This document shows, in pieces, positions 1-64,000 of a stretch of 64,000 bases of DNA. The DNA is from Parapedobacter pyrenivorans. Its GTDB lineage: Bacteria > Bacteroidota > Bacteroidia > Sphingobacteriales > Sphingobacteriaceae. How positions within the stretch are numbered: the first letter of the stretch is position 1; each line of letters opens with the position of its first letter. Location of the stretch: positions 1,600,718-1,664,717 of the forward strand of contig NZ_BMER01000001.1 in the NCBI RefSeq assembly GCF_014636865.1, in the 5' to 3' direction. Below the pieces are notes generated by a model that saw only the letters and a list, made by a program, of their open reading frames with translations, was not told where the DNA came from and searched no databases. The position numbers and the translations under genes were made by a program.

Positions 1-63
1 TCACTGATGGGGCTGGGGCTTATTGCGGCGGGTATCCAAACCGACATCACTAGATTAATTGAT

Positions 64-2478
64 ATGATGAAAACTGGAAAAATTGTGTTTTATGCGCTGT
101 GGGCACTAAGCATCACAGGAATTTCAAAGGCGCAGGAACAATCGCTGCCTCCCGGGTTGGACGAGTACGTGGGTGCAGTGATTCACGCGTTTGACGTGCC
201 GGGAATCAGCATCGGTATTGTCAAAGACGGAAAGGTTGTGTTAGCAAAGGGATATGGTGTGAAGAAATTGGGAACACCGGATCTGGTTGATGAAAATACA
301 CTTTTCAATATCGCGTCAAATTCCAAAGCATTCACGGCTACGGCCCTTGCAATGCTCGTGGAGGAAGGAAAGCTTGACTGGGAAGATCCTGTAATCAAGT
401 ATTTACCTTACTTTCAGCTTTCGGATGACTACGTGACCGCACACCTTACCGTTCGCGATTTGTTGGTGCATCACAGTGGGCTGCCAGCCTACGCCAATGA
501 TTTTTTGCTGTTCCCCCCGTCGACCTATAGCCGTAAGGAATTGCTTAAGAAGTTGAAGAATGTACCATTGCGCCATGATTTCCGTTCAGTTTATGCCTAC
601 GATAATATTCTTTACGTTGCGGCCGGCGAAGTGGTAGAGGCGGTCTCCGGCATGCCTTGGGAAGATTTCGTGAAAACGCGGATTTTCAATCGTGTGGGGA
701 TGAAAAATACCATATCCCGATATAGTACCTTAAAAGACCAGCCCAATGTCGCGTATGCGCACGCCCGGCGGGACGGGAAGCTGGAAGTACGCGAACGGTA
801 TTTCGAAACCAATATCGGCGACAATGGCAATCCGGCTGGTGGTATTGCGTCTTCGGCTGCCGACATGTCACGCTGGTTGATCACCCAATTGGATTCGGGG
901 CGGACACCGGATGGGTTCCGGATATTCAGGCCATCCGCAACCGAGCAACTTTGGAAAATTGTACGGGAGATGCCCATCAGTAAAGAGCCGGAATGGCTTA
1001 AACCTAATCAAAAGAACTTCTATGGCTATGCGCTGGGCTTTCGGGCGTATGATTATCGGGGAGTAAAAGTAGTCGGGCATGGCGGCTTACTGACCGGTTT
1101 TGTTTCGCAGATCGCGATGGTGCCCGAGCAAAATCTTGGTGTTGTCGTGCTCACCAACCAGCTTTCGTCTGGTGCATACTGGTCGATCATTAACCATGTG
1201 CTCGACTATTACCTTGGCAATGAACCATTCGACTGGATTGCTGGATACAAAAAGGAGTTGGACAGCTCACTGGCCCGGCAAGATTCCTCCCGGGCCAAGC
1301 ATAAGCCCGCCATACCTGACCCTACGTTGAAACGGTCGTTATCCTTAGCCGATTACGCTGGAGCATACCGCGATCAGCTCCTGGGCAGGGGAGTAGTCAG
1401 TGTGGTAGGCGATACCACATTGCGTATCGATTTTATCAAATCGCCCCAGTACAGCGGTCTGCTTCGCTATTTCCATGGCGACTTATTCCGCTTGATCTAT
1501 GACAATACCGATCGGGGTAAGGGGCCGTTTCTGACCTTCGTGTTTAACGCTGATAAATCCATCCAAGAGGGCCGCTTCGTAGCTGAAAAGGCAGGAGAAG
1601 GTAGCGACTGGTCTGATGTGGTGCTGCGCCCGGAAAAAAGCGCGATCCTCGATACTGCCGAACTGCGCAAACGGATCGGCAAGACGTTGGCAGAACATCC
1701 TGATGGGCGCTTTGCCTATGCGCTATTGGATTTGCAAAGCGGTGACCAGCTGTTGTACAACGAACAGGAAACATTCCATGCGGCAAGCACGATGAAGACT
1801 CCGGTGATGATTGAAGTGTTCAAACAAGCCGCGGCGGGAAAATTCAGCATGACCGATTCGCTCACCGTCTATAATGAATTCAAGAGCATCGTTGATAACA
1901 GCAAGTTCTCCCTTCCGGCCAATACGGATAGCGAGGGCGATCTGTATGGCCGGATAGGTAGCAAAATGACTTGGCATGATATGGTGTTCCGGATGATTAC
2001 GGAGAGCAGTAACCTGGCCACGAACATCCTGATTGATCAAGTAGGAGCGAAAAATGTGATGAAAACCATGCGGGCGATGGGCGCGCATGAAATCCAGGTG
2101 CTGCGTGGTGTGGAAGACTCCAAAGCATTTGAGCGTGGAATGAATAATACGACGACGGCGTATGACCTCATGCTCATTTTTAAGCATCTGGCAGAAGGAA
2201 CGGCCGTAAACCGTGTTTCAAGCAAAGCGATGGTGAAAATACTCAAGGCGCAACAGTTTAACGACGGGATACCTGGCCAACTTCCCAAAGACGTGGTAGT
2301 GGCCCACAAAACCGGTGCGATAGCGGGTATCTATCACGACTGCGGAATTGTTTACCTGCCCAACGGGCGGGCTTATGCGTTGGTGCTGCTCTCCGGAAAC
2401 ATGGAAGAGCGTGTAGCCCGCGAGACCGTGGCAACAGTATCGCGGTTGGTTTATGATTACATCAGTGAAATAGAATGA
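64..2478 (+). CDS. Exported serine hydrolase: class C-type (PF00144) domain fused to a class A-type beta-lactamase domain
   Basis: Two serine-hydrolase domains are fused in one exported protein of 804 residues. A signal peptide (hydrophobic stretch about residues 6-22, ending SKAQ) is followed by a beta-lactamase/AmiE-like domain with SxxK at S85-K88, a YDN motif and HGG in place of KTG. A middle region resembles the C-terminal domain of such hydrolases. The last ~250 residues form a class A-like domain with STMK (575-578), SSN (648-650), ERGMN (690-694, like ExxLN) and KTG (749-751). Known relatives of domain 1 include B. subtilis AmiE, a MurNAc-peptide amidase, which fits the murein-salvage genes downstream. 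Substrates of either domain are not visible. The start at 64 (or 67) is chosen because the signal peptide begins there. The frame stays open to the left edge, so a longer N-terminus cannot be excluded. It overlaps the next gene by 4 nt. Confidence 0.85.
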   Translation: MMKTGKIVFYALWALSITGISKAQEQSLPPGLDEYVGAVIHAFDVPGISIGIVKDGKVVLAKGYGVKKLGTPDLVDENTLFNIASNSKAFTATALAMLVEEGKLDWEDPVIKYLPYFQLSDDYVTAHLTVRDLLVHHSGLPAYANDFLLFPPSTYSRKELLKKLKNVPLRHDFRSVYAYDNILYVAAGEVVEAVSGMPWEDFVKTRIFNRVGMKNTISRYSTLKDQPNVAYAHARRDGKLEVRERYFETNIGDNGNPAGGIASSAADMSRWLITQLDSGRTPDGFRIFRPSATEQLWKIVREMPISKEPEWLKPNQKNFYGYALGFRAYDYRGVKVVGHGGLLTGFVSQIAMVPEQNLGVVVLTNQLSSGAYWSIINHVLDYYLGNEPFDWIAGYKKELDSSLARQDSSRAKHKPAIPDPTLKRSLSLADYAGAYRDQLLGRGVVSVVGDTTLRIDFIKSPQYSGLLRYFHGDLFRLIYDNTDRGKGPFLTFVFNADKSIQEGRFVAEKAGEGSDWSDVVLRPEKSAILDTAELRKRIGKTLAEHPDGRFAYALLDLQSGDQLLYNEQETFHAASTMKTPVMIEVFKQAAAGKFSMTDSLTVYNEFKSIVDNSKFSLPANTDSEGDLYGRIGSKMTWHDMVFRMITESSNLATNILIDQVGAKNVMKTMRAMGAHEIQVLRGVEDSKAFERGMNNTTTAYDLMLIFKHLAEGTAVNRVSSKAMVKILKAQQFNDGIPGQLPKDVVVAHKTGAIAGIYHDCGIVYLPNGRAYALVLLSGNMEERVARETVATVSRLVYDYISEIE

Positions 2479-3977
2479 AAAGTTTTCGTGCCATAACGGG
2501 GTTGGTTGCCGTGATGATAAACGGCCTATTTGTTTGCGGACAGGATTCGATGAATGCCTTGAAGCAAACTATCCCCTTTATCGATAGTGTGTATCGTGCG
2601 TTTGCCGAAGAACAGCATTCGCCGGGCTTGGCCTACGCGGTGATCTACCAAGGGCAAGTCGTTCATATGGGTACGTACGGGTATACCGATTTGGAACAGC
2701 AGATTCCGGTATCCGAACAGTCCGTGTTTCGCATCGCCTCCATGACGAAAAGTTTTGTTGCGATGGCTATTCTGCAATTACGCGATGAAGGCCGGTTGAA
2801 GCTGGACGACTCGCTCGCAACCTTTATTCCTGAGTTTGCAGGGCAGCCGATGCCCACAACCGATGCTCCGGCTGTGACCATCCGCCACCTGCTCAACCAC
2901 ACCAGTGGACTTCCACAGGATGATCCATGGGGGGATCGGTTGCTGGATATGCCTCAGGAAGCGTTTCGTGACCGGATTAGGGAAGGTTTTTCCTTCTCCA
3001 ATACACCGGGTGTAACGTACGAATATAGCAATACCGCTTATGCGCTGTTGGGAGAGGTTATTCATCGCATCACAGGACAACCCTTTGATGCATATATCAG
3101 CCAGCATATTTGGAAACCGCTGGGTATGGACCATACGTATTGGGATTACACCCGTGTACCCGATGGATCACTGGCCTATGGATACCGCTGGGTGAACGGA
3201 GCGTGGGTGAAACAGCCGTTGGTCGGCCATGGTACCTATGGCGCGATGGGAGGAATGCTGACGACGATCGGTGATTTTATCAAATACATGGCGCTGCACC
3301 AGCAGGCCTGGCCGGCGCGTAATGGGGAGGATAGCCAACTGATCCGCCGCTCTTCCTTGCGGGAAATGCAGTCGCCCTGGGTCTTCTATTCGTTAACCGA
3401 AATGAATGAGCGACCGCTGTCGCTGGCCTATGGGTACGGATTGCGCTGGAGCCGTGATACCAGCGGCGTGACCACAGTGGGGCATACCGGCGGTCTGCCC
3501 GGCTTTGGTAGCAACTGGATCGTCCTGCCAGACTATGATTTGGGTGTGGTCTGCTTTAGTAACGTAACGTATGCCCCCGCCGTACGCGCCAACAATTTAG
3601 TCGCCACGTCGATTATAGAGCGGGCGGATCTTGCTCCCCGCACTATTCCGGTATCTCCGATTCTTAACGAACGGCAACAACAATTGATGGCTTTTTTGCC
3701 CGGATGGGAACATGCTGAGGAAAGCCCGATTTTCGCTGGCAATTTCTTTGCGGATTTTTACATCGAAACGCTGCGCGATGAATGCAAAGCAATTTTTGAA
3801 GCGGCCGGCCGAATCATACGAGTACATGAGATTACCCCTAGGAACAAGCTACGTGGCACGTTTGTTATTGAATGCGAAAACCGAAATGTGGAAGTGTTTT
3901 TTACATTAACGCCAGAACATACCCCGCGTATCCAGGATTACGCCATTAAACTGTCAAGTGTGATAGATGGGGAATAA
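2475..3977 (+). CDS. Exported serine hydrolase, class C beta-lactamase/AmiE family
   Basis: Predicted periplasmic serine hydrolase of 500 residues, PF00144 family. It has a signal peptide (about residues 1-22), the nucleophile motif SMTK at 89-92, a YSN motif (in YEYSN) and GHTGG as the third motif. The C-terminal ~120 residues are a small beta-rich tail common in these proteins. Its ATG overlaps the TGA of the preceding hydrolase (ATGA), so the two are almost certainly cotranscribed and translationally coupled. In the family are beta-lactamases, D-amino-acid peptidases, esterases and the muramyl-peptide amidase AmiE. The nearby NamZ and MurQ genes make a peptidoglycan-fragment role the best guess, but the sequence alone does not fix the substrate. 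Confidence 0.85.
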   Translation: MKSFRAITGLVAVMINGLFVCGQDSMNALKQTIPFIDSVYRAFAEEQHSPGLAYAVIYQGQVVHMGTYGYTDLEQQIPVSEQSVFRIASMTKSFVAMAILQLRDEGRLKLDDSLATFIPEFAGQPMPTTDAPAVTIRHLLNHTSGLPQDDPWGDRLLDMPQEAFRDRIREGFSFSNTPGVTYEYSNTAYALLGEVIHRITGQPFDAYISQHIWKPLGMDHTYWDYTRVPDGSLAYGYRWVNGAWVKQPLVGHGTYGAMGGMLTTIGDFIKYMALHQQAWPARNGEDSQLIRRSSLREMQSPWVFYSLTEMNERPLSLAYGYGLRWSRDTSGVTTVGHTGGLPGFGSNWIVLPDYDLGVVCFSNVTYAPAVRANNLVATSIIERADLAPRTIPVSPILNERQQQLMAFLPGWEHAEESPIFAGNFFADFYIETLRDECKAIFEAAGRIIRVHEITPRNKLRGTFVIECENRNVEVFFTLTPEHTPRIQDYAIKLSSVIDGE

Positions 3978-4295
3978 TGTGAAGCCGGAAGTTGCGAACA
4001 TGCATTTTTATGCGCGATTTGCGGCACCTTTTGGGTTGTATAGCGAACTTTGTTTCCGTGTTTGTGCGCTTTTTTTAAAAAATAACAATAAAATTTGCAT
4101 AAACATGCTTTTTTTAGTATTCTTGTACTGAAAAGCGACCAATTATATAAAAAGTTAGATTCAGGGTTAGGCATTTGTAGCAATGTTTGAGGTGTAATGG
4201 CGTATCGGACGATAATGCCTATTAGACCGGCGATAGATACTTGGATTTTTACTTTTTCATTTTATCAAGACAATCAAACTAACAAAAGGAGAACC
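3978..4295. other. Intergenic region, 318 bp, with promoter of the first SusCD pair
   Basis: AT-rich spacer between the serine hydrolases and the SusC gene. It contains one Bacteroidota-type promoter (listed separately) and a leader of about 160 nt ending in AAAAGGAGAACC before the ATG. No convincing terminator or small gene was seen. Confidence 0.6.
4094..4125 (+). promoter_or_regulatory. Probable promoter of SusC/SusD pair 1
   Basis: TTTG at 4094-4097 is followed by 20 nt and TATTCTTG at 4118-4125, one mismatch from the Bacteroidota -7 consensus TAnnTTTG. It is the only good match in the spacer upstream of the SusC start at 4296. Confidence 0.4.
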
Positions 4296-7200
4296 ATGAG
4301 AGGAATTGAACTCAAAAAACTAGGTGGGCTTATGATGGCCTTGCTGTGGTTGCTGCCGGCGGGCTACGCCCAAGAACGGACCATCAATGGCCGGGTCACG
4401 GACCAGCAGGGCCAACCGCTGGAAGGCGTTACGGTGACAGTCCAGAACGAAGGTGGGCAAACAGTCTCCGATGACAACGGTAGTTACCGTATCACAGCGT
4501 CCAAAGGAAATGTCCTGGTGTTTTCCCTGATAGGTATGGCGTCGCAGGAAATCGCCATAGGTGATCGGACAACGATCGATATTACCCTGATTGCGGCTTC
4601 CGAAACGCTTGACGAGGTGGCGGTGACGGCCTTCGGTATCAAGCGCGAGGAGCGTTCGTTGGGGTATACGGCACAAGCTGTTACCGCCGAGCAGCTAACC
4701 GTCAACCAGCAACCTAATGTAGTCAATGCGCTACAAGGCAAGGCTGCCGGCATCCAGATCCGCAATACGGGCGGAGCGCCCGGTCAGGGAGCTAAAATTC
4801 AGATTAGGGGTATCAACTCACTCGACCCGGACCGAGACAATTCGCCCTTGTTTGTTATCGATGGGGTGATTATGGACAACAGTACCTCAACGCAGGGAGA
4901 ATCAGCGAGTATCCGTGGTATGAGTAACCGTGCTGTAGACATCAATCCGAACGACATCGAGTCCATGAACATCCTGCGGGGTGGTGCGGCAACGGCATTG
5001 TATGGGCTTCGCGGTTCAAATGGGGTAGTGGTGATTACCACCAAACAGGGCAACGCTGGCGATATCCGCATCAATTACCAGGGTGCCGTAGGTATAGACG
5101 AAGTAAATAAATTCCCGAAATTGCAGGATGTATATACTCAGGGGTGGAACAACATTTATGATACCAATGAGTTCTGGCCGGCTTTCGGTCCTACGGTAGA
5201 AGAAGCCCGCGCAATCGACCCTACCCATCCGGCGAGGTTGTACAACTATCTGGAAGACGCTTACGAGACCGGTTATCAGTTTAAGAATACGTTGAGTGCT
5301 TCCGGCGGTTCCGACCGGATAACGTTCTATTCCTCGCTGTCACAGTTCAAACAGCAGGGCATCATGCCGTTTACGGATTTCAAAAACATCCAGGCCCGGT
5401 TGAATACCAAGGTGAATGTAAGCGACAAGTTCACGATCAGTACCAACATGAATGTGGCCAATAGTGGGGGCGATCGCGGCAATGCCGGGCGCTACAACGA
5501 GCAGCTTGCCTACTGGGTGCCCCGGTGGGACGTTACCCATTATCAGAAAGAAGACGGTACTATGTATATGGGTTTCCCGGGTTTATCCACCAATCCCATC
5601 TACGTGGCCAAGACCAATCGGTTTTTCGATGACGTACTGCGTTTTATAGGAAACGCGAGTTTAAACTATAACCCGTATGAATGGCTCGGCTTTACCTATA
5701 CATTTGGCGTTGATACGTATCGTGACAATCGCCAAGGCACCGCGTTGGGATTCCGCGGTCTGGAAGATGAGATTATCGTTGAGGATAACGGCGGCGAAGG
5801 AGCTACGGGCCGCGGATTCTATAATGTATACGATACCAAATACCGGACCTTCAACAGTACATTTCTGGTGAACCTTTCCCATCAGTTCACCACCGATTTC
5901 GGTGGTTCCCTGCGGTTGGGCAACGAGCTATACGACCGAAGCATCTACCGCTCGGCCACAGAAGGGTGGGACCTCTCGGTATGGAATTGGTTTAACCTCG
6001 GTAACGCGAATCAGCTCGATGTCGCTACAAGCCGCGAAGAATACCGGTTGATGGGTACGTTCGCTGATCTGACGCTCAACTTCAAGGATTACCTCTATTT
6101 GAATGCGACCCTTCGGAACGACATTACCTCATCGCTGTTGAAACCGAACAATTCGTTTTATTATCCTTCTGCCAGCATCAGCTATGTGATGTCCGACCAC
6201 CTACAGCTACCGGCAGCGATAAGCCATGCCCGGCTGCGGCTCTCATACGCCCAGATCGGTAAAGATGCGCTGCCTTATGCAACAAGCTTAGGGTACACAT
6301 CTTACAGTGCGCTGCCTACGGGTATCACTGGATTTACCCGGGGCGCATTGTTGGGTAACCCCGATCTACGGCCCGAATTTACGAATACGTTCGAGGCCGG
6401 TTTGGTGTTGAATATGTTCGACAGCAGGTTACGGTTTGATGGGAACTATTACCGTTCGGACTCGCGCGACCAGATCCTGTCGGCCCCGATTTCCACTACC
6501 ACCGGCTTCTCCACCGCTTCGATCAACGTAGGCGATATGCGTAATGCTGGTATTGAGATCACGCTGGGGGGGACCCCGGTACGCAATGCCAACTTTACAT
6601 GGGATACCGAGTTTAACTTTTCTGCTAATCGGAACAAAGTTTTGTCGATCAGCGGTGACCGCACCGATCAGATCCCGGTGGCTTCCGAATTTGGCTACCT
6701 GAGCTCTACGGTCGAAATGCGCGTTATCCCCGGTAAATCTTACGGCACGCTATATGGACGCACCTACAGGCGCTATTATACGGCCGAGGAAATCGCCGCG
6801 GGAGTAGACAAGTCGTTGGAACTCGACGAGGGCCGGCCCTTGCTAATCGGTGACAATGGGTTCCCCATATTGGCTCCGGCAGCCGATGTCAAACAACTGG
6901 GCAGCGTGTTCCCCAAATGGATAGGGGGTTGGTACAATAACTTCCGATACAAGGACCTTACCGTATCGATGTTGATCGACGGGCAGTTCGGCCAAAGTTA
7001 TTATAACCAAATGGATAACTTCTTGGCGGCATTTGGCATGGCCGAGTATACGCTCAACCGGAATGACCACATCGTGTTCGAGGGTGTCCTGGCCGACGGC
7101 TCGCCCAACACCCAGCAGGTGTGGCTGGGACAGGGGTACGACGAGGTGACCGACCGGAACTATGGCAACGGCTACTATCGTGATTATTACCGTGGTAACT

Positions 7201-7466
7201 CCGAGTTTTTCGTCCAGAAGGCCAGCTGGGTGAAGCTCCGGTCGGTTTCGGTAAACTACAAACTGCCGTCCAGCTGGTTCGGTACCCGCTTCATCAAGAA
7301 TGCTTCCGTTGGCCTAACGGGCAATAACCTGCTGGTGATCACCGACTACAACGGCTACGATCCGGAGAACTCGACGACCAACAGCAGTTCGAATGCCGAA
7401 GGGTTTGCGGGGATGACCTATCCGGCGTTACGGAGTTATTTGTTTACACTGAATGTTGGATTTTAA
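4296..7466 (+). CDS. SusC-family TonB-dependent outer-membrane transporter
   Basis: Outer-membrane TonB-dependent transporter, SusC/RagA class, 1056 residues. In order: signal peptide (ending GYAQ), CarboxypepD-regulatory-like beta-sandwich (VNG-RVTDQQGQPLEGVTV type), the family hallmark LDEVAVTAFG, a plug domain (LQGKAAGIQIRNTGG; LFVIDGV; GSNGVVVITTKQG) and a long beta-barrel ending in an aromatic residue (NVGF). The start at 4296 is preferred to in-frame starts upstream because AAAAGGAG lies just before it and the signal peptide begins there. A SusD gene follows 15 nt after the stop. Together the pair should bind and import an oligomeric ligand. With AmiE-like hydrolases upstream and NamZ downstream, peptidoglycan fragments are a plausible ligand (inference). 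Confidence 0.93.
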   Translation: MRGIELKKLGGLMMALLWLLPAGYAQERTINGRVTDQQGQPLEGVTVTVQNEGGQTVSDDNGSYRITASKGNVLVFSLIGMASQEIAIGDRTTIDITLIAASETLDEVAVTAFGIKREERSLGYTAQAVTAEQLTVNQQPNVVNALQGKAAGIQIRNTGGAPGQGAKIQIRGINSLDPDRDNSPLFVIDGVIMDNSTSTQGESASIRGMSNRAVDINPNDIESMNILRGGAATALYGLRGSNGVVVITTKQGNAGDIRINYQGAVGIDEVNKFPKLQDVYTQGWNNIYDTNEFWPAFGPTVEEARAIDPTHPARLYNYLEDAYETGYQFKNTLSASGGSDRITFYSSLSQFKQQGIMPFTDFKNIQARLNTKVNVSDKFTISTNMNVANSGGDRGNAGRYNEQLAYWVPRWDVTHYQKEDGTMYMGFPGLSTNPIYVAKTNRFFDDVLRFIGNASLNYNPYEWLGFTYTFGVDTYRDNRQGTALGFRGLEDEIIVEDNGGEGATGRGFYNVYDTKYRTFNSTFLVNLSHQFTTDFGGSLRLGNELYDRSIYRSATEGWDLSVWNWFNLGNANQLDVATSREEYRLMGTFADLTLNFKDYLYLNATLRNDITSSLLKPNNSFYYPSASISYVMSDHLQLPAAISHARLRLSYAQIGKDALPYATSLGYTSYSALPTGITGFTRGALLGNPDLRPEFTNTFEAGLVLNMFDSRLRFDGNYYRSDSRDQILSAPISTTTGFSTASINVGDMRNAGIEITLGGTPVRNANFTWDTEFNFSANRNKVLSISGDRTDQIPVASEFGYLSSTVEMRVIPGKSYGTLYGRTYRRYYTAEEIAAGVDKSLELDEGRPLLIGDNGFPILAPAADVKQLGSVFPKWIGGWYNNFRYKDLTVSMLIDGQFGQSYYNQMDNFLAAFGMAEYTLNRNDHIVFEGVLADGSPNTQQVWLGQGYDEVTDRNYGNGYYRDYYRGNSEFFVQKASWVKLRSVSVNYKLPSSWFGTRFIKNASVGLTGNNLLVITDYNGYDPENSTTNSSSNAEGFAGMTYPALRSYLFTLNVGF

Positions 7467-7481
7467 TTGGAAGGTATGATC

Positions 7482-8918
7482 ATGAATATCACAGCAAAGA
7501 AATTAACGAAAAGCATAGCTGCCGGATTGTTATCATCGGTCTTGGTGTTCCAAGGTTGCGGAGACTATTTCGATGTGGGCAACAACCCTAATCTTGTCAC
7601 CGAACCCAGTTTGAATTCGCTGATGGCGTCGGTGACCCACCGTGCAGGGATGAATGCCTACCGGTATGGCAACGCGGTTGCCAATTATGTGCAGTACATC
7701 GCCAGTCCGTCGCAGGGATCATCATCGGATATCTACGAAATCACGAACCTATCGACCACCTGGTCACAGGCGTACTACGGAATGTCCGATGCCCATGATA
7801 TGATCGTGGGCGCCGAAGAATCGGGGGCCGATCTGCATGCCGGTATAGGTAAATTATTGACAGCTTACCAGCTCAGCCTGGTTGCCGACTCATGGGGTAC
7901 AGCTCCCTATACAGAAGCATTCAATAAAGTCGAGACCTTCTCGCCGGTCTACGATTCGCCCGAGCAACTTTATGCGTCCATCGGGCAACTGATTGATGAA
8001 GCCATCGCCGCATTGAACAGTACCGATGCAACGATGCCGCTTGACCCGGCATTGGATGTCATCCATGGCGGCGATGTAGGGGCTTGGATCAAAACCGCGT
8101 ATGGATTGAAGGCCAGGCATCTGAATAAGATTTCCAAGAAATCGTCGTACGACCCCCAGGCCGTACTCACCGCATTGGACAATGCCTATATGTCGGCCAA
8201 CGACGACATGACAATGGGCGTGTTTTCCGGCAACAATCCGTGGGCACAAATCGCCTTGGATAATCTTGGGGCGCTACTGGGAGGGTGGCTTTCGACCAAT
8301 CTTGTAAATCACCTCAACGGCGAAACTTACGGTGTTATTGATCCTAGGGTCGGCAAGATTACTGACCTGACAGTAAACAATGATTATGTGGGGACCCCTA
8401 ACGGCGGCGGCAACCAGGGGCCGTTGGCCAACACCGTGCATGACCAATGTTACATCTCAACCAATTGTCCGCTTACCAGCGAAGTGTCGCCGATTTACAT
8501 CATGACGTATGCCGAATTGAAGTTCGTCGAAGCTGAGGCTGCGCTTCGGGCGGGATTGCGCTCACGAGCGTATGTAGCCTATTTGGCTGGAATACAGGCG
8601 ACTATGAATCTGCTTGAGGTGGCTAGTGGTGATGCGCAGAACTACATCGAAGAGCCTTCGGTAAGTGTGGGGGAGTTGGGTTTGACGTTGAATCACATTT
8701 TCAAGGAAAAATACGTGGCCACCTACCTCAATTTCGAAGCATGGAATGACGCCCGGCGGCATGATTACGGTTATCAAGGGTTCCAGATGCCCGAAGGGGC
8801 AGTGCTTCCTACATTTATTCGGCGTATCGCCATACCTGCTACAGAGATTGTCAATAATAGTGCTAATATCCCCGAGCAAGAATCACTGGATACGCCGCTT
8901 TGGTGGGATATGCCGTAA
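7482..8918 (+). CDS. SusD/RagB-family surface lipoprotein (SusD-like_2 type)
   Basis: Substrate-binding lipoprotein partner of the SusC just upstream, 478 residues. The N-terminus is a lipoprotein signal peptide with the lipobox FQGC, followed by typical SusD-like_2 sequence (DYFDVGNNPN; LVADSWGTAPYTEAF; FVEAEAALRAG). It should sit over the SusC barrel on the cell surface. A TTG at 7467 and an ATG at 7476 are also in frame, but GGAAGG at 7469-7474 is best spaced for the ATG at 7482. A strong terminator follows, so this SusCD pair can be a two-gene unit. Confidence 0.92.
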   Translation: MNITAKKLTKSIAAGLLSSVLVFQGCGDYFDVGNNPNLVTEPSLNSLMASVTHRAGMNAYRYGNAVANYVQYIASPSQGSSSDIYEITNLSTTWSQAYYGMSDAHDMIVGAEESGADLHAGIGKLLTAYQLSLVADSWGTAPYTEAFNKVETFSPVYDSPEQLYASIGQLIDEAIAALNSTDATMPLDPALDVIHGGDVGAWIKTAYGLKARHLNKISKKSSYDPQAVLTALDNAYMSANDDMTMGVFSGNNPWAQIALDNLGALLGGWLSTNLVNHLNGETYGVIDPRVGKITDLTVNNDYVGTPNGGGNQGPLANTVHDQCYISTNCPLTSEVSPIYIMTYAELKFVEAEAALRAGLRSRAYVAYLAGIQATMNLLEVASGDAQNYIEEPSVSVGELGLTLNHIFKEKYVATYLNFEAWNDARRHDYGYQGFQMPEGAVLPTFIRRIAIPATEIVNNSANIPEQESLDTPLWWDMP

Positions 8919-8941
8919 CGATTTACACCTATTAAAAACAG

Positions 8942-8979
8942 AAGCCTGTGTTTGCTGGTCAGCAAGCGCGGGCTTTTTT
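8942..8979 (+). terminator. Rho-independent terminator after SusCD pair 1
   Basis: A 9-bp outer stem (AAGCCTGTG with CGCGGGCTT, two or three G-U pairs) continues into an inner TTGCT/AGCAA stem and ends in six T residues. It lies 24 nt after the SusD stop. Confidence 0.8.
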
Positions 8980-9009
8980 CATTACAATCGCGTAAAATAT
9001 TGCATAAAG

Positions 9010-9036
9010 TTGCACAATAGCGTAAAATTAATTTTG
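9010..9036 (+). promoter_or_regulatory. Probable promoter of the namZ-susCD-GH9-murQ operon
   Basis: TTG at 9010-9012 lies 16 nt before a perfect TAnnTTTG element (TAATTTTG, 9029-9036). It is downstream of the terminator and upstream of the NamZ gene. The leader to the start codon would be about 190 nt, long enough for regulation; it contains the hairpin at 9155-9176. Confidence 0.45.
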
Positions 9037-9154
9037 TGTAACCCGGACGTTAAATCAGGTAAATGGTTTCAATTTGCCGTATTTATGGCTTTTTTGTTTT
9101 TCGCCTTCAAGGTTTGTTTGTATTTATTTTTGTAAAAACATGCAAAAACATGCA

Positions 9155-9176
9155 TAATAATAAAAAATTATTATTA
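9155..9176. repeat. Perfect 9-bp inverted repeat in the namZ leader
   Basis: TAATAATAA and TTATTATTA flank a four-A loop. It sits 55 nt before the NamZ start, just after two direct copies of AAAACATGC. Its function is unknown; it could be an operator or an RNA hairpin. Confidence 0.5.
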
Positions 9177-9231
9177 CTCTTGTATGTCCAATTAACGATA
9201 AGCCTCAATAAGCTGAATGAGGGGGCTTTTT

Positions 9232-10470
9232 ATGACAATTATGAAAAGAACAATACACTTGAGGTTTCTCATTTTATCGTGTTTCTCCCTAGTAGTGATG
9301 GGGTCATGCGGTGGGACTGTGCAGACCGACCAAACGGGAACCGATGCTGTGGCTGATTCAATTCTCAGCACGGGTGCCGACCAACTCGACCGTTATGTTC
9401 CCTTGCTTAAAGGGAAAAAGGTCGGTCTGATGGGCAACCAAACATCCATTGTAGGTCCGGATAAAGAACATTTGGTTGATGTGTTGCTGGAAAGTGGTGT
9501 GGATCTGAAGTTCGCCTTCGCACCGGAACATGGTTTTCGTGGTGATATTGAACGTGGTGAAAAGGTATCCAATGAGGTAGACGAGCAAACCGGCTTACCA
9601 CTGTACTCCTTATATGGCAAAAACGAGAAAGCAGATTCAATTGTGGCGTCGGTGGATGTGATGATTTTCGACCTGCAAGATGTGGGAGCGCGATTTTATA
9701 CCTATATCACATCGATGCACCGGGTGATGCAATTATGTGCAAACCACGGTAAGAAACTAATTGTACTGGATCGACCCAATCCAAATGGCGATCAGGTGGA
9801 TGGTCCGGTGCGGAAAGATGATAAATTCAAATCCAACGTCAGCTATCATAAGATTGCAATGGTTCATGGGCTGACCGTCGGTGAGTTGGCGCAGATGATC
9901 AACGGCGAGGGGTGGCTTGATAGCGGAGCACAGTGTGATCTCGAGGTCATTACCGTGCAGCACTACAAGCATGGCACACCTTACGAGTTGCCTGTTATTC
10001 CGTCACCCAGCTTGCCCAATCACTTGTCGGTTCGGCTATACCTATCGCTATGCTTATTTGAAGGTACCGATATCAGTGTGGGGCGGGGTACGGACTGGCC
10101 GTTCCAGGTACTGGGCTATCCCGATCCGGTATTTGGTGAGTTTACATTTACACCGGGCATACGACCCGGAATGGCCGCCCATGTGGAGCAACAGGATAAA
10201 CTATGCTATGGATTGGATCTGCGGCAGCTGAATCCTCAGGAGCAGACCTTCACCTTGAAATATCTGATCGATTTCTATCAGAAAGCGCCATTCAAGGATA
10301 CATTTTTTTCGCGCCCCGAGTTTTTCGACAAACTGGCCGGTACGGATGAATTGCGGAAGCAGATCATCGCGGGACAAACGGAAGAGCAGATCAGCGCATC
10401 TTGGTCGACAGACTTGATGGCGTATAAGACGATGCGCAAAAAATATTTGTTGTATCCTGATTTTGAATAA
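9232..10470 (+). CDS. namZ: NamZ-type exo-beta-N-acetylmuramidase (DUF1343), lipoprotein
   Basis: Family DUF1343, whose founding members (B. subtilis YbbC/NamZ, Tannerella NamZ) remove MurNAc from the non-reducing end of murein fragments. Conserved family blocks are present: KVGLMGNQTS, FAPEHGFRG, FDLQDVGARFYTY, LDRPNPNG, and EGTDISVGRGT. The N-terminus is a lipoprotein-type signal with Cys after MGS, so the enzyme should be anchored in a membrane and act outside the cytoplasm. A GAGGGGG run spaced 6 nt from ATG 9232 favours that start; ATG 9241 is the alternative. It heads an operon that also encodes MurQ, which in B. subtilis is clustered with namZ too. This strongly links the operon to MurNAc salvage. 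Confidence 0.9.
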   Translation: MTIMKRTIHLRFLILSCFSLVVMGSCGGTVQTDQTGTDAVADSILSTGADQLDRYVPLLKGKKVGLMGNQTSIVGPDKEHLVDVLLESGVDLKFAFAPEHGFRGDIERGEKVSNEVDEQTGLPLYSLYGKNEKADSIVASVDVMIFDLQDVGARFYTYITSMHRVMQLCANHGKKLIVLDRPNPNGDQVDGPVRKDDKFKSNVSYHKIAMVHGLTVGELAQMINGEGWLDSGAQCDLEVITVQHYKHGTPYELPVIPSPSLPNHLSVRLYLSLCLFEGTDISVGRGTDWPFQVLGYPDPVFGEFTFTPGIRPGMAAHVEQQDKLCYGLDLRQLNPQEQTFTLKYLIDFYQKAPFKDTFFSRPEFFDKLAGTDELRKQIIAGQTEEQISASWSTDLMAYKTMRKKYLLYPDFE

Positions 10471-10527
10471 TCGCTTTATTCACACACTTAAAAATAACAC
10501 GCATTAATTAACTAAACGCTTTACACA

Positions 10528-13500
10528 ATGAGAAAACTAATACAATTCTCGATGATGATTGCGCTGAGTATTCCACTTTGGGCCTTTGGCTATGAAGCAA
10601 ATGGGGTGCTCGACCGTTCGGGAGCAGCGGGCGCCATCACAACCAGCTCGCTAGCCTTGGCGATGCAGCAAACGATCAGTGGGAAGGTTACCGGTACCGA
10701 CGGAGCACCGCTGCCCGGTGTCAGTGTATCCGTTGTCGGTGGTGCGGCCGCTACCAGTACCAACGAAGACGGCAATTATAGCATTTCGGCGCAAATGGGG
10801 GCAACCTTGCACTTCACGATGATTGGCTATACAGCAAAAGATGTAGCGGTCAATGCGGCGACGTTGAATGTCACCTTGGAGCCCGGAGACCGGAGCTTGG
10901 ACGAAGTGGTGGTAGTAGGTTATGGCACGCAACGCCGGGGTAACCTGACGGGCGCGGTTTCGACGATCAGTGTGAAGGAAAACCTCGAAGCGAGACCGAT
11001 AGCAGATGTAGGACGCGCGATTCAGGGGACAACGCCGGGATTAAGTGTAACACTTCCAAGCGGCGAGATAGGGTCTGATCCTGTGATCCGCATACGGGGG
11101 CAAATTGCTTCCATACAAGGGTTGGCACACGGGGGCACACAAACCCAGCCGTTGATTTTACTTGATAACGTCGAAATTCCGAGTATCACGCTTGTGAACC
11201 CCCTCGATGTAGAGTCCATCACGGTATTAAAAGATGCCGCCGCCTCTTCGATATACGGGGCAAAAGCCGCATTTGGCGTTGTTTTGATCACAACCAAGCA
11301 AGGTACCGGCATAGAAAAGCCTCAAATCACCTATTCTAATAACTTTTCTTTTCAAAACCCGTGGAAAGACCTACGGATGGCACGCCTGAATGGGTTGAAA
11401 TATTCGCTGGATGCCGTGGAACGGATCGGGGGCTCGCTTACGGGTGCTTTTTATAAAATCGATAGCGCAAGTTATGCGCGCGCAGCTGATTGGCACAATA
11501 CGTATGGCGGGACCATCGGAATGGACGATCCGACGGTATATGGCCGGGATTGGTACTTTGAACCAGGCGGGCCCTACAAGTTTGGATTGCGCACGTATGA
11601 TCCCTATGAAGCGATGGTGCGCGAATGGGCACCTACGCAACAACACAACTTGAGCATCGCTGGTACTTCCGGAAAGACTTCTTACAATCTTGGCTTGGGC
11701 TTGCTGGACCAAAGTGGGATGATGAAGCCGGCGAAGAAAGATCAATTCACGAGGTACAATGCATCATTGCGTGTATCCAGTGAAATCAATAAGTATTTTA
11801 CAGCGCGAGCAGGTGTGTTGTATTCTCAACGGAACAAAGAATACCCGTACGTGTCCAACTCGACCACGGCAGACCCTTGGCTCTATCTATTCAGGTGGAG
11901 TCCGATTTATCCGCTTGGCAATGACGAGAATGGCGACCCTATCCGCAGTCCGGCAAGCGAAGCAGCAGCGGCAAACACCGCAAGTTTGCTGTATAATTAT
12001 TTGAACCTGAATCTCGGCGGTACCGTGACCCTTACGGACAACTGGACGGTCGATTTCGACTATACCTATGCCAACCAAGGGCACGTTTGGGACCGACCGG
12101 GGACGAAGTACACCGCCCGCAACTCATGGGTGGCACCGCAGGCACGGGTTGATGCAGATGGTAATCCCGTTTACGTGAATTCGGCAGGGGAAGTGGTGTC
12201 AAGTACAACAGAGGGGGCAATGCCCGCCTATAACCTGGGACTGGAAACGTATACGGCGCCGGGGTCAAGCCCGGACCATATCTACAAGCTTTCTGAAAAT
12301 CTGAACAAACATACCATTAATGCCTTTACAACCTATAATCTAGGTCTGGAAGATGGTCATGACTTTAAGTTTATGCTGGGGATGAACCGGGTGACCGACG
12401 ACTGGGCCAACCATTTCACTCAGGTGACCAACCTCATCGATATTGTAAATCCGCAGTTCCCCTACGGCATCGGTACTTGGACAGGAGACGGCGGCGAATT
12501 CTGGGAGGCGCAATTGGGCTACTTCGGTCGCGTCAACTATGCGTATCAGAATAAATATCTGGTGGAGGCTAACCTGCGGTATGACGGTACCTCGAAATTC
12601 CCGACAGATTTGAAATGGCGTTGGTTCCCCTCATTCTCGGCTGGATGGGTACTGAGTGAAGAGGGTTTTATGGAAAGTACCCGGGACTGGCTGGATCTAT
12701 TTAAATTCCGGGGTTCTTGGGGTACGATAGGCGATCAGAGCGTGCCAAGCGACTTATATGTGCCCACTATGGATATCGGACAATCCACCTGGATCGGTGG
12801 GGATGGTTCTCGTTCATATTTTGTAGGTACCCCAAATGCCGTTGCGGCCGCCATCACCTGGCAGGATATCACCACCTTGGATTTCGGCGTGGATGCTAGG
12901 TTCTTCAACAACAAATTCGGATTTTCATTCGATTGGTACCAGCGTAATACCGAAAATATGATTGTTCCCGCGGAAGGTGTGCCGCCAACATTCGGTTCTG
13001 GTGCACCGGAAAGCAACTACGGGTCATTGCGCACCAGAGGGTGGGAGGTTGCGGTAGACTTCAACCATCGATTTGACAACGGTTTGGGTATAAACGTACG
13101 GGGGAATATCTCCGACGCGAAGTCGGTCGTCATGGAATATGGGTCAACACAGAGCGTAAACAATTATTATGTGGGGAAGACCTATGGCGAAATCTGGGGG
13201 TACCGTACGGATCGGCTGTATCAATACGATGACTTTGAGTTAGGGCCCGATGGTGAGCCACAACTGATTACACTGACCGAAGCGGAAAGTGCAAAATATG
13301 CGGGAAGGAAAGCCTATAAGCTCAAGCCGGGACCGAACGGCGAGAAGCCCGTTTATCAAGCCTTCCTGCAAAATAGTGCGGACTTTTATTTCGGGCCTGG
13401 CGATGTTAAATTCGTGGACTCTAATGGAGACGGCGAGCTGGATAATGGAAGCCAGCTTGTTGGCGATCACGGCGATTGGGATGTCATCGGTAACTTTACT

Positions 13501-14034
13501 CCGCGATATGAATATGGCTTCCGCTTAGGCGCCGATTACAAAGGCGTTGACTTCGCTGTCTTCTTCCAAGGTGTGGGCAGCCGTGAAGTTTGGGGCGGCG
13601 GCAATTTGGCAATTCCGGGATTCCACGCCTCAGATGGTGCCATGCCAGCGGCTATTGCGGATGATTATTGGACACCGGAAAATACCGATGCCTTCTATCC
13701 CGCAGCTTATAACAACGCAGGGAATAACACGAATAACAATATGCAACGACAATCAAGGTACTTGCTGGATATGTCTTATTTGCGTATCAAGAACATTTCG
13801 TTGGGTTATTCGTTACCGGCGTCGTTACTGAGCCGCGTAGGTGTCAATTCTCTGAGGGTCTATACATCGCTGGAGAATTTTGTTACCTGGGATAACCTGA
13901 ACGGCTTACCCATCGACCCTGAAGCTGTCGCCGGTTTCTCCATGTGGAACAATACCAACTACAATTCTAGTCGCACGGGTGTGGGAACCCCTGCATTCAA
14001 GAGTGTGTCCTTTGGTGTTCAATTGAACTTCTAA
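10528..14034 (+). CDS. SusC-family TonB-dependent outer-membrane transporter
   Basis: SusC/RagA-type transporter of 1168 residues. It has a signal region, a carboxypeptidase-like regulatory domain (ISGKVTGTDGAPLPGVSVSV), the hallmark LDEVVVVGYGTQ, a plug (AIQGTTPGLSV; LLDNVEIPS; GAKAAFGVVLITTKQG) and a beta-barrel ending in LNF. It is longer than the first SusC, from extended loops. It begins 57 nt after namZ and 11 nt before its SusD partner. Position between NamZ and the GH9/deacetylase/MurQ genes makes murein or amino-sugar oligomers its likely cargo (inference). Confidence 0.93.
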   Translation: MRKLIQFSMMIALSIPLWAFGYEANGVLDRSGAAGAITTSSLALAMQQTISGKVTGTDGAPLPGVSVSVVGGAAATSTNEDGNYSISAQMGATLHFTMIGYTAKDVAVNAATLNVTLEPGDRSLDEVVVVGYGTQRRGNLTGAVSTISVKENLEARPIADVGRAIQGTTPGLSVTLPSGEIGSDPVIRIRGQIASIQGLAHGGTQTQPLILLDNVEIPSITLVNPLDVESITVLKDAAASSIYGAKAAFGVVLITTKQGTGIEKPQITYSNNFSFQNPWKDLRMARLNGLKYSLDAVERIGGSLTGAFYKIDSASYARAADWHNTYGGTIGMDDPTVYGRDWYFEPGGPYKFGLRTYDPYEAMVREWAPTQQHNLSIAGTSGKTSYNLGLGLLDQSGMMKPAKKDQFTRYNASLRVSSEINKYFTARAGVLYSQRNKEYPYVSNSTTADPWLYLFRWSPIYPLGNDENGDPIRSPASEAAAANTASLLYNYLNLNLGGTVTLTDNWTVDFDYTYANQGHVWDRPGTKYTARNSWVAPQARVDADGNPVYVNSAGEVVSSTTEGAMPAYNLGLETYTAPGSSPDHIYKLSENLNKHTINAFTTYNLGLEDGHDFKFMLGMNRVTDDWANHFTQVTNLIDIVNPQFPYGIGTWTGDGGEFWEAQLGYFGRVNYAYQNKYLVEANLRYDGTSKFPTDLKWRWFPSFSAGWVLSEEGFMESTRDWLDLFKFRGSWGTIGDQSVPSDLYVPTMDIGQSTWIGGDGSRSYFVGTPNAVAAAITWQDITTLDFGVDARFFNNKFGFSFDWYQRNTENMIVPAEGVPPTFGSGAPESNYGSLRTRGWEVAVDFNHRFDNGLGINVRGNISDAKSVVMEYGSTQSVNNYYVGKTYGEIWGYRTDRLYQYDDFELGPDGEPQLITLTEAESAKYAGRKAYKLKPGPNGEKPVYQAFLQNSADFYFGPGDVKFVDSNGDGELDNGSQLVGDHGDWDVIGNFTPRYEYGFRLGADYKGVDFAVFFQGVGSREVWGGGNLAIPGFHASDGAMPAAIADDYWTPENTDAFYPAAYNNAGNNTNNNMQRQSRYLLDMSYLRIKNISLGYSLPASLLSRVGVNSLRVYTSLENFVTWDNLNGLPIDPEAVAGFSMWNNTNYNSSRTGVGTPAFKSVSFGVQLNF

Positions 14035-14045
14035 ACGTTAAAACG

Positions 14046-15893
14046 ATGAAATTTCCAACTAAATTCATATACAGTATTTGCGCGGCATCACTGTTGATCG
14101 CCGGATGCAACAAAGAGTTATTGGATCGGCCGCCGCTGACCGAACCTGTCGATGACAGTTTCTGGCGGAATGAGACGGATGTTAGGCTGTTCGCTAACGG
14201 CTTCTATTCGCAGTATTTTGTGGGCTACAATAGTGCATGGGGTGTCGATTATACACCGGTACGGGGTTATACCTTTTCGGATGATGTGACGAGCCGTAAC
14301 GTGCAAACGCATTTTGAAAACAGTGTGCCAGCAAGCCGAGCGCAAACCGCCGAAACTGGAGCGAACGCGCTGTGGCTAACCCAATATGCTGGCCCGTCCT
14401 GGAATTTTTCGTGGGTGCGTAAAGCCAATATTTTTATTGACCGGCTCGAGAATATTGCCCAAGCCAATTTAGAGGCCGATGCCTATAACCACTGGATGGC
14501 GGTGGCACGTTTCTTCCGAGGGTTCGAATATAGCCGTTTGGTGAGTGTATTTGGCAACGTGCCGTACTATGATCATGTATTAACCGATGATGCATGGGAT
14601 GAATTGTATAAAGACCGTGATGACCGTGGCGTAGTGATGGACGGGGTGTACGACGATTTCAAGTTCGTGATGGACAATATCCGCATTAACGATGGAAAGC
14701 AAATGCTAAACAAATATATCGCTGCTGCGTTTATCTCCCGGTTCATGCTGTTTGAGGGCACGTTCCAGCATTATCATGAGCTGGATGCTGAACGGGCGAA
14801 GAAATACCTTGAATTCGCCGTTGAGGCTGCAGCGTTTGCGATGAGCGGGCCCTATTCGTTTGAAAGTGATTTCAAGGGTCTCTTCGCTTCGGAGAGCCTG
14901 GATGGCAACCCGGAAGTGCTGATGTGGAGGACGTATGATGCCGCATTGGGAGTAACCCATCACATCGGCTCGTACAATAACGGTACGGAAGGACAACCAG
15001 CAGGCGCGAACCTCGAGTTTGTTAAGTCGTTTATTTGCAACGATGGCCGGGTATGGCAGCACTCAACGGTAGATGGCGCCTCCAGTTTTTCGATAACCGA
15101 CCTGGCGTTAACACGTGATCCCCGCTTTGAAGCAACCATATATGAAGATCCCCGCCCCGCATCGGCGTCTTTATTTTATACCTATAAATTTGCCTCGCGC
15201 GAGGCCATGACCTATATCGGACAAAGTTATCCGCCTGCCTGGGGAAGCAACACCAATACCAATGATGCACCGGTGATGCGGCTGGCCGAACCTGTACTGA
15301 ACTGGATTGAAGCCAAGGCAGTACTGGCCGAGTTTTTCGGTGGCCCTGCGGTAACTCAAGGCGACGTCGATGCGTCCATCAACGCGATCCGTGATCGACC
15401 ATTGGATGAGACCGCTATTGCGAAAGGGATACAGAAAACGGCACCATTGATGCTCGCCGCACTTCCGGACGATCCCGATCGCGATGCCGACGTGTCGGCA
15501 CTAATTTGGGAAATCCGCCGCGAGCGACGTATGGAGTTCTTCTATGAGCATACGCGGTTACTGGATATCAAACGGTGGGAGAAAATAGAGTACATGGATT
15601 TCAGTACCGACCCGGATTATTTCCTCGGCCCTTGGATAGCTGTTCAAGAGGACGCGCCGGTCCTCTTATCCGAAAGTAATGAAGGGGTGTTAAAAGTGCG
15701 AAAACAAGATGGAACTATTGTGACCTACAACGGCTCCAATGGAGCCGATATGGTTGGGTTCTACATGATCGAAAATGCCGCTAACCGCAATGAGTTCGGC
15801 AGTGAGGTTTACATGGCTCCAGTGGGTCAATCGCAAATCATCGATTATCAAGAACGAGGCTACACCTTAACCCAAACAGCAGGATGGAACTAG
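14046..15893 (+). CDS. SusD/RagB-family surface lipoprotein
   Basis: Classic SusD-type lipoprotein, 615 residues, partner of the SusC 11 nt upstream. It has the lipobox IAGC (LLIAGCNKELLDRPPL), an N-terminal helical region with WxxxY-type TPR-like elements (ARFFRGFEYSRLVSVFGNVPYYD), and the C-terminal SusD signature (IWEIRRERRMEFFYEHTRLLDIKRW). It should bind the glycan at the surface and hand it to the transporter. The gap to the next gene is about 40 nt, consistent with one operon. Confidence 0.93.
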   Translation: MKFPTKFIYSICAASLLIAGCNKELLDRPPLTEPVDDSFWRNETDVRLFANGFYSQYFVGYNSAWGVDYTPVRGYTFSDDVTSRNVQTHFENSVPASRAQTAETGANALWLTQYAGPSWNFSWVRKANIFIDRLENIAQANLEADAYNHWMAVARFFRGFEYSRLVSVFGNVPYYDHVLTDDAWDELYKDRDDRGVVMDGVYDDFKFVMDNIRINDGKQMLNKYIAAAFISRFMLFEGTFQHYHELDAERAKKYLEFAVEAAAFAMSGPYSFESDFKGLFASESLDGNPEVLMWRTYDAALGVTHHIGSYNNGTEGQPAGANLEFVKSFICNDGRVWQHSTVDGASSFSITDLALTRDPRFEATIYEDPRPASASLFYTYKFASREAMTYIGQSYPPAWGSNTNTNDAPVMRLAEPVLNWIEAKAVLAEFFGGPAVTQGDVDASINAIRDRPLDETAIAKGIQKTAPLMLAALPDDPDRDADVSALIWEIRRERRMEFFYEHTRLLDIKRWEKIEYMDFSTDPDYFLGPWIAVQEDAPVLLSESNEGVLKVRKQDGTIVTYNGSNGADMVGFYMIENAANRNEFGSEVYMAPVGQSQIIDYQERGYTLTQTAGWN

Positions 15894-15932
15894 TGAAATT
15901 CCGCTAGCTGATTGAATAAGCGATTGCAGGGT

Positions 15933-18900
15933 ATGACGGATAGCACATGTTTAAGGTACTTATTAAAACCAATGGCGCTGCTGAAGGTGCTGGTGCTTAC
16001 CGCGTTCGCGGGGTATGCCCAGCCCTTCCAATTCGCGCACGTGACGGACACCCATGTGGGGAGCGCCACCGGTGCGGACGACCTGCGGCGGACAGTGGCT
16101 GACATCAATGCCAACCCGGATCTCCATTTCGTGATTTTGTCAGGAGATGTAACCGAATTCGGCTCGGATGAGGAGTTGCGGCTCGCGAAGCAAATTTTGG
16201 ATAGCCTGTTCATTCCGTGGTATGTCATTCCCGGCAACCACGATACCAATTGGTCCGAAAGCGGTGGCAACAGCTTCCGCAAAATATTCGGCGGTGAAAC
16301 CTTTGCCTTTGTACACAACGGTTACTTTTTCGTCGGTACCAATTCGGGTCCGAATATGCGGATGAGTCCGGGGCAGGTACCCCGTGAGAACCTGGTGTGG
16401 ATGGATTCGCTGTTCGCGGCACATCCGGATAAGGACATGCCGATCATCTACGTCAATCATTATCCGCAGGATTCCTCACTAAACAATTGGTTTGAAGCGT
16501 TAGACCGGGTGAAGACCCGCAATGTGCAGCTTTTTTTCTGTGGCCATGGCCATCAAAATAAGCAATACGAATTTGAAGGCATCCCCGGCATCATGGGGCG
16601 GTCCAATCTGCGGGCCAAAGACAGCGTTGGTGGCTATAACATCGTCACCATCGCCGACGGCCGGGCGTTATACCAAGAGCAGCATCCGGGCGCTGGTATG
16701 CAGGAACCTTGGGCCGTCATCCCGCTGCTCAACCATCGCTTTGCCGACGAAGCTCGTTTGTACGATCGACCCGACTATTCGCTAAATACGCGGCATGCCG
16801 CTGTACGGGGAGTGTGGTCCTTTCAGGATGCGAGCGATATTGGAGCTGGGTTGGCTACGTATAAGCAACTGGTCATTACCGCCAATACCGCCGGACAGGT
16901 CTATGCGCTCGATGAGCAGACGGGCCGGAAAGTTTGGTCGTTTCAAACGGGTGGGAAAGTGTATTCCACTCCTACGGTGTGGAAGCACTACGTGGTTGTC
17001 GGGTCTTCCGATGGACTTATCTATGGCTTACACGCCAAAACCGGCAAGCTGCTGTGGAAACATGCAGCGGAAAAGGCCGTACTGGGCTCCCCATTGGTGC
17101 ATAACGGTGTGGCTTACATCGGGGCTTCTGATGGCAGGTTCAGGGCGCTGGATATCAAATCCGGCCGCTTACGCTGGTCATTTGACGAGGTGAAAGGGTA
17201 TGTTTCCGGTAAACCATTGTTGTATGAAAATACGTTGTACTTCGGCTCGTGGGGCAATGGCTTCTATGCGATTGATCCGGCCGATGGGCACCTAAAGTGG
17301 CAATGGTCCAACGGAGCCTCCAGCCGGATGCTGTCGCCCGCGGCCTGCTATCCCGTGGGGGCGAATGGAAGGATATTCATCGTGGCGCCCGATCGGTATA
17401 TGACCGCGCTGGATGCTCGAAACGGTGCCGAAATCTGGCGTAAAAAAATCGATAGCGTACGCGTGCGTGAGTCGATGGGCCTCTCTGAGGACGGCACATT
17501 GGTCTACGTGAAAACCATGGATGGCCAGGTACTGGGCGTATCGACCACGGCAGACAGCATGCAGATCGCATGGAGATCCAAGCTGCAGTTGCCGTATGAA
17601 TTGACCCCTTCGGCTATCTCGGCCAACGACGGCCTGGTGTTTGTGCCGAGCCATTCGGGGTTGGTAAGCGGCCTGAATGCTGCCAGTGGCGATGTAGCGT
17701 GGCAGTATAAGCTATCTAACGCGATGGTTAACCCCATGCTGCCGCTACGGGGGCAGCGGTTGGTAGCAAGCACGATGGATGGGAAGGTGGTCTGCCTGGC
17801 ATACGGCGACCCGGAAGATCGGTCGTGGATTCGTGTCAACCAACTCGGCTATACGCCCCAGGGCATCAAAGTGGCGGTATGGGGTGGTAAAAGTACCAAG
17901 CGGATAGCTCGATTCCGGCTGGTCGAAGGCGAATCGGGCAAAGCGGTGTTTGCCGGAAAGGCGGGCAAGGATTTCGGGACCTATGGGCCGTTCCGATCGT
18001 CCTATCGACTGGATTTTTCTGCTTATGCGGATACCGGCACGTATTACCTGGAAGTGGACGGTGTTCGTTCACCGCAATTCCGTATTGCAAGTGATGTCTA
18101 TACAGGCGCTGCTGATTTTGCCCTGCGCTACATGCGCCAGCAACGTACCCTCTTTAATCCATTTTTGAAAGACAGTTGCCATACGCACGATGGCTTTACG
18201 CTGTACGCAGCGGGAGCCGGCCTGCCGGATAGTACGCGGATTGATGTGGGCGGTGGGTGGCATGATGCGTCTGACTATTTGCAGTATGCAACAACTTCTG
18301 CCAATGCGACCTATCATTTGCTGGCCGCTTACCGCGATTTTCCGGCTATTTTTGGCGACCATAAACAGGCCAATGGCTTGGATGGTAGCAATGGCATCGC
18401 CGATGTGCTCGACGAGGCCAGATGGGGATTGGATTGGTTGCTGAAGATGCATCCCGAGCCTCACCTGCTATTTAACCAGATTGCTGATGACCGGGACCAC
18501 GCGGGGATGCGTATGCCGGGTGAAGATGATTTTTACGGCCGGGGTTTCGAGCGTCCGGTATATTTTGTGAGCGGTGAGCCGCAGCAACGGGGGAAGTTCA
18601 TGAATAGCACCACTGGAACAAGCTCCACCGCCGCCAAATTTACCAGTGCGTTTAACTTGGGCAGCTTGCTTTTCGAGACCAAGGATACGACCTATGCGCA
18701 ACGGTTGCTGGAAAAGGCAAAGACGGCCTATGCTTTTGCAAAACGACGACCCGGTGTAACGCAGACGGCTTCGGTGAAGTCGCCGTATATCTATGCCGAA
18801 GACAATTGGGTGGATGATATGGAATTGGCTGCCGCAACCCAATGGGCAGCGACGGGCGATGCTGCCTTTTTACAGGAAGCGCTCGATTATGCCCGGCAGG

Positions 18901-19553
18901 AAACCGTGACACCCTGGATGGCGAACGATACGGCGGCGCATTACCAATGGTATCCATTTATCAACCTGGGGCACCGGGAGCTTGCTCGGCGAACGACGGG
19001 AGAGAAGCGAGAAGAAGTCATCGCTTATTATAAGGAAGGAATTGAGCAAGTGTGGGCAAGGGCCGAGCAGAATGCGTTTTACCGCGGAGTGCCCTTCATT
19101 TGGTGCAGCAATAACCTCACCGCGTCGTTTGCCATCCAATGCCTGTGGTACGAGCAGCTGACCAATGACGATACGTATGCTCAGCTCGTACAAGCCAATT
19201 TCGACTGGCTGTTTGGCTGTAATCCGTGGGGTACCAGCATGGTTTATGGCCTGCCGGCGTGGGGTGATACGCCTACCGATCCGCATTCGGCATTTACCCG
19301 GTTGGGAAATTATCCGATTGATGGTGGGCTGGTAGACGGCCCGGTGTACGGCAACATCTTCAATAGCCTGATTGGAATCCAGTTGACGAAGCCAGACGCG
19401 CATGCGCCCTTTCAATCGGATTTGGCGGTCTACCACGATGACTACGGCGACTACAGTACAAATGAGCCGACGATGGACGGTACGGCATCATTGATTTATT
19501 TGCTGGCGGCAAAAGAACAGGAGTCACGGGAGGTGGCTCAACCAAAAAAGTAG
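15933..19553 (+). CDS. Exported three-module protein: calcineurin-like phosphoesterase, PQQ-type beta-propeller, GH9 glycosidase
   Basis: A 1206-residue exported protein. After a signal peptide (ending GYAQ) comes a metallophosphoesterase with DTH (39-41), GDxxE, GNHD (101-104) and GHGH (204-207). A PQQ/BamB-like propeller follows (~290-630; repeats such as GQVYALDEQTGRKVWSF). Next is an Ig-like CelD_N domain (VNQLGY, ~635-720), then a GH9 catalytic domain with HDASD (catalytic Asp pair D778/D781), NPWGTSMVYG and the terminal motif with E1178. GH9 enzymes cleave beta-1,4-glucans, and some act on glucosamine oligomers, which would suit a murein or chitosan-like substrate (inference). ATG 15933 is chosen; a TTG at 15912 and an ATG at 15972 are alternatives. 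The stop lies directly after a slippery A-AAA-AAG and overlaps the deacetylase start. Confidence 0.88.
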   Translation: MTDSTCLRYLLKPMALLKVLVLTAFAGYAQPFQFAHVTDTHVGSATGADDLRRTVADINANPDLHFVILSGDVTEFGSDEELRLAKQILDSLFIPWYVIPGNHDTNWSESGGNSFRKIFGGETFAFVHNGYFFVGTNSGPNMRMSPGQVPRENLVWMDSLFAAHPDKDMPIIYVNHYPQDSSLNNWFEALDRVKTRNVQLFFCGHGHQNKQYEFEGIPGIMGRSNLRAKDSVGGYNIVTIADGRALYQEQHPGAGMQEPWAVIPLLNHRFADEARLYDRPDYSLNTRHAAVRGVWSFQDASDIGAGLATYKQLVITANTAGQVYALDEQTGRKVWSFQTGGKVYSTPTVWKHYVVVGSSDGLIYGLHAKTGKLLWKHAAEKAVLGSPLVHNGVAYIGASDGRFRALDIKSGRLRWSFDEVKGYVSGKPLLYENTLYFGSWGNGFYAIDPADGHLKWQWSNGASSRMLSPAACYPVGANGRIFIVAPDRYMTALDARNGAEIWRKKIDSVRVRESMGLSEDGTLVYVKTMDGQVLGVSTTADSMQIAWRSKLQLPYELTPSAISANDGLVFVPSHSGLVSGLNAASGDVAWQYKLSNAMVNPMLPLRGQRLVASTMDGKVVCLAYGDPEDRSWIRVNQLGYTPQGIKVAVWGGKSTKRIARFRLVEGESGKAVFAGKAGKDFGTYGPFRSSYRLDFSAYADTGTYYLEVDGVRSPQFRIASDVYTGAADFALRYMRQQRTLFNPFLKDSCHTHDGFTLYAAGAGLPDSTRIDVGGGWHDASDYLQYATTSANATYHLLAAYRDFPAIFGDHKQANGLDGSNGIADVLDEARWGLDWLLKMHPEPHLLFNQIADDRDHAGMRMPGEDDFYGRGFERPVYFVSGEPQQRGKFMNSTTGTSSTAAKFTSAFNLGSLLFETKDTTYAQRLLEKAKTAYAFAKRRPGVTQTASVKSPYIYAEDNWVDDMELAAATQWAATGDAAFLQEALDYARQETVTPWMANDTAAHYQWYPFINLGHRELARRTTGEKREEVIAYYKEGIEQVWARAEQNAFYRGVPFIWCSNNLTASFAIQCLWYEQLTNDDTYAQLVQANFDWLFGCNPWGTSMVYGLPAWGDTPTDPHSAFTRLGNYPIDGGLVDGPVYGNIFNSLIGIQLTKPDAHAPFQSDLAVYHDDYGDYSTNEPTMDGTASLIYLLAAKEQESREVAQPKK

Positions 19554-19590
19554 TGTACGATACCTATGGTTGTATCATCCGGGGTGATAC
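19528..19590 (+). promoter_or_regulatory. Candidate programmed -1 ribosomal frameshift site joining GH9 and deacetylase
   Basis: In the GH9 frame the last codons are CCA AAA AAG TAG, so the heptamer A-AAA-AAG (19544-19550) is in the canonical slippery phase. GGGAGG (19528-19533) lies exactly 10 nt upstream, the geometry of the SD-like stimulator in E. coli dnaX. Two mutually exclusive hairpins follow: GATAC/GTATC (19559-19563 with 19572-19576) and GTATCAT/GTGATAC (19572-19578 with 19584-19590). A -1 slip would replace the stop with GTA GTG and continue in the deacetylase frame. This is inference from sequence; an indel error in the A6 run is the rival explanation. Confidence 0.5.
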
Positions 19591-20254
19591 GACACAGCGT
19601 CAACTGGCGTTGGTGTTTACCGCGGATGAATATGGAGCCGGTGCTCCGTTTATTTTGGATGCTTTGAACGATGACCAGATCAAGGGATCTTTTTTCCTGA
19701 CGGGGAATTACCTCCGTGACGCGGGAAACGCAAAAGCAATAAAGCGGATGGTTGCCGATGGCCATTATCTTGGCCCGCATTCTGACAGGCACCTGCTTTA
19801 TTGCGACTGGGAAAATCGAGACAGCTTGCTAGTGAGCAGGGAGGTCTTTGATGCAGATTTGAGGGCAAATTATACCGAAATGGCCAAGTGGGGGATTGAC
19901 AGATCGGAAGCATTATTTTTCATGCCGCCATACGAATGGTACAACCGCCGTATTGTGGAGTGGACCGAAGAGCAAGGAGGGCAGTTGGTCAATTTTACGC
20001 CCGGCTTGCGTACGGCGGCGGATTATACCTATCCCGAAATGGGTGATCGGTATATGGATTCGGGTAAGCTCTATGAACAGTTGCTGGCTTACGAAGCGCA
20101 ACACCCTAGCGGGTTGAACGGATTTATCGTACTGATACACTTGGGCACAGACCCAAGGAGAATGGATAAGTTTTACCATCGATTACCCGAATTGATTGAG
20201 ACATTGACGTTAAAGGGCTACGTGTTTAAACGGATAGATAAATTATTTCAGTAA
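19553..20254 (+). CDS. Polysaccharide deacetylase (NodB/CE4-like)
   Basis: NodB-homology deacetylase domain of 233 residues. Recognisable blocks are FTADEY (23-27; usual form TFDDG, so the base Asp is kept at D25 and the metal Asp is replaced by E26), GSFFLTGNYLRD, the metal motif HSDRH (76-80) and FFMPPYEWY (for RxPxY). Members remove N-acetyl groups from chitin-like or murein glycans. No signal peptide is present, and the only start is a GTG overlapping the GH9 stop (TAGTG) with no ATG near the domain start. Either it is translated by coupling and remains cytoplasmic, or it is made as a C-terminal extension of the exported GH9 protein through a -1 frameshift. It is followed after 97 nt by murQ. 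Confidence 0.85.
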   Translation: MYDTYGCIIRGDTTQRQLALVFTADEYGAGAPFILDALNDDQIKGSFFLTGNYLRDAGNAKAIKRMVADGHYLGPHSDRHLLYCDWENRDSLLVSREVFDADLRANYTEMAKWGIDRSEALFFMPPYEWYNRRIVEWTEEQGGQLVNFTPGLRTAADYTYPEMGDRYMDSGKLYEQLLAYEAQHPSGLNGFIVLIHLGTDPRRMDKFYHRLPELIETLTLKGYVFKRIDKLFQ

Positions 20255-20351
20255 TATTTAATCGTTTTTCCGTTACTTTATCGACATTTTGGGGGGCTGG
20301 TAGCATGGTGGATGGAAGGTGACTATATAAAAATACAACAAAGAGCGCGAG

Positions 20352-21167
20352 ATGACAAATACGACGGAGAAAGAATCGAATTACCAGAATTTGGATAAGA
20401 TGTCTGTGGGTGAATTATTGGGAAATATCAATAACGAAGACCAGACGGTTGCCATCGCCGTACAGCAGGCTATCCCGCAGATTGAGCGCCTTATTGAAGC
20501 TACCGTTGCCTCGATGAAGGAGGGTGGACGGTTGTTTTATATCGGTGCCGGTACGAGTGGCCGATTGGGGATTTTGGACGCATCGGAGTGCCCGCCTACA
20601 TTCGGCATACCTTACGACTGGATCATTGGTATCATCGCGGGTGGCGATACTGCCATACGGAAAGCAGTGGAGTTTGCGGAGGACGATGAGAAGCAGGCTT
20701 GGATCGATTTGCAGGAACATGGTATCAACAGCAAGGACGTGGTGGTAGGTATCGCTGCTTCTGGGGGTACCCCGTATGTGAGAGGAGCATTAAAACAAGC
20801 GAACGCCGCTGGGCTGGTGACCGGATGCATTGTATGCAATGCCCATACAACCATTGCCGCCGAGGCTACTTATCCCATTGAGGTCATTGTAGGCCCCGAG
20901 TTCGTCACCGGATCTACCCGCATGAAGGCCGGTACTGCTCAAAAGCTGGTGCTCAATATGCTTAGCACGGCGGTAATGATTCAGTTGGGCCGTGTAAAGG
21001 GAAATAAGATGGTGGATATGCAGCTGACCAACAACAAGTTGTTCAGTCGGGGTATCCGTATTATTATGGAAGAAACGGGTATCGATGCGCAATCTGCCTC
21101 AGATCTGCTCGAAAAATACGGCAGCGTACGCAAGGCTATCGAAAACTCGCGTGTAGCGGACCATTAA
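20352..21167 (+). CDS. murQ: N-acetylmuramic acid 6-phosphate etherase
   Basis: Cytoplasmic etherase that splits MurNAc-6-phosphate into GlcNAc-6-phosphate and D-lactate. The 271 residues match the family throughout: SIS-domain phosphosugar site (FYIGAGTSGRLGILDASECPPTFG, quoted as GAGTSGRLG and SECPPTFG), VGIAASGGTPYV, and GPEFVTGSTRMKAGTAQK. The catalytic Glu is in SECPPTF. Length is typical, and the C-terminal UBA-like helices are present. It lies 11 nt upstream of a symporter. With namZ at the head of the same operon this fixes the pathway as MurNAc catabolism. A MurNAc kinase is not present in this window. Confidence 0.95.
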   Translation: MTNTTEKESNYQNLDKMSVGELLGNINNEDQTVAIAVQQAIPQIERLIEATVASMKEGGRLFYIGAGTSGRLGILDASECPPTFGIPYDWIIGIIAGGDTAIRKAVEFAEDDEKQAWIDLQEHGINSKDVVVGIAASGGTPYVRGALKQANAAGLVTGCIVCNAHTTIAAEATYPIEVIVGPEFVTGSTRMKAGTAQKLVLNMLSTAVMIQLGRVKGNKMVDMQLTNNKLFSRGIRIIMEETGIDAQSASDLLEKYGSVRKAIENSRVADH

Positions 21168-21178
21168 TTTGAAACTGC

Positions 21179-22672
21179 ATGACACCTACCGTTCTTCTTC
21201 TCTTTTTGGTGGTCTATTTTAGCCTGCTACTTGGCGTAGCGTATCTCACTTCACGCAAATCGGCAGATAATGCGACGTTTTTCGTGGCCAACCGAAATGC
21301 CAAATGGTACATGGTGGCCTTCGGCATGATCGGTACAGCATTATCGGGGGTTACGTTCATTTCGGTGCCAGGGGCCGTCGGGAATAGTGATTTCGGCTAT
21401 TTTCAGTTCATCCTGGGTAATGCGGTTGGCTTTATCATTATTGCCTATGTGCTGTTGCCCTTGTACTACCGGATGAACCTCACTTCCATCTATACGTACC
21501 TGGAGGAGCGCTTGGGACACCGGAGCTACAAAACGGGCGCAATGATATTTTTAATATCGCGTACCATCGGATCGGCATTCCGGCTCTATCTGGTGGCTAT
21601 CATTTTGCAGTGGTTTATCTTCGACGCCTGGAACATACCCTTTGCGGTCACCATCGCGTTGTGCCTAGTGCTGATTTGGCTTTATACCAATAAAGGAGGG
21701 CTGAAAACCATCATCATTACCGATATGATGCAGACTTTCTTTCTAGTATTGGCGGTCGTCCTATCCATTTATTTCATGGCGGATAGCTTGGGCCTTGGTT
21801 TCATGGAAACCATGGAAACGGTGAAGGAAAGCAGTTACTCCAAGATTTTCTTTTGGGAAGATATGCTTGGCGACCGGATCCATTTTTGGAAACACTTCCT
21901 CGGGGGTATATTCGTGACCGTGGCGATGACGGGATTGGATCAGGATCTGATGCAGAAAAACCTGAGTATGAAGACCATCGGCGAGGCGCAGAAGAATATG
22001 CTCACGTTTACGGGCATTTTCGTGGTCATCAACCTCTTTTTCCTATCGGTAGGCGCCTTGCTGTACATCTACGCCGGCCAGAAGGGGATAAACCTGGCCA
22101 ATTTACCCACGCCGGATTACCTGTACCCCGAGATTGCACTCCACCACCTGGCCATTGTGCCCGGAATCGTATTTATGATGGGGCTCACCGCCGCCACGTT
22201 TGCCACGACCGACTCGGCATTGACGGCGCTCACTACCTCGTTCTGTGTCGATTTCCTCAACTTCAATAAGAAAGCCGATCCCCATGATCGCGCACTGGTG
22301 CGCACGCGGAACAGGGTACACTTCGGTTTTTCGATTGTCATGATGCTGGTCGTCCTGGTGTTCCGGATTATTAACAACGATTCGGTGGTCACCGCGATTT
22401 TCACCGCCGCCAGCTATACGTACGGACCGTTGCTGGGGCTCTTTGCCTTCGGTATCCTTACCAAACTGCCGGTGGCCGACCGCCTGGTGCCCTATATCTG
22501 CGTATTATCACCTGTATTGTGCTATGCGCTCAATACATACGTGGTGATACCCTATACGGCGTATGCTGTGGGTTTTGAGCTGATTATCTACAACGGACTG
22601 CTCACCTGGTTGATGCTATGGGCCACTTCTTTTTCTGCCGCTAAGCCTGTCGGAGTACTAGGAGAAAAGTAA
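21179..22672 (+). CDS. Sodium:solute symporter (SSS family), candidate MurNAc/amino-sugar transporter
   Basis: Inner-membrane symporter of 497 residues with about 13 hydrophobic helices. Family hallmarks include the N-terminal FFVANRNAKWYMVAFGMIGTALSG region, a TM with GLDQDLMQKNLS, and GLTAATFATTDSALTALTTSFCVD (quoted in part). SSS proteins import sugars, sialic acid, amino acids or inositol with Na+. As last gene of the namZ-murQ operon it is the natural candidate for carrying MurNAc or its oligomers into the cytoplasm, comparable in role to the transporter of the Tannerella murTKQ operon. The substrate assignment is inference from context only. A strong terminator follows 13 nt after the stop. 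Confidence 0.88.
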   Translation: MTPTVLLLFLVVYFSLLLGVAYLTSRKSADNATFFVANRNAKWYMVAFGMIGTALSGVTFISVPGAVGNSDFGYFQFILGNAVGFIIIAYVLLPLYYRMNLTSIYTYLEERLGHRSYKTGAMIFLISRTIGSAFRLYLVAIILQWFIFDAWNIPFAVTIALCLVLIWLYTNKGGLKTIIITDMMQTFFLVLAVVLSIYFMADSLGLGFMETMETVKESSYSKIFFWEDMLGDRIHFWKHFLGGIFVTVAMTGLDQDLMQKNLSMKTIGEAQKNMLTFTGIFVVINLFFLSVGALLYIYAGQKGINLANLPTPDYLYPEIALHHLAIVPGIVFMMGLTAATFATTDSALTALTTSFCVDFLNFNKKADPHDRALVRTRNRVHFGFSIVMMLVVLVFRIINNDSVVTAIFTAASYTYGPLLGLFAFGILTKLPVADRLVPYICVLSPVLCYALNTYVVIPYTAYAVGFELIIYNGLLTWLMLWATSFSAAKPVGVLGEK

Positions 22673-22685
22673 GTCGGCATCGACT

Positions 22686-22728
22686 AAAAAAAGGGCAGCT
22701 CCAGCGTTTTGGAGCTGCCCTTTTTTTT
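22686..22728. terminator. Strong bidirectional terminator between convergent operons
   Basis: A perfect 18-bp stem (22686-22703 with 22710-22727), GC-rich core GGGCAGCTCCA, flanked by A7 on the left and T8 on the right. It can stop transcription from both sides: the murQ-symporter operon on plus and the SusCD pair on minus. Confidence 0.93.
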
Positions 22729-22755
22729 CAGTGGGCCTTTTCGTTCCGACAAAGA

Positions 22756-24306
22756 TTATTTAGCCCACCATATCTTAGTTGTGATGACATCGTCGCCCTG
22801 ATTTTCCAGTGCGTTTTGATAGTTTGAGCGATTTACGCTTTGTTCTTTTTCAGGGTAGAATAACCGTTGCGGAATGCCATTGCCGAAGATGGGATCAAAG
22901 CGATACGTTGTGGTTCCGTTGGCTGTGGTGCGCTCCCAAACGACGTCGTTTGGCTTCACCAAGAATGTGGGGTGCCCGGTCCGCCTGATCTCCGACCACG
23001 CCTCTAACCCTTGGGTGAATAAGGCAAAGTATTTCTGGGCAAGTACGGTTTCGCGGCTCGCCGGAGGCAGTCCGTCGGCATACGCCTTCGCGGTGGCGGC
23101 CCCAATACCCCATTTCTCCAGTGAAGCCTGCACGCCGCTGCGGTATTCGGCATCGCTCCAATTGTTGTGTTCAGCGATTAAGAAAGCCACTTCGGCATAT
23201 TCCTGGAGTGTTTCGCCGAAGTTGGCCGCGTTGATCACTGCACCGGGCAGGCTGATGTCCGTGGGACCATTGATGCCACCTGCATCTAGCGGAAGTCCAT
23301 AGGGCTGACCGACATATTGGCCGTTTGCATTGGGCAGCGCATACACGCTGAGCCGAGGGTCTTCACTGTCGAAGGGGCCGAGTTCTCCTTTCAATGCATT
23401 CACCACGATGTGTGAAACCGCAAAGTCTTTACGGTTGGCAGTGACTGTCGCGCGGTAAAGCGGAGCTTCGTTGGGGGCGCTCGCTGCATAGCGGAAAACT
23501 GCATTGTGTGCATTGGAGGTGAATACCCCCTGTGCGATGGCCGCCTCGATGTGTTGGTTAGCCAGGTCGGCGTCCTTCGTTTGTATACGCGTAGCCAGCC
23601 TCAATCGCAGCGAATTGGCAAATCGCGCCCACGACTCATTGGCACCTTTGTAAATAATGTCCGAATTACCGAAGGTATTCTGGTCTTTGTATTTCCAGAG
23701 CGTGTCAGCAGCCAATCGCAACTCATTGAGCAAGTCCGCATAGATTTTTTGCTGAGACGCATATTTGGGCGTGTAGTTTTCCGGGTCCTGTTGCAAGGCC
23801 TCGAAATCAGGATCATCATTGCCATAGGATTCATAGGGAATATCTCCAAATACATCAGTAAGCGAATGAAATGTAAATGCTTTCAAAATCCTGCTAATGG
23901 CTATTTGGTTGGCGTTGGTTCCCGCTGCCCCAGCAGATGCGGTGGCTTTGGTGGCCTCATCGGTGTTGAGCTGAATAACCTTGTTCAGGTTATTGAGTGC
24001 TTTGTACGCGTTGGCCCAATAAGTATCTGCATAACTCCTCGGGATGTCGTAGCGCGACTGGTCCGTGTAGATATTCTGGCTGTAATATTGCGCGAACAGC
24101 TGTGCGCCCCGCAACGAAAAATTCTCGTTTCGGATATTATCCACCAATTGCTTCTGCGCTGCCAGGATGATGCTGGGCGTCGGCACATTTGCTGGCCGGT
24201 TGGGATCGGTATTGATTTTTTCAAACTCACTGTCGCTGCATGCACCCAAGGTGAATGCAAGTGCAGTCGTATAAAGGATATTTTTAATTACGGTGTTCAT
24301 GACCAT
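22756..24306 (-). CDS. SusD/RagB-family lipoprotein (SusD-like_2 type)
   Basis: Surface lipoprotein of 516 residues with lipobox LGAC (TLGACSDSEFEKINTDPNRP in part) and SusD-like_2 sequence (LTDVFGDIPYESYG; EVAFLIAEHNNWSDAEYR; QGLEAWSEIRRTGHP). Its start is 13 nt after the stop of the SusC gene, so the two form an operon. No enzyme gene accompanies the pair, so the ligand cannot be read from context; SusD-like_2 proteins are often paired with peptide or unknown ligands. ATG 24300 is an alternative start. Confidence 0.92.
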   Translation of the reverse strand: MVMNTVIKNILYTTALAFTLGACSDSEFEKINTDPNRPANVPTPSIILAAQKQLVDNIRNENFSLRGAQLFAQYYSQNIYTDQSRYDIPRSYADTYWANAYKALNNLNKVIQLNTDEATKATASAGAAGTNANQIAISRILKAFTFHSLTDVFGDIPYESYGNDDPDFEALQQDPENYTPKYASQQKIYADLLNELRLAADTLWKYKDQNTFGNSDIIYKGANESWARFANSLRLRLATRIQTKDADLANQHIEAAIAQGVFTSNAHNAVFRYAASAPNEAPLYRATVTANRKDFAVSHIVVNALKGELGPFDSEDPRLSVYALPNANGQYVGQPYGLPLDAGGINGPTDISLPGAVINAANFGETLQEYAEVAFLIAEHNNWSDAEYRSGVQASLEKWGIGAATAKAYADGLPPASRETVLAQKYFALFTQGLEAWSEIRRTGHPTFLVKPNDVVWERTTANGTTTYRFDPIFGNGIPQRLFYPEKEQSVNRSNYQNALENQGDDVITTKIWWAK

Positions 24307-24319
24307 ACTGTTTATCGGG

Positions 24320-27300
24320 TTAAAAATTTACGGTGACGTTTAATCCATAGGTAGCCGGTACAGGAATGCTGCCACCTTCTATACCCTGTACGTTACCGCC
24401 ACTGTTGGTAAACTCAGGATCGATGTATTTGCTTTTCGTGTAAATATTCCAGAGGTTCCGCCCATACAGGCTAACATCAAGGCGAGATATGCCGATGTTA
24501 TTTTTGAGGTTGAACTGATAGCCGAGGGTGACCTCCCGGAGTTTAAAGAATGTGGCGTCAAATACGCTGAACGTTGTCGGTCCGTTGTATTCATTGCGCG
24601 CCCAGTCCTGTGCCGTGATCCGGGTGTCATTGGGCTGCGGATTGGATACGGTATAGGTGCCATCGGGGTTGAAGACTACGTCTGCTTTGACGCCATCCAC
24701 TACCACACCATTTTCACGTATCCCATTTGCCGCGGTGCGATCGAGAATGCCCGAATACATGCCTACCTTATAGGTCTGTGAGAAGAAGCTGCCGCCCACG
24801 CGCCCATCGATGAGGAATCCAAACGTCAGGTTTTTGAACCGGAATTGGTTTTGGAATCCGAGCAGGTAGTCGGGTAAGACACTCCCCAATGGAACCAACT
24901 GTGTTGTCTTAAGGTAGGTGCCATCTTCCTGCACTACCCGCTGTCCATCTGGGGCGTATACAAAATCATAACCCAGCAGCTGACCATACGGTTGGCCTTC
25001 GCGGGCAACAAGTGTTACCAGCGAATTACTTAATTCAAGCGTATTCACACCCTCGTCAAGCCGATCGACCCGATTTCGGTTCTTTGACCAGTTGACCGTG
25101 CTATTCCATTCAAACATGTTGTTTCTGACGGGTGTGCCGGTGAGCGTCACCTCGACGCCTTTGTTGGTTACCCTGCCGGCATTCAGTATTTTCGCATCGT
25201 AGCCGAAGGCGGCAGATACCGGTACCGGAAGTATTTGATTCTTGCTGATGTTGTCGTAATAGGTAACATCGAGACCCAGTCTATTGTTGAAGAATACGAG
25301 ATTAAGACCGGTTTCCCAGGAGCTGGTGATCTCGGGTTTAAGCAATGCATTATTCAACGTGCCGCTGAGGCTGTAGTTGGGATTTCCGCTGAATGCAGGC
25401 AATGCTTCAAAGACCTGCTGCAATTGGTAGGGGTCTGTATCATTTCCGACCTGTGCCCATCCGGCACGCACCTTGCCGAATGTGAGGTAGGGGATATCCC
25501 GCAGGAGCTCACTGAAGACGAAGCTTCCCGTAATGGAGGGGTACAGGAAAGAATTGTCTGAAGTGGGCAGGGTAGACGACCAATCATTGCGTATCGTTCC
25601 GTCTACAAAAAGAAGATCATTCCAGCCGGCTGAGAAACTGCCGAACAGCGAATATACCCGTTTGTGGTAGAATGCATTATTGTTCAACACGGCAGGTGCA
25701 TTTTTCAGGTTGTAATACAACGGCACAATCAGGCCACCTTGCGTGGTACCGTCGGTGATTCTGCGCTGCTGATCGCGGATATTGCCACCTACATTGCCCG
25801 ACAGTGAAAATTGATCCCATTGCTTATTGGCTGCCGCGATAAATTCATAATTGTATTCATTGAAATGATTGCTGTATTCTTGGTACTGGGATTGCGAACG
25901 CGAGTAAACAGCAATACGGTCTTGGAATTGATGGGTGTAGATATCGCCATGCACACGGCCGGAGAGGTCGAGCCAATCCGTGGCTTGGAGTGTAAGTCCG
26001 ATATTGCCATAAAGGCGGTCGCGTTTTTCCTCGAGGTAACTTTCATAGGCAGACCAGTATGGGTTGTCGATGAATCGCGTAGCCTCTGCTGCTGGCGTAT
26101 CCTGATAGCCGGTACGGTTCCATGCCCGCGGTGTACCATCCGGACGTTGATAGTCAGCAAGCCGCTTGTAGTCGACCTGTACACCGCCCCATTGGAACGC
26201 TTCGAGGATGATATTTCGGTTTGAAGCACCACCCCAGGGTCGGCCCAATGTATTATTGTGTGTATAGTTGAGGTTGCTGGATATTTTTAAACGTCCAAAA
26301 TCTGTCGATCCGGAAAAATTAAGAGTATTTCTGCCCAAACTGGAGTTGGGAACCGTACCCCTTACATTACGGTTGGTGTAAGACAATCGGTATGCCGTAC
26401 TGCCCGATGAGCCGGATATCGCCAGGTTGTTGGTGTTGGAAATACCCGTACGGAAGAAATACGACACGTCGTGCTCTGGATATAGCCAAGGTTGGGGATT
26501 CAGGTAGTCGGCCGGATACTCAGGATCTAGATTATACCAATGCAGCACCGGCGTACCATCCAGCTTGGGGCCCCAGCTTTCGTCCGACGCGTAGTCGACG
26601 ATATTATACTCCTGGCCATTGATGGTGGCCGTGCCGAACGCCGTGGAGTAGCCCTGACCATACAGTTGCTGGCGCTTGGGCAGCCGGACAATATTTTCGA
26701 GCTCAAACCCTGTATTCAATGTGATATTGAATTTGTCCTGCCCTTCCCCTTTTTTCGTGGTAATGAGAATCACACCATTTGCAGCCCGCGATCCATATAG
26801 TGCGGCCGCAGAAGGACCCTTAAGCACCGAGATGTTGGCGATGTCATCGGGATTGAGGTCCTGGATGAGGTTTCCGAAATCTTTACCGGCACTGCCATTT
26901 ATCGTCGACGAGCTGTTCAGATCGGTATTGTCTATCGGAGTCCCATCGATGATGTAAAGCGGTTGGTTATTGCCACTGATCGAGTTGATACCGCGCAGCA
27001 ATACGCGGGTCGAGCCACCGATGTTGCCGCCGGACGGGATAATCTGCAGCCCGGCTACTTTACCCGAAATCGCACCGAGTGCATTTGCCGGGCGGGTTGA
27101 TAGCTCCTGCGCTTTCACGTCTTGTACGGCATAGCCGAGCGCTTTTTTTGCCCGGGATACACCGAACGCAGTCACGACGACCTCGTCGAGATCCTCGCTG
27201 ATGCTGGTGAGTGCGACCTGCAGCGGCGTTTGTTGCTGGCCGACAGCGGTTTCATAAGGGCTGAAACCTACAAAAGAAAAGACCAAAATATCAGCAGGCG

Positions 27301-27508
27301 ACACGTTGCGTAGTACAAAGGCACCCTGTTCGTCCGTTTGGGTCGAAAGGGCTTTTCCCTTAACCGATACGGATACACCCGTGAGGGGTGCATTGGATTG
27401 GGCATCGACTACGTTGCCTGTAATGTCGGTTTGTTGGCCAAACGCAATCAGCGGTGCCACCAAATAGATGAGGTATATAAAGATACCCACACAAGTTTTC
27501 TTGTTCAT
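24320..27508 (-). CDS. SusC-family TonB-dependent outer-membrane transporter
   Basis: SusC/RagA transporter of 1062 residues: signal peptide (ending AFGQ), regulatory-like domain (ITGNVVDAQSNAPLTGVSV), hallmark LDEVVVTAFGVSRAKKALGYAVQ (in part), plug (LGAISGKVAGLQI; LYIIDGTPIDN; GSRAANGVILITTKKG) and a barrel ending in VNF. A clear promoter lies about 170 nt upstream at 27679-27709, with a palindromic operator over its expected start point. The gene is the first of a two-gene SusCD operon ended by the terminator at 22686-22728. Confidence 0.93.
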   Translation of the reverse strand: MNKKTCVGIFIYLIYLVAPLIAFGQQTDITGNVVDAQSNAPLTGVSVSVKGKALSTQTDEQGAFVLRNVSPADILVFSFVGFSPYETAVGQQQTPLQVALTSISEDLDEVVVTAFGVSRAKKALGYAVQDVKAQELSTRPANALGAISGKVAGLQIIPSGGNIGGSTRVLLRGINSISGNNQPLYIIDGTPIDNTDLNSSSTINGSAGKDFGNLIQDLNPDDIANISVLKGPSAAALYGSRAANGVILITTKKGEGQDKFNITLNTGFELENIVRLPKRQQLYGQGYSTAFGTATINGQEYNIVDYASDESWGPKLDGTPVLHWYNLDPEYPADYLNPQPWLYPEHDVSYFFRTGISNTNNLAISGSSGSTAYRLSYTNRNVRGTVPNSSLGRNTLNFSGSTDFGRLKISSNLNYTHNNTLGRPWGGASNRNIILEAFQWGGVQVDYKRLADYQRPDGTPRAWNRTGYQDTPAAEATRFIDNPYWSAYESYLEEKRDRLYGNIGLTLQATDWLDLSGRVHGDIYTHQFQDRIAVYSRSQSQYQEYSNHFNEYNYEFIAAANKQWDQFSLSGNVGGNIRDQQRRITDGTTQGGLIVPLYYNLKNAPAVLNNNAFYHKRVYSLFGSFSAGWNDLLFVDGTIRNDWSSTLPTSDNSFLYPSITGSFVFSELLRDIPYLTFGKVRAGWAQVGNDTDPYQLQQVFEALPAFSGNPNYSLSGTLNNALLKPEITSSWETGLNLVFFNNRLGLDVTYYDNISKNQILPVPVSAAFGYDAKILNAGRVTNKGVEVTLTGTPVRNNMFEWNSTVNWSKNRNRVDRLDEGVNTLELSNSLVTLVAREGQPYGQLLGYDFVYAPDGQRVVQEDGTYLKTTQLVPLGSVLPDYLLGFQNQFRFKNLTFGFLIDGRVGGSFFSQTYKVGMYSGILDRTAANGIRENGVVVDGVKADVVFNPDGTYTVSNPQPNDTRITAQDWARNEYNGPTTFSVFDATFFKLREVTLGYQFNLKNNIGISRLDVSLYGRNLWNIYTKSKYIDPEFTNSGGNVQGIEGGSIPVPATYGLNVTVNF

Positions 27509-27660
27509 GGAATTAATGCTTGAAGATTAATAGTAAAAAAATCGTAGAAGTAGAGCTGCCGGGATTAGCAGCACATTCGCATTCGATGCGACGGGAAGTA
27601 AACGGGTAAATTGCTTGTTACGCAGCGACGACTTCGTGTAAAATCAGTGACCATATTATT

Positions 27661-27679
27661 GTCTATTAAATCAGTCGAC
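27661..27679. promoter_or_regulatory. Palindromic operator at the minus-strand SusCD promoter (copy 1 of a recurring motif)
   Basis: GTCTATTAAATCAGTCGAC on the plus strand, an imperfect palindrome with the core TAAATCAGT. It directly abuts the -7 element and covers the expected transcription start on the minus strand, a position suited to repression. Near copies occur at 41306-41324 and 44649-44667. Confidence 0.55.
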
Positions 27680-27709
27680 AAAAATAATGGATATATACGA
27701 ATTATTCAA
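27679..27709 (-). promoter_or_regulatory. Promoter of the minus-strand SusCD operon
   Basis: On the minus strand TTG (27709-27707) is followed by 20 nt and a perfect TAnnTTTG element, TATTTTTG (27686-27679). It lies in the gap between the XRE gene and the SusC start and gives a leader of about 160 nt. Confidence 0.6.
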
Positions 27710-27782
27710 TTCTTTTTCAGATATGACGAAAAAAGTACAATTCATTTCGAAACACGGCCTAATCTAGCCATGGCAGAAGCGG

Positions 27783-28160
27783 CTACTTGCTAAGCAGCGA
27801 CTTCAGTGCCTCAATGGTTTCATTTTTGGAAGCAATGGTTTCGCGTAGTGCAGCTATGACCGCTTGCTGATCGCCCTGCGGCGTGGAGGCTTTCGGAGCG
27901 TAATGGCCATTGCCGTCCGAATCCGGGAGCAGCAGCTCATCGGAGACCCCAATCAAGTAGTCTGTATTCAGTTCGGGGTATGAGTTTTTCAGCTTGAAGA
28001 AATGTTCAATGGTCACCTTTTTTCGATCGTTTTTCAGATCATTTACACCGGCTTTATTTTCACCGATGAGTTCCCCAAAGGATATATATGTCTTTATTCT
28101 GCTGGATGATTTCAAGTGTTCAAATACCTGAAATAACCGCTCGTTGTGTGATAAGCTCAT
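27783..28160 (-). CDS. Small XRE/CI-like helix-turn-helix regulator with C-terminal coiled coil
   Basis: A 125-residue protein. The N-terminal ~70 residues resemble CI-type HTH repressors of Bacteroidota (RIKTYISFGELIGENKAGVNDLKND; the helix pattern ending ELNTDYLIG is typical). A linker follows, then a heptad-rich tail (LRETIASKNETIEALKSLLSK, about residues 103-125) that may dimerise. It is transcribed away from the SNF2 helicase gene. An inverted repeat at 28207-28229 in the shared intergenic region overlaps the helicase promoter and is a likely operator. Target assignment is inference. Function otherwise unknown. Confidence 0.75.
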   Translation of the reverse strand: MSLSHNERLFQVFEHLKSSSRIKTYISFGELIGENKAGVNDLKNDRKKVTIEHFFKLKNSYPELNTDYLIGVSDELLLPDSDGNGHYAPKASTPQGDQQAVIAALRETIASKNETIEALKSLLSK

Positions 28161-28206
28161 AAAAATATGAAATTATTCTACTTTTCGTTTTAAAGTATAA
28201 AATAAT

Positions 28207-28229
28207 CATACTATCTTTGCGGTAGTATG
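28207..28229. promoter_or_regulatory. -7 element of the SNF2 gene embedded in an inverted repeat
   Basis: CATACTA (28207-28213) and TAGTATG (28223-28229) form a perfect 7-bp inverted repeat with a 9-nt spacer. The plus-strand -7 element TATCTTTG (28212-28219) lies within it, so a protein bound here would block the promoter. The adjacent divergent XRE gene is the obvious candidate regulator. Confidence 0.55.
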
Positions 28230-28241
28230 AACAAACTTAGG

Positions 28242-28330
28242 TAAATTCCTCCAAAGAAGAGGGATTTATCGATCTCTCCGCTGCCAAGAGAAGACTGTCT
28301 TTACAGCGGAAATGTACTGTAAAGGGACAG
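28242..28330 (+). promoter_or_regulatory. Structured 5' leader of the SNF2 gene
   Basis: Three RNA stems can form: 10 bp at 28242-28251/28259-28268 (7-nt loop, one G-U pair); 6 bp CCGCTG/CAGCGG at 28278-28283/28304-28309; and 12 bp at 28295-28306/28317-28330 with a 2-nt bulge. The second and third share nucleotides and exclude one another, as in attenuators. No known riboswitch family was recognised. Confidence 0.4.
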
Positions 28331-28360
28331 AATATTCATAAACTAACCTAATTATCTATC

Positions 28361-31300
28361 ATGAGTGAACAATCATCTGTAAGCCTGCAATCTGCGAAGA
28401 CGCAAAAGAAGACAACCGAAAAACGGAATGCATCGAATTATTTTTTACTTCCTTGGGACAATGCGAATGAGAAGACTATACACAAAAAGGTAATTGATAG
28501 CTTCTTACTAGGAGGTAAGCCAAACTTTCACTATATCTATTATGGTGAAACCGAATTTGATAAAAGTAGTCGAGTAATGATCAAAAAGGCTACTTTCAAT
28601 CAAGACAAAATAGAAGTATATGTTTCGGTAGGTGATGAAGGATTGCGGGTAGGCTGTTCCTGCGATGGATGTGTTGACGGTTTATGCAGTCACGCATATT
28701 ATCTAATGAGAAGTTTTTCAGAAGTGTCGTTCCCCTTTCATAAACTGTCGCATGATTTTCTTTCGAAAATACCTCATCCCGAACTTGTGGATATTTCAGT
28801 CAGTCATAACGACGTTTGGTTTGAATACAGCAAAGATAAAAGCTCTTTGCTGCCACATAATGCCCTCTTCGGAAAAAAGCAGACTGATGGGTTTGGCAGT
28901 ATCCATTCCGGTGGGCGATTTTTCGATCGCTCCAGAAGTTTGGTATACGGACTCCAATATTGTGCTAATACCGGATTTATGCCTGTTTTGTTACCTTATA
29001 GCGTTGTGCCGGCAAAAGGCGGAAATAGTGATAAATCGTATTCAGATATTCAAAAATCTAGTTTGTTAACATTGTCGCTCACTCCATTTAACCTCTCCCA
29101 AAAGGATTCATTTCTCCATGCTATTTCCAAAGAAATGCTTGCTCTTGTGCATAGTCTTGAAAATGAAGAGGCCGGGCGGACGAAGGCTGATTTTAAAAAG
29201 AACATAGCTTTTTATAATGAAGCAATTGACCATGATTCGGTTATCGAAGCAGTTCTTTTAAATCTTTGGAAAAAGGCCTTAGTTGAGCTTGATGGACAGG
29301 ATGTGATTAGTTTCCGACAGGATTTCGGAATTTCTTCAAGACATCGCGTGGGTGGATATGCTGGACGAAAGTCTTCCATGTCAACCACTCCGTTGGACAT
29401 CTGCTTTGAATTGTCATACGATGGCATCGTTTTTAAGTTGAAAATGCTGTTGTATAAGGGGGAAGAGTATATCAAAGACTTTGAATTCTTGGGAAGTTGG
29501 GATTCTTATTTCCTATTGTCACTTCCCTATAGAGAAATTTTCATTGCGTCTTCGGTTCGCGATGAGAGAACAATCAATTGTTTTCGGTATTCGCATTTCA
29601 GTATGTCTGTTTTTCCTGAAGATTTTGAAAATTTTAAACACTCGTATTTGATTCCCCTGGCTGAGTTTTATAGTGTTAATCTTTCCTTGAGTGCCGACAG
29701 TCCACAGCAATTTACTTCTAGTGTTCCAATTCAAGCAATAAGCAGACAGGTTAAGTTGTATATTAAAGGAGACTATTTGGTCATGAAACCATCAGTTTGC
29801 TACGAATATGGGTTTGAGGCAAATCCATTGACCAAAGGGACCTTGTTTTTTGACAAGAATGAAAACGGAAAACAAGTGTTTGTAAGAGATAGACTTTCTG
29901 AATCCCTCTTTAAGAAGCAATTGATTGCCTTACATCCTGATTTCGAATGGCAAGTAGAGGAGGGGTTTTTTTATCTGCCTCTGAGTCATATAAAGAAAAG
30001 TTATTTGTTCGGTCAAATGATCGCTAAGTTAGAAGATAATCAAATTCGTATTCACCTAGCCGACAGTCTTGCAAAGTTTAACGTTAAAGTACGGAACATC
30101 AACGTGGTTATAAATGTCACATTGAAGAATAGTTGGTTTGACGTTCGATTGCAAGCATTTATTGGCGATCAGCCTATTACTTTTTCTAAATTGATATCTG
30201 CAGTTAAAAAGGGAGACCAAGAGATAAAATTGAAAGATGAGCTTATCGGGCTAATATCGGGACAAGATAAGCAACTCTTGTTGGACTTTTCGGTACTAGG
30301 CGACATAAGAAGTAGTGGCTTTAAAATACATAGTGGTCATTTTACTACGATAAAGCAATTAGGAAAAGATTTCAATAGATTTCAATTTGATGCTAGTTTC
30401 AAGAAGTTTAAGCTCCAATCCCTCGATAAAATCCAGCCGCTACCCAAACCCGAAACCGTACAGGCGGTGCTGCGCCCCTACCAAGAAATGGGATTCAGCT
30501 GGATGGGTTTCCTCCGCGAATTCGGCTGGGGAGGCATCTTAGCCGATGATATGGGCTTAGGTAAGACGCTACAGATTCTCACGTTACTCGATTACCACTA
30601 CCAGCAATCGCCTGAAGCGCCGGCGTCGTTGATTGTTGTTCCTAATTCGCTTTTGTTCAATTGGCAGCAGGAAATCCAAAAATTCGTCCCGCATCGACCG
30701 GTAATTGTGCACCACGGAACCAATCGTGATGCTCAGCTCGATTGTGAGACGGGCCAGTTGGTGCTTACTACGTATGGAACGTTGATCGGGGATGTTGAAA
30801 TGCTTCAAGCCAACCATTTCAGTTACTTGGTCTTGGATGAATCCCAGGCCATCAAGAACCCGCTATCCAAGCGTTTCGAATGTGCGCAGGCTGTTCCGGC
30901 GGAGTACCGGCTCGCATTGACGGGTACACCTATCGAAAACGGTATAGCGGATCTCTTTGCTCAGCTGGATTTTGTTAACCCCGGCTTCCTTGGCACATAC
31001 GGCCAGTTCAAGAAAAATTTCCCGGGTATTGGCGACGGTACGGCCAGCAAGGAGACTAAGGAATCGTTGCAACGGATCATTGCGCCGTTTCTGCTAAGGC
31101 GTACCAAAGCACAGGTGGCCAAAGACCTGCCGGAAAAAACGGAGATGGTACTTTATTGTGACATGCTGCCGGAGCAACGAAAAATATATGAGCGCTATCG
31201 CAAATATTTCCGCGGAGAATTGGAAGGTAAAGTAAGTGAGGGAATGGATAAGGCGAAGTTTTTTGTATTGGAAGGGTTGATGAAATTGCGTCAAGTGTGC

Positions 31301-31852
31301 AATTCTCCCTCGCTGATAAAAAGTGAGAATTTACCCAATGTATCTGCAAAGTTGGACGAGATGAAGGAGCATGTCCTCGAAAAGACACAGGGGCATAAAT
31401 TGTTGATATTCTCATCGTTCACCGCTATGCTGGGCTTGATGAAAGCCGAGCTTGAAGCATTCGGTATTTCCTATGCCTACCTGGATGGGAAAGTGCCGGG
31501 CGACCAACGGCAGGCCCAAGTGGAGAAATTCCAAAACGACGAGGCCTGTCGTGTATTCCTCATCAGCCTCAAAGCCGGTGGTACAGGACTGAACCTTACG
31601 GCAGCCGACTACGTATACATCCTCGATCCATGGTGGAATCCTGCCGCGGAGGCACAAGCCATCGACCGATGCTATCGTATCGGGCAGGATAAACATGTAA
31701 TGGCGTATCGGATGATTTGCAAAGATAGCATCGAAGAGAAAATCCTCAACATGCAGGCCAGCAAGAAAGCATTAGCAGATTCGCTTATCCAAACAGATGG
31801 AAGCGTGCTGAAAGCCCTGAACAAAGACGATTTGTTGCGATTGTTTGATTAA
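28361..31852 (+). CDS. SWIM zinc-finger / SNF2-family helicase
   Basis: DNA-dependent ATPase of 1163 residues. Near the N-terminus is a SWIM-type zinc finger (C99, C101, C104, C109, H111). The middle ~500 residues are poorly conserved. The C-terminal SNF2 core has Walker A DDMGLGKT (~residues 727-734), DESQ as motif II (~825), LTGTPIEN, LISLKAGGTGLNLTAADYV (motif V region) and QAIDRCYRIGQ (motif VI). It probably remodels nucleoprotein or displaces RNA polymerase, as RapA-like proteins do. Codon use in the first two thirds is AT-richer than in the SNF2 part (from about 30421 on), which may reflect a fast-evolving or acquired N-terminal part. The hypothetical gene at 31962 follows. Confidence 0.9.
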   Translation: MSEQSSVSLQSAKTQKKTTEKRNASNYFLLPWDNANEKTIHKKVIDSFLLGGKPNFHYIYYGETEFDKSSRVMIKKATFNQDKIEVYVSVGDEGLRVGCSCDGCVDGLCSHAYYLMRSFSEVSFPFHKLSHDFLSKIPHPELVDISVSHNDVWFEYSKDKSSLLPHNALFGKKQTDGFGSIHSGGRFFDRSRSLVYGLQYCANTGFMPVLLPYSVVPAKGGNSDKSYSDIQKSSLLTLSLTPFNLSQKDSFLHAISKEMLALVHSLENEEAGRTKADFKKNIAFYNEAIDHDSVIEAVLLNLWKKALVELDGQDVISFRQDFGISSRHRVGGYAGRKSSMSTTPLDICFELSYDGIVFKLKMLLYKGEEYIKDFEFLGSWDSYFLLSLPYREIFIASSVRDERTINCFRYSHFSMSVFPEDFENFKHSYLIPLAEFYSVNLSLSADSPQQFTSSVPIQAISRQVKLYIKGDYLVMKPSVCYEYGFEANPLTKGTLFFDKNENGKQVFVRDRLSESLFKKQLIALHPDFEWQVEEGFFYLPLSHIKKSYLFGQMIAKLEDNQIRIHLADSLAKFNVKVRNINVVINVTLKNSWFDVRLQAFIGDQPITFSKLISAVKKGDQEIKLKDELIGLISGQDKQLLLDFSVLGDIRSSGFKIHSGHFTTIKQLGKDFNRFQFDASFKKFKLQSLDKIQPLPKPETVQAVLRPYQEMGFSWMGFLREFGWGGILADDMGLGKTLQILTLLDYHYQQSPEAPASLIVVPNSLLFNWQQEIQKFVPHRPVIVHHGTNRDAQLDCETGQLVLTTYGTLIGDVEMLQANHFSYLVLDESQAIKNPLSKRFECAQAVPAEYRLALTGTPIENGIADLFAQLDFVNPGFLGTYGQFKKNFPGIGDGTASKETKESLQRIIAPFLLRRTKAQVAKDLPEKTEMVLYCDMLPEQRKIYERYRKYFRGELEGKVSEGMDKAKFFVLEGLMKLRQVCNSPSLIKSENLPNVSAKLDEMKEHVLEKTQGHKLLIFSSFTAMLGLMKAELEAFGISYAYLDGKVPGDQRQAQVEKFQNDEACRVFLISLKAGGTGLNLTAADYVYILDPWWNPAAEAQAIDRCYRIGQDKHVMAYRMICKDSIEEKILNMQASKKALADSLIQTDGSVLKALNKDDLLRLFD

Positions 31853-31906
31853 AACGTTTGCGATACGGCTAAGTAACCTTTCATGTGTTTGAACCCTTCT
31901 TGACAT

Positions 31907-31928
31907 CCCCACTCCGCATGGGGTGGGG
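31907..31928. repeat. GC-rich hairpin after the SNF2 gene
   Basis: CCCCAC and GTGGGG pair across a 10-nt loop. There is no T-run, so it is not a canonical terminator; it may be a pause site or processing structure. Confidence 0.35.
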
Positions 31929-31961
31929 TGCTTGGAGGGGACCAACTAACTATTCAATGTT

Positions 31962-32606
31962 ATGGAACCTAAAATAACCTCGTATGCCGGAATGCTTGAT
32001 CAAAGCGATTTCAAGCAATGGTACAAATACGTGGATTTCCGGATAGCGTACCAATACACTGCCGAAGAAGTGTCTTTCTTGATGAGTAAACCGCCTTATT
32101 ATTTTTCCGACTACGAAATCATATCCAGCGCATCGCGATTGAATAACGATGATCAGGACGTGTTGTCCGATATTTTTAATGGTTCAACGCCGAAACAACT
32201 CGAATTGGGTGAGGATGATTTTGGGCATTTTGAGAAACGGATTATCCGCGTGAAGCGTGTGGAAGAGGCTAAACAGACTGGCTTTGCCATAACCATCCCA
32301 TGGAAGATAGAAAAAGGCCCGAAGCAGCTAAGCTTTCTTGAGCGGAAAAGACGCATTAGCATTTCAGAAATAGTTGAAATCCGATTGCGGTGTGAGCAGG
32401 CGATAAGCAGGTTGATCGCCCTGGGTTTTTTTAAACAAGATCGGCTAGCGCTCGATATTTACCGTGAAGTGGAGAAGCGATGCCGATGGTCGCCACAGCT
32501 GCGGCCGTTGTGTGTGAAACAGGTGCTTTATCAGCAGATCAATGCCGGCAAGCTTACGCTGAAGATGTATCTTGGTCGACTTCATTTCCGAGAACGGGGG
32601 AGTTGA
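31962..32606 (+). CDS. Hypothetical protein, 214 residues
   Basis: I do not recognise this family. The protein is soluble, with no signal peptide or membrane helix. The first half is acidic and aromatic-rich (WYKYVDFRIAYQY; PPYYFSDYEI). The second half is basic and probably helical (SFLERKRRISISEIVEIRLR), ending in a stretch that could bind nucleic acid. It follows the SNF2 helicase by 109 nt on the same strand, and no other gene offers context. A role with the helicase is possible but not shown. The start ATG is 1 nt after TT in GTT-ATG with no clear ribosome site. Confidence 0.65.
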   Translation: MEPKITSYAGMLDQSDFKQWYKYVDFRIAYQYTAEEVSFLMSKPPYYFSDYEIISSASRLNNDDQDVLSDIFNGSTPKQLELGEDDFGHFEKRIIRVKRVEEAKQTGFAITIPWKIEKGPKQLSFLERKRRISISEIVEIRLRCEQAISRLIALGFFKQDRLALDIYREVEKRCRWSPQLRPLCVKQVLYQQINAGKLTLKMYLGRLHFRERGS

Positions 32607-32607
32607 C

Positions 32608-32637
32608 TTTGTATTATGTCAATATTTCCTAATTTTA
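32608..32637 (+). promoter_or_regulatory. Probable promoter of the AraC-type regulator
   Basis: TTTG (32608-32611), 18 nt, then TAATTTTA (32630-32637), one mismatch from TAnnTTTG. It lies 19 nt before ATG 32656, which supports that start over the longer frame beginning at 32572. Confidence 0.45.
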
Positions 32638-32655
32638 CATGAAATCGGTAATCAT

Positions 32656-33534
32656 ATGCAAGCTTCGATTGTTCAACCACAAAATGAGAAGCAGCTCAAT
32701 GCGGTAGAGTCCGTTATTAATATCGATTCCTTCAACCCTCAAGCTCACCCCAATCCAGAAGACAGTCCGCTGTACCAAATTATATTATTACCGGATCCGG
32801 TAACAATTGCCGTTGATTTCACACCTTATAAAACCTCGCCCCATTCGTTATTGTTCTTGAGTCCTTATCAGCATATCGAATGGAAAAGACCTTTTCCGAA
32901 GTCGGCTTTCCGGATCTTATTTCATGGCGATTTTTATTGCATCGAATACCATAAAGCGGAAGTGGCCTGCAATGGGCTTTTGTTCAATAACATCTACCTC
33001 CAACCTTTTGTGTCTTTGGATAGCGATACCTATTTAAAAATTGAGCAGATCGTCCAAGAGATGAACAGGGAGTTGGATGATAGCTCTCATTTTTCAGACG
33101 CAGTAATCAAATCGTATCTGCAGCTCATTTTAGCCTTATCCAGTAAGGTTAAAAAGAAACATATCGACTTCGTATCGTTAAAAAGCAAAGCCCAGATGCA
33201 TGAAGGGTCGCTGTTTCAGGAGTTATTGGAAGCACATTTTTCCGACGAAAAATCAGTGAATTTCTATGCAAGCCAATTGAATATCAGCCCGGAAACATTC
33301 AGTAAAAAGATAAAAACGCAGCTGGGCAAGTCGCCCTCCACGCTCATCCAGGAGCGTGTGGTTTTGGAATCAAAAAAATTGCTGCACCTCACATACTTGT
33401 CGGTAAAGGAGGTTGCCCTGAAACTGAATTTCGACGATGAGCACTATTTCAGCAGGTATTTCAAAAAGAACGTCGGTGTTTCGCCATCCGAATTCCGGGC
33501 ACAGGTCGGCATTTCGATCGTGGCTTCAAAATAG
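32656..33534 (+). CDS. AraC-family transcriptional regulator
   Basis: A 292-residue regulator with a variable N-terminal sensing domain (cupin-like position) and a C-terminal double HTH: first helix pair around VNFYASQLNISPETFSKKIK, then VKEVALKLNFDDEHYFSRYFKKNVGVSPSEFR (quoted in parts). The N-terminus from 32656 is preferred because the promoter lies just upstream. It sits directly before a YkgB/RclC-like membrane gene. In E. coli the AraC-type RclR controls rclABC, including rclC (ykgB), in the response to reactive chlorine. The same pairing here suggests a similar stress circuit, but the sensing cysteines of RclR cannot be confirmed by eye. Confidence 0.85.
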   Translation: MQASIVQPQNEKQLNAVESVINIDSFNPQAHPNPEDSPLYQIILLPDPVTIAVDFTPYKTSPHSLLFLSPYQHIEWKRPFPKSAFRILFHGDFYCIEYHKAEVACNGLLFNNIYLQPFVSLDSDTYLKIEQIVQEMNRELDDSSHFSDAVIKSYLQLILALSSKVKKKHIDFVSLKSKAQMHEGSLFQELLEAHFSDEKSVNFYASQLNISPETFSKKIKTQLGKSPSTLIQERVVLESKKLLHLTYLSVKEVALKLNFDDEHYFSRYFKKNVGVSPSEFRAQVGISIVASK

Positions 33535-33615
33535 TTCATGACAAATACGGATTTGTCCATTTCCCAGGTCTTCATACCCTTGTATCTTCGCGTTGTAAAA
33601 AAACGAGTGAATCTG

Positions 33616-34188
33616 ATGAAAAATCTACTGCTTTTTTTGGCCGATAGCCAACGGATCTTTGTGAATTTTCTAAGGGTCGCGATTTTTATCGTGATGGCTT
33701 GGATCGGCGGATTGAAGGCCTTTCAATACGAAGCTGACGGCATTGTTCCCTTTGTGGCGAATAGTCCGTTCATGAGTTTTTTCTACACAAAAGATGCTCC
33801 GGAATATCAACAATATAAGAACCCGGAGGGAAGAACCGTAATGAAAAACATCGAATGGCATAGCGCCAATGGTACGTATTGGTTTTCCTACGGACTGGGA
33901 ACCGTGATCGTCATCATTGGGCTGCTTGTGTTGGCAGGGATCTGGTCGGCCGGAATCGGAATAGTCGGCGGGTTGCTGACATTCGTGATGTCCATCGTGA
34001 CCCTTTCATTTCTGATAACGACTCCGGAGGTATATGTGCCCAATTTAGGCGGAGACTTCCCGACGCCACATTATGGTTTCCCTTACCTCTCGGGTGCCGG
34101 TCGATTGGTGCTGAAAGATGTGATCATGATGGCGGCTGGTTTGCTAATCGCTTCGGAGGCCGCCCAACGGTTATTGAAGCGTATTTGA
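33616..34188 (+). CDS. YkgB/RclC-like (DUF417) inner-membrane protein
   Basis: Membrane protein of 190 residues of the DUF417 family, with about four hydrophobic helices (FLRVAIFIVMAWIGGLKAF; VIVIIGLLVLAGIW; IVGGLLTFVMSIVTLSFLI; DVIMMAAGLLIASEA). Family features are YEADGIVPFVANSPFMSF and the PHYGFPYLSGAGRLVLKD region (in part). E. coli RclC (YkgB) helps survive reactive chlorine species. The frame is open from 33538, but ATG 33616 starts just before the cytosolic N-terminus, and a near-consensus -7 (TATCTTCG, 33583-33590) lies between, favouring the shorter form. Its neighbour is an AraC regulator. Confidence 0.85.
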   Translation: MKNLLLFLADSQRIFVNFLRVAIFIVMAWIGGLKAFQYEADGIVPFVANSPFMSFFYTKDAPEYQQYKNPEGRTVMKNIEWHSANGTYWFSYGLGTVIVIIGLLVLAGIWSAGIGIVGGLLTFVMSIVTLSFLITTPEVYVPNLGGDFPTPHYGFPYLSGAGRLVLKDVIMMAAGLLIASEAAQRLLKRI

Positions 34189-34228
34189 TGGTTTTGGTAT
34201 TTGTTTTTCCGTTGTGAATTTGACACAT

Positions 34229-34260
34229 TTTGCGAAAAAGGAAAAAATAGGTTATTTTTG
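34229..34260 (+). promoter_or_regulatory. Promoter of the antitoxin gene
   Basis: TTTG (34229-34232), 20 nt, then a perfect -7 TATTTTTG (34253-34260). It is 16 nt before ATG 34277 and so excludes the upstream in-frame ATG at 34214 as the main start. Confidence 0.65.
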
Positions 34261-34276
34261 TATCAAACGATTTATC

Positions 34277-34510
34277 ATGGCTGCCGGTGCACGCTTAAAT
34301 GTCGATATCAATATTTCTTTTAGTCAATTGGTGAGTGTCGTTCGTCAGTTACCGCTGAACAAGAAAAAAGAACTCATTTCGTTTTTACAAGAAGATGAGG
34401 AGAAATTAGCATTAATAAGTGGAATTAAAGAAGCTGTTGAAGAAGTAAATTTGGCTAAGAAAGGGAAAGTTCAGCTTAAGTCTGCTAGAGCTTTTCTCGA
34501 TGAGTTATAA
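34277..34510 (+). CDS. Probable antitoxin of a type II toxin-antitoxin pair
   Basis: A 77-residue protein, mostly helical and charged (LPLNKKKELISFLQEDEEKL; AVEEVNLAKKGKVQLKSARAFLDEL in parts). The size, a promoter of its own, and an 11-nt overlap with a downstream RelE/ParE-like reading frame make it an antitoxin. The C-terminal tail is typical of the toxin-wrapping part of such proteins in Bacteroidota. The frame is intact although the toxin is broken. I cannot name the antitoxin family. Confidence comes mainly from arrangement. Confidence 0.65.
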   Translation: MAAGARLNVDINISFSQLVSVVRQLPLNKKKELISFLQEDEEKLALISGIKEAVEEVNLAKKGKVQLKSARAFLDEL

Positions 34511-34833
34511 CCTGTTTCTGACCGATCGCTTTCAGAAGGAAGCGAAAAAATTAAATAAAAAGTATCCATCTTTTAGAGGTGATCTTGAAAATTTCATCGA
34601 CGAGTTGGAAATAAGCCCAATTCAGGGCACACCATGGGTAAATCGTGTTATAAAATTCGATTGAGGATTTCTGCTAAAGGTAAAGGAAAAAGTGGAGGGG
34701 CCCGTGTGATTACACATGTCCACGTCTCGGAAGCTATCGTTTACCTATTTATGATAAGGGTGATAAAGAATCCTTGGCGAACGGAGAACTTGAAGAATTG
34801 ATGGCGCAAATTCAGGATGATAAGTCTTTGTGA
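34500..34833 (+). pseudogene. RelE/ParE-like toxin, inactivated by two frameshifts
   Basis: Three successive frames together spell one ~110-residue toxin. Frame A (34500-34632) gives the start MSYNLFLTDRFQKEAKKLNK and on to ISPIQGTP. Frame B (from 34634) continues MGKSCYKIRLRISAKGKGKSGGAR and VITHVHVSEAIVYL. Frame C (from 34747) gives IYDKGDKESLANGELEELM and ends at TGA 34833. The breaks fit a 1-nt loss near 34633 and a loss (1 nt, or 7 nt with two codons) near 34746. Frame A alone stops after 54 residues. The order and blocks match plasmid-stabilisation/RelE-type toxins. Sequencing error is possible but would need two separate events. Confidence 0.8.
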
Positions 34834-34850
34834 AACCAACGATAGCTAGC

Positions 34851-36098
34851 ATGAAACGGATTTTCGACTTACGCCTTAAAGGGCTTCTCTATGCGGTATG
34901 TTGCTTCATACTGATTGCGCCGGGCCAGGCGCAAACCTACCGGGACAGTCTGCTGGCATCGCGGCAGGCCAAGCTGGATCACTTTGCAAAAGACCCGACT
35001 GCTCCACTGAAACAAACAGATATCCAATACCTACACCATTACGAGCCCGACAGCGGCTATCGTGTACAGGCAACCATCGAACTGCTGTTGAATGAACTGC
35101 CTTTCCGGATGCCGACTTCCGATGGTACGAGCAAGGAGTATATACGGTATGCCAAAGCCCGGTTCAGTATCGATGGGGAAGCATCCGAACTGACGATCTA
35201 CCGGAGTACAGATTTATTTGTCAGCCCCGCGTACCGCAACCACCTTTTCCTGCCCTTCACTGATGAAACCAATGGCGGAGAAACCTACGGTGGGGGCCGA
35301 TACATCGATCTGTCCGTGACGGATATTCACGATGGTCGCATTGCCATCGATTTCAATACTGCGTATAATCCATATTGTGCATACAGTGGCGGATACCGCT
35401 GCCCTGTGCCGCCTGCCGAAAACCAGCTTCCCATCGCAATCAAGGCGGGTGAAAAGAACTACACGGGCCCCATACGGCAACGGCCGCAGCCGTCGGTGCC
35501 GCCGAAGCCGCTGACCGAGGCGGAACGTGATCTTATCCTGGCTGGCGATACCGCGCAACTGCTGCGGGTAATCCAGGATACCGTAGCTGCAGAAACCCGT
35601 ATCCTCCGGTCGCTATCCAACGATATTGATCCGAAGGATACACTGCTACCGCTCCTCGCGAACCGGATGTACCTTGCCGTGACGGATTCGCTGCATCCCG
35701 GTGTGGGCATCGCCGCTCCGCAGGTGGGCATCAACCGAAACGTCATCTGGGTGCAGCGCTTCGACAAACCGGACGAACCGCTGGAACTATACCTCAATCC
35801 AAAAATCACCTGGCGATCCAAGCTGCTGCGTAAAGGCTTGGAAGGCTGCCTGTCCATACCGGATACGATGGGGCAGGTGCTTCGCAATTATACCATACGG
35901 CTCAGTTATCAGGATATAGCAGGTACACATCACGAGGAAATGATAGAGGGCTTTACCGCGGTGGTTTTCCAGCATGAGACCGATCACCTCTATGGCATCC
36001 TTTTTACCGACCGGCTTGCTGAGCAGGAAGCCAATGCCTACCACTTGATCAATGCGGAAGTGCAGTTATATTTGGAACAGCGGCTACGACGGCAATAA
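34851..36098 (+). CDS. Exported DUF1684 domain fused to a peptide deformylase domain
   Basis: A 415-residue protein with a signal peptide (LLYAVCCFILIAPGQAQ). Residues ~25-215 are a DUF1684 domain, recognisable from YNPYCAYSGGYRCPVPPAEN (quoted end to end at 20 residues) and IAIKAGEKNY. Residues ~225-415 are a peptide deformylase with all three motifs: GVGIAAPQVG (~283), EGCLS (~330) and HETDH (~374), so metal ligands Cys, His, His and the catalytic Glu are intact. Deformylase normally acts in the cytosol on nascent N-formyl-methionine; export and fusion to DUF1684 are unusual. A role on extracellular formyl peptides is conceivable (inference). The GTG at 34830 is in frame but would hide the signal peptide. 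Confidence 0.88.
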   Translation: MKRIFDLRLKGLLYAVCCFILIAPGQAQTYRDSLLASRQAKLDHFAKDPTAPLKQTDIQYLHHYEPDSGYRVQATIELLLNELPFRMPTSDGTSKEYIRYAKARFSIDGEASELTIYRSTDLFVSPAYRNHLFLPFTDETNGGETYGGGRYIDLSVTDIHDGRIAIDFNTAYNPYCAYSGGYRCPVPPAENQLPIAIKAGEKNYTGPIRQRPQPSVPPKPLTEAERDLILAGDTAQLLRVIQDTVAAETRILRSLSNDIDPKDTLLPLLANRMYLAVTDSLHPGVGIAAPQVGINRNVIWVQRFDKPDEPLELYLNPKITWRSKLLRKGLEGCLSIPDTMGQVLRNYTIRLSYQDIAGTHHEEMIEGFTAVVFQHETDHLYGILFTDRLAEQEANAYHLINAEVQLYLEQRLRRQ

Positions 36099-37238
36099 TT
36101 ACAGGTAACGCAGCCATTTCTTTTCTTTATGGGTGCTTTTATAGCGGCTGTACCAACGGCATAGGGGGTAAAGCAGCGCCACGACACCTACCCACACCGC
36201 GTACACACCCCATAGTGGTAGACCACTGGGTGCTTCCGGGCGACCGAAATTGAAACCGAACCTGAAATCGGCAACCGTGAAGCCTTGGAAAAACAGCACG
36301 AGGAAGAGTAGTAAATGGATGATGTACCAATGCAACAGGTAATAAAAGAGCGGGACACTGCCGTATAGCTTAACTATCCCAAATACCCGTCCGCTGAGCC
36401 TTTCAGCAAGGCTGAGCAGCAGAAACATACTGCCCAGCATCAATAAATCAAACAATAATGAAGGCGGATATTTGGTTACATTGATGAAGGAAAGGAATGT
36501 ATACAAGTCGTTTTTCTGGATGCCCCATGCCGCGGGATCGCCGTAACCGTTGACTAACCGGACCAGTATAAAGCTAACCAGACAGCCAACACCGATAAGC
36601 AGAAAAGTCCGGCTGCGTTTTGCCTTATCCAACTCCATTAACGTCCCCGCCCAATAACCAACCAAAAGAATGGCGATCCAAGGGATCGGGGGATAGCCCA
36701 CAAGCAAATTACTACCCCAAGGGAGGGGAATGAGGCCGGGATTGACAAGCTGGGATAGCGGAAAGAAGCTATATGTACTTATTATGAATACCCCAATCAA
36801 GCCGAGTATAGGGGGTGGGGTACCAAGCAAAATGCCCAATAATATCAAACCCAGACCGATGGCGGCAATGACCTGGGCAAGGAATACCTCAAAATGAATG
36901 TCAAACCAGATGCCGAAATTCACCACGGTAAACTCCAGCAGGATAAGCCATAACCCTCGCGTAATCAGTAATTTTCTGGTGGTACTGGTATCAGCGGGTC
37001 TTCGGAAGGAGAGGTATACCGAGGTGCCCGAAAGAAAGACAAATATCGGCGCACACAGGTGTGTGATCCATCGGGTGAAAAACAGCGCTGGCGTCGTTGT
37101 CGCTAGGTTTGTAGGGTCTTCAAGGAGAGCGGATTCGTGAAAGAGGTCACGGATATGGTCGAGCGCCATGATGATCATGACTACGCCGCGGACGAAGTCT
37201 ATAGACTGGATTCGAGAGCTGTTTGCGTTCGACATCAC
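36099..37238 (-). CDS. DUF1624 / heparan-alpha-glucosaminide acetyltransferase-like membrane protein
   Basis: Polytopic membrane protein of 379 residues with about ten helices. The N-terminus has the family motif SIDFVRGVVMIIMALDHIRD, whose His is the probable acetyl carrier in the HGSNAT-like group. Further conserved parts are PIFVFLSGTSVYL and FYYLLHWYIIHLLLF. Such proteins are predicted to move acetyl groups across the membrane onto glycans, but none of the close bacterial group has a firm substrate. Its stop codon abuts the stop of the deformylase gene on the other strand with no gap, so no terminator fits between them. Confidence 0.82.
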   Translation of the reverse strand: MMSNANSSRIQSIDFVRGVVMIIMALDHIRDLFHESALLEDPTNLATTTPALFFTRWITHLCAPIFVFLSGTSVYLSFRRPADTSTTRKLLITRGLWLILLEFTVVNFGIWFDIHFEVFLAQVIAAIGLGLILLGILLGTPPPILGLIGVFIISTYSFFPLSQLVNPGLIPLPWGSNLLVGYPPIPWIAILLVGYWAGTLMELDKAKRSRTFLLIGVGCLVSFILVRLVNGYGDPAAWGIQKNDLYTFLSFINVTKYPPSLLFDLLMLGSMFLLLSLAERLSGRVFGIVKLYGSVPLFYYLLHWYIIHLLLFLVLFFQGFTVADFRFGFNFGRPEAPSGLPLWGVYAVWVGVVALLYPLCRWYSRYKSTHKEKKWLRYL

Positions 37239-37269
37239 CTAATCGTTTTAACAAAAGAACGGATAAGAA

Positions 37270-37422
37270 ATGGGATTTGAAAAATTCGGGACCTGGCTGA
37301 TTGGCGCCGAGGCCGAATTGGTATTGTTGGGCAGCGGGGTTGTTTCAAAAACATTAGCGGAAGAAGGTTTTCAGTTTGATTTTCCGGAAATAACAGATGC
37401 ATTTCGTAATTTAGCCCTGTAA
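37270..37422 (+). pseudogene. 3' remnant of a TIGR01777-type epimerase (DUF1731 tail)
   Basis: A 50-codon frame ending at TAA 37422 encodes the C-terminal signature of YfcH/TIGR01777 proteins (WLIGAEAELVLLGSGVVSK, then TLAEEGFQFDFPEITDAFRNL). An in-frame TAA lies just upstream, and the nucleotide-binding N-terminal ~250 residues are missing. The piece ends only 10 nt before the oxidoreductase start. A full gene was probably lost by deletion, leaving its last bases between two intact genes. Confidence 0.65.
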
Positions 37423-37432
37423 TCACTTCCAT

Positions 37433-38863
37433 TTGAGTTCATCACACCAATCATATGATGCCATTGTCGTCGGCTCTGGTCCTAATGGGCTCGCCGCTGC
37501 CATTACCTTGCAGCGAGAAGGTCTCCATGTGCTGCTGCTGGAAGCGAAAGATACCGTGGGCGGCGGAATGCGTACGGCTGAGTTAACGTTGCCGGGGTAC
37601 CACCATGATGTCTGCTCGGCGGTCCATCCGATGGGCGCAACCTCGCCGTTCTTGCGTTCGCTGCCATTACGTGATTTCGGCCTTGAATACCTCCATCCCG
37701 AAGTGTTGGCGGCTCATCCGTTTGATGACGGCACAGCGGCGGCGCTGTATCAGTCACTGGATGAAACCGCTGCTGGACTGGGAGAAGATGGCGAGTCGTA
37801 TCGTCGGCTTTTTGAACCATTGATCGAAAGCTGGCCGCGGATTGATACGCATGTACTTGGCCCGATGCTGAAAATCCCACGACATCCAGTTGCCTTGGCA
37901 CAATTTGGACTGAAATCCCTTCAATCGGGAAGGCAGATTGCTGCTCGCTTCCGTACCATGGGGGCCCGCGGTCTGTGGTCGGGTATCGTAGCCCACAGCA
38001 TGATTCCATTGGAATCCCTCACCGCTTCGGCAATCGGATTTGTGCTTACCATAGCTGGCCACCGTGGTGGTTGGCCCATTCCAAAGGGCGGATCGCAAAA
38101 TATTGCCGATGCGCTGAAGAAATATTTTCAGTCACTGGGAGGTGTAATCCAGCTGAATACAACCGTGACTGCACTTGCCAATTTGCCCGAATCGAAAGCG
38201 GTATTATTCGATACTTCGCCGCAGCAACTGCTTAAGATATGTGGTGATAGGCTATCTCCGCTTTATCGGTGGCAGCTGAAGCGCCATCGGTATGGCATGG
38301 GCGTATTCAAGGTGGATTGGGCATTGAGTGAGCCGGCACCGTTTGCTGCCGTAGCCGCACGCAAAGCCGGCACGGTGCATCTGGGCGGAACATTTGAAGA
38401 AGTAGCCTATGGAGAACGGCAGGTATGGCGAGGTCAGTATCCGGACAAGCCATTTGTGCTGTTTGCACAGCAAAGTGTATTTGACGCTACACGCGCGCCG
38501 ATGGGAAAACACACGGGTTGGGCTTATTGCCACGTGCCGAATGGGGCTACAAAGGATATGACCAAATCAATTACCGATCAGGTGGAACGCTTTGCACCGG
38601 GATTCCGGGATACCATATTGGCTGAGCATACCTTGAATACCGCCGAAATAGAAGCCTATAACCCGAATTATATCGGCGGCGATATCAATGGCGGGGTCGT
38701 CAATATTGCCCAGTTGTTCAACCGCCCCATACTTGGGTTATCCCCTTATCGCACTTCGGCCAAAGGTATTTATATTTGCTCGGCATCGACGCCGCCGGGA
38801 GGAGGTGTGCATGGAATGGGCGGGTTCTATGCAGCTACGCAGGCATTGAAAGACATTTTTTAG
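37433..38863 (+). CDS. FAD-dependent oxidoreductase, phytoene desaturase/PYROXD2-like
   Basis: Flavoprotein of 476 residues. The dinucleotide-binding motif VVGSGPNGLAAAITLQ stands at residues 12-27, followed by LLLEAKDTVGGGMRTAEL and the second FAD motif near the end (GIYICSASTPPGGGVHGMGG). The group includes carotenoid desaturases and human PYROXD2. The substrate is unknown. The start is unusual: a TAG at 37412-37414 blocks extension, and the first ATG would remove the FAD motif, so TTG 37433 is the only workable start. It is followed 35 nt later by the YeiH gene. Confidence 0.85.
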   Translation: MSSSHQSYDAIVVGSGPNGLAAAITLQREGLHVLLLEAKDTVGGGMRTAELTLPGYHHDVCSAVHPMGATSPFLRSLPLRDFGLEYLHPEVLAAHPFDDGTAAALYQSLDETAAGLGEDGESYRRLFEPLIESWPRIDTHVLGPMLKIPRHPVALAQFGLKSLQSGRQIAARFRTMGARGLWSGIVAHSMIPLESLTASAIGFVLTIAGHRGGWPIPKGGSQNIADALKKYFQSLGGVIQLNTTVTALANLPESKAVLFDTSPQQLLKICGDRLSPLYRWQLKRHRYGMGVFKVDWALSEPAPFAAVAARKAGTVHLGGTFEEVAYGERQVWRGQYPDKPFVLFAQQSVFDATRAPMGKHTGWAYCHVPNGATKDMTKSITDQVERFAPGFRDTILAEHTLNTAEIEAYNPNYIGGDINGGVVNIAQLFNRPILGLSPYRTSAKGIYICSASTPPGGGVHGMGGFYAATQALKDIF

Positions 38864-38898
38864 CTAACTATTTTTATCTAACTATTCTTTATTTTGTT

Positions 38899-40146
38899 AT
38901 GTCATCATCAAACATAAAACTTACCGAAGATTGGGCCGTGGTATTTTTGGGCTTTCTCATTATTTTACTGGCTGTTTGGGGGCTGTCTATTCCGATCCCC
39001 ATGTATGAATGGAATGACGGGGCAGCATTGGTGTCGTTATTTACCGCTACCAATGGGGTCAGTGTTTTTTTTCAGTTCTTGTTTGCTTATGTCATCGTCA
39101 TTATTGGCGCTTTCATTACCGGAAAACCCGTCAAATCCCAGTTTTTGGGATTTCCCTTGGTATTTCTCTTGACACTCGGCTCATTGATCTTGTCCGGAAA
39201 CTCGTTTTTGAATGAGTTGGGGTTAGAGACGGTGATTTTTAGTTTATTGATCGGTTTATTGATCGGGAACCTATTCCGGCTGCCCCGATGGTTCAGGGAC
39301 TCCCTGAACGCAGAATTGCTGGTAAAGATCGGGCTGGTGCTTTTGGGCACACGCGTCATTTTTTCGGATATTCTGAAGGCAGGATCTTTGGGTTTGGTGC
39401 AATCACTCATTGTTGTCCTGTCGGTATGGTATTTCGCATTTTGGCTGTGCCGTAAACTGAAGGTAGACGACGAGTTGACCATGATGATCTCCAGTGCCGT
39501 ATCGATTTGTGGAGTTTCCGCTGCGATTGCAACTTCGGGTGCGATCAAAGGAGATTCGAAGAAATTATCATACGTGGTATCGATGGTGTTGATTACCGCC
39601 ATACCGATGATGATTGCGATGCCTTACCTCGCCAAGGTTTTCGGGCTTTCACAGGAGGTCACCGGCGCTTGGCTGGGTGGCAGTATCGATACCACGGGTG
39701 CGGTAGTGGCTTCCGGTAGTTTGGTGGGCGAACGGGCACTGGAAATCAGTACCATTGTGAAGTTTTCGCAGAATGTGCTGTTGGGCATCGCTGCTTTAGC
39801 CATCTCAATCTATTGGACATATCGAGGTGCCCCGAAAGGCGAACAGGTTGAAAAGCCGAGTCTGGCAATCATTTGGGAACGTTTTCCCAAGTTTGTATTG
39901 GGTTTTATCGGCGCATCGCTGCTGTTTTCATTCGTGCTGGACGCGGCAACCGTGACCCAAGTAAAGGGCGGTGTTAAGGAAATTCAGGGGGTATGGTTTG
40001 CCTTGGCGTTTACCAGCATCGGTCTGGAAACGAATTTTAAGGAACTATTAGACCATAATAGTATCAAGCCGTTTTGGGCCTTTTTAATCGCGCAGTCGTT
40101 TAACATATTGATTACGCTGGCCGTTGCGTGGTGGCTTTTCGGGTAA
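38899..40146 (+). CDS. YeiH-family (UPF0324) membrane transporter, putative sulfate exporter
   Basis: Membrane protein of 415 residues with about ten helices. The family core is visible: FSLLIGLLIGNLFRLP, LVKIGLVLLGTRVIFSDI, ISSAVSICGVSAAIATSGAI, WLGGSIDTTGAVVASGSLVGE and VKFSQNVLLGIAAL (in parts). The family is annotated as a putative sulfate exporter; experimental support is thin. The start at 38899 is chosen over the frame opening at 38776, which would overlap the previous gene by 88 nt. A TauE/SafE transporter gene follows, so two possible sulfur-anion exporters lie side by side. Confidence 0.88.
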   Translation: MSSSNIKLTEDWAVVFLGFLIILLAVWGLSIPIPMYEWNDGAALVSLFTATNGVSVFFQFLFAYVIVIIGAFITGKPVKSQFLGFPLVFLLTLGSLILSGNSFLNELGLETVIFSLLIGLLIGNLFRLPRWFRDSLNAELLVKIGLVLLGTRVIFSDILKAGSLGLVQSLIVVLSVWYFAFWLCRKLKVDDELTMMISSAVSICGVSAAIATSGAIKGDSKKLSYVVSMVLITAIPMMIAMPYLAKVFGLSQEVTGAWLGGSIDTTGAVVASGSLVGERALEISTIVKFSQNVLLGIAALAISIYWTYRGAPKGEQVEKPSLAIIWERFPKFVLGFIGASLLFSFVLDAATVTQVKGGVKEIQGVWFALAFTSIGLETNFKELLDHNSIKPFWAFLIAQSFNILITLAVAWWLFG

Positions 40147-40227
40147 CCTGTCGCAACGGGATACCCGCTTTTTAGGAAGCGCCAGGGGGGATTTATCACA
40201 ATTTTGGAAAAATAATAGTCTACTTAG

Positions 40228-40258
40228 TTGATGGATTATGAGTGATTCCGTATGTTTG
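40228..40258 (+). promoter_or_regulatory. Promoter of the TauE/SafE gene with an operator half-site
   Basis: TTG (40228-40230), 20 nt, then a perfect -7 TATGTTTG (40251-40258). GTCTACT at 40219-40225, just upstream of the -33 element, is identical to the left half of the palindrome at 41306. Confidence 0.6.
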
Positions 40259-40312
40259 TAGGCTGCTAATAATAGGCGGTAGACACAACGAGCGCAACAT
40301 AAGTAAAAGTAA

Positions 40313-41212
40313 ATGATTCAATCCGTAAGAGCCAAGGTTATCAACTTCACCGCTAATAGAATAACTGCAAGACATATTTCCATTGGAATGGTTTTTCTCA
40401 AGCTCGTGTTGGTGGCCATTGTATTGGTAAAATACCTTCCTACCGCTAGCGTGAGTGATTGGCATGTGGATTCTACGTTTTTTTGGTTTGTGCTGGCTGG
40501 GTTTATTGCGCAGATTGTCGATGGTGCACTCGGGATGGCGTATGGCGCGACATCGAGTGCGGTACTGCTTGGGTACGGCCTTTCCCCCAAATTGGCTTCC
40601 GCTGCCGTACATTCCGCAGAGGTATTCACCACCGGGGTTTCTGGGTTGTCGCATATTAAATTGGGTAATTTTGATAAGCCGTTATTTTTCAAGTTGATCG
40701 TTCCAGGGGTACTTAGCGCGTCACTGGGTGCGTTTTTACTGGGGACTGTCCTTGATGGTGGCTACATTAGACCATTTATCAATGCATATTTACTCATTTT
40801 AGGAGCAATAATCTTATTGAAATCGGTGCGGAAGAAGCTCGAGATAAAACGAAATGTGAAGCATGCCCCCATACTGGCTGCTTTCGGTGGTTTTTTGGAT
40901 GCCATAGGCGGTGGAGGCTGGGGACCGATCGTGACGTCCAATCTGATCAGCAAAGGAAATGCGCCGGCCAAGGTAATCGGTACGGTGAATACTGCTGAAT
41001 TCTTTGTAACGTATTTTTCTGCGGGCATATTGATTTACTTTACCGGCATCCAAAGCTGGCAGATTATCCTAGGATTGATTCTAGGGGGTAGCCTGGCCGC
41101 GCCATTAGGGGCATATATAACCAAAAAAATTCCACAAAAGACATTGTTTGTCATTGTAGGATTGTTGATTATGATCACCTCACTGTATTCGTTGTTGAAC
41201 GCATTTTCTTGA
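40313..41212 (+). CDS. TauE/SafE-family (TSUP) anion exporter
   Basis: Inner-membrane protein of 299 residues with about eight helices. Family signatures are the two pseudo-repeats: GFIAQIVDGALGMAYGATSS and GFLDAIGGGGWGPIVTSNLI, each with a conserved Gly-rich loop. TSUP members export sulfite, sulfoacetate or similar anions, or import others. It has its own promoter, and lies between the YeiH gene and a TonB receptor. Together with the recurring operator this suggests a link to sulfur compounds, but direction and substrate are not visible. Confidence 0.88.
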   Translation: MIQSVRAKVINFTANRITARHISIGMVFLKLVLVAIVLVKYLPTASVSDWHVDSTFFWFVLAGFIAQIVDGALGMAYGATSSAVLLGYGLSPKLASAAVHSAEVFTTGVSGLSHIKLGNFDKPLFFKLIVPGVLSASLGAFLLGTVLDGGYIRPFINAYLLILGAIILLKSVRKKLEIKRNVKHAPILAAFGGFLDAIGGGGWGPIVTSNLISKGNAPAKVIGTVNTAEFFVTYFSAGILIYFTGIQSWQIILGLILGGSLAAPLGAYITKKIPQKTLFVIVGLLIMITSLYSLLNAFS

Positions 41213-41305
41213 TAGCCGAAGCATCGTTCTTCAGCGTCCTTAGCTAGCCTCCGCTGCAACACGCATATTTTCTTCCTATTACAGGTATCTTTTCTTCCTT
41301 TTAAT

Positions 41306-41329
41306 GTCTACTAAATCAGTATACTTTTG
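41306..41329 (+). promoter_or_regulatory. Promoter of the TonB receptor overlapped by a palindrome (copy 2)
   Basis: The -7 element TACTTTTG (41322-41329) is overlapped at its left end by the near-palindrome GTCTACTAAATCAGTATAC (41306-41324; six of seven arm pairs match). No good -33 element is present, which would fit dependence on a regulator. The leader is about 70 nt. Confidence 0.55.
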
Positions 41330-41407
41330 CATCGGCGCTGCACGATAAAATGCTTGTGATGCATTTTCGTTCAATGTCTTAACGATACAAAAGTAAGCTG
41401 ATTTTCG

Positions 41408-44002
41408 ATGTTAAAACCAATACGTATTCAACTAAAGGTACTGGGTGTGTGTATCCTCGTAGCCTTGGAACTAGGGGTAGCGTTATCTGCTAATGCCCAA
41501 GAGACCAAACCATTGATCAATGCTACACTAGAGGGCGTAGTACTGGATGCCAATACGCAGGATCCGCTGGCCGGAGCCACGCTGCAGCTTGCCGGTGTCA
41601 CCCACATGACCAAGACAGACAGGAACGGGCAGTTTCTGTTCGTGACGGGGCAGATGCTGCCGTTGACGGTGATCGTCTCTTACGTCGGCTATGCTACGAA
41701 AGAGGTAGTGGTAACGGAAAGCCCGGCTACGATCGCATTGGAACGCAGCGCAACAGGTTTGGGCGAGGTTGTGGTGACCTCTAGGCGTCGGCGGGAATTG
41801 CTTCTTGATGTGCCGATTCCGGTCTCGGTAATCGGTGGTGCGCTGGCCGACGAAGCGGGAGCGTTTAATGTAAATCGCCTAAAGGAACTGGTGCCTACTG
41901 TGCAGTTGTATTCCTCCAATCCACGCAATACGGGATTAAGCATACGCGGGCTGGGTACGACATTCGGACTTACCAATGACGGCATAGATCCCGGTGTTGG
42001 TTTCTACGTGGATGGCGTTTATTATGCACGCACGGCGGCAACGACACTTGATTTTATCGATATCGAGCAGATTGAAGTATTACGCGGTCCGCAGGGGACC
42101 TTATTTGGCAAAAATACCGTAGCGGGGGCATTCAATGTCACCACCCGAAAGCCAACATTCACGCCGGAAGGCAGGGCCGAACTGAGCTATGGAAATTATG
42201 GATTCATCCAGGCAAAGGCATCCGTGAGCGGTCCGCTGACCAAGCATTTGGCTGCACGCTTATCATTCAGCGGTACCCAACGGGATGGGCTGCTATACAA
42301 TGTGGCTACACAACAACGCCTGAATGACCTGAATAACGTTGGGCTCAGGGGACAACTCCTATATGTGCCGACGGAGAATTTGCAGGTATTGGTGACAGGA
42401 GACGCGTCCCGCCAGCGGCCGAATGGCTATGCCCAGGTGTTTGCTGGGGTGGCACCGACCCAGCGATCGGCGTATCGGCAGTTTGAAAAAATTATCGCCG
42501 ACTTGGGATACGAGCTGCCAAGTCGCAATCCGTTTGACCGGCTGATAGACCACGATACCCCGTGGCAATCTGGGCAGGACCTGGGAGGTGTTTCGGCCAA
42601 TGTGGATGTAAAGGTCGGGCCGGGTACGCTGACATCCACCACGGCTTGGCGGTATTGGAATTGGATGCCTTCAAATGATCGCGATTTCACGGGACTGCAA
42701 GGCCTTGCACTGTCACAAGCCCCATCGCGTCACGAACAATGGTCGCAAGAGGTGCGTTGGGCAGGAGACTTCTCGCCCAACTTAAGTGCGGTCGTTGGGC
42801 TTTTTGCGTTCGGACAATCGCTAAATGCCGACCCGGCACATACCGAAGAGTCAGGAAGGGATCAATGGCGCTTCTCGCAGAATTCGGAAAGCCCACTTTG
42901 GCAGACACCGGGCCTGTTGGAGGGATATGGAATCAAAACCTACCCCAGCCTAAAAACCTTTAGCGGGGCGGTGTTTGCACAGGTGGACTGGGCGATTACC
43001 CCACGTCTGCGATTGCTCCCGGGTATCCGGCTGAATTATGACGATAAATCGGTGAATTTCCGCCGGGAGACCTATGGCGGTTTAGAAACCGATGACCCCG
43101 ATCTATTGGCCATAAAAAATACGGTGTACAGCGCACAGGCATTCGAAGCGGATATCGACGATACGGACGTTTCGGGGCAATTGACGGTGGCTTTTAAAGC
43201 GACCGATAAAATCAATACATTCGCAACATTCTCAACCGGATTCAGACCCGTAGGACTGAACCTGGGTGGCTTGCCCAGGGAAAATGGGCAAACCATGCTC
43301 GAACTGGCTGTAATCAAGCCGGAAAGGGTACGCCATTATGAAGTTGGCGTGAAAGCGCAGCCCACACGCAATGTATCGTTGGGACTGACCGCATATAATA
43401 CCGATGTAGCCGATTACCAAGCACAGGTGCAAGCCGCTGATTTAGCTGTAAATCGCGGATATTTAGCCAATGCAGAAAAAATACGCGTCCGAGGTCTGGA
43501 ATTCGACGCCAACATACGGTTTAATAATTTCCTCTCCATTTATGGCGCACTCGCCTATACGGACGGCAAATACGTGACGTTCGTTAACGCCCCGCCACCG
43601 TTGGAAGAAACCGGCGGCCCTACCTTTAAGGACATATCGGGCGGTGAGCTGCCCGGTATATCCAAGTGGGCGGCCTCGTTTGGTGGGGAAGCCGCAACGA
43701 AAACAGTAGACTTCCTGGGGCAGGCAGGAGAATTTATTTTTGCATTGGATGGCTTCTACCGTTCATCGTTCTCTTCCAACCCATCACCCTCTGCGTATCT
43801 TGTCGTGGATGGCTACACGTTGTTGAACGCGCGCGCGGGTTTCCGAACGATAGCGGGAGCATCACTTTTCCTATGGGTACGGAATGCGTTCGATACCGAT
43901 TATTTCGAACAGTTATTGCCGGGTGGAGGAAACGCAGGTCACTATGCAGGGGTATTGGGCGATCCGAGAACATACGGTGTTACGTTGCGGTATGCTTTTT
44001 AG
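41408..44002 (+). CDS. TonB-dependent receptor without SusD partner
   Basis: Outer-membrane receptor of 864 residues: signal peptide (ALSANAQ), carboxypeptidase-regulatory-like domain (LEGVVLDANTQDPLAGATLQ), plug (VVVTSRRRRE; LSIRGLGT; EVLRGPQGTLFGKNTVAGAF) and a 22-strand-type barrel ending in YAF. The plug resembles classical siderophore/vitamin-type receptors more than SusC, and there is no SusD gene. The ligand is unknown. The neighbouring TauE/SafE and YeiH genes and the shared palindrome hint at an organosulfur compound (inference). A strong terminator follows 29 nt after the stop. Confidence 0.9.
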   Translation: MLKPIRIQLKVLGVCILVALELGVALSANAQETKPLINATLEGVVLDANTQDPLAGATLQLAGVTHMTKTDRNGQFLFVTGQMLPLTVIVSYVGYATKEVVVTESPATIALERSATGLGEVVVTSRRRRELLLDVPIPVSVIGGALADEAGAFNVNRLKELVPTVQLYSSNPRNTGLSIRGLGTTFGLTNDGIDPGVGFYVDGVYYARTAATTLDFIDIEQIEVLRGPQGTLFGKNTVAGAFNVTTRKPTFTPEGRAELSYGNYGFIQAKASVSGPLTKHLAARLSFSGTQRDGLLYNVATQQRLNDLNNVGLRGQLLYVPTENLQVLVTGDASRQRPNGYAQVFAGVAPTQRSAYRQFEKIIADLGYELPSRNPFDRLIDHDTPWQSGQDLGGVSANVDVKVGPGTLTSTTAWRYWNWMPSNDRDFTGLQGLALSQAPSRHEQWSQEVRWAGDFSPNLSAVVGLFAFGQSLNADPAHTEESGRDQWRFSQNSESPLWQTPGLLEGYGIKTYPSLKTFSGAVFAQVDWAITPRLRLLPGIRLNYDDKSVNFRRETYGGLETDDPDLLAIKNTVYSAQAFEADIDDTDVSGQLTVAFKATDKINTFATFSTGFRPVGLNLGGLPRENGQTMLELAVIKPERVRHYEVGVKAQPTRNVSLGLTAYNTDVADYQAQVQAADLAVNRGYLANAEKIRVRGLEFDANIRFNNFLSIYGALAYTDGKYVTFVNAPPPLEETGGPTFKDISGGELPGISKWAASFGGEAATKTVDFLGQAGEFIFALDGFYRSSFSSNPSPSAYLVVDGYTLLNARAGFRTIAGASLFLWVRNAFDTDYFEQLLPGGGNAGHYAGVLGDPRTYGVTLRYAF

Positions 44003-44031
44003 TATCCGCCAAAAATTGTATTTTCCATGCC

Positions 44032-44076
44032 AAAAAGTGCGGAAGGTGCGTATTGTTCGTGCCTCCCGCACTTTTT
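44032..44076 (+). terminator. Rho-independent terminator after the TonB receptor
   Basis: AAAAAGTGCGG (44032-44042) pairs perfectly with CCGCACTTTTT (44066-44076), an 11-bp stem ending in a T-run, with an inner AGG/CCT pair. The rest of 44077-44273 holds no recognisable gene. Confidence 0.88.
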
Positions 44077-44273
44077 GTTTGCTTATTATTTTGTATTATC
44101 GGTTTTTTTTGCAAACTTGTTGGCCCGCTTTTTTGCATTCCACACTGGGCCTTGCCAAGAAGGAACGCAAAGTAATGATCAACCGGGATAGATGTTTGGT
44201 CAAGGCTCCAGCTTGGCCTAAGGACAGGTGAGAGGAAATAATTGTTTAGTAGTTACATTTAAAAGAGCTTGCC

Positions 44274-44492
44274 ATGGAAACCTTGAAGTTTGAAACGTCA
44301 GTAGGCGCACCGTCACAGTTGGAAAAGCTTTCGCACTATCTGGACGAGGTGCCGAGTGTTGTCGATTGGTGCATGGATTATTTTTCCAACCATTTTTTAC
44401 TTTCATTAAAGGGGATTAATATCAAAGCGCTGGATATTATCAAAGCACTCGAAAGCCTGGGAATCGACGCCACGCAGGTCTACGAAGAATAG
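44274..44492 (+). CDS. Small HMA-like (ferredoxin-fold) protein lacking the CxxC metal motif
   Basis: A 72-residue protein with the beta-alpha-beta-beta-alpha-beta pattern of heavy-metal-associated domains (LKFETSV start, helix EKLSHYLDEV, strand HFLLSLKGI, helix KALDIIKALESLG, last strand ATQVYE). The loop where CxxC normally lies reads VGAPSQL, so copper or zinc binding through that motif is lost. Only one Cys remains (WCMD). It may have a structural or regulatory role. The fold assignment is from pattern only. No partner gene is adjacent; the next gene is 233 nt away. Confidence 0.55.
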   Translation: METLKFETSVGAPSQLEKLSHYLDEVPSVVDWCMDYFSNHFLLSLKGINIKALDIIKALESLGIDATQVYEE

Positions 44493-44525
44493 TTGCGCTA
44501 AATCTACCAAACCGTTTCTGTGTAA

Positions 44526-44558
44526 TTATAAAATCTATTTGTTGAATAGATTTTATAA
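44526..44558. repeat. Perfect 14-bp inverted repeat, AT-rich
   Basis: TTATAAAATCTATT (44526-44539) and its exact complement (44545-44558) flank a TGTTG loop. GTTTTG follows rather than a long T-run. It lies between the HMA-like gene and the XRE promoter, and may be a weak terminator or an operator. Confidence 0.6.
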
Positions 44559-44648
44559 GTTTTGTCGCGTCTTATACCCCACCGCTTTTAACTAAAACAA
44601 TAAGCGAAAACTTTGTGTGGTAGTTATTTAGTGAATACAACATAAATA

Positions 44649-44693
44649 ATCTACTAATTCAGTAGTCTTTTTAGGTGAAAAATAATATCTTTG
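44649..44693 (+). promoter_or_regulatory. Promoter of the XRE/aminotransferase genes with palindrome (copy 3)
   Basis: The -7 element TATCTTTG (44686-44693) is perfect. Instead of a -33 element, the palindrome ATCTACTAATTCAGTAGTC (44649-44667; core CTACT-N5-AGTAG is exact) occupies the -26 to -45 region. A bound regulator could activate here, or block polymerase. Confidence 0.55.
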
Positions 44694-44725
44694 CTTCTGC
44701 AACAAAGGTAGGACACTTATAATTC

Positions 44726-45100
44726 ATGCCTAATCGGTTCAATATGGCGCAACGGGATATTTTGGCAAAAATAAAGCAGCTAAGGAAAGGGCGAGGCTTA
44801 TCACAGGCCAATATGGCGGAGGCACTGCATGTCGCCCTCAAAACCTATCAGAATATTGAGGTGGGCATTACCCGTATTGATATCGATCGCCTAGGGCAGA
44901 TTGCTGATGTATTGGGCGTGGCGCCGTACGACCTATTGGATGGCAGTAATAAGGGGAATAATGAAGACCTGATCCGAGTCATGAATGAAGAGAAAGTGTT
45001 GTACGACAAAATCATTACGGATAAAGAGGCTTATATCGCACAGTTGGAAGACAGCATCCGCTTTTATCGGGAAATCCTTCGGGAGGACCGGGCCGTTTAG
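44726..45100 (+). CDS. XRE-family helix-turn-helix regulator
   Basis: A 124-residue DNA-binding protein. Residues ~10-70 are a clear HTH_3 domain (IKQLRKGRGLSQANMAEAL; QNIEVGITRIDIDRLGQIAD; LGVAPYDLLDG). A charged, heptad-like C-terminal tail (DLIRVMNEEKVLYDKIITDK; IAQLEDSIRFYREIL) may form a coiled coil. The layout, HTH plus short coil, resembles the gene at 27783-28160, though the HTH sequences differ. The aminotransferase begins 20 nt downstream, so they are probably cotranscribed, and the regulator may control this unit. Confidence 0.85.
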   Translation: MPNRFNMAQRDILAKIKQLRKGRGLSQANMAEALHVALKTYQNIEVGITRIDIDRLGQIADVLGVAPYDLLDGSNKGNNEDLIRVMNEEKVLYDKIITDKEAYIAQLEDSIRFYREILREDRAV

Positions 45101-45120
45101 ATAGAATTAACGATGCACCA

Positions 45121-46275
45121 ATGAATACCATTACGTCCAAATTGCCGGATACCGGCCCGTCGATCTTTACAAAGATGTCGCAATTGGCGGCTCGGCATCA
45201 AGCAATTAATCTTTCACAGGGTTTTCCCGACTTTGATTGTTCGCCGCGGCTCGTTTCGTTGGTATCGCAGTACATGCGAGCAGGGTATAACCAGTATGCA
45301 CCCATGGCGGGGGTAATAGCGCTCCGCGAACAGATCAGCGCGAAGGTGGTTGCCACTAAAGGGGTATTTTATGACCCCGATACCGCCATTACCGTTACCG
45401 CAGGGGCTACCCAAGCACTTTTTACTGTGATGGCTGCGCTCATTCATCCGGGGGATGAGGTAATCCTGTTTGAGCCGGCTTATGATTCGTATGCACCCAG
45501 TGTCCGCGTATTCGGTGGCATACCCAAGGCGGTGCCCTTGTTGGCTCCTGATTTTCATGTCGATTGGGCAACTGTGGAGCTGTTAGTGACCGACAAGACG
45601 AGATTAATCATTGTCAACTCCCCCAGCAATCCGACGGCCCGTGTTTTGGCGGATTCCGACTATCGCCAGCTTGTCCGTATTGTCCGTGATACCAGCTGTT
45701 ATATCTTGAGTGATGAGGTATATGAGCATATGGTCTATGATGGGCGGTCGCATGTAAGCGTTGCGCACTATGAAACGCTTCGCGAGCGTGCGTTTGTCGT
45801 TGCTTCTTTCGGTAAGTTATACCATACTACGGGGTGGAAGGTGGGGTATTGTTTGGCGCCACCACAGCTTACAGCAGAATTTCGAAGGGTACATCAGTTC
45901 AATGTATTCAGTGTGAATACGCCTGTGCAATATGCACTGGCGGATTTTCTGCGTGACGATCATGCATACATAGCGCTCAGTGCATTTTTTCAAGAGAAAC
46001 GCGACTTCCTGATTGAGGCACTGGAAACTACACCCTTTCGTCCATTGCCTTGTGAAGGCACGTACTTCCTGCTCGCCGACTATTCGGCGATCAGCCAATT
46101 ACCGGAGCAAGCTTTCAGTGAAGCGCTGACCGCACGACACGGTGTGGCTACTATTCCAATTTCGGCGTTTTATCATGATACGCGAAATCAGCACCTCATC
46201 CGCATCTGCTTTGCGAAGAAGACACAGACGTTGGCACAAGCGGTTGAACGATTGCGTAAAGTAGTAGCGCTTTAA
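45121..46275 (+). CDS. PLP-dependent aminotransferase, methionine/kynurenine type (YbdL-like)
   Basis: Fold-type I aminotransferase of 384 residues. Family marks are the N-terminal INLSQGFPDFDCSPRLVSLV (20 residues), YNQYAPMAGVIALRE, TVTAGATQALF, NSPSNPTARVL, and the PLP lysine in SFGKLYHTTGWKVGYC. The group includes methionine aminotransferase (YbdL/MtnE-like) and kynurenine aminotransferase; the opening residues match the methionine type best. In the methionine salvage pathway it would convert ketomethiobutyrate to methionine. The promoter is shared with the XRE gene and carries the recurring palindrome, which supports a sulfur theme (inference). Confidence 0.88.
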   Translation: MNTITSKLPDTGPSIFTKMSQLAARHQAINLSQGFPDFDCSPRLVSLVSQYMRAGYNQYAPMAGVIALREQISAKVVATKGVFYDPDTAITVTAGATQALFTVMAALIHPGDEVILFEPAYDSYAPSVRVFGGIPKAVPLLAPDFHVDWATVELLVTDKTRLIIVNSPSNPTARVLADSDYRQLVRIVRDTSCYILSDEVYEHMVYDGRSHVSVAHYETLRERAFVVASFGKLYHTTGWKVGYCLAPPQLTAEFRRVHQFNVFSVNTPVQYALADFLRDDHAYIALSAFFQEKRDFLIEALETTPFRPLPCEGTYFLLADYSAISQLPEQAFSEALTARHGVATIPISAFYHDTRNQHLIRICFAKKTQTLAQAVERLRKVVAL

Positions 46276-46283
46276 ATGCGACG

Positions 46284-47705
46284 TTATCCAACCTTCCTTA
46301 CCCCTGTGGTCGCTCCACCTTCCAGGGTCAGGTTTACGGGTTTGTTTTGTTTCCAGGCACCGCGGGTAAAGTCCGGCAGGTCCAGGGATCGCGAGCGATT
46401 GGTTACCGATTGTTCACTCAACGGGATCACGCTGCTCCAAGCAGCGCCATCATACACGTCCATATCGAGCGGAAGCCCGTTGCGCAAGCAATCGATCAAT
46501 CGCCAGTCCATCATGAAGTCCATGCCGCCATGTCCGCCTACCTGCTTGGCCATTTCCCCGATGTGTTTGATTAACGGCGGAGTATATTGGGTATACAACT
46601 CCTTGAGCTCTTCATCCTTCACCCAATCGTGGCCAAACGCGATCCGCTCGGGCGATGGCCACTTGGATGCTACCCCCTTTGTGCCGCTGATTAGGTGTAT
46701 GCGGGAGTAAGGCCTCGGCGAGGTAACATCGTGCTGCACCATCATCGTCTTTCCCTTGGCCGTGTGAATTAGTGTCGTGTTCATGTTGCCACGGTATGAT
46801 TTGCCAACAAAGGGCTTGAAAAACGGATCCTCGGTTGCTTTTGCCGCAGCTGTATCTGCCATCATGAAATCGTTGGTAGACATCGATACCAGGTAATCCA
46901 TCTTATCCCCCCTATTGATATCGAGGCATTGAGCAATGGGGCCAAGGCCGTGCATCGGATACAGGTTTCCGTTATGCTTGGCATTCATCTTCAATCGCCA
47001 CATATCGGCATAACCATTTTTATCGAAATTGAGGCTCAGCAAATCATGGATATAGGCACCTTCGGCATGCAAGATTTCACCGAATAGGCCTTGGCGGGTC
47101 ATATTGAGCGTAAGCATCTCGAAGAAATCGTAGCAACAGTTTTCGAGCATCATGCAATGCTTTTTCGTCCGTTCTGACGTTTCGACCAATTGCCAGCACT
47201 CATCCAGTGTGATGGCAATTGGTATTTCGCTTGCCGCGTGTTTGCCGTGCTCCATGGCAAACACCGCCATGGGGGTGTGCAAGTCCCATGGTGTACAGAT
47301 GTATACCAGGTCGAGCTCCTCGTTGGCGACCATGTCTTTCCAACCATCCTCGCCGGAGTATTCCTTAGCTTTAGGGAGGCCCGCTTTTTCCAAGATACCT
47401 TGCGCCTTCGTTGCCCTTGCGGGATCCTTGTCGCACAGGGCTTTGATTTCAACACCTTCGATACGCGACATGCGGTTCACGGCACCGGGGCCACGCTGAC
47501 CCAAACCGATGAAGCCAATGCGGACGTTATCGATTTTGGGAGCGGCATAACCGCTCATGTTGAAACGTTGCGGGCGCGTTGGCTGGGATTCAGTTGCCCC
47601 CAAGCGGCTGTCGTGATTTGCTTCACGCGCTACAGCGGGCAGTGCAGCCACCGCTCCGGAAAGAAGGGTAGCGTTTCTCAGGAAATTTCTGCGGTTATAC
47701 TTCAT
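46284..47705 (-). CDS. GH109-type glycosidase (Gfo/Idh/MocA fold), Tat-exported
   Basis: NAD-dependent glycosidase of 473 residues, GH109 group (type activity alpha-N-acetylgalactosaminidase). The N-terminus has a twin-arginine signal (RRNFLRNATLLSG), since the enzyme must fold with its NAD in the cytoplasm. The Rossmann motif is GFIGLGQRGPGAVNRM. Family hallmarks follow: ICTPWDLHTPMAVFAMEHGK, NCCYDFFEMLTLNM, LFGEILHAEGAYIHDL and NLYPMHGLGPIAQCLDINRG. These distinguish GH109 from ordinary oxidoreductases of the same fold. The gene stands alone with its own promoter, convergent with the aminotransferase. Substrate specificity beyond the family is not visible. Confidence 0.9.
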   Translation of the reverse strand: MKYNRRNFLRNATLLSGAVAALPAVAREANHDSRLGATESQPTRPQRFNMSGYAAPKIDNVRIGFIGLGQRGPGAVNRMSRIEGVEIKALCDKDPARATKAQGILEKAGLPKAKEYSGEDGWKDMVANEELDLVYICTPWDLHTPMAVFAMEHGKHAASEIPIAITLDECWQLVETSERTKKHCMMLENCCYDFFEMLTLNMTRQGLFGEILHAEGAYIHDLLSLNFDKNGYADMWRLKMNAKHNGNLYPMHGLGPIAQCLDINRGDKMDYLVSMSTNDFMMADTAAAKATEDPFFKPFVGKSYRGNMNTTLIHTAKGKTMMVQHDVTSPRPYSRIHLISGTKGVASKWPSPERIAFGHDWVKDEELKELYTQYTPPLIKHIGEMAKQVGGHGGMDFMMDWRLIDCLRNGLPLDMDVYDGAAWSSVIPLSEQSVTNRSRSLDLPDFTRGAWKQNKPVNLTLEGGATTGVRKVG

Positions 47706-47756
47706 ATTCGGTTATTTTGGATGGCAACTGCCATGTATATCATACGATTTGCTGAA

Positions 47757-47787
47757 CAAGTATAGGACAGTTTGCGGAGTTATCAAA
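47757..47787 (-). promoter_or_regulatory. Promoter of the GH109 gene
   Basis: On the minus strand TTTG (47787-47784), 19 nt, then TATACTTG (47764-47757), one mismatch from TAnnTTTG. It is about 50 nt upstream of the start codon. Confidence 0.55.
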
Positions 47788-47932
47788 ATCTTGGAGCAAC
47801 GCAACCGTTTGTTTGAATTTTTGGATGTTGTTTTAATGAAGTTTGAGTTGGTACTGAGTGGGATTGTCACCAGCGCCCGAAAATTATAGTTGCAATTGCC
47901 AGGGGACTAATCGGGTCGAGATATATCCAACT

Positions 47933-48022
47933 GCGCCAAAAGTCAATATTTTCGTATTGTTTTGGCGTATATTAAATAATTAAAACGCGCCAAAAGTCAA
48001 TTATTTTTTATACTTTTGGCGC
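47933..48022. repeat. Tandem inverted repeats in the ATPase promoter
   Basis: GCGCCAAAAGTCAAT occurs twice (47933-47947 and 47987-48001). Each copy is followed by an inverted arm: TTTTGGCG at 47960-47967 (8-bp arms) and ACTTTTGGCGC at 48012-48022 (11-bp perfect arms). The last arm overlaps a -7 element TACTTTTG (48011-48018), 20 nt before the start codon. The layout suggests two operators for a dimeric repressor, perhaps autoregulation. Confidence 0.75.
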
Positions 48023-48038
48023 TAATGAATTTCATAAA

Positions 48039-49460
48039 ATGGAACAACAAGTAATCGGCAGAGTCGAAGAAATCGCTGTTTTGAACGAAACACTAACCAG
48101 TAACAGGGCCGAACTAGTGGCTATATACGGACGACGACGCATCGGGAAAACCTTCTTAGTTAGACAGTTCTTTGCGCGTTTCCTGAAATTTGAGTTATCC
48201 GGTAGTCAAAATGCCAACATGGAAACTCAACTATTCAACTTCGCTACCGTATTAGGTAAATCTATGAATTTAAACCTCATACCGAGGCCACCAGCCAATT
48301 GGTCAGAAGCGTTTATTATGCTGGGCAATTATATCGAACAGTTGAAAGGAAAGGACAAGAAAGTGATTTTCCTTGATGAGCTGCCATGGTTAGACTCCCT
48401 GCATTCAGGCTTCCTAAGTGCCTTTGATTACTTTTGGAATGCTTGGTGTACCAAACGAACTGATATCATCGTCGTCATATGCGGATCCGCTGCATCGTGG
48501 ATGATCGAAAAAATATTGTTCAACAAGGGCGGTCTCCATAATCGCATCACCCGTCAGATCCGGTTATTGCCATTTACGCTCCGGGAGACTAAAGCATTTT
48601 TCCATCACAAAAGGGTTAAATTAAATGATTATCAGATTGCCGAGTTGTACATGACTATTGGCGGGGTACCCCATTACCTAGACCTAATCAGATCCGGCAA
48701 AAGTGCAACACAAAACATCGACGATCTTTGCTTTTCACCGCAAGGCATGCTACGTAACGAGTTCGAAAAGCTCTATAGCTCCCTTTATGACCAAGCAGAC
48801 AACCATATCGCCATCATCCGCGCATTAAGTAAGCGCCGCAGTGGCTTGACCCGGAATGAAATCGTAGCGGACACCAAGCTAACCAGTGGTGGCTACCTCA
48901 CCGGCATTTTAAGGGAACTGGAAGAAAGCGGTTTTATTACCGCCTACTTGCCCATCAATCGCAAATCAAAAGACGCTATTATCCGGCTCACCGATGAATA
49001 TTCCTTATTCTACCTAAAGTTTATAGAGAAATCCAGAGCACAGCAAAAAGCTACTTGGGCACTATTGAGCACTAAGCCCACCTGGAAGGCGTGGAGTGGG
49101 TACGCTTTTGAAAACCTGTGCCTGAAACACGTGGAAAATATCAAAATGGCTTTACAAATTGGAAGTATATACTCGGAAGAAGCTACATGGTACGACAGAC
49201 AGGCCGGTGCACAGATCGATCTGGTGATAGACCGTGCGGACCGGTGTGTAAATTTATGCGAAATTAAGTTTTCGGAGGCTGAATACACTATTAACGCGAA
49301 GTACGCCAAAGAGCTACACCACAAAATGCTGGCCTACAAAACTTCGTTAAAGTCAAAAAAAACTACGTTCACCACATTAATTACTACCTACGGTATAGCT
49401 AAGAATGAATACAAAGATCAATATGTCGATAGCGAGGTGACGCTTGCACAGTTATTTTAA
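48039..49460 (+). CDS. AAA/STAND-like ATPase of the archaeal ATPase-DUF234 family
   Basis: A 473-residue ATPase. Walker A GRRRIGKT stands at 31-38 and Walker B VIFLDE at 109-114, with sensor-like VICGSAASWM. A winged-helix-like middle follows (SGLTRNEIVADTKLTSGGYL). The C-terminal region resembles the DUF234 nuclease-like fold, with AQIDLVID and CEIKFS (pattern D...ExK, as in PD-(D/E)xK enzymes). Such proteins are common and often patchily distributed in Bacteroidota and archaea; their function is unknown, and some may belong to selfish or defence elements. The gene is single, with two inverted repeats over its promoter. Nothing nearby indicates an intact mobile element. Confidence 0.85.
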   Translation: MEQQVIGRVEEIAVLNETLTSNRAELVAIYGRRRIGKTFLVRQFFARFLKFELSGSQNANMETQLFNFATVLGKSMNLNLIPRPPANWSEAFIMLGNYIEQLKGKDKKVIFLDELPWLDSLHSGFLSAFDYFWNAWCTKRTDIIVVICGSAASWMIEKILFNKGGLHNRITRQIRLLPFTLRETKAFFHHKRVKLNDYQIAELYMTIGGVPHYLDLIRSGKSATQNIDDLCFSPQGMLRNEFEKLYSSLYDQADNHIAIIRALSKRRSGLTRNEIVADTKLTSGGYLTGILRELEESGFITAYLPINRKSKDAIIRLTDEYSLFYLKFIEKSRAQQKATWALLSTKPTWKAWSGYAFENLCLKHVENIKMALQIGSIYSEEATWYDRQAGAQIDLVIDRADRCVNLCEIKFSEAEYTINAKYAKELHHKMLAYKTSLKSKKTTFTTLITTYGIAKNEYKDQYVDSEVTLAQLF

Positions 49461-49520
49461 AAATTAGCGCACACGATTGCGTCTCACGTTTTGAAAGAAA
49501 ATTGAAAAAGTGATGCCGCT

Positions 49521-49554
49521 TTTGCTATTTTTTTCAAATAACTCTGTATTTTTG
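49521..49554 (+). promoter_or_regulatory. Probable promoter of the nagB-type gene
   Basis: A perfect -7 TATTTTTG (49547-49554) with TTTG at 49521-49524, 22 nt apart (slightly long). The start codon is 28 nt downstream. Confidence 0.5.
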
Positions 49555-49582
49555 CTTCTCACCTTATACGTAATCCTTTATA

Positions 49583-51511
49583 ATGGCAAGATTAAATTTA
49601 CTGGAAGAAACACGCTTCGAGAAGGTACCCGTAAGTGTTTACTCCGACCCGACTGCGGCTTCACTGGCCGTGGCCAGGCGCATTGCCGACCTGATCCGCG
49701 GCAAAGAAGAAAAGGGTGAGCAGGCCATTCTTGGCCTTGCTACAGGTGCAACCCCTGTAAAAGTCTATGCAGAATTGGTACGCCTGCATCGGGAAGAAGG
49801 GCTGAGCTTTAGAAACGTGATCACCTTCAATCTCGACGAATATTATCCGATGCTACCCGATTCGGAGCAAAGCTATGTGACCTTTATGAACAGAAACCTG
49901 TTTGACCACGTAGATATCGATCGGGCCAACGTGCATATTCCGGATGGGACTTTGGCCATGGAAGACATCCACGATTATTGCTTGGCGTATGAGCAAAAAA
50001 TTACCGCTTTAGGTGGACTCGACCTACAGGTGCTGGGTATCGGCCGTACCGGTCACATCGGGTTCAATGAACCGGGTTCGGCCCCCAATTCCGGTACGCG
50101 GTTGGTTACCCTCGACGATCTGACACGCCGTGATGCCTCGCGCGACTTCGGCGGTAAGGAGAATGTACCCACTAAAGCCATCACCATGGGCATTGGCACC
50201 ATCTTCAAAGCCCGTGAAATCATTTTGATGGCATGGAACCAGAAAAAGGCTGAAATTGTCAAAAAGGCTATTGAGGGTGAAATATCTTCGGATGTACCGG
50301 CAACCTACCTGCAATTGTCGGAAAGTGTGGAGTTTGTGCTTGACGAAGATGCGGCATCGCAACTGACGCGCTTTGATACACCGTGGTTGGTGAAGGACTG
50401 TGTGTGGGATCGCAAAACGATCAAAAAGGCCGTGGTCTGGTTGTCGCAGACGCTCAATAAGCCTGTTCTTAAACTCACTGAAGACGACTACAATACCAAC
50501 GGTATGGCTCAATTGGCTACCGAAAAAGGGCCTGTTTACCATATTAATATCGATATTTTTAACCAGCTTCAGCACACCATTACCGGATGGCCAGGCGGTA
50601 AACCGAATGCCGACGACAGCCAACGCCCGGAGCGCCGCGATCCGGCCAAGAAGCGCTCGATTATTTTTTCGCCGCATCCGGATGATGATGTGATATCCAT
50701 GGGCGGCACGTTTATCCGCCTGGCCGATCAGGGGCACGAGGTGCATGTGGCCTATCAGACCTCCGGCAATACGGCGGTTTGGGATGATGATGCGCTGCGT
50801 TTCATTGAATTTGCTACAGATTTCGCCAAGTCGCAGGGGCTCGATACCCAGAAATTGGAAGTGCTCTATCGCGATGCACGCCAATTTATCACTGACAAGA
50901 AGCCCAACCAAATCGATACGGTGGAACTGCTTACGGTTAAGGGACTGATTCGCAAAGGGGAAGCCATTGCAGGTGCTCGTTTTGCCGGGCTACCGGATGA
51001 AAATATCCATTTCCAGAACCTGCCTTTTTATGATCGTGGGAAATTCAGCAAAATGCTTGATTATGAAGATGACATCCAGGCGACCATGGAATTGCTCCAA
51101 CGGATTAAGCCCCAACAGATCTTTGCCGCAGGCGATTTTGCCGATCCGCACGGTACGCACAAGGTGTGTTTTGATATCATCCATCATGCCATGAAGCGCC
51201 TCCGCAAGACCGAAGCATGGACAAAGGATTGCTGGTTATGGCTTTACCGCGGGGCTTGGCATGAGTTCGAAATTCACGAAATTGAGATGGCCGTACCGCT
51301 CTCCCCCCAGGAGGTGTTGCGCAAGCGCCATGCGATATTCAAACACCAGTCTCAAAAAGATTTACCAGTATTCCCCGGTGATGATGCCCGCGAGTTTTGG
51401 GTGCGCGCTGAAGAGCGCACGCGTGAAACTGCGAGGCTGTATGACGGTCTTGGGATGGCCGAATATGAGGCCATTGAGGCGTTTGTACGCTGGAAATTTG
51501 AAGATGAGTAG
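49583..51511 (+). CDS. nagB: Glucosamine-6-phosphate deaminase fused to a PIG-L/LmbE-type deacetylase domain
   Basis: Cytoplasmic bifunctional protein of 642 residues. The first ~270 residues are a NagB deaminase (LGLATGATPVKVYAEL, FNLDEYYP, GIGRTGHIGFNEPGS), which turns glucosamine-6-phosphate into fructose-6-phosphate and ammonia. The C-terminal part (~360-560) is a PIG-L/LmbE-like domain with the zinc motif SPHPDDD (~364) and a late ADPHGTH-type His motif. PIG-L enzymes deacetylate GlcNAc derivatives, so the fusion could combine deacetylation and deamination. This architecture is known in Bacteroidota. It would complete the route downstream of MurQ if GlcNAc-6-P is deacetylated here or by a NagA elsewhere (inference). 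Confidence 0.92.
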   Translation: MARLNLLEETRFEKVPVSVYSDPTAASLAVARRIADLIRGKEEKGEQAILGLATGATPVKVYAELVRLHREEGLSFRNVITFNLDEYYPMLPDSEQSYVTFMNRNLFDHVDIDRANVHIPDGTLAMEDIHDYCLAYEQKITALGGLDLQVLGIGRTGHIGFNEPGSAPNSGTRLVTLDDLTRRDASRDFGGKENVPTKAITMGIGTIFKAREIILMAWNQKKAEIVKKAIEGEISSDVPATYLQLSESVEFVLDEDAASQLTRFDTPWLVKDCVWDRKTIKKAVVWLSQTLNKPVLKLTEDDYNTNGMAQLATEKGPVYHINIDIFNQLQHTITGWPGGKPNADDSQRPERRDPAKKRSIIFSPHPDDDVISMGGTFIRLADQGHEVHVAYQTSGNTAVWDDDALRFIEFATDFAKSQGLDTQKLEVLYRDARQFITDKKPNQIDTVELLTVKGLIRKGEAIAGARFAGLPDENIHFQNLPFYDRGKFSKMLDYEDDIQATMELLQRIKPQQIFAAGDFADPHGTHKVCFDIIHHAMKRLRKTEAWTKDCWLWLYRGAWHEFEIHEIEMAVPLSPQEVLRKRHAIFKHQSQKDLPVFPGDDAREFWVRAEERTRETARLYDGLGMAEYEAIEAFVRWKFEDE

Positions 51512-51522
51512 ATTTTAGGAAG

Positions 51523-51557
51523 ACACATAGCCCATGGGTGAAACCGGGGCTGTGTGT
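51523..51557. terminator. Hairpin between convergent nagB and LytTR genes
   Basis: ACACATAGCCC (51523-51533) pairs with GGGCTGTGTGT (51547-51557), 11 bp with one G-U pair. The T-run is weak on both sides, so termination is likely but not certain. Confidence 0.5.
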
Positions 51558-51562
51558 TGTAC

Positions 51563-52321
51563 TTACAAGTTCCGGTTGTTCATCAAACGAATAAACGTTT
51601 CCTTCTTTTTGGGCGAAATCATCACCGGAAAATCATCGCTCATCACCGCATAGCCACCGTCCGTTTTCAACATCCGTTTTATTTGATTGAGGTTGATGAT
51701 GTGGGAGTTGTGGATGCGCATGAATTGATGATGGCCTGTCAACAATAACTCGTATTCCTTAAGGTTTTTGCTCACCATTACGTGCCGCCCATCGGTTAGG
51801 TAAAACGTGGAGTAGGCACCGGCTGCCTCGATCCGGATGATATCTTTCAACGGAACAAATTCAAGTTCATTGGCCAGTGACAGGGTAAGTGTTGGTTGGC
51901 CGCGGTGCTGCAATTCATTCAGGTTTTGAATCAATGCAGCCAACATAAGCTGATGGCTTTCTGCCGATCTGCCCAATACTTTCCTTACTGCCTCTTTCAA
52001 TTCATCGATATCAATCGGCTTAAGCAGGTAATCGGCTGCGCTGAACTTGATCGCCCTGATTGCATAATGGTCATAGGCCGTCGTGAAGATTACCGCAGGG
52101 CTCAAGTCATCCAATTGCTGGAGGATTTCGAAGCCCGTTCCGGTTTGTAGTTCGATATCCAGAAAGAGTAGCTGCGGTTTGTGCTGTCTGATCAGTGTCG
52201 CTGCCTCTTGGACGGTGCCGGCCAGTGCTACCACCTCGATTTCCGGACAATGTGCCTTGATGAGATCGTATAGCAACTCCCTGCTCCGTGGCTCATCTTC
52301 GACGATTATTGCGTTCTGCAT
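51563..52321 (-). CDS. LytTR-family response regulator
   Basis: Response regulator of 252 residues: receiver domain (acidic pocket VEDE at 7-10, phospho-Asp D55 in FLDIEL, TAYDHYAIRAIKFSAADYLLKP in parts) and a LytTR DNA-binding domain (~145-250; LEFVPLKDIIRIEAAGAYSTFY in parts, HNSHIINLNQIKRM). It begins 8 nt after the stop of the histidine kinase gene on the same strand and is surely its partner. LytTR regulators bind paired direct repeats. The target genes cannot be read here. Confidence 0.93.
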   Translation of the reverse strand: MQNAIIVEDEPRSRELLYDLIKAHCPEIEVVALAGTVQEAATLIRQHKPQLLFLDIELQTGTGFEILQQLDDLSPAVIFTTAYDHYAIRAIKFSAADYLLKPIDIDELKEAVRKVLGRSAESHQLMLAALIQNLNELQHRGQPTLTLSLANELEFVPLKDIIRIEAAGAYSTFYLTDGRHVMVSKNLKEYELLLTGHHQFMRIHNSHIINLNQIKRMLKTDGGYAVMSDDFPVMISPKKKETFIRLMNNRNL

Positions 52322-52329
52322 TGGGGATA

Positions 52330-54111
52330 TTAATAATCTAGTACAATTGGGTTTTGAGCGCGCGAGTTGATGAGTATATGCAGGGTCACATTTGTGCCCG
52401 CTGGTTTCCCCTCAGGCGTCACTAAATCAGCCACGGCCACGGTTATCCTGCCGGATACTTCATCGTTCAAAATTTGGATACGATCTTTCAGCAATCGCTT
52501 GTAAGGTGTAGTTTCATTGGCGTCGCGCTGTTTCGTTCGTTCTTTGGCTGATTCCCTACCACATCCATTGTCGGTGATGTTGCATACTAAATGGGGGAAC
52601 TCATATCGGAATGTGATCCTGATTTCCCCGTGCCGATCCAAGTTGAGAATGCCATGGTACAGGGCGTTTTCGACGTAATGATAAATAATGAGCGGAGGCA
52701 GGCCGGATAAATCTGACGGTATCCCTTCTTCTGTTTCGATGGCGTAATCAAATTTCCCGGCGAATCTCATTTTTTCGAGCTCCAAGTAAAGCCTTAGGAA
52801 TTTCTCTTCCTGTGTCAATGAGATTTCGGGGACGTTCGCCTGAGCCAGTAATTCGCGGATGAACCGCGAAAAGCGCGATACGTAGCCGAGTGAGGTAGCC
52901 GTATCACCCTTATTGATGTAATATTGGAGATCGTTTAACGAGTTGAATACGAAGTGGGGGTTTATTTGAGCCTGCAGTACGCGCATATGCAATTTTCGGT
53001 TTATCCGTTCGATGTCCCGATGTTGCTTTCCGATGACCGTATTACGCTGGGTGAGTAGCTTGGTGAGGCGGGTTTTCATCCGATACCTGTTGTACATCAA
53101 CACCGCTATCCCGATGGCGACGACGATCAACAGCATACTCACATAACGAAGGATTTGATCGCGTTCGGCGGCCAGCAAGCTGTTTGCAAGCCGTTGTGAT
53201 ACGATTTCGCGCTCCTTGGTGAGCAGCTCGAGTTCAGCGTCGCGTTGTCCATCCGGAGAGGCTCCGGGGCCCTCCATGATGATTGGTCCGATTTGACTGC
53301 CCAGGTACTTGGAAAGAAAACCGCTCACCAGCCGTTTGCATTCAAAACTCTGGAAGTATTCATCTACAATGGGCTGCCAATCGCTATTTATGGGAAATAT
53401 GCCCGCCAATCCGGGTCTTTCCGTCGCAAATAGATGCTGCCTTTTCACTTTGATTCCTTTCTGCAGGCTTACCACGTACACCGTCAGCGGAACATATCCA
53501 AAGGCATCTCTTTCTGCCGCGATTCGTTCTAAGATTTGGTAGTCGTCATATTTACGGGATACAGGAATTGCATATCCACGTATAAGGGAGTCCATATCTT
53601 GCTCCATAGCGGTATAGCGCATGGTGTATCCGCGTAGGTGGGGGATTGTGTCTCGAAATGCCGCTTCGTTGGTAAATAAAGGCATCCGATCGTTGGTAAC
53701 CAGTACATTGATATCTGGCATATATGGCGGGGTAAACTGCACTTCCTGCTTTCTTTCCGGCGTGATGGAGAAAAACGACCATCCAAATACGCCGCCTTCT
53801 GACGTATTGCGTATCTGGTTGTAAATGCCGTCGAAACTTCTTGCATTTTTCCACCGGATGGCAACCTTGTAGTCATAGGTTTTGTTTATCCAACGGACGA
53901 ACGACTCCATCAATTCGTATTCGACACCCTGCAGTTTGCCGTTGTCGTCTTCAAAAATATAGGGATCGATGTCATACCATAGCGCAGTGACGGTACCACC
54001 TTTGTTTTCCTGTATAGTTGCCCAGCTATCCGATTCTTGTGCAGCGGCCACGCCCATGCCCAAAAACCAGGCGATGGATAGTATCCGTATAAATGGTTTG
54101 ATACCGTTCAT
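52330..54111 (-). CDS. Sensor histidine kinase with an extracytoplasmic solute-binding-like domain (LytS-type kinase)
   Basis: Sensor kinase of 593 residues. After a signal peptide (ending AAAQ) residues ~25-270 resemble a family 3 solute-binding protein, as used for amino acids (LWYDIDPYIFEDDNGKLQGVEYELM in parts; FGWSFFSITPERKQEVQFTPPYM in parts). One membrane helix follows (~320-340, MLLIVVAIGIAVLMY), then a coiled segment and a LytS-type kinase with phospho-acceptor H386 (INPHFVFNSLND) and ATPase N-box/G-box (YHYVENALYHGI; ITDNGCG). It should sense a small periplasmic ligand and phosphorylate the adjacent LytTR regulator. ATG 54111 is preferred over a GTG at 54117. Confidence 0.9.
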   Translation of the reverse strand: MNGIKPFIRILSIAWFLGMGVAAAQESDSWATIQENKGGTVTALWYDIDPYIFEDDNGKLQGVEYELMESFVRWINKTYDYKVAIRWKNARSFDGIYNQIRNTSEGGVFGWSFFSITPERKQEVQFTPPYMPDINVLVTNDRMPLFTNEAAFRDTIPHLRGYTMRYTAMEQDMDSLIRGYAIPVSRKYDDYQILERIAAERDAFGYVPLTVYVVSLQKGIKVKRQHLFATERPGLAGIFPINSDWQPIVDEYFQSFECKRLVSGFLSKYLGSQIGPIIMEGPGASPDGQRDAELELLTKEREIVSQRLANSLLAAERDQILRYVSMLLIVVAIGIAVLMYNRYRMKTRLTKLLTQRNTVIGKQHRDIERINRKLHMRVLQAQINPHFVFNSLNDLQYYINKGDTATSLGYVSRFSRFIRELLAQANVPEISLTQEEKFLRLYLELEKMRFAGKFDYAIETEEGIPSDLSGLPPLIIYHYVENALYHGILNLDRHGEIRITFRYEFPHLVCNITDNGCGRESAKERTKQRDANETTPYKRLLKDRIQILNDEVSGRITVAVADLVTPEGKPAGTNVTLHILINSRAQNPIVLDY

Positions 54112-54150
54112 GAACACATTGGCTTCTTGCGCTAAGGTAACAAAAAGTCG

Positions 54151-55602
54151 TTAAATAATTGTTGATTTCCCGGCGAGCATCTTTTTATAGTCTTTCGGGT
54201 TGATGGGTTTAAAGAACTCGTAGATGAAATTCTTTGAGGCCCTGGTGCGAAGACCAAGGTCTTTCATCAGTTCGTCGAGATGCTGGTAATTGAAAGGAGC
54301 TACGCAAAGACCACTGAACTCAGCCGCAATCGGTCGTTCCTCGCATCGCCATCTTTCCATCAGCCGCATATCACGCAGCATATCTTCCACCGGCGGAAGG
54401 ATAAGCTCACCGGATACCGTGGCCGCCAGCCAGTGAGCAGCCACTTCAGAAGTGAGTGTGGTAAACAGGCTCGAGTTGAAACCCACAAATCCCATCTGCG
54501 GCAAGTCGGGGTGTAAAATATTCCGGTAAAGGCTATACATTCCGGAAGCCGTGGTAATCATTTCCTGGTATTGCACTTGGAGAAATGGTAGTCGTTGTTT
54601 GAAACCTGTGCCAAATACGACCACATCGGGCCGTATTACCTGCCCGTTTTTGAGCACCACATCCCGACCTTCAAACCGTTCTATTTCCGTGCAAATACCG
54701 CGTATTTTTCCCGTAGCTATTTTGCTATAAAAATCCACCGGTTCTACGCCGAGGCTACAGCTGATTTGGTCTTCGATGCGGTGCGTGGGCAGCATATTGC
54801 ACTTTTTCAGGCCAAATTGCTTTTTTAACAACAGCTCAAGCATGCGCCAGTGCAACCATACGAAAGGTTTACCTACGGAATGCAATACCTGTTGAAGCGC
54901 CGTTTTTTTACGGGCATTGAAGAACGCTTCGGAAAAGCGAGAGAACAACAGGTACTTCATGTTGATGCTGTTGCCGAAATAGCGAGGAACTTTCCACTGG
55001 GCCCTACGGTAAATGAGTGTACAGCTTTTGCTTACATCAGCGGCTGTGGTAGCGATATCGGTGGCGGATTTCGCAAAGCCCACCACCACGACATCCTTGC
55101 CAGCCAATTGATCGGCCGCCGATAGGTTGGATGAATGCAGCAGTATACCACCGGCATCCGTGTAGGAATTCCTACCCGGTATTTCAGGAACATGGGGCTC
55201 ATGAAAGGTCCCGGTACAGATGACCACATAAGCAAAGGAAATGGACTCGCCCCCTTCCAGGTTAACAATCCAGTTGAAACCATCGTAGTACATGGTTTTT
55301 ACGGTCATGCCAAACCGGATGTGCTGCATGATACCGAAATGAATAGCGTAGTTTTTTAAGTACGCTTGTACCTGTTCGCCGGTAGGCCACAATGGGTAAT
55401 GTTTTGGCATTGGAAAATCCGAAAATGCATATTCATCACGGGTAGTCTGGGTGGTAACACCCGCATATGAGCGGCTTTTGTGCCACACGCCACCCAACCC
55501 GTCCGACTTTTCCAACACCGTTACCTGATGGCCTTTCTGCAGGAAGGCCTTTGCTGTGGTGAGACCGCTTATGCCGGCCCCGATGATACCAATATGCTTC
55601 AT
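54151..55602 (-). CDS. Flavin-containing monooxygenase-like NAD(P)/FAD oxidoreductase
   Basis: Flavoprotein of 483 residues. The FAD motif IGIIGAGISGLTTAKAF is at the N-terminus. CTGTFHEPHVPEIPG corresponds to the FMO/BVMO fingerprint region, VVVVGFAKSATDIA to the NADP motif (with F-A in place of the second/third Gly) and VVFGTGFKQ to the late FATGY-like motif. The group oxygenates N or S atoms or performs Baeyer-Villiger reactions. The substrate is unknown. It is transcribed on the minus strand ahead of the two-component genes, with a 39-nt gap, so partial cotranscription is possible. Confidence 0.85.
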   Translation of the reverse strand: MKHIGIIGAGISGLTTAKAFLQKGHQVTVLEKSDGLGGVWHKSRSYAGVTTQTTRDEYAFSDFPMPKHYPLWPTGEQVQAYLKNYAIHFGIMQHIRFGMTVKTMYYDGFNWIVNLEGGESISFAYVVICTGTFHEPHVPEIPGRNSYTDAGGILLHSSNLSAADQLAGKDVVVVGFAKSATDIATTAADVSKSCTLIYRRAQWKVPRYFGNSINMKYLLFSRFSEAFFNARKKTALQQVLHSVGKPFVWLHWRMLELLLKKQFGLKKCNMLPTHRIEDQISCSLGVEPVDFYSKIATGKIRGICTEIERFEGRDVVLKNGQVIRPDVVVFGTGFKQRLPFLQVQYQEMITTASGMYSLYRNILHPDLPQMGFVGFNSSLFTTLTSEVAAHWLAATVSGELILPPVEDMLRDMRLMERWRCEERPIAAEFSGLCVAPFNYQHLDELMKDLGLRTRASKNFIYEFFKPINPKDYKKMLAGKSTII

Positions 55603-55622
55603 TTGGTTAATGATTAAAAATT

Positions 55623-56441
55623 ATGAATATTTTTTTCGATAATTGCCTTAAATTCACTTATTTTACGCTGGCCGTTAGCACAGCTATGACTACCTATTTA
55701 CTCATCTTCATCGGCACTTTACTGATAACCGCTTGCGGTTTTCTTTGGTATTTCAAAAAGAGAAATGCGCTCCTGCAGGCCGTTTTCCAGCAACGCGTAG
55801 CAGAGTTGGAGGATACAGTTTGGCGTTTGCAGATGAACCCCCATTTCCTGAATAACTGTTTGAATAGCCTCAACAGCATGATCCATAGGGATGACAAGGA
55901 ATCAGCGGCCAGATACCTGACCAGCCTTTCCCGGCTGGTACGTAGGTTGCTGGAGCATTCGGAAGAAGCCACCATAACCCTTGCCGATGAGCTCGATACG
56001 GTGCGGCAGTACATCCACATGGAGCAACTGCGTTTTGGCGACAAAATTGCCGTCGAAATCGCCGTTTCAGCAGAGATTGACCCCGAAAGCATCATCGTGC
56101 CTCCACTTTTTATCCAGCCTTTTGTTGAAAATGCGTTAATCCACGGATTACTCCCACGGCAGGCAAACGGCACCATCATCGTCGAATTTTTAATGACCGA
56201 TGCGGTAACGCTAAGTTGCTCCATCACGGACAATGGTGTTGGCCGGGCACAATCGGAAAAGGATGCCTTGCCTGCTACCAATAAATCGCTGGGTATCGCA
56301 GTTACCTGCAAGCGCATTGCGGCTTTCAATAAAGCGTTTGGTCGTACATTGCCGTTTGCTATCCACGATTTGGTAGACGCCGACAAACAGAATGCCGGTA
56401 CATCGGTGGCTATCCAGCTTGCATGGGTACCCGTTGAATAA
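55623..56441 (+). CDS. Orphan LytS-type histidine kinase
   Basis: Kinase of 272 residues with a single N-terminal membrane helix (~24-44, TYLLIFIGTLLITACGFLWYF in part). The His_kinase domain has H74 in MNPHFLNNCLNSL, followed by the ATPase domain (FIQPFVENALIHGL; CSITDNGVG; GTSVAIQL). It lacks a large sensor domain. No response regulator is adjacent, so it is an orphan or works with the LytTR regulator at 51563. ATG 55686 is an alternative start. It is divergent to the monooxygenase gene and converges on the collagen-like gene. Confidence 0.88.
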   Translation: MNIFFDNCLKFTYFTLAVSTAMTTYLLIFIGTLLITACGFLWYFKKRNALLQAVFQQRVAELEDTVWRLQMNPHFLNNCLNSLNSMIHRDDKESAARYLTSLSRLVRRLLEHSEEATITLADELDTVRQYIHMEQLRFGDKIAVEIAVSAEIDPESIIVPPLFIQPFVENALIHGLLPRQANGTIIVEFLMTDAVTLSCSITDNGVGRAQSEKDALPATNKSLGIAVTCKRIAAFNKAFGRTLPFAIHDLVDADKQNAGTSVAIQLAWVPVE

Positions 56442-56460
56442 GTGGCGTTCACGATGGTGT

Positions 56461-59358
56461 TTATTTGACGTTGACAAGTGCCCGGATCTTGCCGATCCCC
56501 GCACCGCTGTATTCCTGTAATGCCTTGCCAATCACCTGTCCTGGCCCTACCTTCGCTTTGTCGGCTTTCATGGCTACCCCGGGTGTGGATGAAGTGACCA
56601 GTAAATCTCCCCTTTTGATTGTACCGCCTTCCAGGCATACCTTGGTCGGTATAACACCGACTACTCCCATGGGTACTTTTTGCGAGATGTCTGTATCAAT
56701 ATCCTCTTCGGTCAGTAATACACCGGGTTTGGTAGCGTATACGCCCACCACAATATCCGAATAAGGTTCGGCCGACTTCGTTACTGTCCGATCCTCATCC
56801 ATAGAAATGACCAGCACATCACCCGGCTCATATTGGGCGATGATTCCTTCCACATCGAATGCTTCGGCAATATCGGCACCGCCATTAATGGTCCCCCCAT
56901 TGAAAAATCCGACACCCGCGGCACTAATCCGGGCGCGGTTGGCGCCGCCGCTACGGAAGACGGCGAGGTTGCCGGAGCCGGCAGAATTGATGCGAAATAC
57001 ATCGGTTGAATTTGCTGCGTTTGTTCGGGTTAGGGAGAGCAGACTTCCACTCCCGGTTCCGCCGTCACTCCCCTGGATAACGGTACCACTGCCAACACCG
57101 GAAGCAAAAAGCGCCGACCCATTATTAAATGCGCGAGTAAAAAGCGCATGGCCACCACCTTGGTGTTCGGCGTGTAATGCGGCTGTATTATTGCCAGCAT
57201 TGGAGTTAACGAAAAGACCTGCACCGCCTGCACCACCAGACGCACGGCCGATAACCGCTGCATTCGGATTGGGCGTGGATGAATTGGTTTGTGCGAAAAT
57301 TGCCGCACCGGCACTGTTGGGGTTGGTCAAACTGAAAAAGGCACCATTGCCAGATACGGATTGACTTTCTACACTGACTGCCGAACTGCTGTTTGCCGCA
57401 AGGGTATTGCGGACGCGAAGCACGGCATTCGTGGCTGCTCCAGCATTCTCGATTTCTACCACGGGCACGTTTCCCTGCGCTACAGCGCTAATGGCACGGC
57501 CATTGCCTTGATGTGTTGCGCGTAATGCCGTAGCACTGTTTGTTGCATTGCTGATAACGAAATTGCCGGCCCCGCCCCCTGCACCTGACGATCGGCCCGT
57601 TACGGCGGCATTGCTGTTGGGAATATTGACGGTTGTTTCGCCAGACACTGCTGACCCGATGCCGCCCATCACCCGGAAACGAGCTGCAGTGGCAAGTGTA
57701 CTGTTTGTTTCGACCAAGAGGGTTTCGTTGCTGTTGGCTTGTACGGTATTGCGTAGGTAGAGTGCATTGGCCTCTGCGCCTCCCGAAGTAAAGAACTCCG
57801 CTACAGGCGCTGGCCCGGAACTTGTTGCGCGGATTGCAGTTCCATTGGCAGCGACAACATCGATTCCGCGGCCTGTACCCGTGCTTACGGATTCCACAAA
57901 TAGGCTCGGTTCGTTGTTGGAATTGGTGGTGGATCGAAAGGAGGCGACCATGCCGGTACCTTGCTTGATGCCCTCGAAAACGGTGCCGGAATTGTTGTTG
58001 AAGCCTGAGATGGTGCTGCCCGAGGTCGACCGCGCGGCTATTGCAGCCCCGCCCCCCAGTGTTTCCACACGCAAGGTATTCGAATTGTTGTTGGTATTAC
58101 TGGTACGGAAGAACCCCGCATGTCCACTGGTACCATTCGCCTGGCTCGATATGCTGGTGCCGGTTCCGTTGCCTGCTACGAGCAGCACGTCACCGCTGCC
58201 ATTGGCGTCATTATGGAAATATGCGGCCTGTGAACTCTGGCTATTGGTTTGTACGCTGAGCGCTGGCACCGATGCGGCGATGTTGTTTATATTAAAACTA
58301 CCCGCTGTCCCATTGCCTTCATTGGTGAGGTAGAATAAGGTGCTAGCTAGGTTTTCCGTGGCGGCGAAGGGTAGGGTAAATCCGTCGCCGGCCGCGATGC
58401 CTGGGACCCATTGTGAACCGTCAAATCGCAATACATCGTTGTTGGCCGGGGTCGCATCGGATATCGGTACCGTTTGTAGTTTGGTAACTATGGGATCGGG
58501 ATAGGTGCCCGATAGATCGCCTCCCGCAGGACCTGCGAGTACACCATCGGCTCCCGCAGGACCGGGATCTCCTTGGTCACCCTTATCACCCTTTTCCCCT
58601 TGCGGTCCAGATGGACCTTGCGGTCCGGCAGCGCCGGTTTCACCCTGCGGCCCTTGTGGCCCTTCGGGTCCCTGTGGTCCGGCAATACCCGGCAGCCCCT
58701 GCTCACCAGCATCGCCCTTTTCGCCCTTTTCGCCCTGTGGTCCCGAAGGGCCTTGTGGCCCGGCAACACCCTGCGGTCCAGCGATGCCTTGCGGCCCCTG
58801 TGCCCCCACATCGCCTTTTTCACCTTGCTCACCTTGCGGTCCCGGAGGGCCATTCGGATCACCCTTTTCACCTTTTGGCCCCTGTGGTCCAACAGGACCT
58901 TGGAGGCCTGCGGGCCCCTGTGGTCCGGTCGCACCCGGTGTGCCGCCGCCCGATGCCGCATACAAGGCAAACGGTACACTCATCAGCTGGGTAGTGCCGA
59001 GATCGGCAAACATGCCGCCATCCAACGCGACTTCCACTTTCAGGTACTGATTGGTGTCTTGCCATGGAATTGCGGCAAAGGTTCCTTGGTCTACCTGCCC
59101 CTGTCCAATCCGTAAGGTGAATAGCCCGAGCTTGTTGGTAAGGAGCTCATGCGCTTCCCGGTATTGAACGTCGCCGGTAGCCGACCCACCAATGACGGAT
59201 AGCCGCACCCGGATGTTTTTTTCGGCCAGTACGGTTCCATCCGTGTTTCGGGCCACGGCCTGGTAGTTGATGCCGTCTAGGCTCGATTGAGCGGCTACGC
59301 CCAGCCACAGGAATAGGATGGCTAATGTAATGGTTAATGGTTTTGCATTCATAGTCAT
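56461..59358 (-). CDS. Large exported protein with collagen-like Gly-X-Y repeats and repetitive beta-rich stalk
   Basis: A 965-residue exported protein. Signal peptide (ending GVAAQ), then an N-terminal domain (~25-137) common in Bacteroidota surface proteins ([29 protein letters not shown]), then about 44 Gly-X-Y triplets (~139-272) rich in GPQ, GEK and GDK, with one break at N169. A long Asn/Ser/Ala-rich region with degenerate repeats (about 300-820, [29 protein letters not shown]) probably makes a beta-helix, and the tail ([32 protein letters not shown]) is a compact C-terminal domain seen in tail-fibre-like proteins. It lies behind PorV in one operon. A role as a surface fibre is inferred. 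Confidence 0.85.
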
Positions 59359-59380
59359 GATTAGCTGTTGTATGATTCGA

Positions 59381-60535
59381 TTAATTGTTGATGTTGAAAC
59401 TTAAAGTAGCCTTGAATTCATTGCGCACGGTATATCGCCGGGCCATTGGCATGGTATAGCTCATATCCAGTTGGAAATCATTCACCCGCACACCCAGTCC
59501 GGTAGAAAGGTGTTGCCGATTGCCCTTATCCGGTGCTTCATGGAAATAGCCCGCGCGGAGGAAAAACTGCCGGTAATAGCTGAATTCAAACCCGCCGGCA
59601 ACCGTAAACTCCGAAAGTTCCTCGCGGAATCCCCCCGGGGCGTCAAACAAGGACGTAAACAAGGCATCCGGTACGCTTCTATTGGGATCTCTGCCTCGTT
59701 CAATTTCGGTGGTTAGCTGCCCGTTTTCATCTTGTTTGTATGTTGGTGGGGTAGGGACCATCAATTTATTGATGTCTAGTAGCAGCGTAAGCCGATTATT
59801 CGGATCGTTGTAGAGGGCGTATCCTGTTCCTAAACGTAAATTCATGGGAAGAAAGCTTTCCTTGGAGTTGGTGTAGTTGATTTTGGTGCCGACATTGCTC
59901 AGGCTGATTCCCCATGCAAAGCGCTTTCCAAATTGATGGGATCGGAATAGTTCACGTTCGGAGTAAATGCTGATGTCTACTGCAAATGCGTTAGCATGAT
60001 CCATTTCCAGGCCGTTATAATTACCGGCCCCCAATGCACTACGGATATACCGTGCGGTAAGCGCCATGGCGAAATATTCGCCCAATTTTCGGGCATAGCT
60101 GACGTCGAATGCAAATTCTGCAGGCTTATAAGTATCCAAGAGGTTACCCGTTTCGTCTCGAAAGGAAGCTTCACCTAGGTCGAGGTACTTAACCGACATC
60201 CCCAGTACCTCCCGATCATTCAATCTATGGTAAGCTGTAAGGTAGCTTAAGTGTTCATCGTCTACTAATTGCCGCATCCAGGGCGTATAGGATAGGCTGA
60301 CGCCCATACGGTCGGCGAAGACTAATTTTGCCGCATTAGCATATAGCACATTGGCATCGGCCTCCAAACCCGTACTGGCTTCACCGACACCGGCATTGCG
60401 AGCATCAGGGCTCAGTAGGAGAAAGGACGCTCCGGTAGTCACAGTTCGAGTACGTTGCGCCACTGTTCGTTTCGTTGGAAGGGCTATTGCAACGAGCAGA
60501 GCCACAAAAATGCCGATGATTATTTTGGTGTTCAT
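59381..60535 (-). CDS. porV: PorV-type outer-membrane protein of the type IX secretion system
   Basis: FadL-like beta-barrel of 384 residues. Family block [20 protein letters not shown] near the N-terminus, followed by [20 protein letters not shown] and a barrel end [11 protein letters not shown], is typical of PorV/LptO. PorV shuttles T9SS cargo from the translocon to the attachment machinery on the cell surface. It is flanked by a gene with a T9SS C-terminal domain (8 nt upstream) and the collagen-like gene (22 nt downstream), a very tight operon. It may be the main PorV or a paralogue dedicated to these neighbours; this cannot be told from one window. Confidence 0.88.
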
Positions 60536-60543
60536 TACGTTGA

Positions 60544-61086
60544 TTACTGAATGATTAATTTTTGCGTATATTTTTTGGATGAGTTTACCGATACAACAAG
60601 GTAGTACAGACCCGATGCATACTGCTCGAGTGGGATGCGGTACTCCAACTGACCGGCGGCGGCATCCCGATCTTCGCTGTATACGATCTGGCCAGCGTTG
60701 TTAACCAGTATAAACCGCACGCTACCCGGTACAACAAGGGTAAACCGGATGGTCGTATAGCTGATTGCCGGATTTGGGAATACGATAAAATCGGTTAAGT
60801 CAGGTAATTGCGGGATATGAGAACTTACCGTTACCTGGGGTTGTTGGAAGCCTTGGGTAAAGAGGAATGTCGGTTGCATCAACGTCGCGACCGCGGCCTC
60901 TCCAACCGTATATTGGAAGATCGTGTTGCCCGTCTGCCTGTCATATCCGGTACTACCGACCACTTGCCTTTCTAAAACGATTTCCTGTGCGCACAAGGAT
61001 GTCGCTGATGCACCAAGTAAGATTGTACACAGCAGGCCAATGATGCCGCGACAGTTATCGATAGGTGTTGCTAAAAGAGTCATCAT
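60544..61086 (-). CDS. Exported protein with type IX secretion C-terminal sorting domain
   Basis: A 180-residue exported protein. The signal peptide is IIGLLCTILLGASATSLCAQ; a short beta-rich domain follows (GNTIFQYTVGEAAVATL; FTQGFQQPQV). The last ~80 residues are a T9SS type A sorting domain (DFIVFPNPA, GQIVYSED, YASGLYYLVVSV, YTQKLIIQ). The mature part is tiny, so it may serve as a carrier or surface cap. It is the first gene of the PorV operon, with a -7 element 22 nt before its start. Several Bacteroidota genomes carry such small CTD proteins next to PorV-like and large surface-protein genes (general knowledge). Confidence 0.85.
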   Translation of the reverse strand: MMTLLATPIDNCRGIIGLLCTILLGASATSLCAQEIVLERQVVGSTGYDRQTGNTIFQYTVGEAAVATLMQPTFLFTQGFQQPQVTVSSHIPQLPDLTDFIVFPNPAISYTTIRFTLVVPGSVRFILVNNAGQIVYSEDRDAAAGQLEYRIPLEQYASGLYYLVVSVNSSKKYTQKLIIQ

Positions 61087-61605
61087 GCTGAATTTTTCGT
61101 TCGGGGGCCAAAACTAACGACAGGTAACCGCCGACTAACACCACACTTAATGAATGGACTTTCTGGATTGACGGAAAGCGGGTTTCAATTGATGGAGGTT
61201 TATAAACGTATGCTGTGCTGTTTAATGTTAAGCAACAACCCTGTTACAAAATCAAAATCAGTCCACCGATTGAACGGTGTCAAAAACACAGTTTTCGAAC
61301 AATTGCACCACCTGAATCATACGGATGCCATGCAATAGCAGTCAACATTCGCGTATATTTGAAGATACACATCGTCGGTAACACACAGGGCATAAAGCCT
61401 TCCGACGATCAAGCTCACCAATTTATACTTATTAAATAAAAAGGTTCTTTATGAAACACATTTACGGGTTTTCAAACCAGATTATGATTGATGATGCCAA
61501 TAGGTATCCCACCTAGCATCTTACCGATTGTAACAAAAAAGGCGATTTGTGAGTAGATTAATCGTCATTTGATTTTCGTCTATTTTATAACCAAAAAATG
61601 AACCA
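61087..61605. other. Intergenic region, 519 bp, between divergent operons
   Basis: Contains the minus-strand -7 element of the PorV operon at its left edge, and a plus-strand TATATTTG at 61354-61361 that fits TAnnTTTG but lacks a clear partner. Short open frames at 61150-61338 and 61215-61439 show no coding character. A minicistron ATG-AAC-CAA-TGA at 61598-61609 overlaps the SusC start (see findings). Confidence 0.55.
61109..61116 (-). promoter_or_regulatory. -7 element of the T9SS cargo/PorV/collagen-like operon
   Basis: TAGTTTTG on the minus strand matches TAnnTTTG exactly, 22 nt before ATG 61086. No clear -33 partner was found. Confidence 0.45.
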
Positions 61606-64000
61606 ATGAGAATACAGTTAGCCAAATTGTTTTTAGTACTATTGCCGCTTTTTTGCGTACAGTACGGTCAATCGAAGCCCGGCATTACCTATCATAATGG
61701 CGCACTTCAGCGTGTCGTTACCGGTACGGTTAAAAGCGATGCTGGGTTTGCCCTAGAGGGCGTAACGGTGGTGATAAAGGACACCGGTACAGGAACGAGA
61801 ACAGACGCCCAGGGTGCTTTTAGCCTCGCATTACCTGAAGAGGGTGCCACGTTAGTTTTTTCATCAACAGGATATAGTACGCAGGAAATTCAGGTAGATC
61901 AACGTTCCGTTATTGATGTAGTCTTAAAAGCGGACATCCAAGACCTCGATGAAGTCGTTGTAATTGGTTATGGCACGGCAAAAAGGAAGGACTTGACGGG
62001 AGCCGTTGCGTCAGTTCAAGCGGAAAAGCTCGAAACCCAGGCACCACGGTCTGTCCAAGATTTACTGCGAGCAAATGCTGCAGGTATGATTATCGGGCAG
62101 GGCAACACGGCAAAAGGAGATGCCTCATTGCTTATCCGGGGCAAAGGAACCCTCAAGGCTGGTAGTAGTCCGTTGCACGTTGTTGATGGTGTTATTTTCG
62201 ACGGTGCGTTATCGGACATCAATCCAAACGACATCCAGTCCATCGATATTCTAAAAGATGCCAGTGCTTCGGCAGTTTACGGAGCCAAGGCAGCCAACGG
62301 CGTGGTGTTGATCACCACCAAAAAAGGGCAGGTAGGAAAGCCCCGGATTTCGTTCAACGGAAACCTCGGCATGGTTGAAAATGCCAATATGCCGCGCGTT
62401 ATGACGGCCGAGGAGTTCCTCGTTTATCGGTATGATTATGAAATGGGACGGCGCACGGATGAATATCATCAGCAGTATCCAGAAATGTTTGTGGATCCAC
62501 GCCAACTATCGGGCGTCAATCAACTGGACTGGTACAATTATGATTTCAAGGAAGAAGATAAAGTGACATCGGTCACCGACGATCAGCTCCTTCGGATGTG
62601 GCTTACCCGTCTGGAACTCAAAGCACCGGAAATCGATAACTATATGGCCAATCGCCTTACGGATTGGCAGGACCTCGTATTCCAGCAAGGTCTTCAACAA
62701 GATTATTCGGTCAGCATCTCAAATAAGACAGACAATGTCAATTACTACTGGTCCGTAAACCAAGTTGACCGTGAAGGCATCATCGTTGGTAATCGGTTTA
62801 AAAACCTGCGGTCCAGATTGAACCTGGAATCGACCATCACATCATTCCTCCGCGTAGGCGCTAACGCAAACTTTGCCACGCGCAACGAAGGGTTTTTGCA
62901 GGCAAACTGGGGGCAGTCGGCGGTTATTTCACCTTACGGATCAAACAACATCGGCGATCCCGAAAGTGAAGAAATCCTCAAACGCTTACCAACAGGTGAC
63001 CCAACACCGCAAAACCCATTCTTTGACAATATGTACAGAGATCGCATCGATCGGTACAATACCTTAAATGCCTCTGTGTATGGAGTGATTTCGTTACCGT
63101 ATGGTATCGAATTCCAAACCAATTTCACCCCGTCGTATGTTTGGCGCGAGTACTACAACCACGAATCCTCAGAAAATTATGAGTGGGCCAACCGTGGCGG
63201 AAATTCGGAGCGTACATTCGAGAAAACATATAACTGGCAAATCGATAACGTGCTGAGGTGGAATAAACGGTTCGATGTCCACAACTTTGAAGTGACCTTA
63301 TTGCAGAATGCGGAAAAGGGGCAGTTTTGGAAAACCAAGGCGATGGCTTCCAACTATAGTCCGAGCGACATCTTAGGCTGGCATCGCCTGCAAGCTGGAG
63401 CGGTGCCTTTAAACGAAAGCGACGATACTTATCGTACAGGCGATGCACTGATGGCTCGGTTGTTTTACTCGTTGCATGATCGGTATATGCTGACCGCCTC
63501 CGTACGTCGCGACGGCTATTCGGCGTTTGGCGCCCAAAATCCACGGGCAACATTCCCGGCCTTAGCCTTTGCCTGGAATTTGTCCGAGGAGAAGTTCATG
63601 GAGAAAACCTCAAGCTGGTTGGATTATGGAAAGCTTCGCTTGTCGTGGGGACGTAACGGTAACCGTGATATCGGACAATACGAGGCCCTGTCGGACATGA
63701 CGTCCGGTCTGCATCCGTATATCGACTCAAAAGGTAATATTTACCTTTATTCTCAGCTTTATGTCAACCGCATGGCCAATTTAGGACTGCGGTGGGAAAA
63801 CAAGTCCTCATATAACCTGGGCATAGATTTCTCCTTGTTCAACAATAAGCTAGGGGGCGCAATAGATGTTTATACCTCCACCACCATGGATTTACTGGTA
63901 GATCGGGCACTCCCCGAAATTATCGGCTTCAATAGCGTGGCGGCGAACCTTGGCGAGTTGGAAAACAAAGGTTTTGAAGTGGCGTTGAACAGTCGGATTA
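61606..64000 (+). CDS. SusC-family TonB-dependent transporter, 5' part (cut by window end)
   Basis: Open to the right edge after 798 codons. Signal peptide (LFLVLLPLFCVQYGQS), regulatory-like domain (VTGTVKSDAGFALEGVTVVI), hallmark LDEVVVIGYGTAKRKDLTGAV (in part), plug (DLLRANAAGMIIGQGNTAKG; SPLHVVDGVIFDG; GAKAANGVVLITTKKGQ) and the first two thirds of a SusC barrel. The start at 61606 is the first ATG in this frame before a signal peptide, and overlaps the stop of a three-codon frame. A SusD gene is expected just beyond the window. Confidence 0.92.
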   Translation, partial: MRIQLAKLFLVLLPLFCVQYGQSKPGITYHNGALQRVVTGTVKSDAGFALEGVTVVIKDTGTGTRTDAQGAFSLALPEEGATLVFSSTGYSTQEIQVDQRSVIDVVLKADIQDLDEVVVIGYGTAKRKDLTGAVASVQAEKLETQAPRSVQDLLRANAAGMIIGQGNTAKGDASLLIRGKGTLKAGSSPLHVVDGVIFDGALSDINPNDIQSIDILKDASASAVYGAKAANGVVLITTKKGQVGKPRISFNGNLGMVENANMPRVMTAEEFLVYRYDYEMGRRTDEYHQQYPEMFVDPRQLSGVNQLDWYNYDFKEEDKVTSVTDDQLLRMWLTRLELKAPEIDNYMANRLTDWQDLVFQQGLQQDYSVSISNKTDNVNYYWSVNQVDREGIIVGNRFKNLRSRLNLESTITSFLRVGANANFATRNEGFLQANWGQSAVISPYGSNNIGDPESEEILKRLPTGDPTPQNPFFDNMYRDRIDRYNTLNASVYGVISLPYGIEFQTNFTPSYVWREYYNHESSENYEWANRGGNSERTFEKTYNWQIDNVLRWNKRFDVHNFEVTLLQNAEKGQFWKTKAMASNYSPSDILGWHRLQAGAVPLNESDDTYRTGDALMARLFYSLHDRYMLTASVRRDGYSAFGAQNPRATFPALAFAWNLSEEKFMEKTSSWLDYGKLRLSWGRNGNRDIGQYEALSDMTSGLHPYIDSKGNIYLYSQLYVNRMANLGLRWENKSSYNLGIDFSLFNNKLGGAIDVYTSTTMDLLVDRALPEIIGFNSVAANLGELENKGFEVALNSRI

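Follow-up and report, generated by a model that had tools for sequence, protein, structure and literature searches.

To our knowledge, few bacterial cellular genes make two proteins via −1 ribosomal frameshifting. In E. coli dnaX, an SD-like stretch lies ~10 nt upstream of the slip site and a stem-loop lies a few nt downstream of it, and in Bacillus cdd a stop codon directly follows the site, with an SD upstream. The dnaX site is A_AAA_AAG and gives two products (tau and gamma) with a common N-terminal part; in a few bacteria, a zero-frame stop directly follows this site (PMC5009743). At the A_AAG sites of Bacillus cdd and IS1222, a −1 slip at CGA_AAG leads to an extended deaminase or transposase, and the cdd frameshift is called incidental in the same review (PMC5009743). 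A glycoside hydrolase, an archaeal alpha-L-fucosidase, is expressed only through a −1 slip that makes the functional full-length hydrolase (PMC8037382). In Bacteroidia, prfB (RF2) combines an SD-like stimulator with a zero-frame stop; such frameshifting is reported for every member of the Sphingobacteriales that was analysed, even though the anti-SD is occluded in Bacteroidia ribosomes and SD sequences generally go unrecognised by them (PMC8710568).

Here we examine a junction within a stretch of 64,000 nucleotides from Parapedobacter pyrenivorans (the window), at which a frame ending in a GH9 enzyme gives way to a polysaccharide deacetylase in the −1 frame. We judge, with a probability of about 0.9, that ribosomes undergo conserved, programmed −1 frameshifting at this junction, which would give a short GH9 form and a long GH9–deacetylase form; the anatomy and its conservation are read from the sequences, whereas slippage and its rate, SD–16S pairing at this site, export and what each form does are inferred. 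The junction shares with dnaX the A_AAA_AAG site, an SD-like stretch ~10 nt upstream, the two predicted products with a common N-terminal part and, with the dnaX of a few bacteria, the adjacent zero-frame stop. It differs from dnaX in lying in another gene, for exported carbohydrate enzymes, where the slip would add a domain, whereas the slip in E. coli dnaX truncates; it also differs in the presence of tRNA-Lys(CUU), in an SD that often lies in a hairpin loop, and in the many relatives that are fused or carry an A10 run. As in prfB, an SD-like stretch stands by a zero-frame stop in a class whose ribosomes have an occluded anti-SD; however, prfB is an autoregulatory release factor gene with a +1 shift and short SD spacing. 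Compared with this junction, the Bacillus cdd and IS1222 sites are of a weaker type and add no enzyme domain, and the archaeal fucosidase depends on its slip, whereas the GH9 enzyme here is complete without one.

In searches of an open-access library of papers, no earlier description of a GH9/deacetylase frameshift site was found; the words deacetylase, Pedobacter and cellulase are absent from the main text of the GeneTack survey (PMC3711429), as are deacetylase and cellulase from the first 300,000 of the 475,107 characters of the recoding review (PMC5009743). If our reading is correct, the junction would be a widely conserved case of −1 frameshifting in another phylum and in an exported enzyme, and its relatives would offer natural experiments with a slip site, an A10 run or an in-frame fusion. 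It would also be a second SD-driven recoding site beside prfB and, as such, a probe of the use of an occluded anti-SD in elongation.

Junction and gene context in the window

The last codons of the GH9 frame read GAG GTG GCT CAA CCA AAA AAG TAG, with the A6G heptamer in the exact slippery phase directly before the stop codon and with exactly 10 nt between GGGAGG and the A run (Table 1), both as an earlier note on this DNA had stated. It can also be read directly that a slip of one base back would bypass the TAG and enter the deacetylase frame at GTA 19550, giving ...P K K V V Y D.... The first possible deacetylase start is GTG 19553, which overlaps the GH9 stop (TAGTG), and the deacetylase frame in the window has no signal-like N-terminus; on these points too the earlier note was accurate. 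In the first frame, Pfam recognises Metallophos, a PQQ propeller, CelD_N and GH9, and in the second Polysacc_deac_1 (PF01522 at 43.8 bits, against a cut-off of 23.1). The short form would comprise 1206 aa from ATG 15933; the list of open reading frames opens the same frame at TTG 15912.

Table 1. Features at and around the GH9–deacetylase junction, in window coordinates.
Feature	Coordinates	Strand	Basis or remark
SusC/SusD pair, directly 5' of the GH9 ORF	10528..15893 (10528-14034, 14046-15893)	+	Pfam
Zero-frame ORF: signal-like start, metallophosphoesterase, PQQ-type propeller, CelD_N, GH9	15933..19553	+	Pfam; ends AAA AAG TAG
5' arm (GAGUCA) of hairpin with SD in loop	19521..19526	+	Fixed-register covariation; moderate support
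SD-like GGGAGG, 10 nt to A run	19528..19533	+	Complementary to 16S tail ACCTCCTTT
3' arm (UGGCUC) of hairpin with SD in loop	19534..19539	+	Fixed-register covariation; moderate support
Slippery heptamer A_AAA_AAG, zero-frame phase	19544..19550	+	Direct reading and comparison of loci
Zero-frame stop TAG, immediately 3' of heptamer	19551..19553	+	Direct reading
−1-frame polysaccharide deacetylase, NodB/CE4 type	19553..20254	+	First possible start GTG 19553; Pfam
Candidate downstream hairpin	19567..19596	+	Best fold, z −1.72; conservation in this lineage not shown
MurQ, N-acetylmuramic acid 6-phosphate etherase	20352..21167	+	3' of deacetylase
Sodium:solute symporter	21179..22672	+	Same strand as deacetylase

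In the window, the metallophosphoesterase–propeller part (15933-17800) precedes GH9 in one fused frame, and P. composti apparently has the same fusion (L057, a frame of 1216 aa); the GH9 frame of P. tibetensis (L056) is without this part and comprises 615 aa with a lipoprotein-like start.

The closest solved relative of the deacetylase by sequence is PdaA (1ny1, E 2e-9), which is also its best NCBIfam match, but far under the cut-off (58.8 of 298 bits). Across 139 loci, each histidine of the HxxxH metal motif (H76 and H80) is conserved at a level of 97% or more. Counted over the 20 commonest forms, the metal-binding Asp of motif 1 is D in at least 90 of these loci, including the window, and H in at least 37. 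The latter exchange (residue 25, FTGHDLSE type) is an unusual change at a metal site. Because the deacetylase is PdaA-like and has MurQ and the symporter as neighbors, the gene context suggests that the substrate may be peptidoglycan or another N-acetylated glycan.

A murQ gene lies within 1.6 kb downstream at 50 of 67 loci with the deacetylase in −1, vs 18 of 73 fused loci, as would be expected if the slip served mainly to alter the distance that ribosomes cover, and so the polarity on murQ and the symporter, with the fusion protein as a secondary effect. We regard this as very unlikely, given the conservation of the deacetylase and the lack of a murQ within 1.6 kb at 17 of the 67 −1 loci; the murQ association is, moreover, uncorrected for ancestry or for short flanks.

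Frame relation and site conservation among relatives

The earlier note had proposed aligning homologous loci as a check on the frameshift. Of 399 genomes from the family Sphingobacteriaceae, 144 contain a match to the deacetylase at E ≤ 1e-30; the loci of all of these but G178, G405 and G399 were examined, 141 in total. Relative to GH9, the deacetylase is fused in frame at 73 loci, lies in −1 at 67 and in +1 at none; at the remaining locus (L010, from the genus of the window) there is no GH9 within 600 nt and the deacetylase has its own hydrophobic start. The 67 −1 loci divide into 51 with A_AAA_AAG in phase, 14 with A10, one with A9 and one irregular (L024), and counts given out of 66 leave out the last. 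The in-phase heptamer spans eight genera (g1, g4, g12, g13, g15, g16, g20, and g21). The alignment therefore yielded both of the arrangements that the note had looked for, namely in-frame fusions and a retained −1 relation with the heptamer. L024, found in a single species, has its deacetylase domain split between two frames, through either an error or a real break, and L086 looks similar.

Beyond the family, a class-level sample of 395 genomes gave 19 matches and 12 new loci: seven are fused, three are without GH9 within 600 nt, one (L198) has the deacetylase in −1 with A10, and one (L200) is a separate gene. Among 32 loci from named records, 11 are fused, 15 are without GH9 and four are in −1 (L056, L057, L079, and L087); the remaining two lie in the other frame: L081 is a separate gene whose start is hydrophobic, and L086 is broken within the deacetylase. 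Standard gene callers would probably split −1 loci such as the 67 of 141 found here, or label them as pseudogenes.

All 49 sites with a plain A6 run have a G next, in phase, and all 49 have an SD-like match (GGAG, GAGG or GGGG in its weakest form) 9–13 nt upstream, so that the SD-like motif has been kept beside the heptamer in homologues, as the note had supposed it might be. GGAGG is contained in 42 of these sites, and the spacing from the SD to the A run is 10 nt in 42, 13 nt in five, 9 nt in one and 11 nt in one. The linkers of A6G loci have an SD-type duplex energy of −9.9 kcal/mol vs −5.1 kcal/mol for the 73 fused loci (p 2e-16, kinship uncorrected). The heptamer itself is above chance at the junction, where it is present in 51 of 66 −1 loci vs 16 in-phase occurrences in 72,281 codons of GH9 bodies (139 loci); in the linkers of the 73 fused loci it occurs in phase once (L021, within an A11 run).

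The A6 run recurs in the same phase at 49 loci of eight genera, and for this reason is not a sequencing error. Error or decay, by which the deacetylase would be a pseudogene or the true run A7, has a negligible probability in our assessment: L048 and L088 are indeed fused in frame by an A7 run, but the deacetylase is under purifying selection in the pairs tested, with dN < dS in 8 of 8 pairs and with dN of 0.16–0.20 vs dS of at least 1.6 among three loci of the genus Parapedobacter. Error, decay and plain tandem genes are thus rejected on the frame relation, the conservation of the site, the missing starts (see below) and dN < dS.

A zero-frame stop immediately follows the heptamer at 46 of the 49 plain-A6 sites (48 of 51 counting A7). 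Because three heptamer sites (L008, L014, and L089) have a later zero-frame stop, the comparison suggests that the adjacent stop would be a helper of the proposed frameshift and not a requirement. Stops at the 66 −1 loci are TAA at 37, TAG at 28 and TGA at one, vs TGA in 95 of 399 open reading frames of the window's own genome; TGA seems to be avoided at these stops, in counts uncorrected for ancestry. Over the last 12 codons of the three Parapedobacter loci, 10/11, 8/10 and 8/9 of same-residue codons are identical, which is only suggestive of synonymous conservation at the site in this genus, given that earlier codon windows reach 9/11.

The composite pattern GGAGG-N10-AAAAAAGTAR has 58 matches in the 399 family genomes, 37 at this junction by coordinates and 21 elsewhere. 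The reversed pattern, as a control, has 27 matches in the same genomes (counted by hand), and since the 21 matches elsewhere compare with these 27, no second gene family with the same motif stood out in the 399 genomes. With a spacer of 6–14 nt, the composite motif has a single occurrence in the own genome, at this junction.

Ribosome, tRNA and RNA structure

In the proposed frameshift, a ribosome ending the GH9 frame would arrive at CCA AAA AAG UAG while the 3' tail of its 16S rRNA pairs with GGGAGG 10 nt upstream. The SD pairing and the adjacent stop would allow both lysyl-tRNAs to shift one base back, from AAA AAG onto AAA AAA, and a fraction of ribosomes would continue via GUA GUG UAC in the deacetylase frame. 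Normal termination would yield a short exported enzyme, and slippage a long exported GH9–deacetylase of ~1440 aa in the window. The own 16S, with the tail taken from loci beside tRNA-Ile, ends in TACCTCCTTTCT and keeps CCTCC. The same genome encodes an RF2-like protein, in a gene that we take to be prfB, with an SD-type +1 frameshift site AGGAGG-CAC-CTT-TGA-C beyond which the RF2-like frame continues in +1 (L300, G000:C1:585719-585734).

The own genome encodes tRNA-Lys(CUU) (L214) alongside tRNA-Lys(UUU), so that AAG is not left to tRNA-Lys(UUU) alone, unlike in E. coli; tRNA-Lys(CUU) should read AAG with less slippage. Of 17 other genomes tested, 13 have a confirmed tRNA-Lys(CUU), and in G028, G044, G020 and G250 the best match is another tRNA, which is not proof of absence there. 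In-phase A_AAA_AAG is not avoided in 399 open reading frames of the own genome (19 seen vs 22.2 expected), and for this reason the heptamer by itself is probably weak. The likeness to dnaX that had been claimed for this site therefore holds for the heptamer, the SD and the conserved −1 frame, but not for the tRNA complement or for a genome-wide avoidance of the heptamer.

In the window, the SD-like stretch lies in the loop of a potential hairpin (GAGUCA-CGGGAGG-UGGCUC), in a register that is fixed across loci. In an alignment of 20 chosen rows (A1), 76.7% of cells pair vs at most 43.3% in slid registers, and covariation is 0.451 vs at most 0.104. These rows were picked after the hairpin had been seen, and 32 of 52 rows were left out: L014, L015, L018, L054, L095 and L128, which pair poorly in that register, five loci with 13-nt spacing, the A9 locus L115, and 20 rows of g16 that resemble those kept. 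Because A1 was selected post hoc, all 46 loci with a spacing of 10 (41 distinct) were counted as well, and here 63.4% of cells pair vs at most 45.1%, with covariation of 0.261 vs at most 0.169 in ten other registers. Against synonymous shuffles, the stems of 31 chosen loci score 4.53 vs 3.41 (Wilcoxon p 5e-7, kinship uncorrected), and 7 of the 31 reach p < 0.05 when taken singly. Two of five pair measures on A1 are not above shuffles (double-change pairs, 90/500; further pair types, 89/500), RNAalifold retains only three pairs, and no difference from fused loci in folding energy is seen over this stretch (p 0.17). Taken together, these results give moderate support to a putative upstream hairpin whose loop contains the SD.

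Downstream of the site, 36 chosen loci have a mean folding z of −1.00 vs −0.24 for the 73 fused loci (p 0.0035). In five g13 loci, the SD at 13 nt is accompanied by a downstream stem ~5 nt after the site (GCCUC/GAGGC or GCCCC/GGGGC type, read by eye); elsewhere such stems are irregular. For the window, the earlier note had placed hairpins from 8 nt downstream of the heptamer; the best fold there is a possible hairpin (Table 1) positioned further off.

A more far-reaching version, which we put forward as tentative and unlikely, is that the hidden anti-SD of Bacteroidota acts on the elongating message, with the SD displayed in a short hairpin loop. The share of products with the deacetylase tail, and with it the GH9/deacetylase ratio, would then be under regulation through the state of the anti-SD (e.g. 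bS21 content) or the supply of release factors, and neighboring lineages would reach the same two-product output by A10 or give it up by in-frame fusion.

Starts, probable export and apparent exchange of junction states

The overlap of TAG and GTG in the window, with GGGAGG upstream, makes reinitiation formally possible there: by translational coupling, ribosomes would stop at TAG and restart at the GTG with GGGAGG as SD, giving two proteins. Some potential start is present before the deacetylase core at 10 of the 66 −1 loci (GTG or TTG only at nine, an ATG at one). However, the other 56 have no ATG, GTG or TTG between the opening of the frame and the core, and reinitiation at GTG is ruled out by these loci as a general account. 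Coupling would also need no conservation of the heptamer and its phase, and would release a separate deacetylase without a signal-like start, in contrast to the unjoined deacetylases described below; we give it only a very slim chance.

A frameshifted deacetylase would instead share the signal-like start of the GH9 frame. The 21 deacetylases without a joined GH9 (L010; 15 of the 32 named loci, and L081; and L190, L191, L194, and L200) have a hydrophobic, signal-like N-terminus, with best 12-residue hydropathy of 1.67–3.32. The corresponding value is at most 1.6 for the 57 −1-frame loci that have at least 12 residues of open frame, drawn from 69 −1 loci (66 from the family plus L079, L087, and L198); signal-like starts were judged in both sets by this hydropathy alone. 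Because the unjoined deacetylases have a hydrophobic start and those in the −1 frame do not, fusion is the likely route to export for the frameshifted deacetylase.

The fusion could also arise if RNA polymerase slipped on the A run and the altered mRNAs were translated normally. Transcriptional slippage in bacteria on runs of nine A or T is described in the recoding review (PMC5009743), and this explanation is likely for the 14 A10 loci, which have SD-type energies of −0.1 to −6.8 kcal/mol vs an A6 mean of −9.8 kcal/mol; a toggling run is also suggested by the sisters L151 (A10) and L021 (A11). A run of A6 is short for polymerase slippage, however, and such slippage would not account for the fixed G and codon phase of the A6G loci or for their SD-like stretch at 10-nt spacing; for the window we hold it to be highly improbable. 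The A6G and long-run kinds are not sharply divided, as L115, with an A9 run, also has a strong SD-like stretch (−11.8).

The distribution of states was traced on a maximum-likelihood tree, built quickly from 139 loci and with SH-aLRT support only. The A6G state is scattered among deep lineages and requires 10 parsimony changes, of which at least seven are forced by supported branches. The A10 loci require four changes, and all 14 are in genus g16 (L022, L043, L127, L130, L131, L134, L135, L139, L140, L146, L150, L151, L153, and L172). Of the close sisters, L151 (A10) has the deacetylase in −1 and L021 (A11) has it in frame, although a homopolymer sequencing error is possible in one A10/A11 case; L048 and L088 retain the SD beside A7. 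Judging from these sister and A7 loci, a single-base change seems enough to convert a two-product junction into a one-product junction or the reverse. Beyond the family, L087 and L198 (A10) and L079 (A9) all have the deacetylase in −1, and from their runs the A9 (L079) and A10 junctions are probable polymerase-slippage counterparts of the A6G site.
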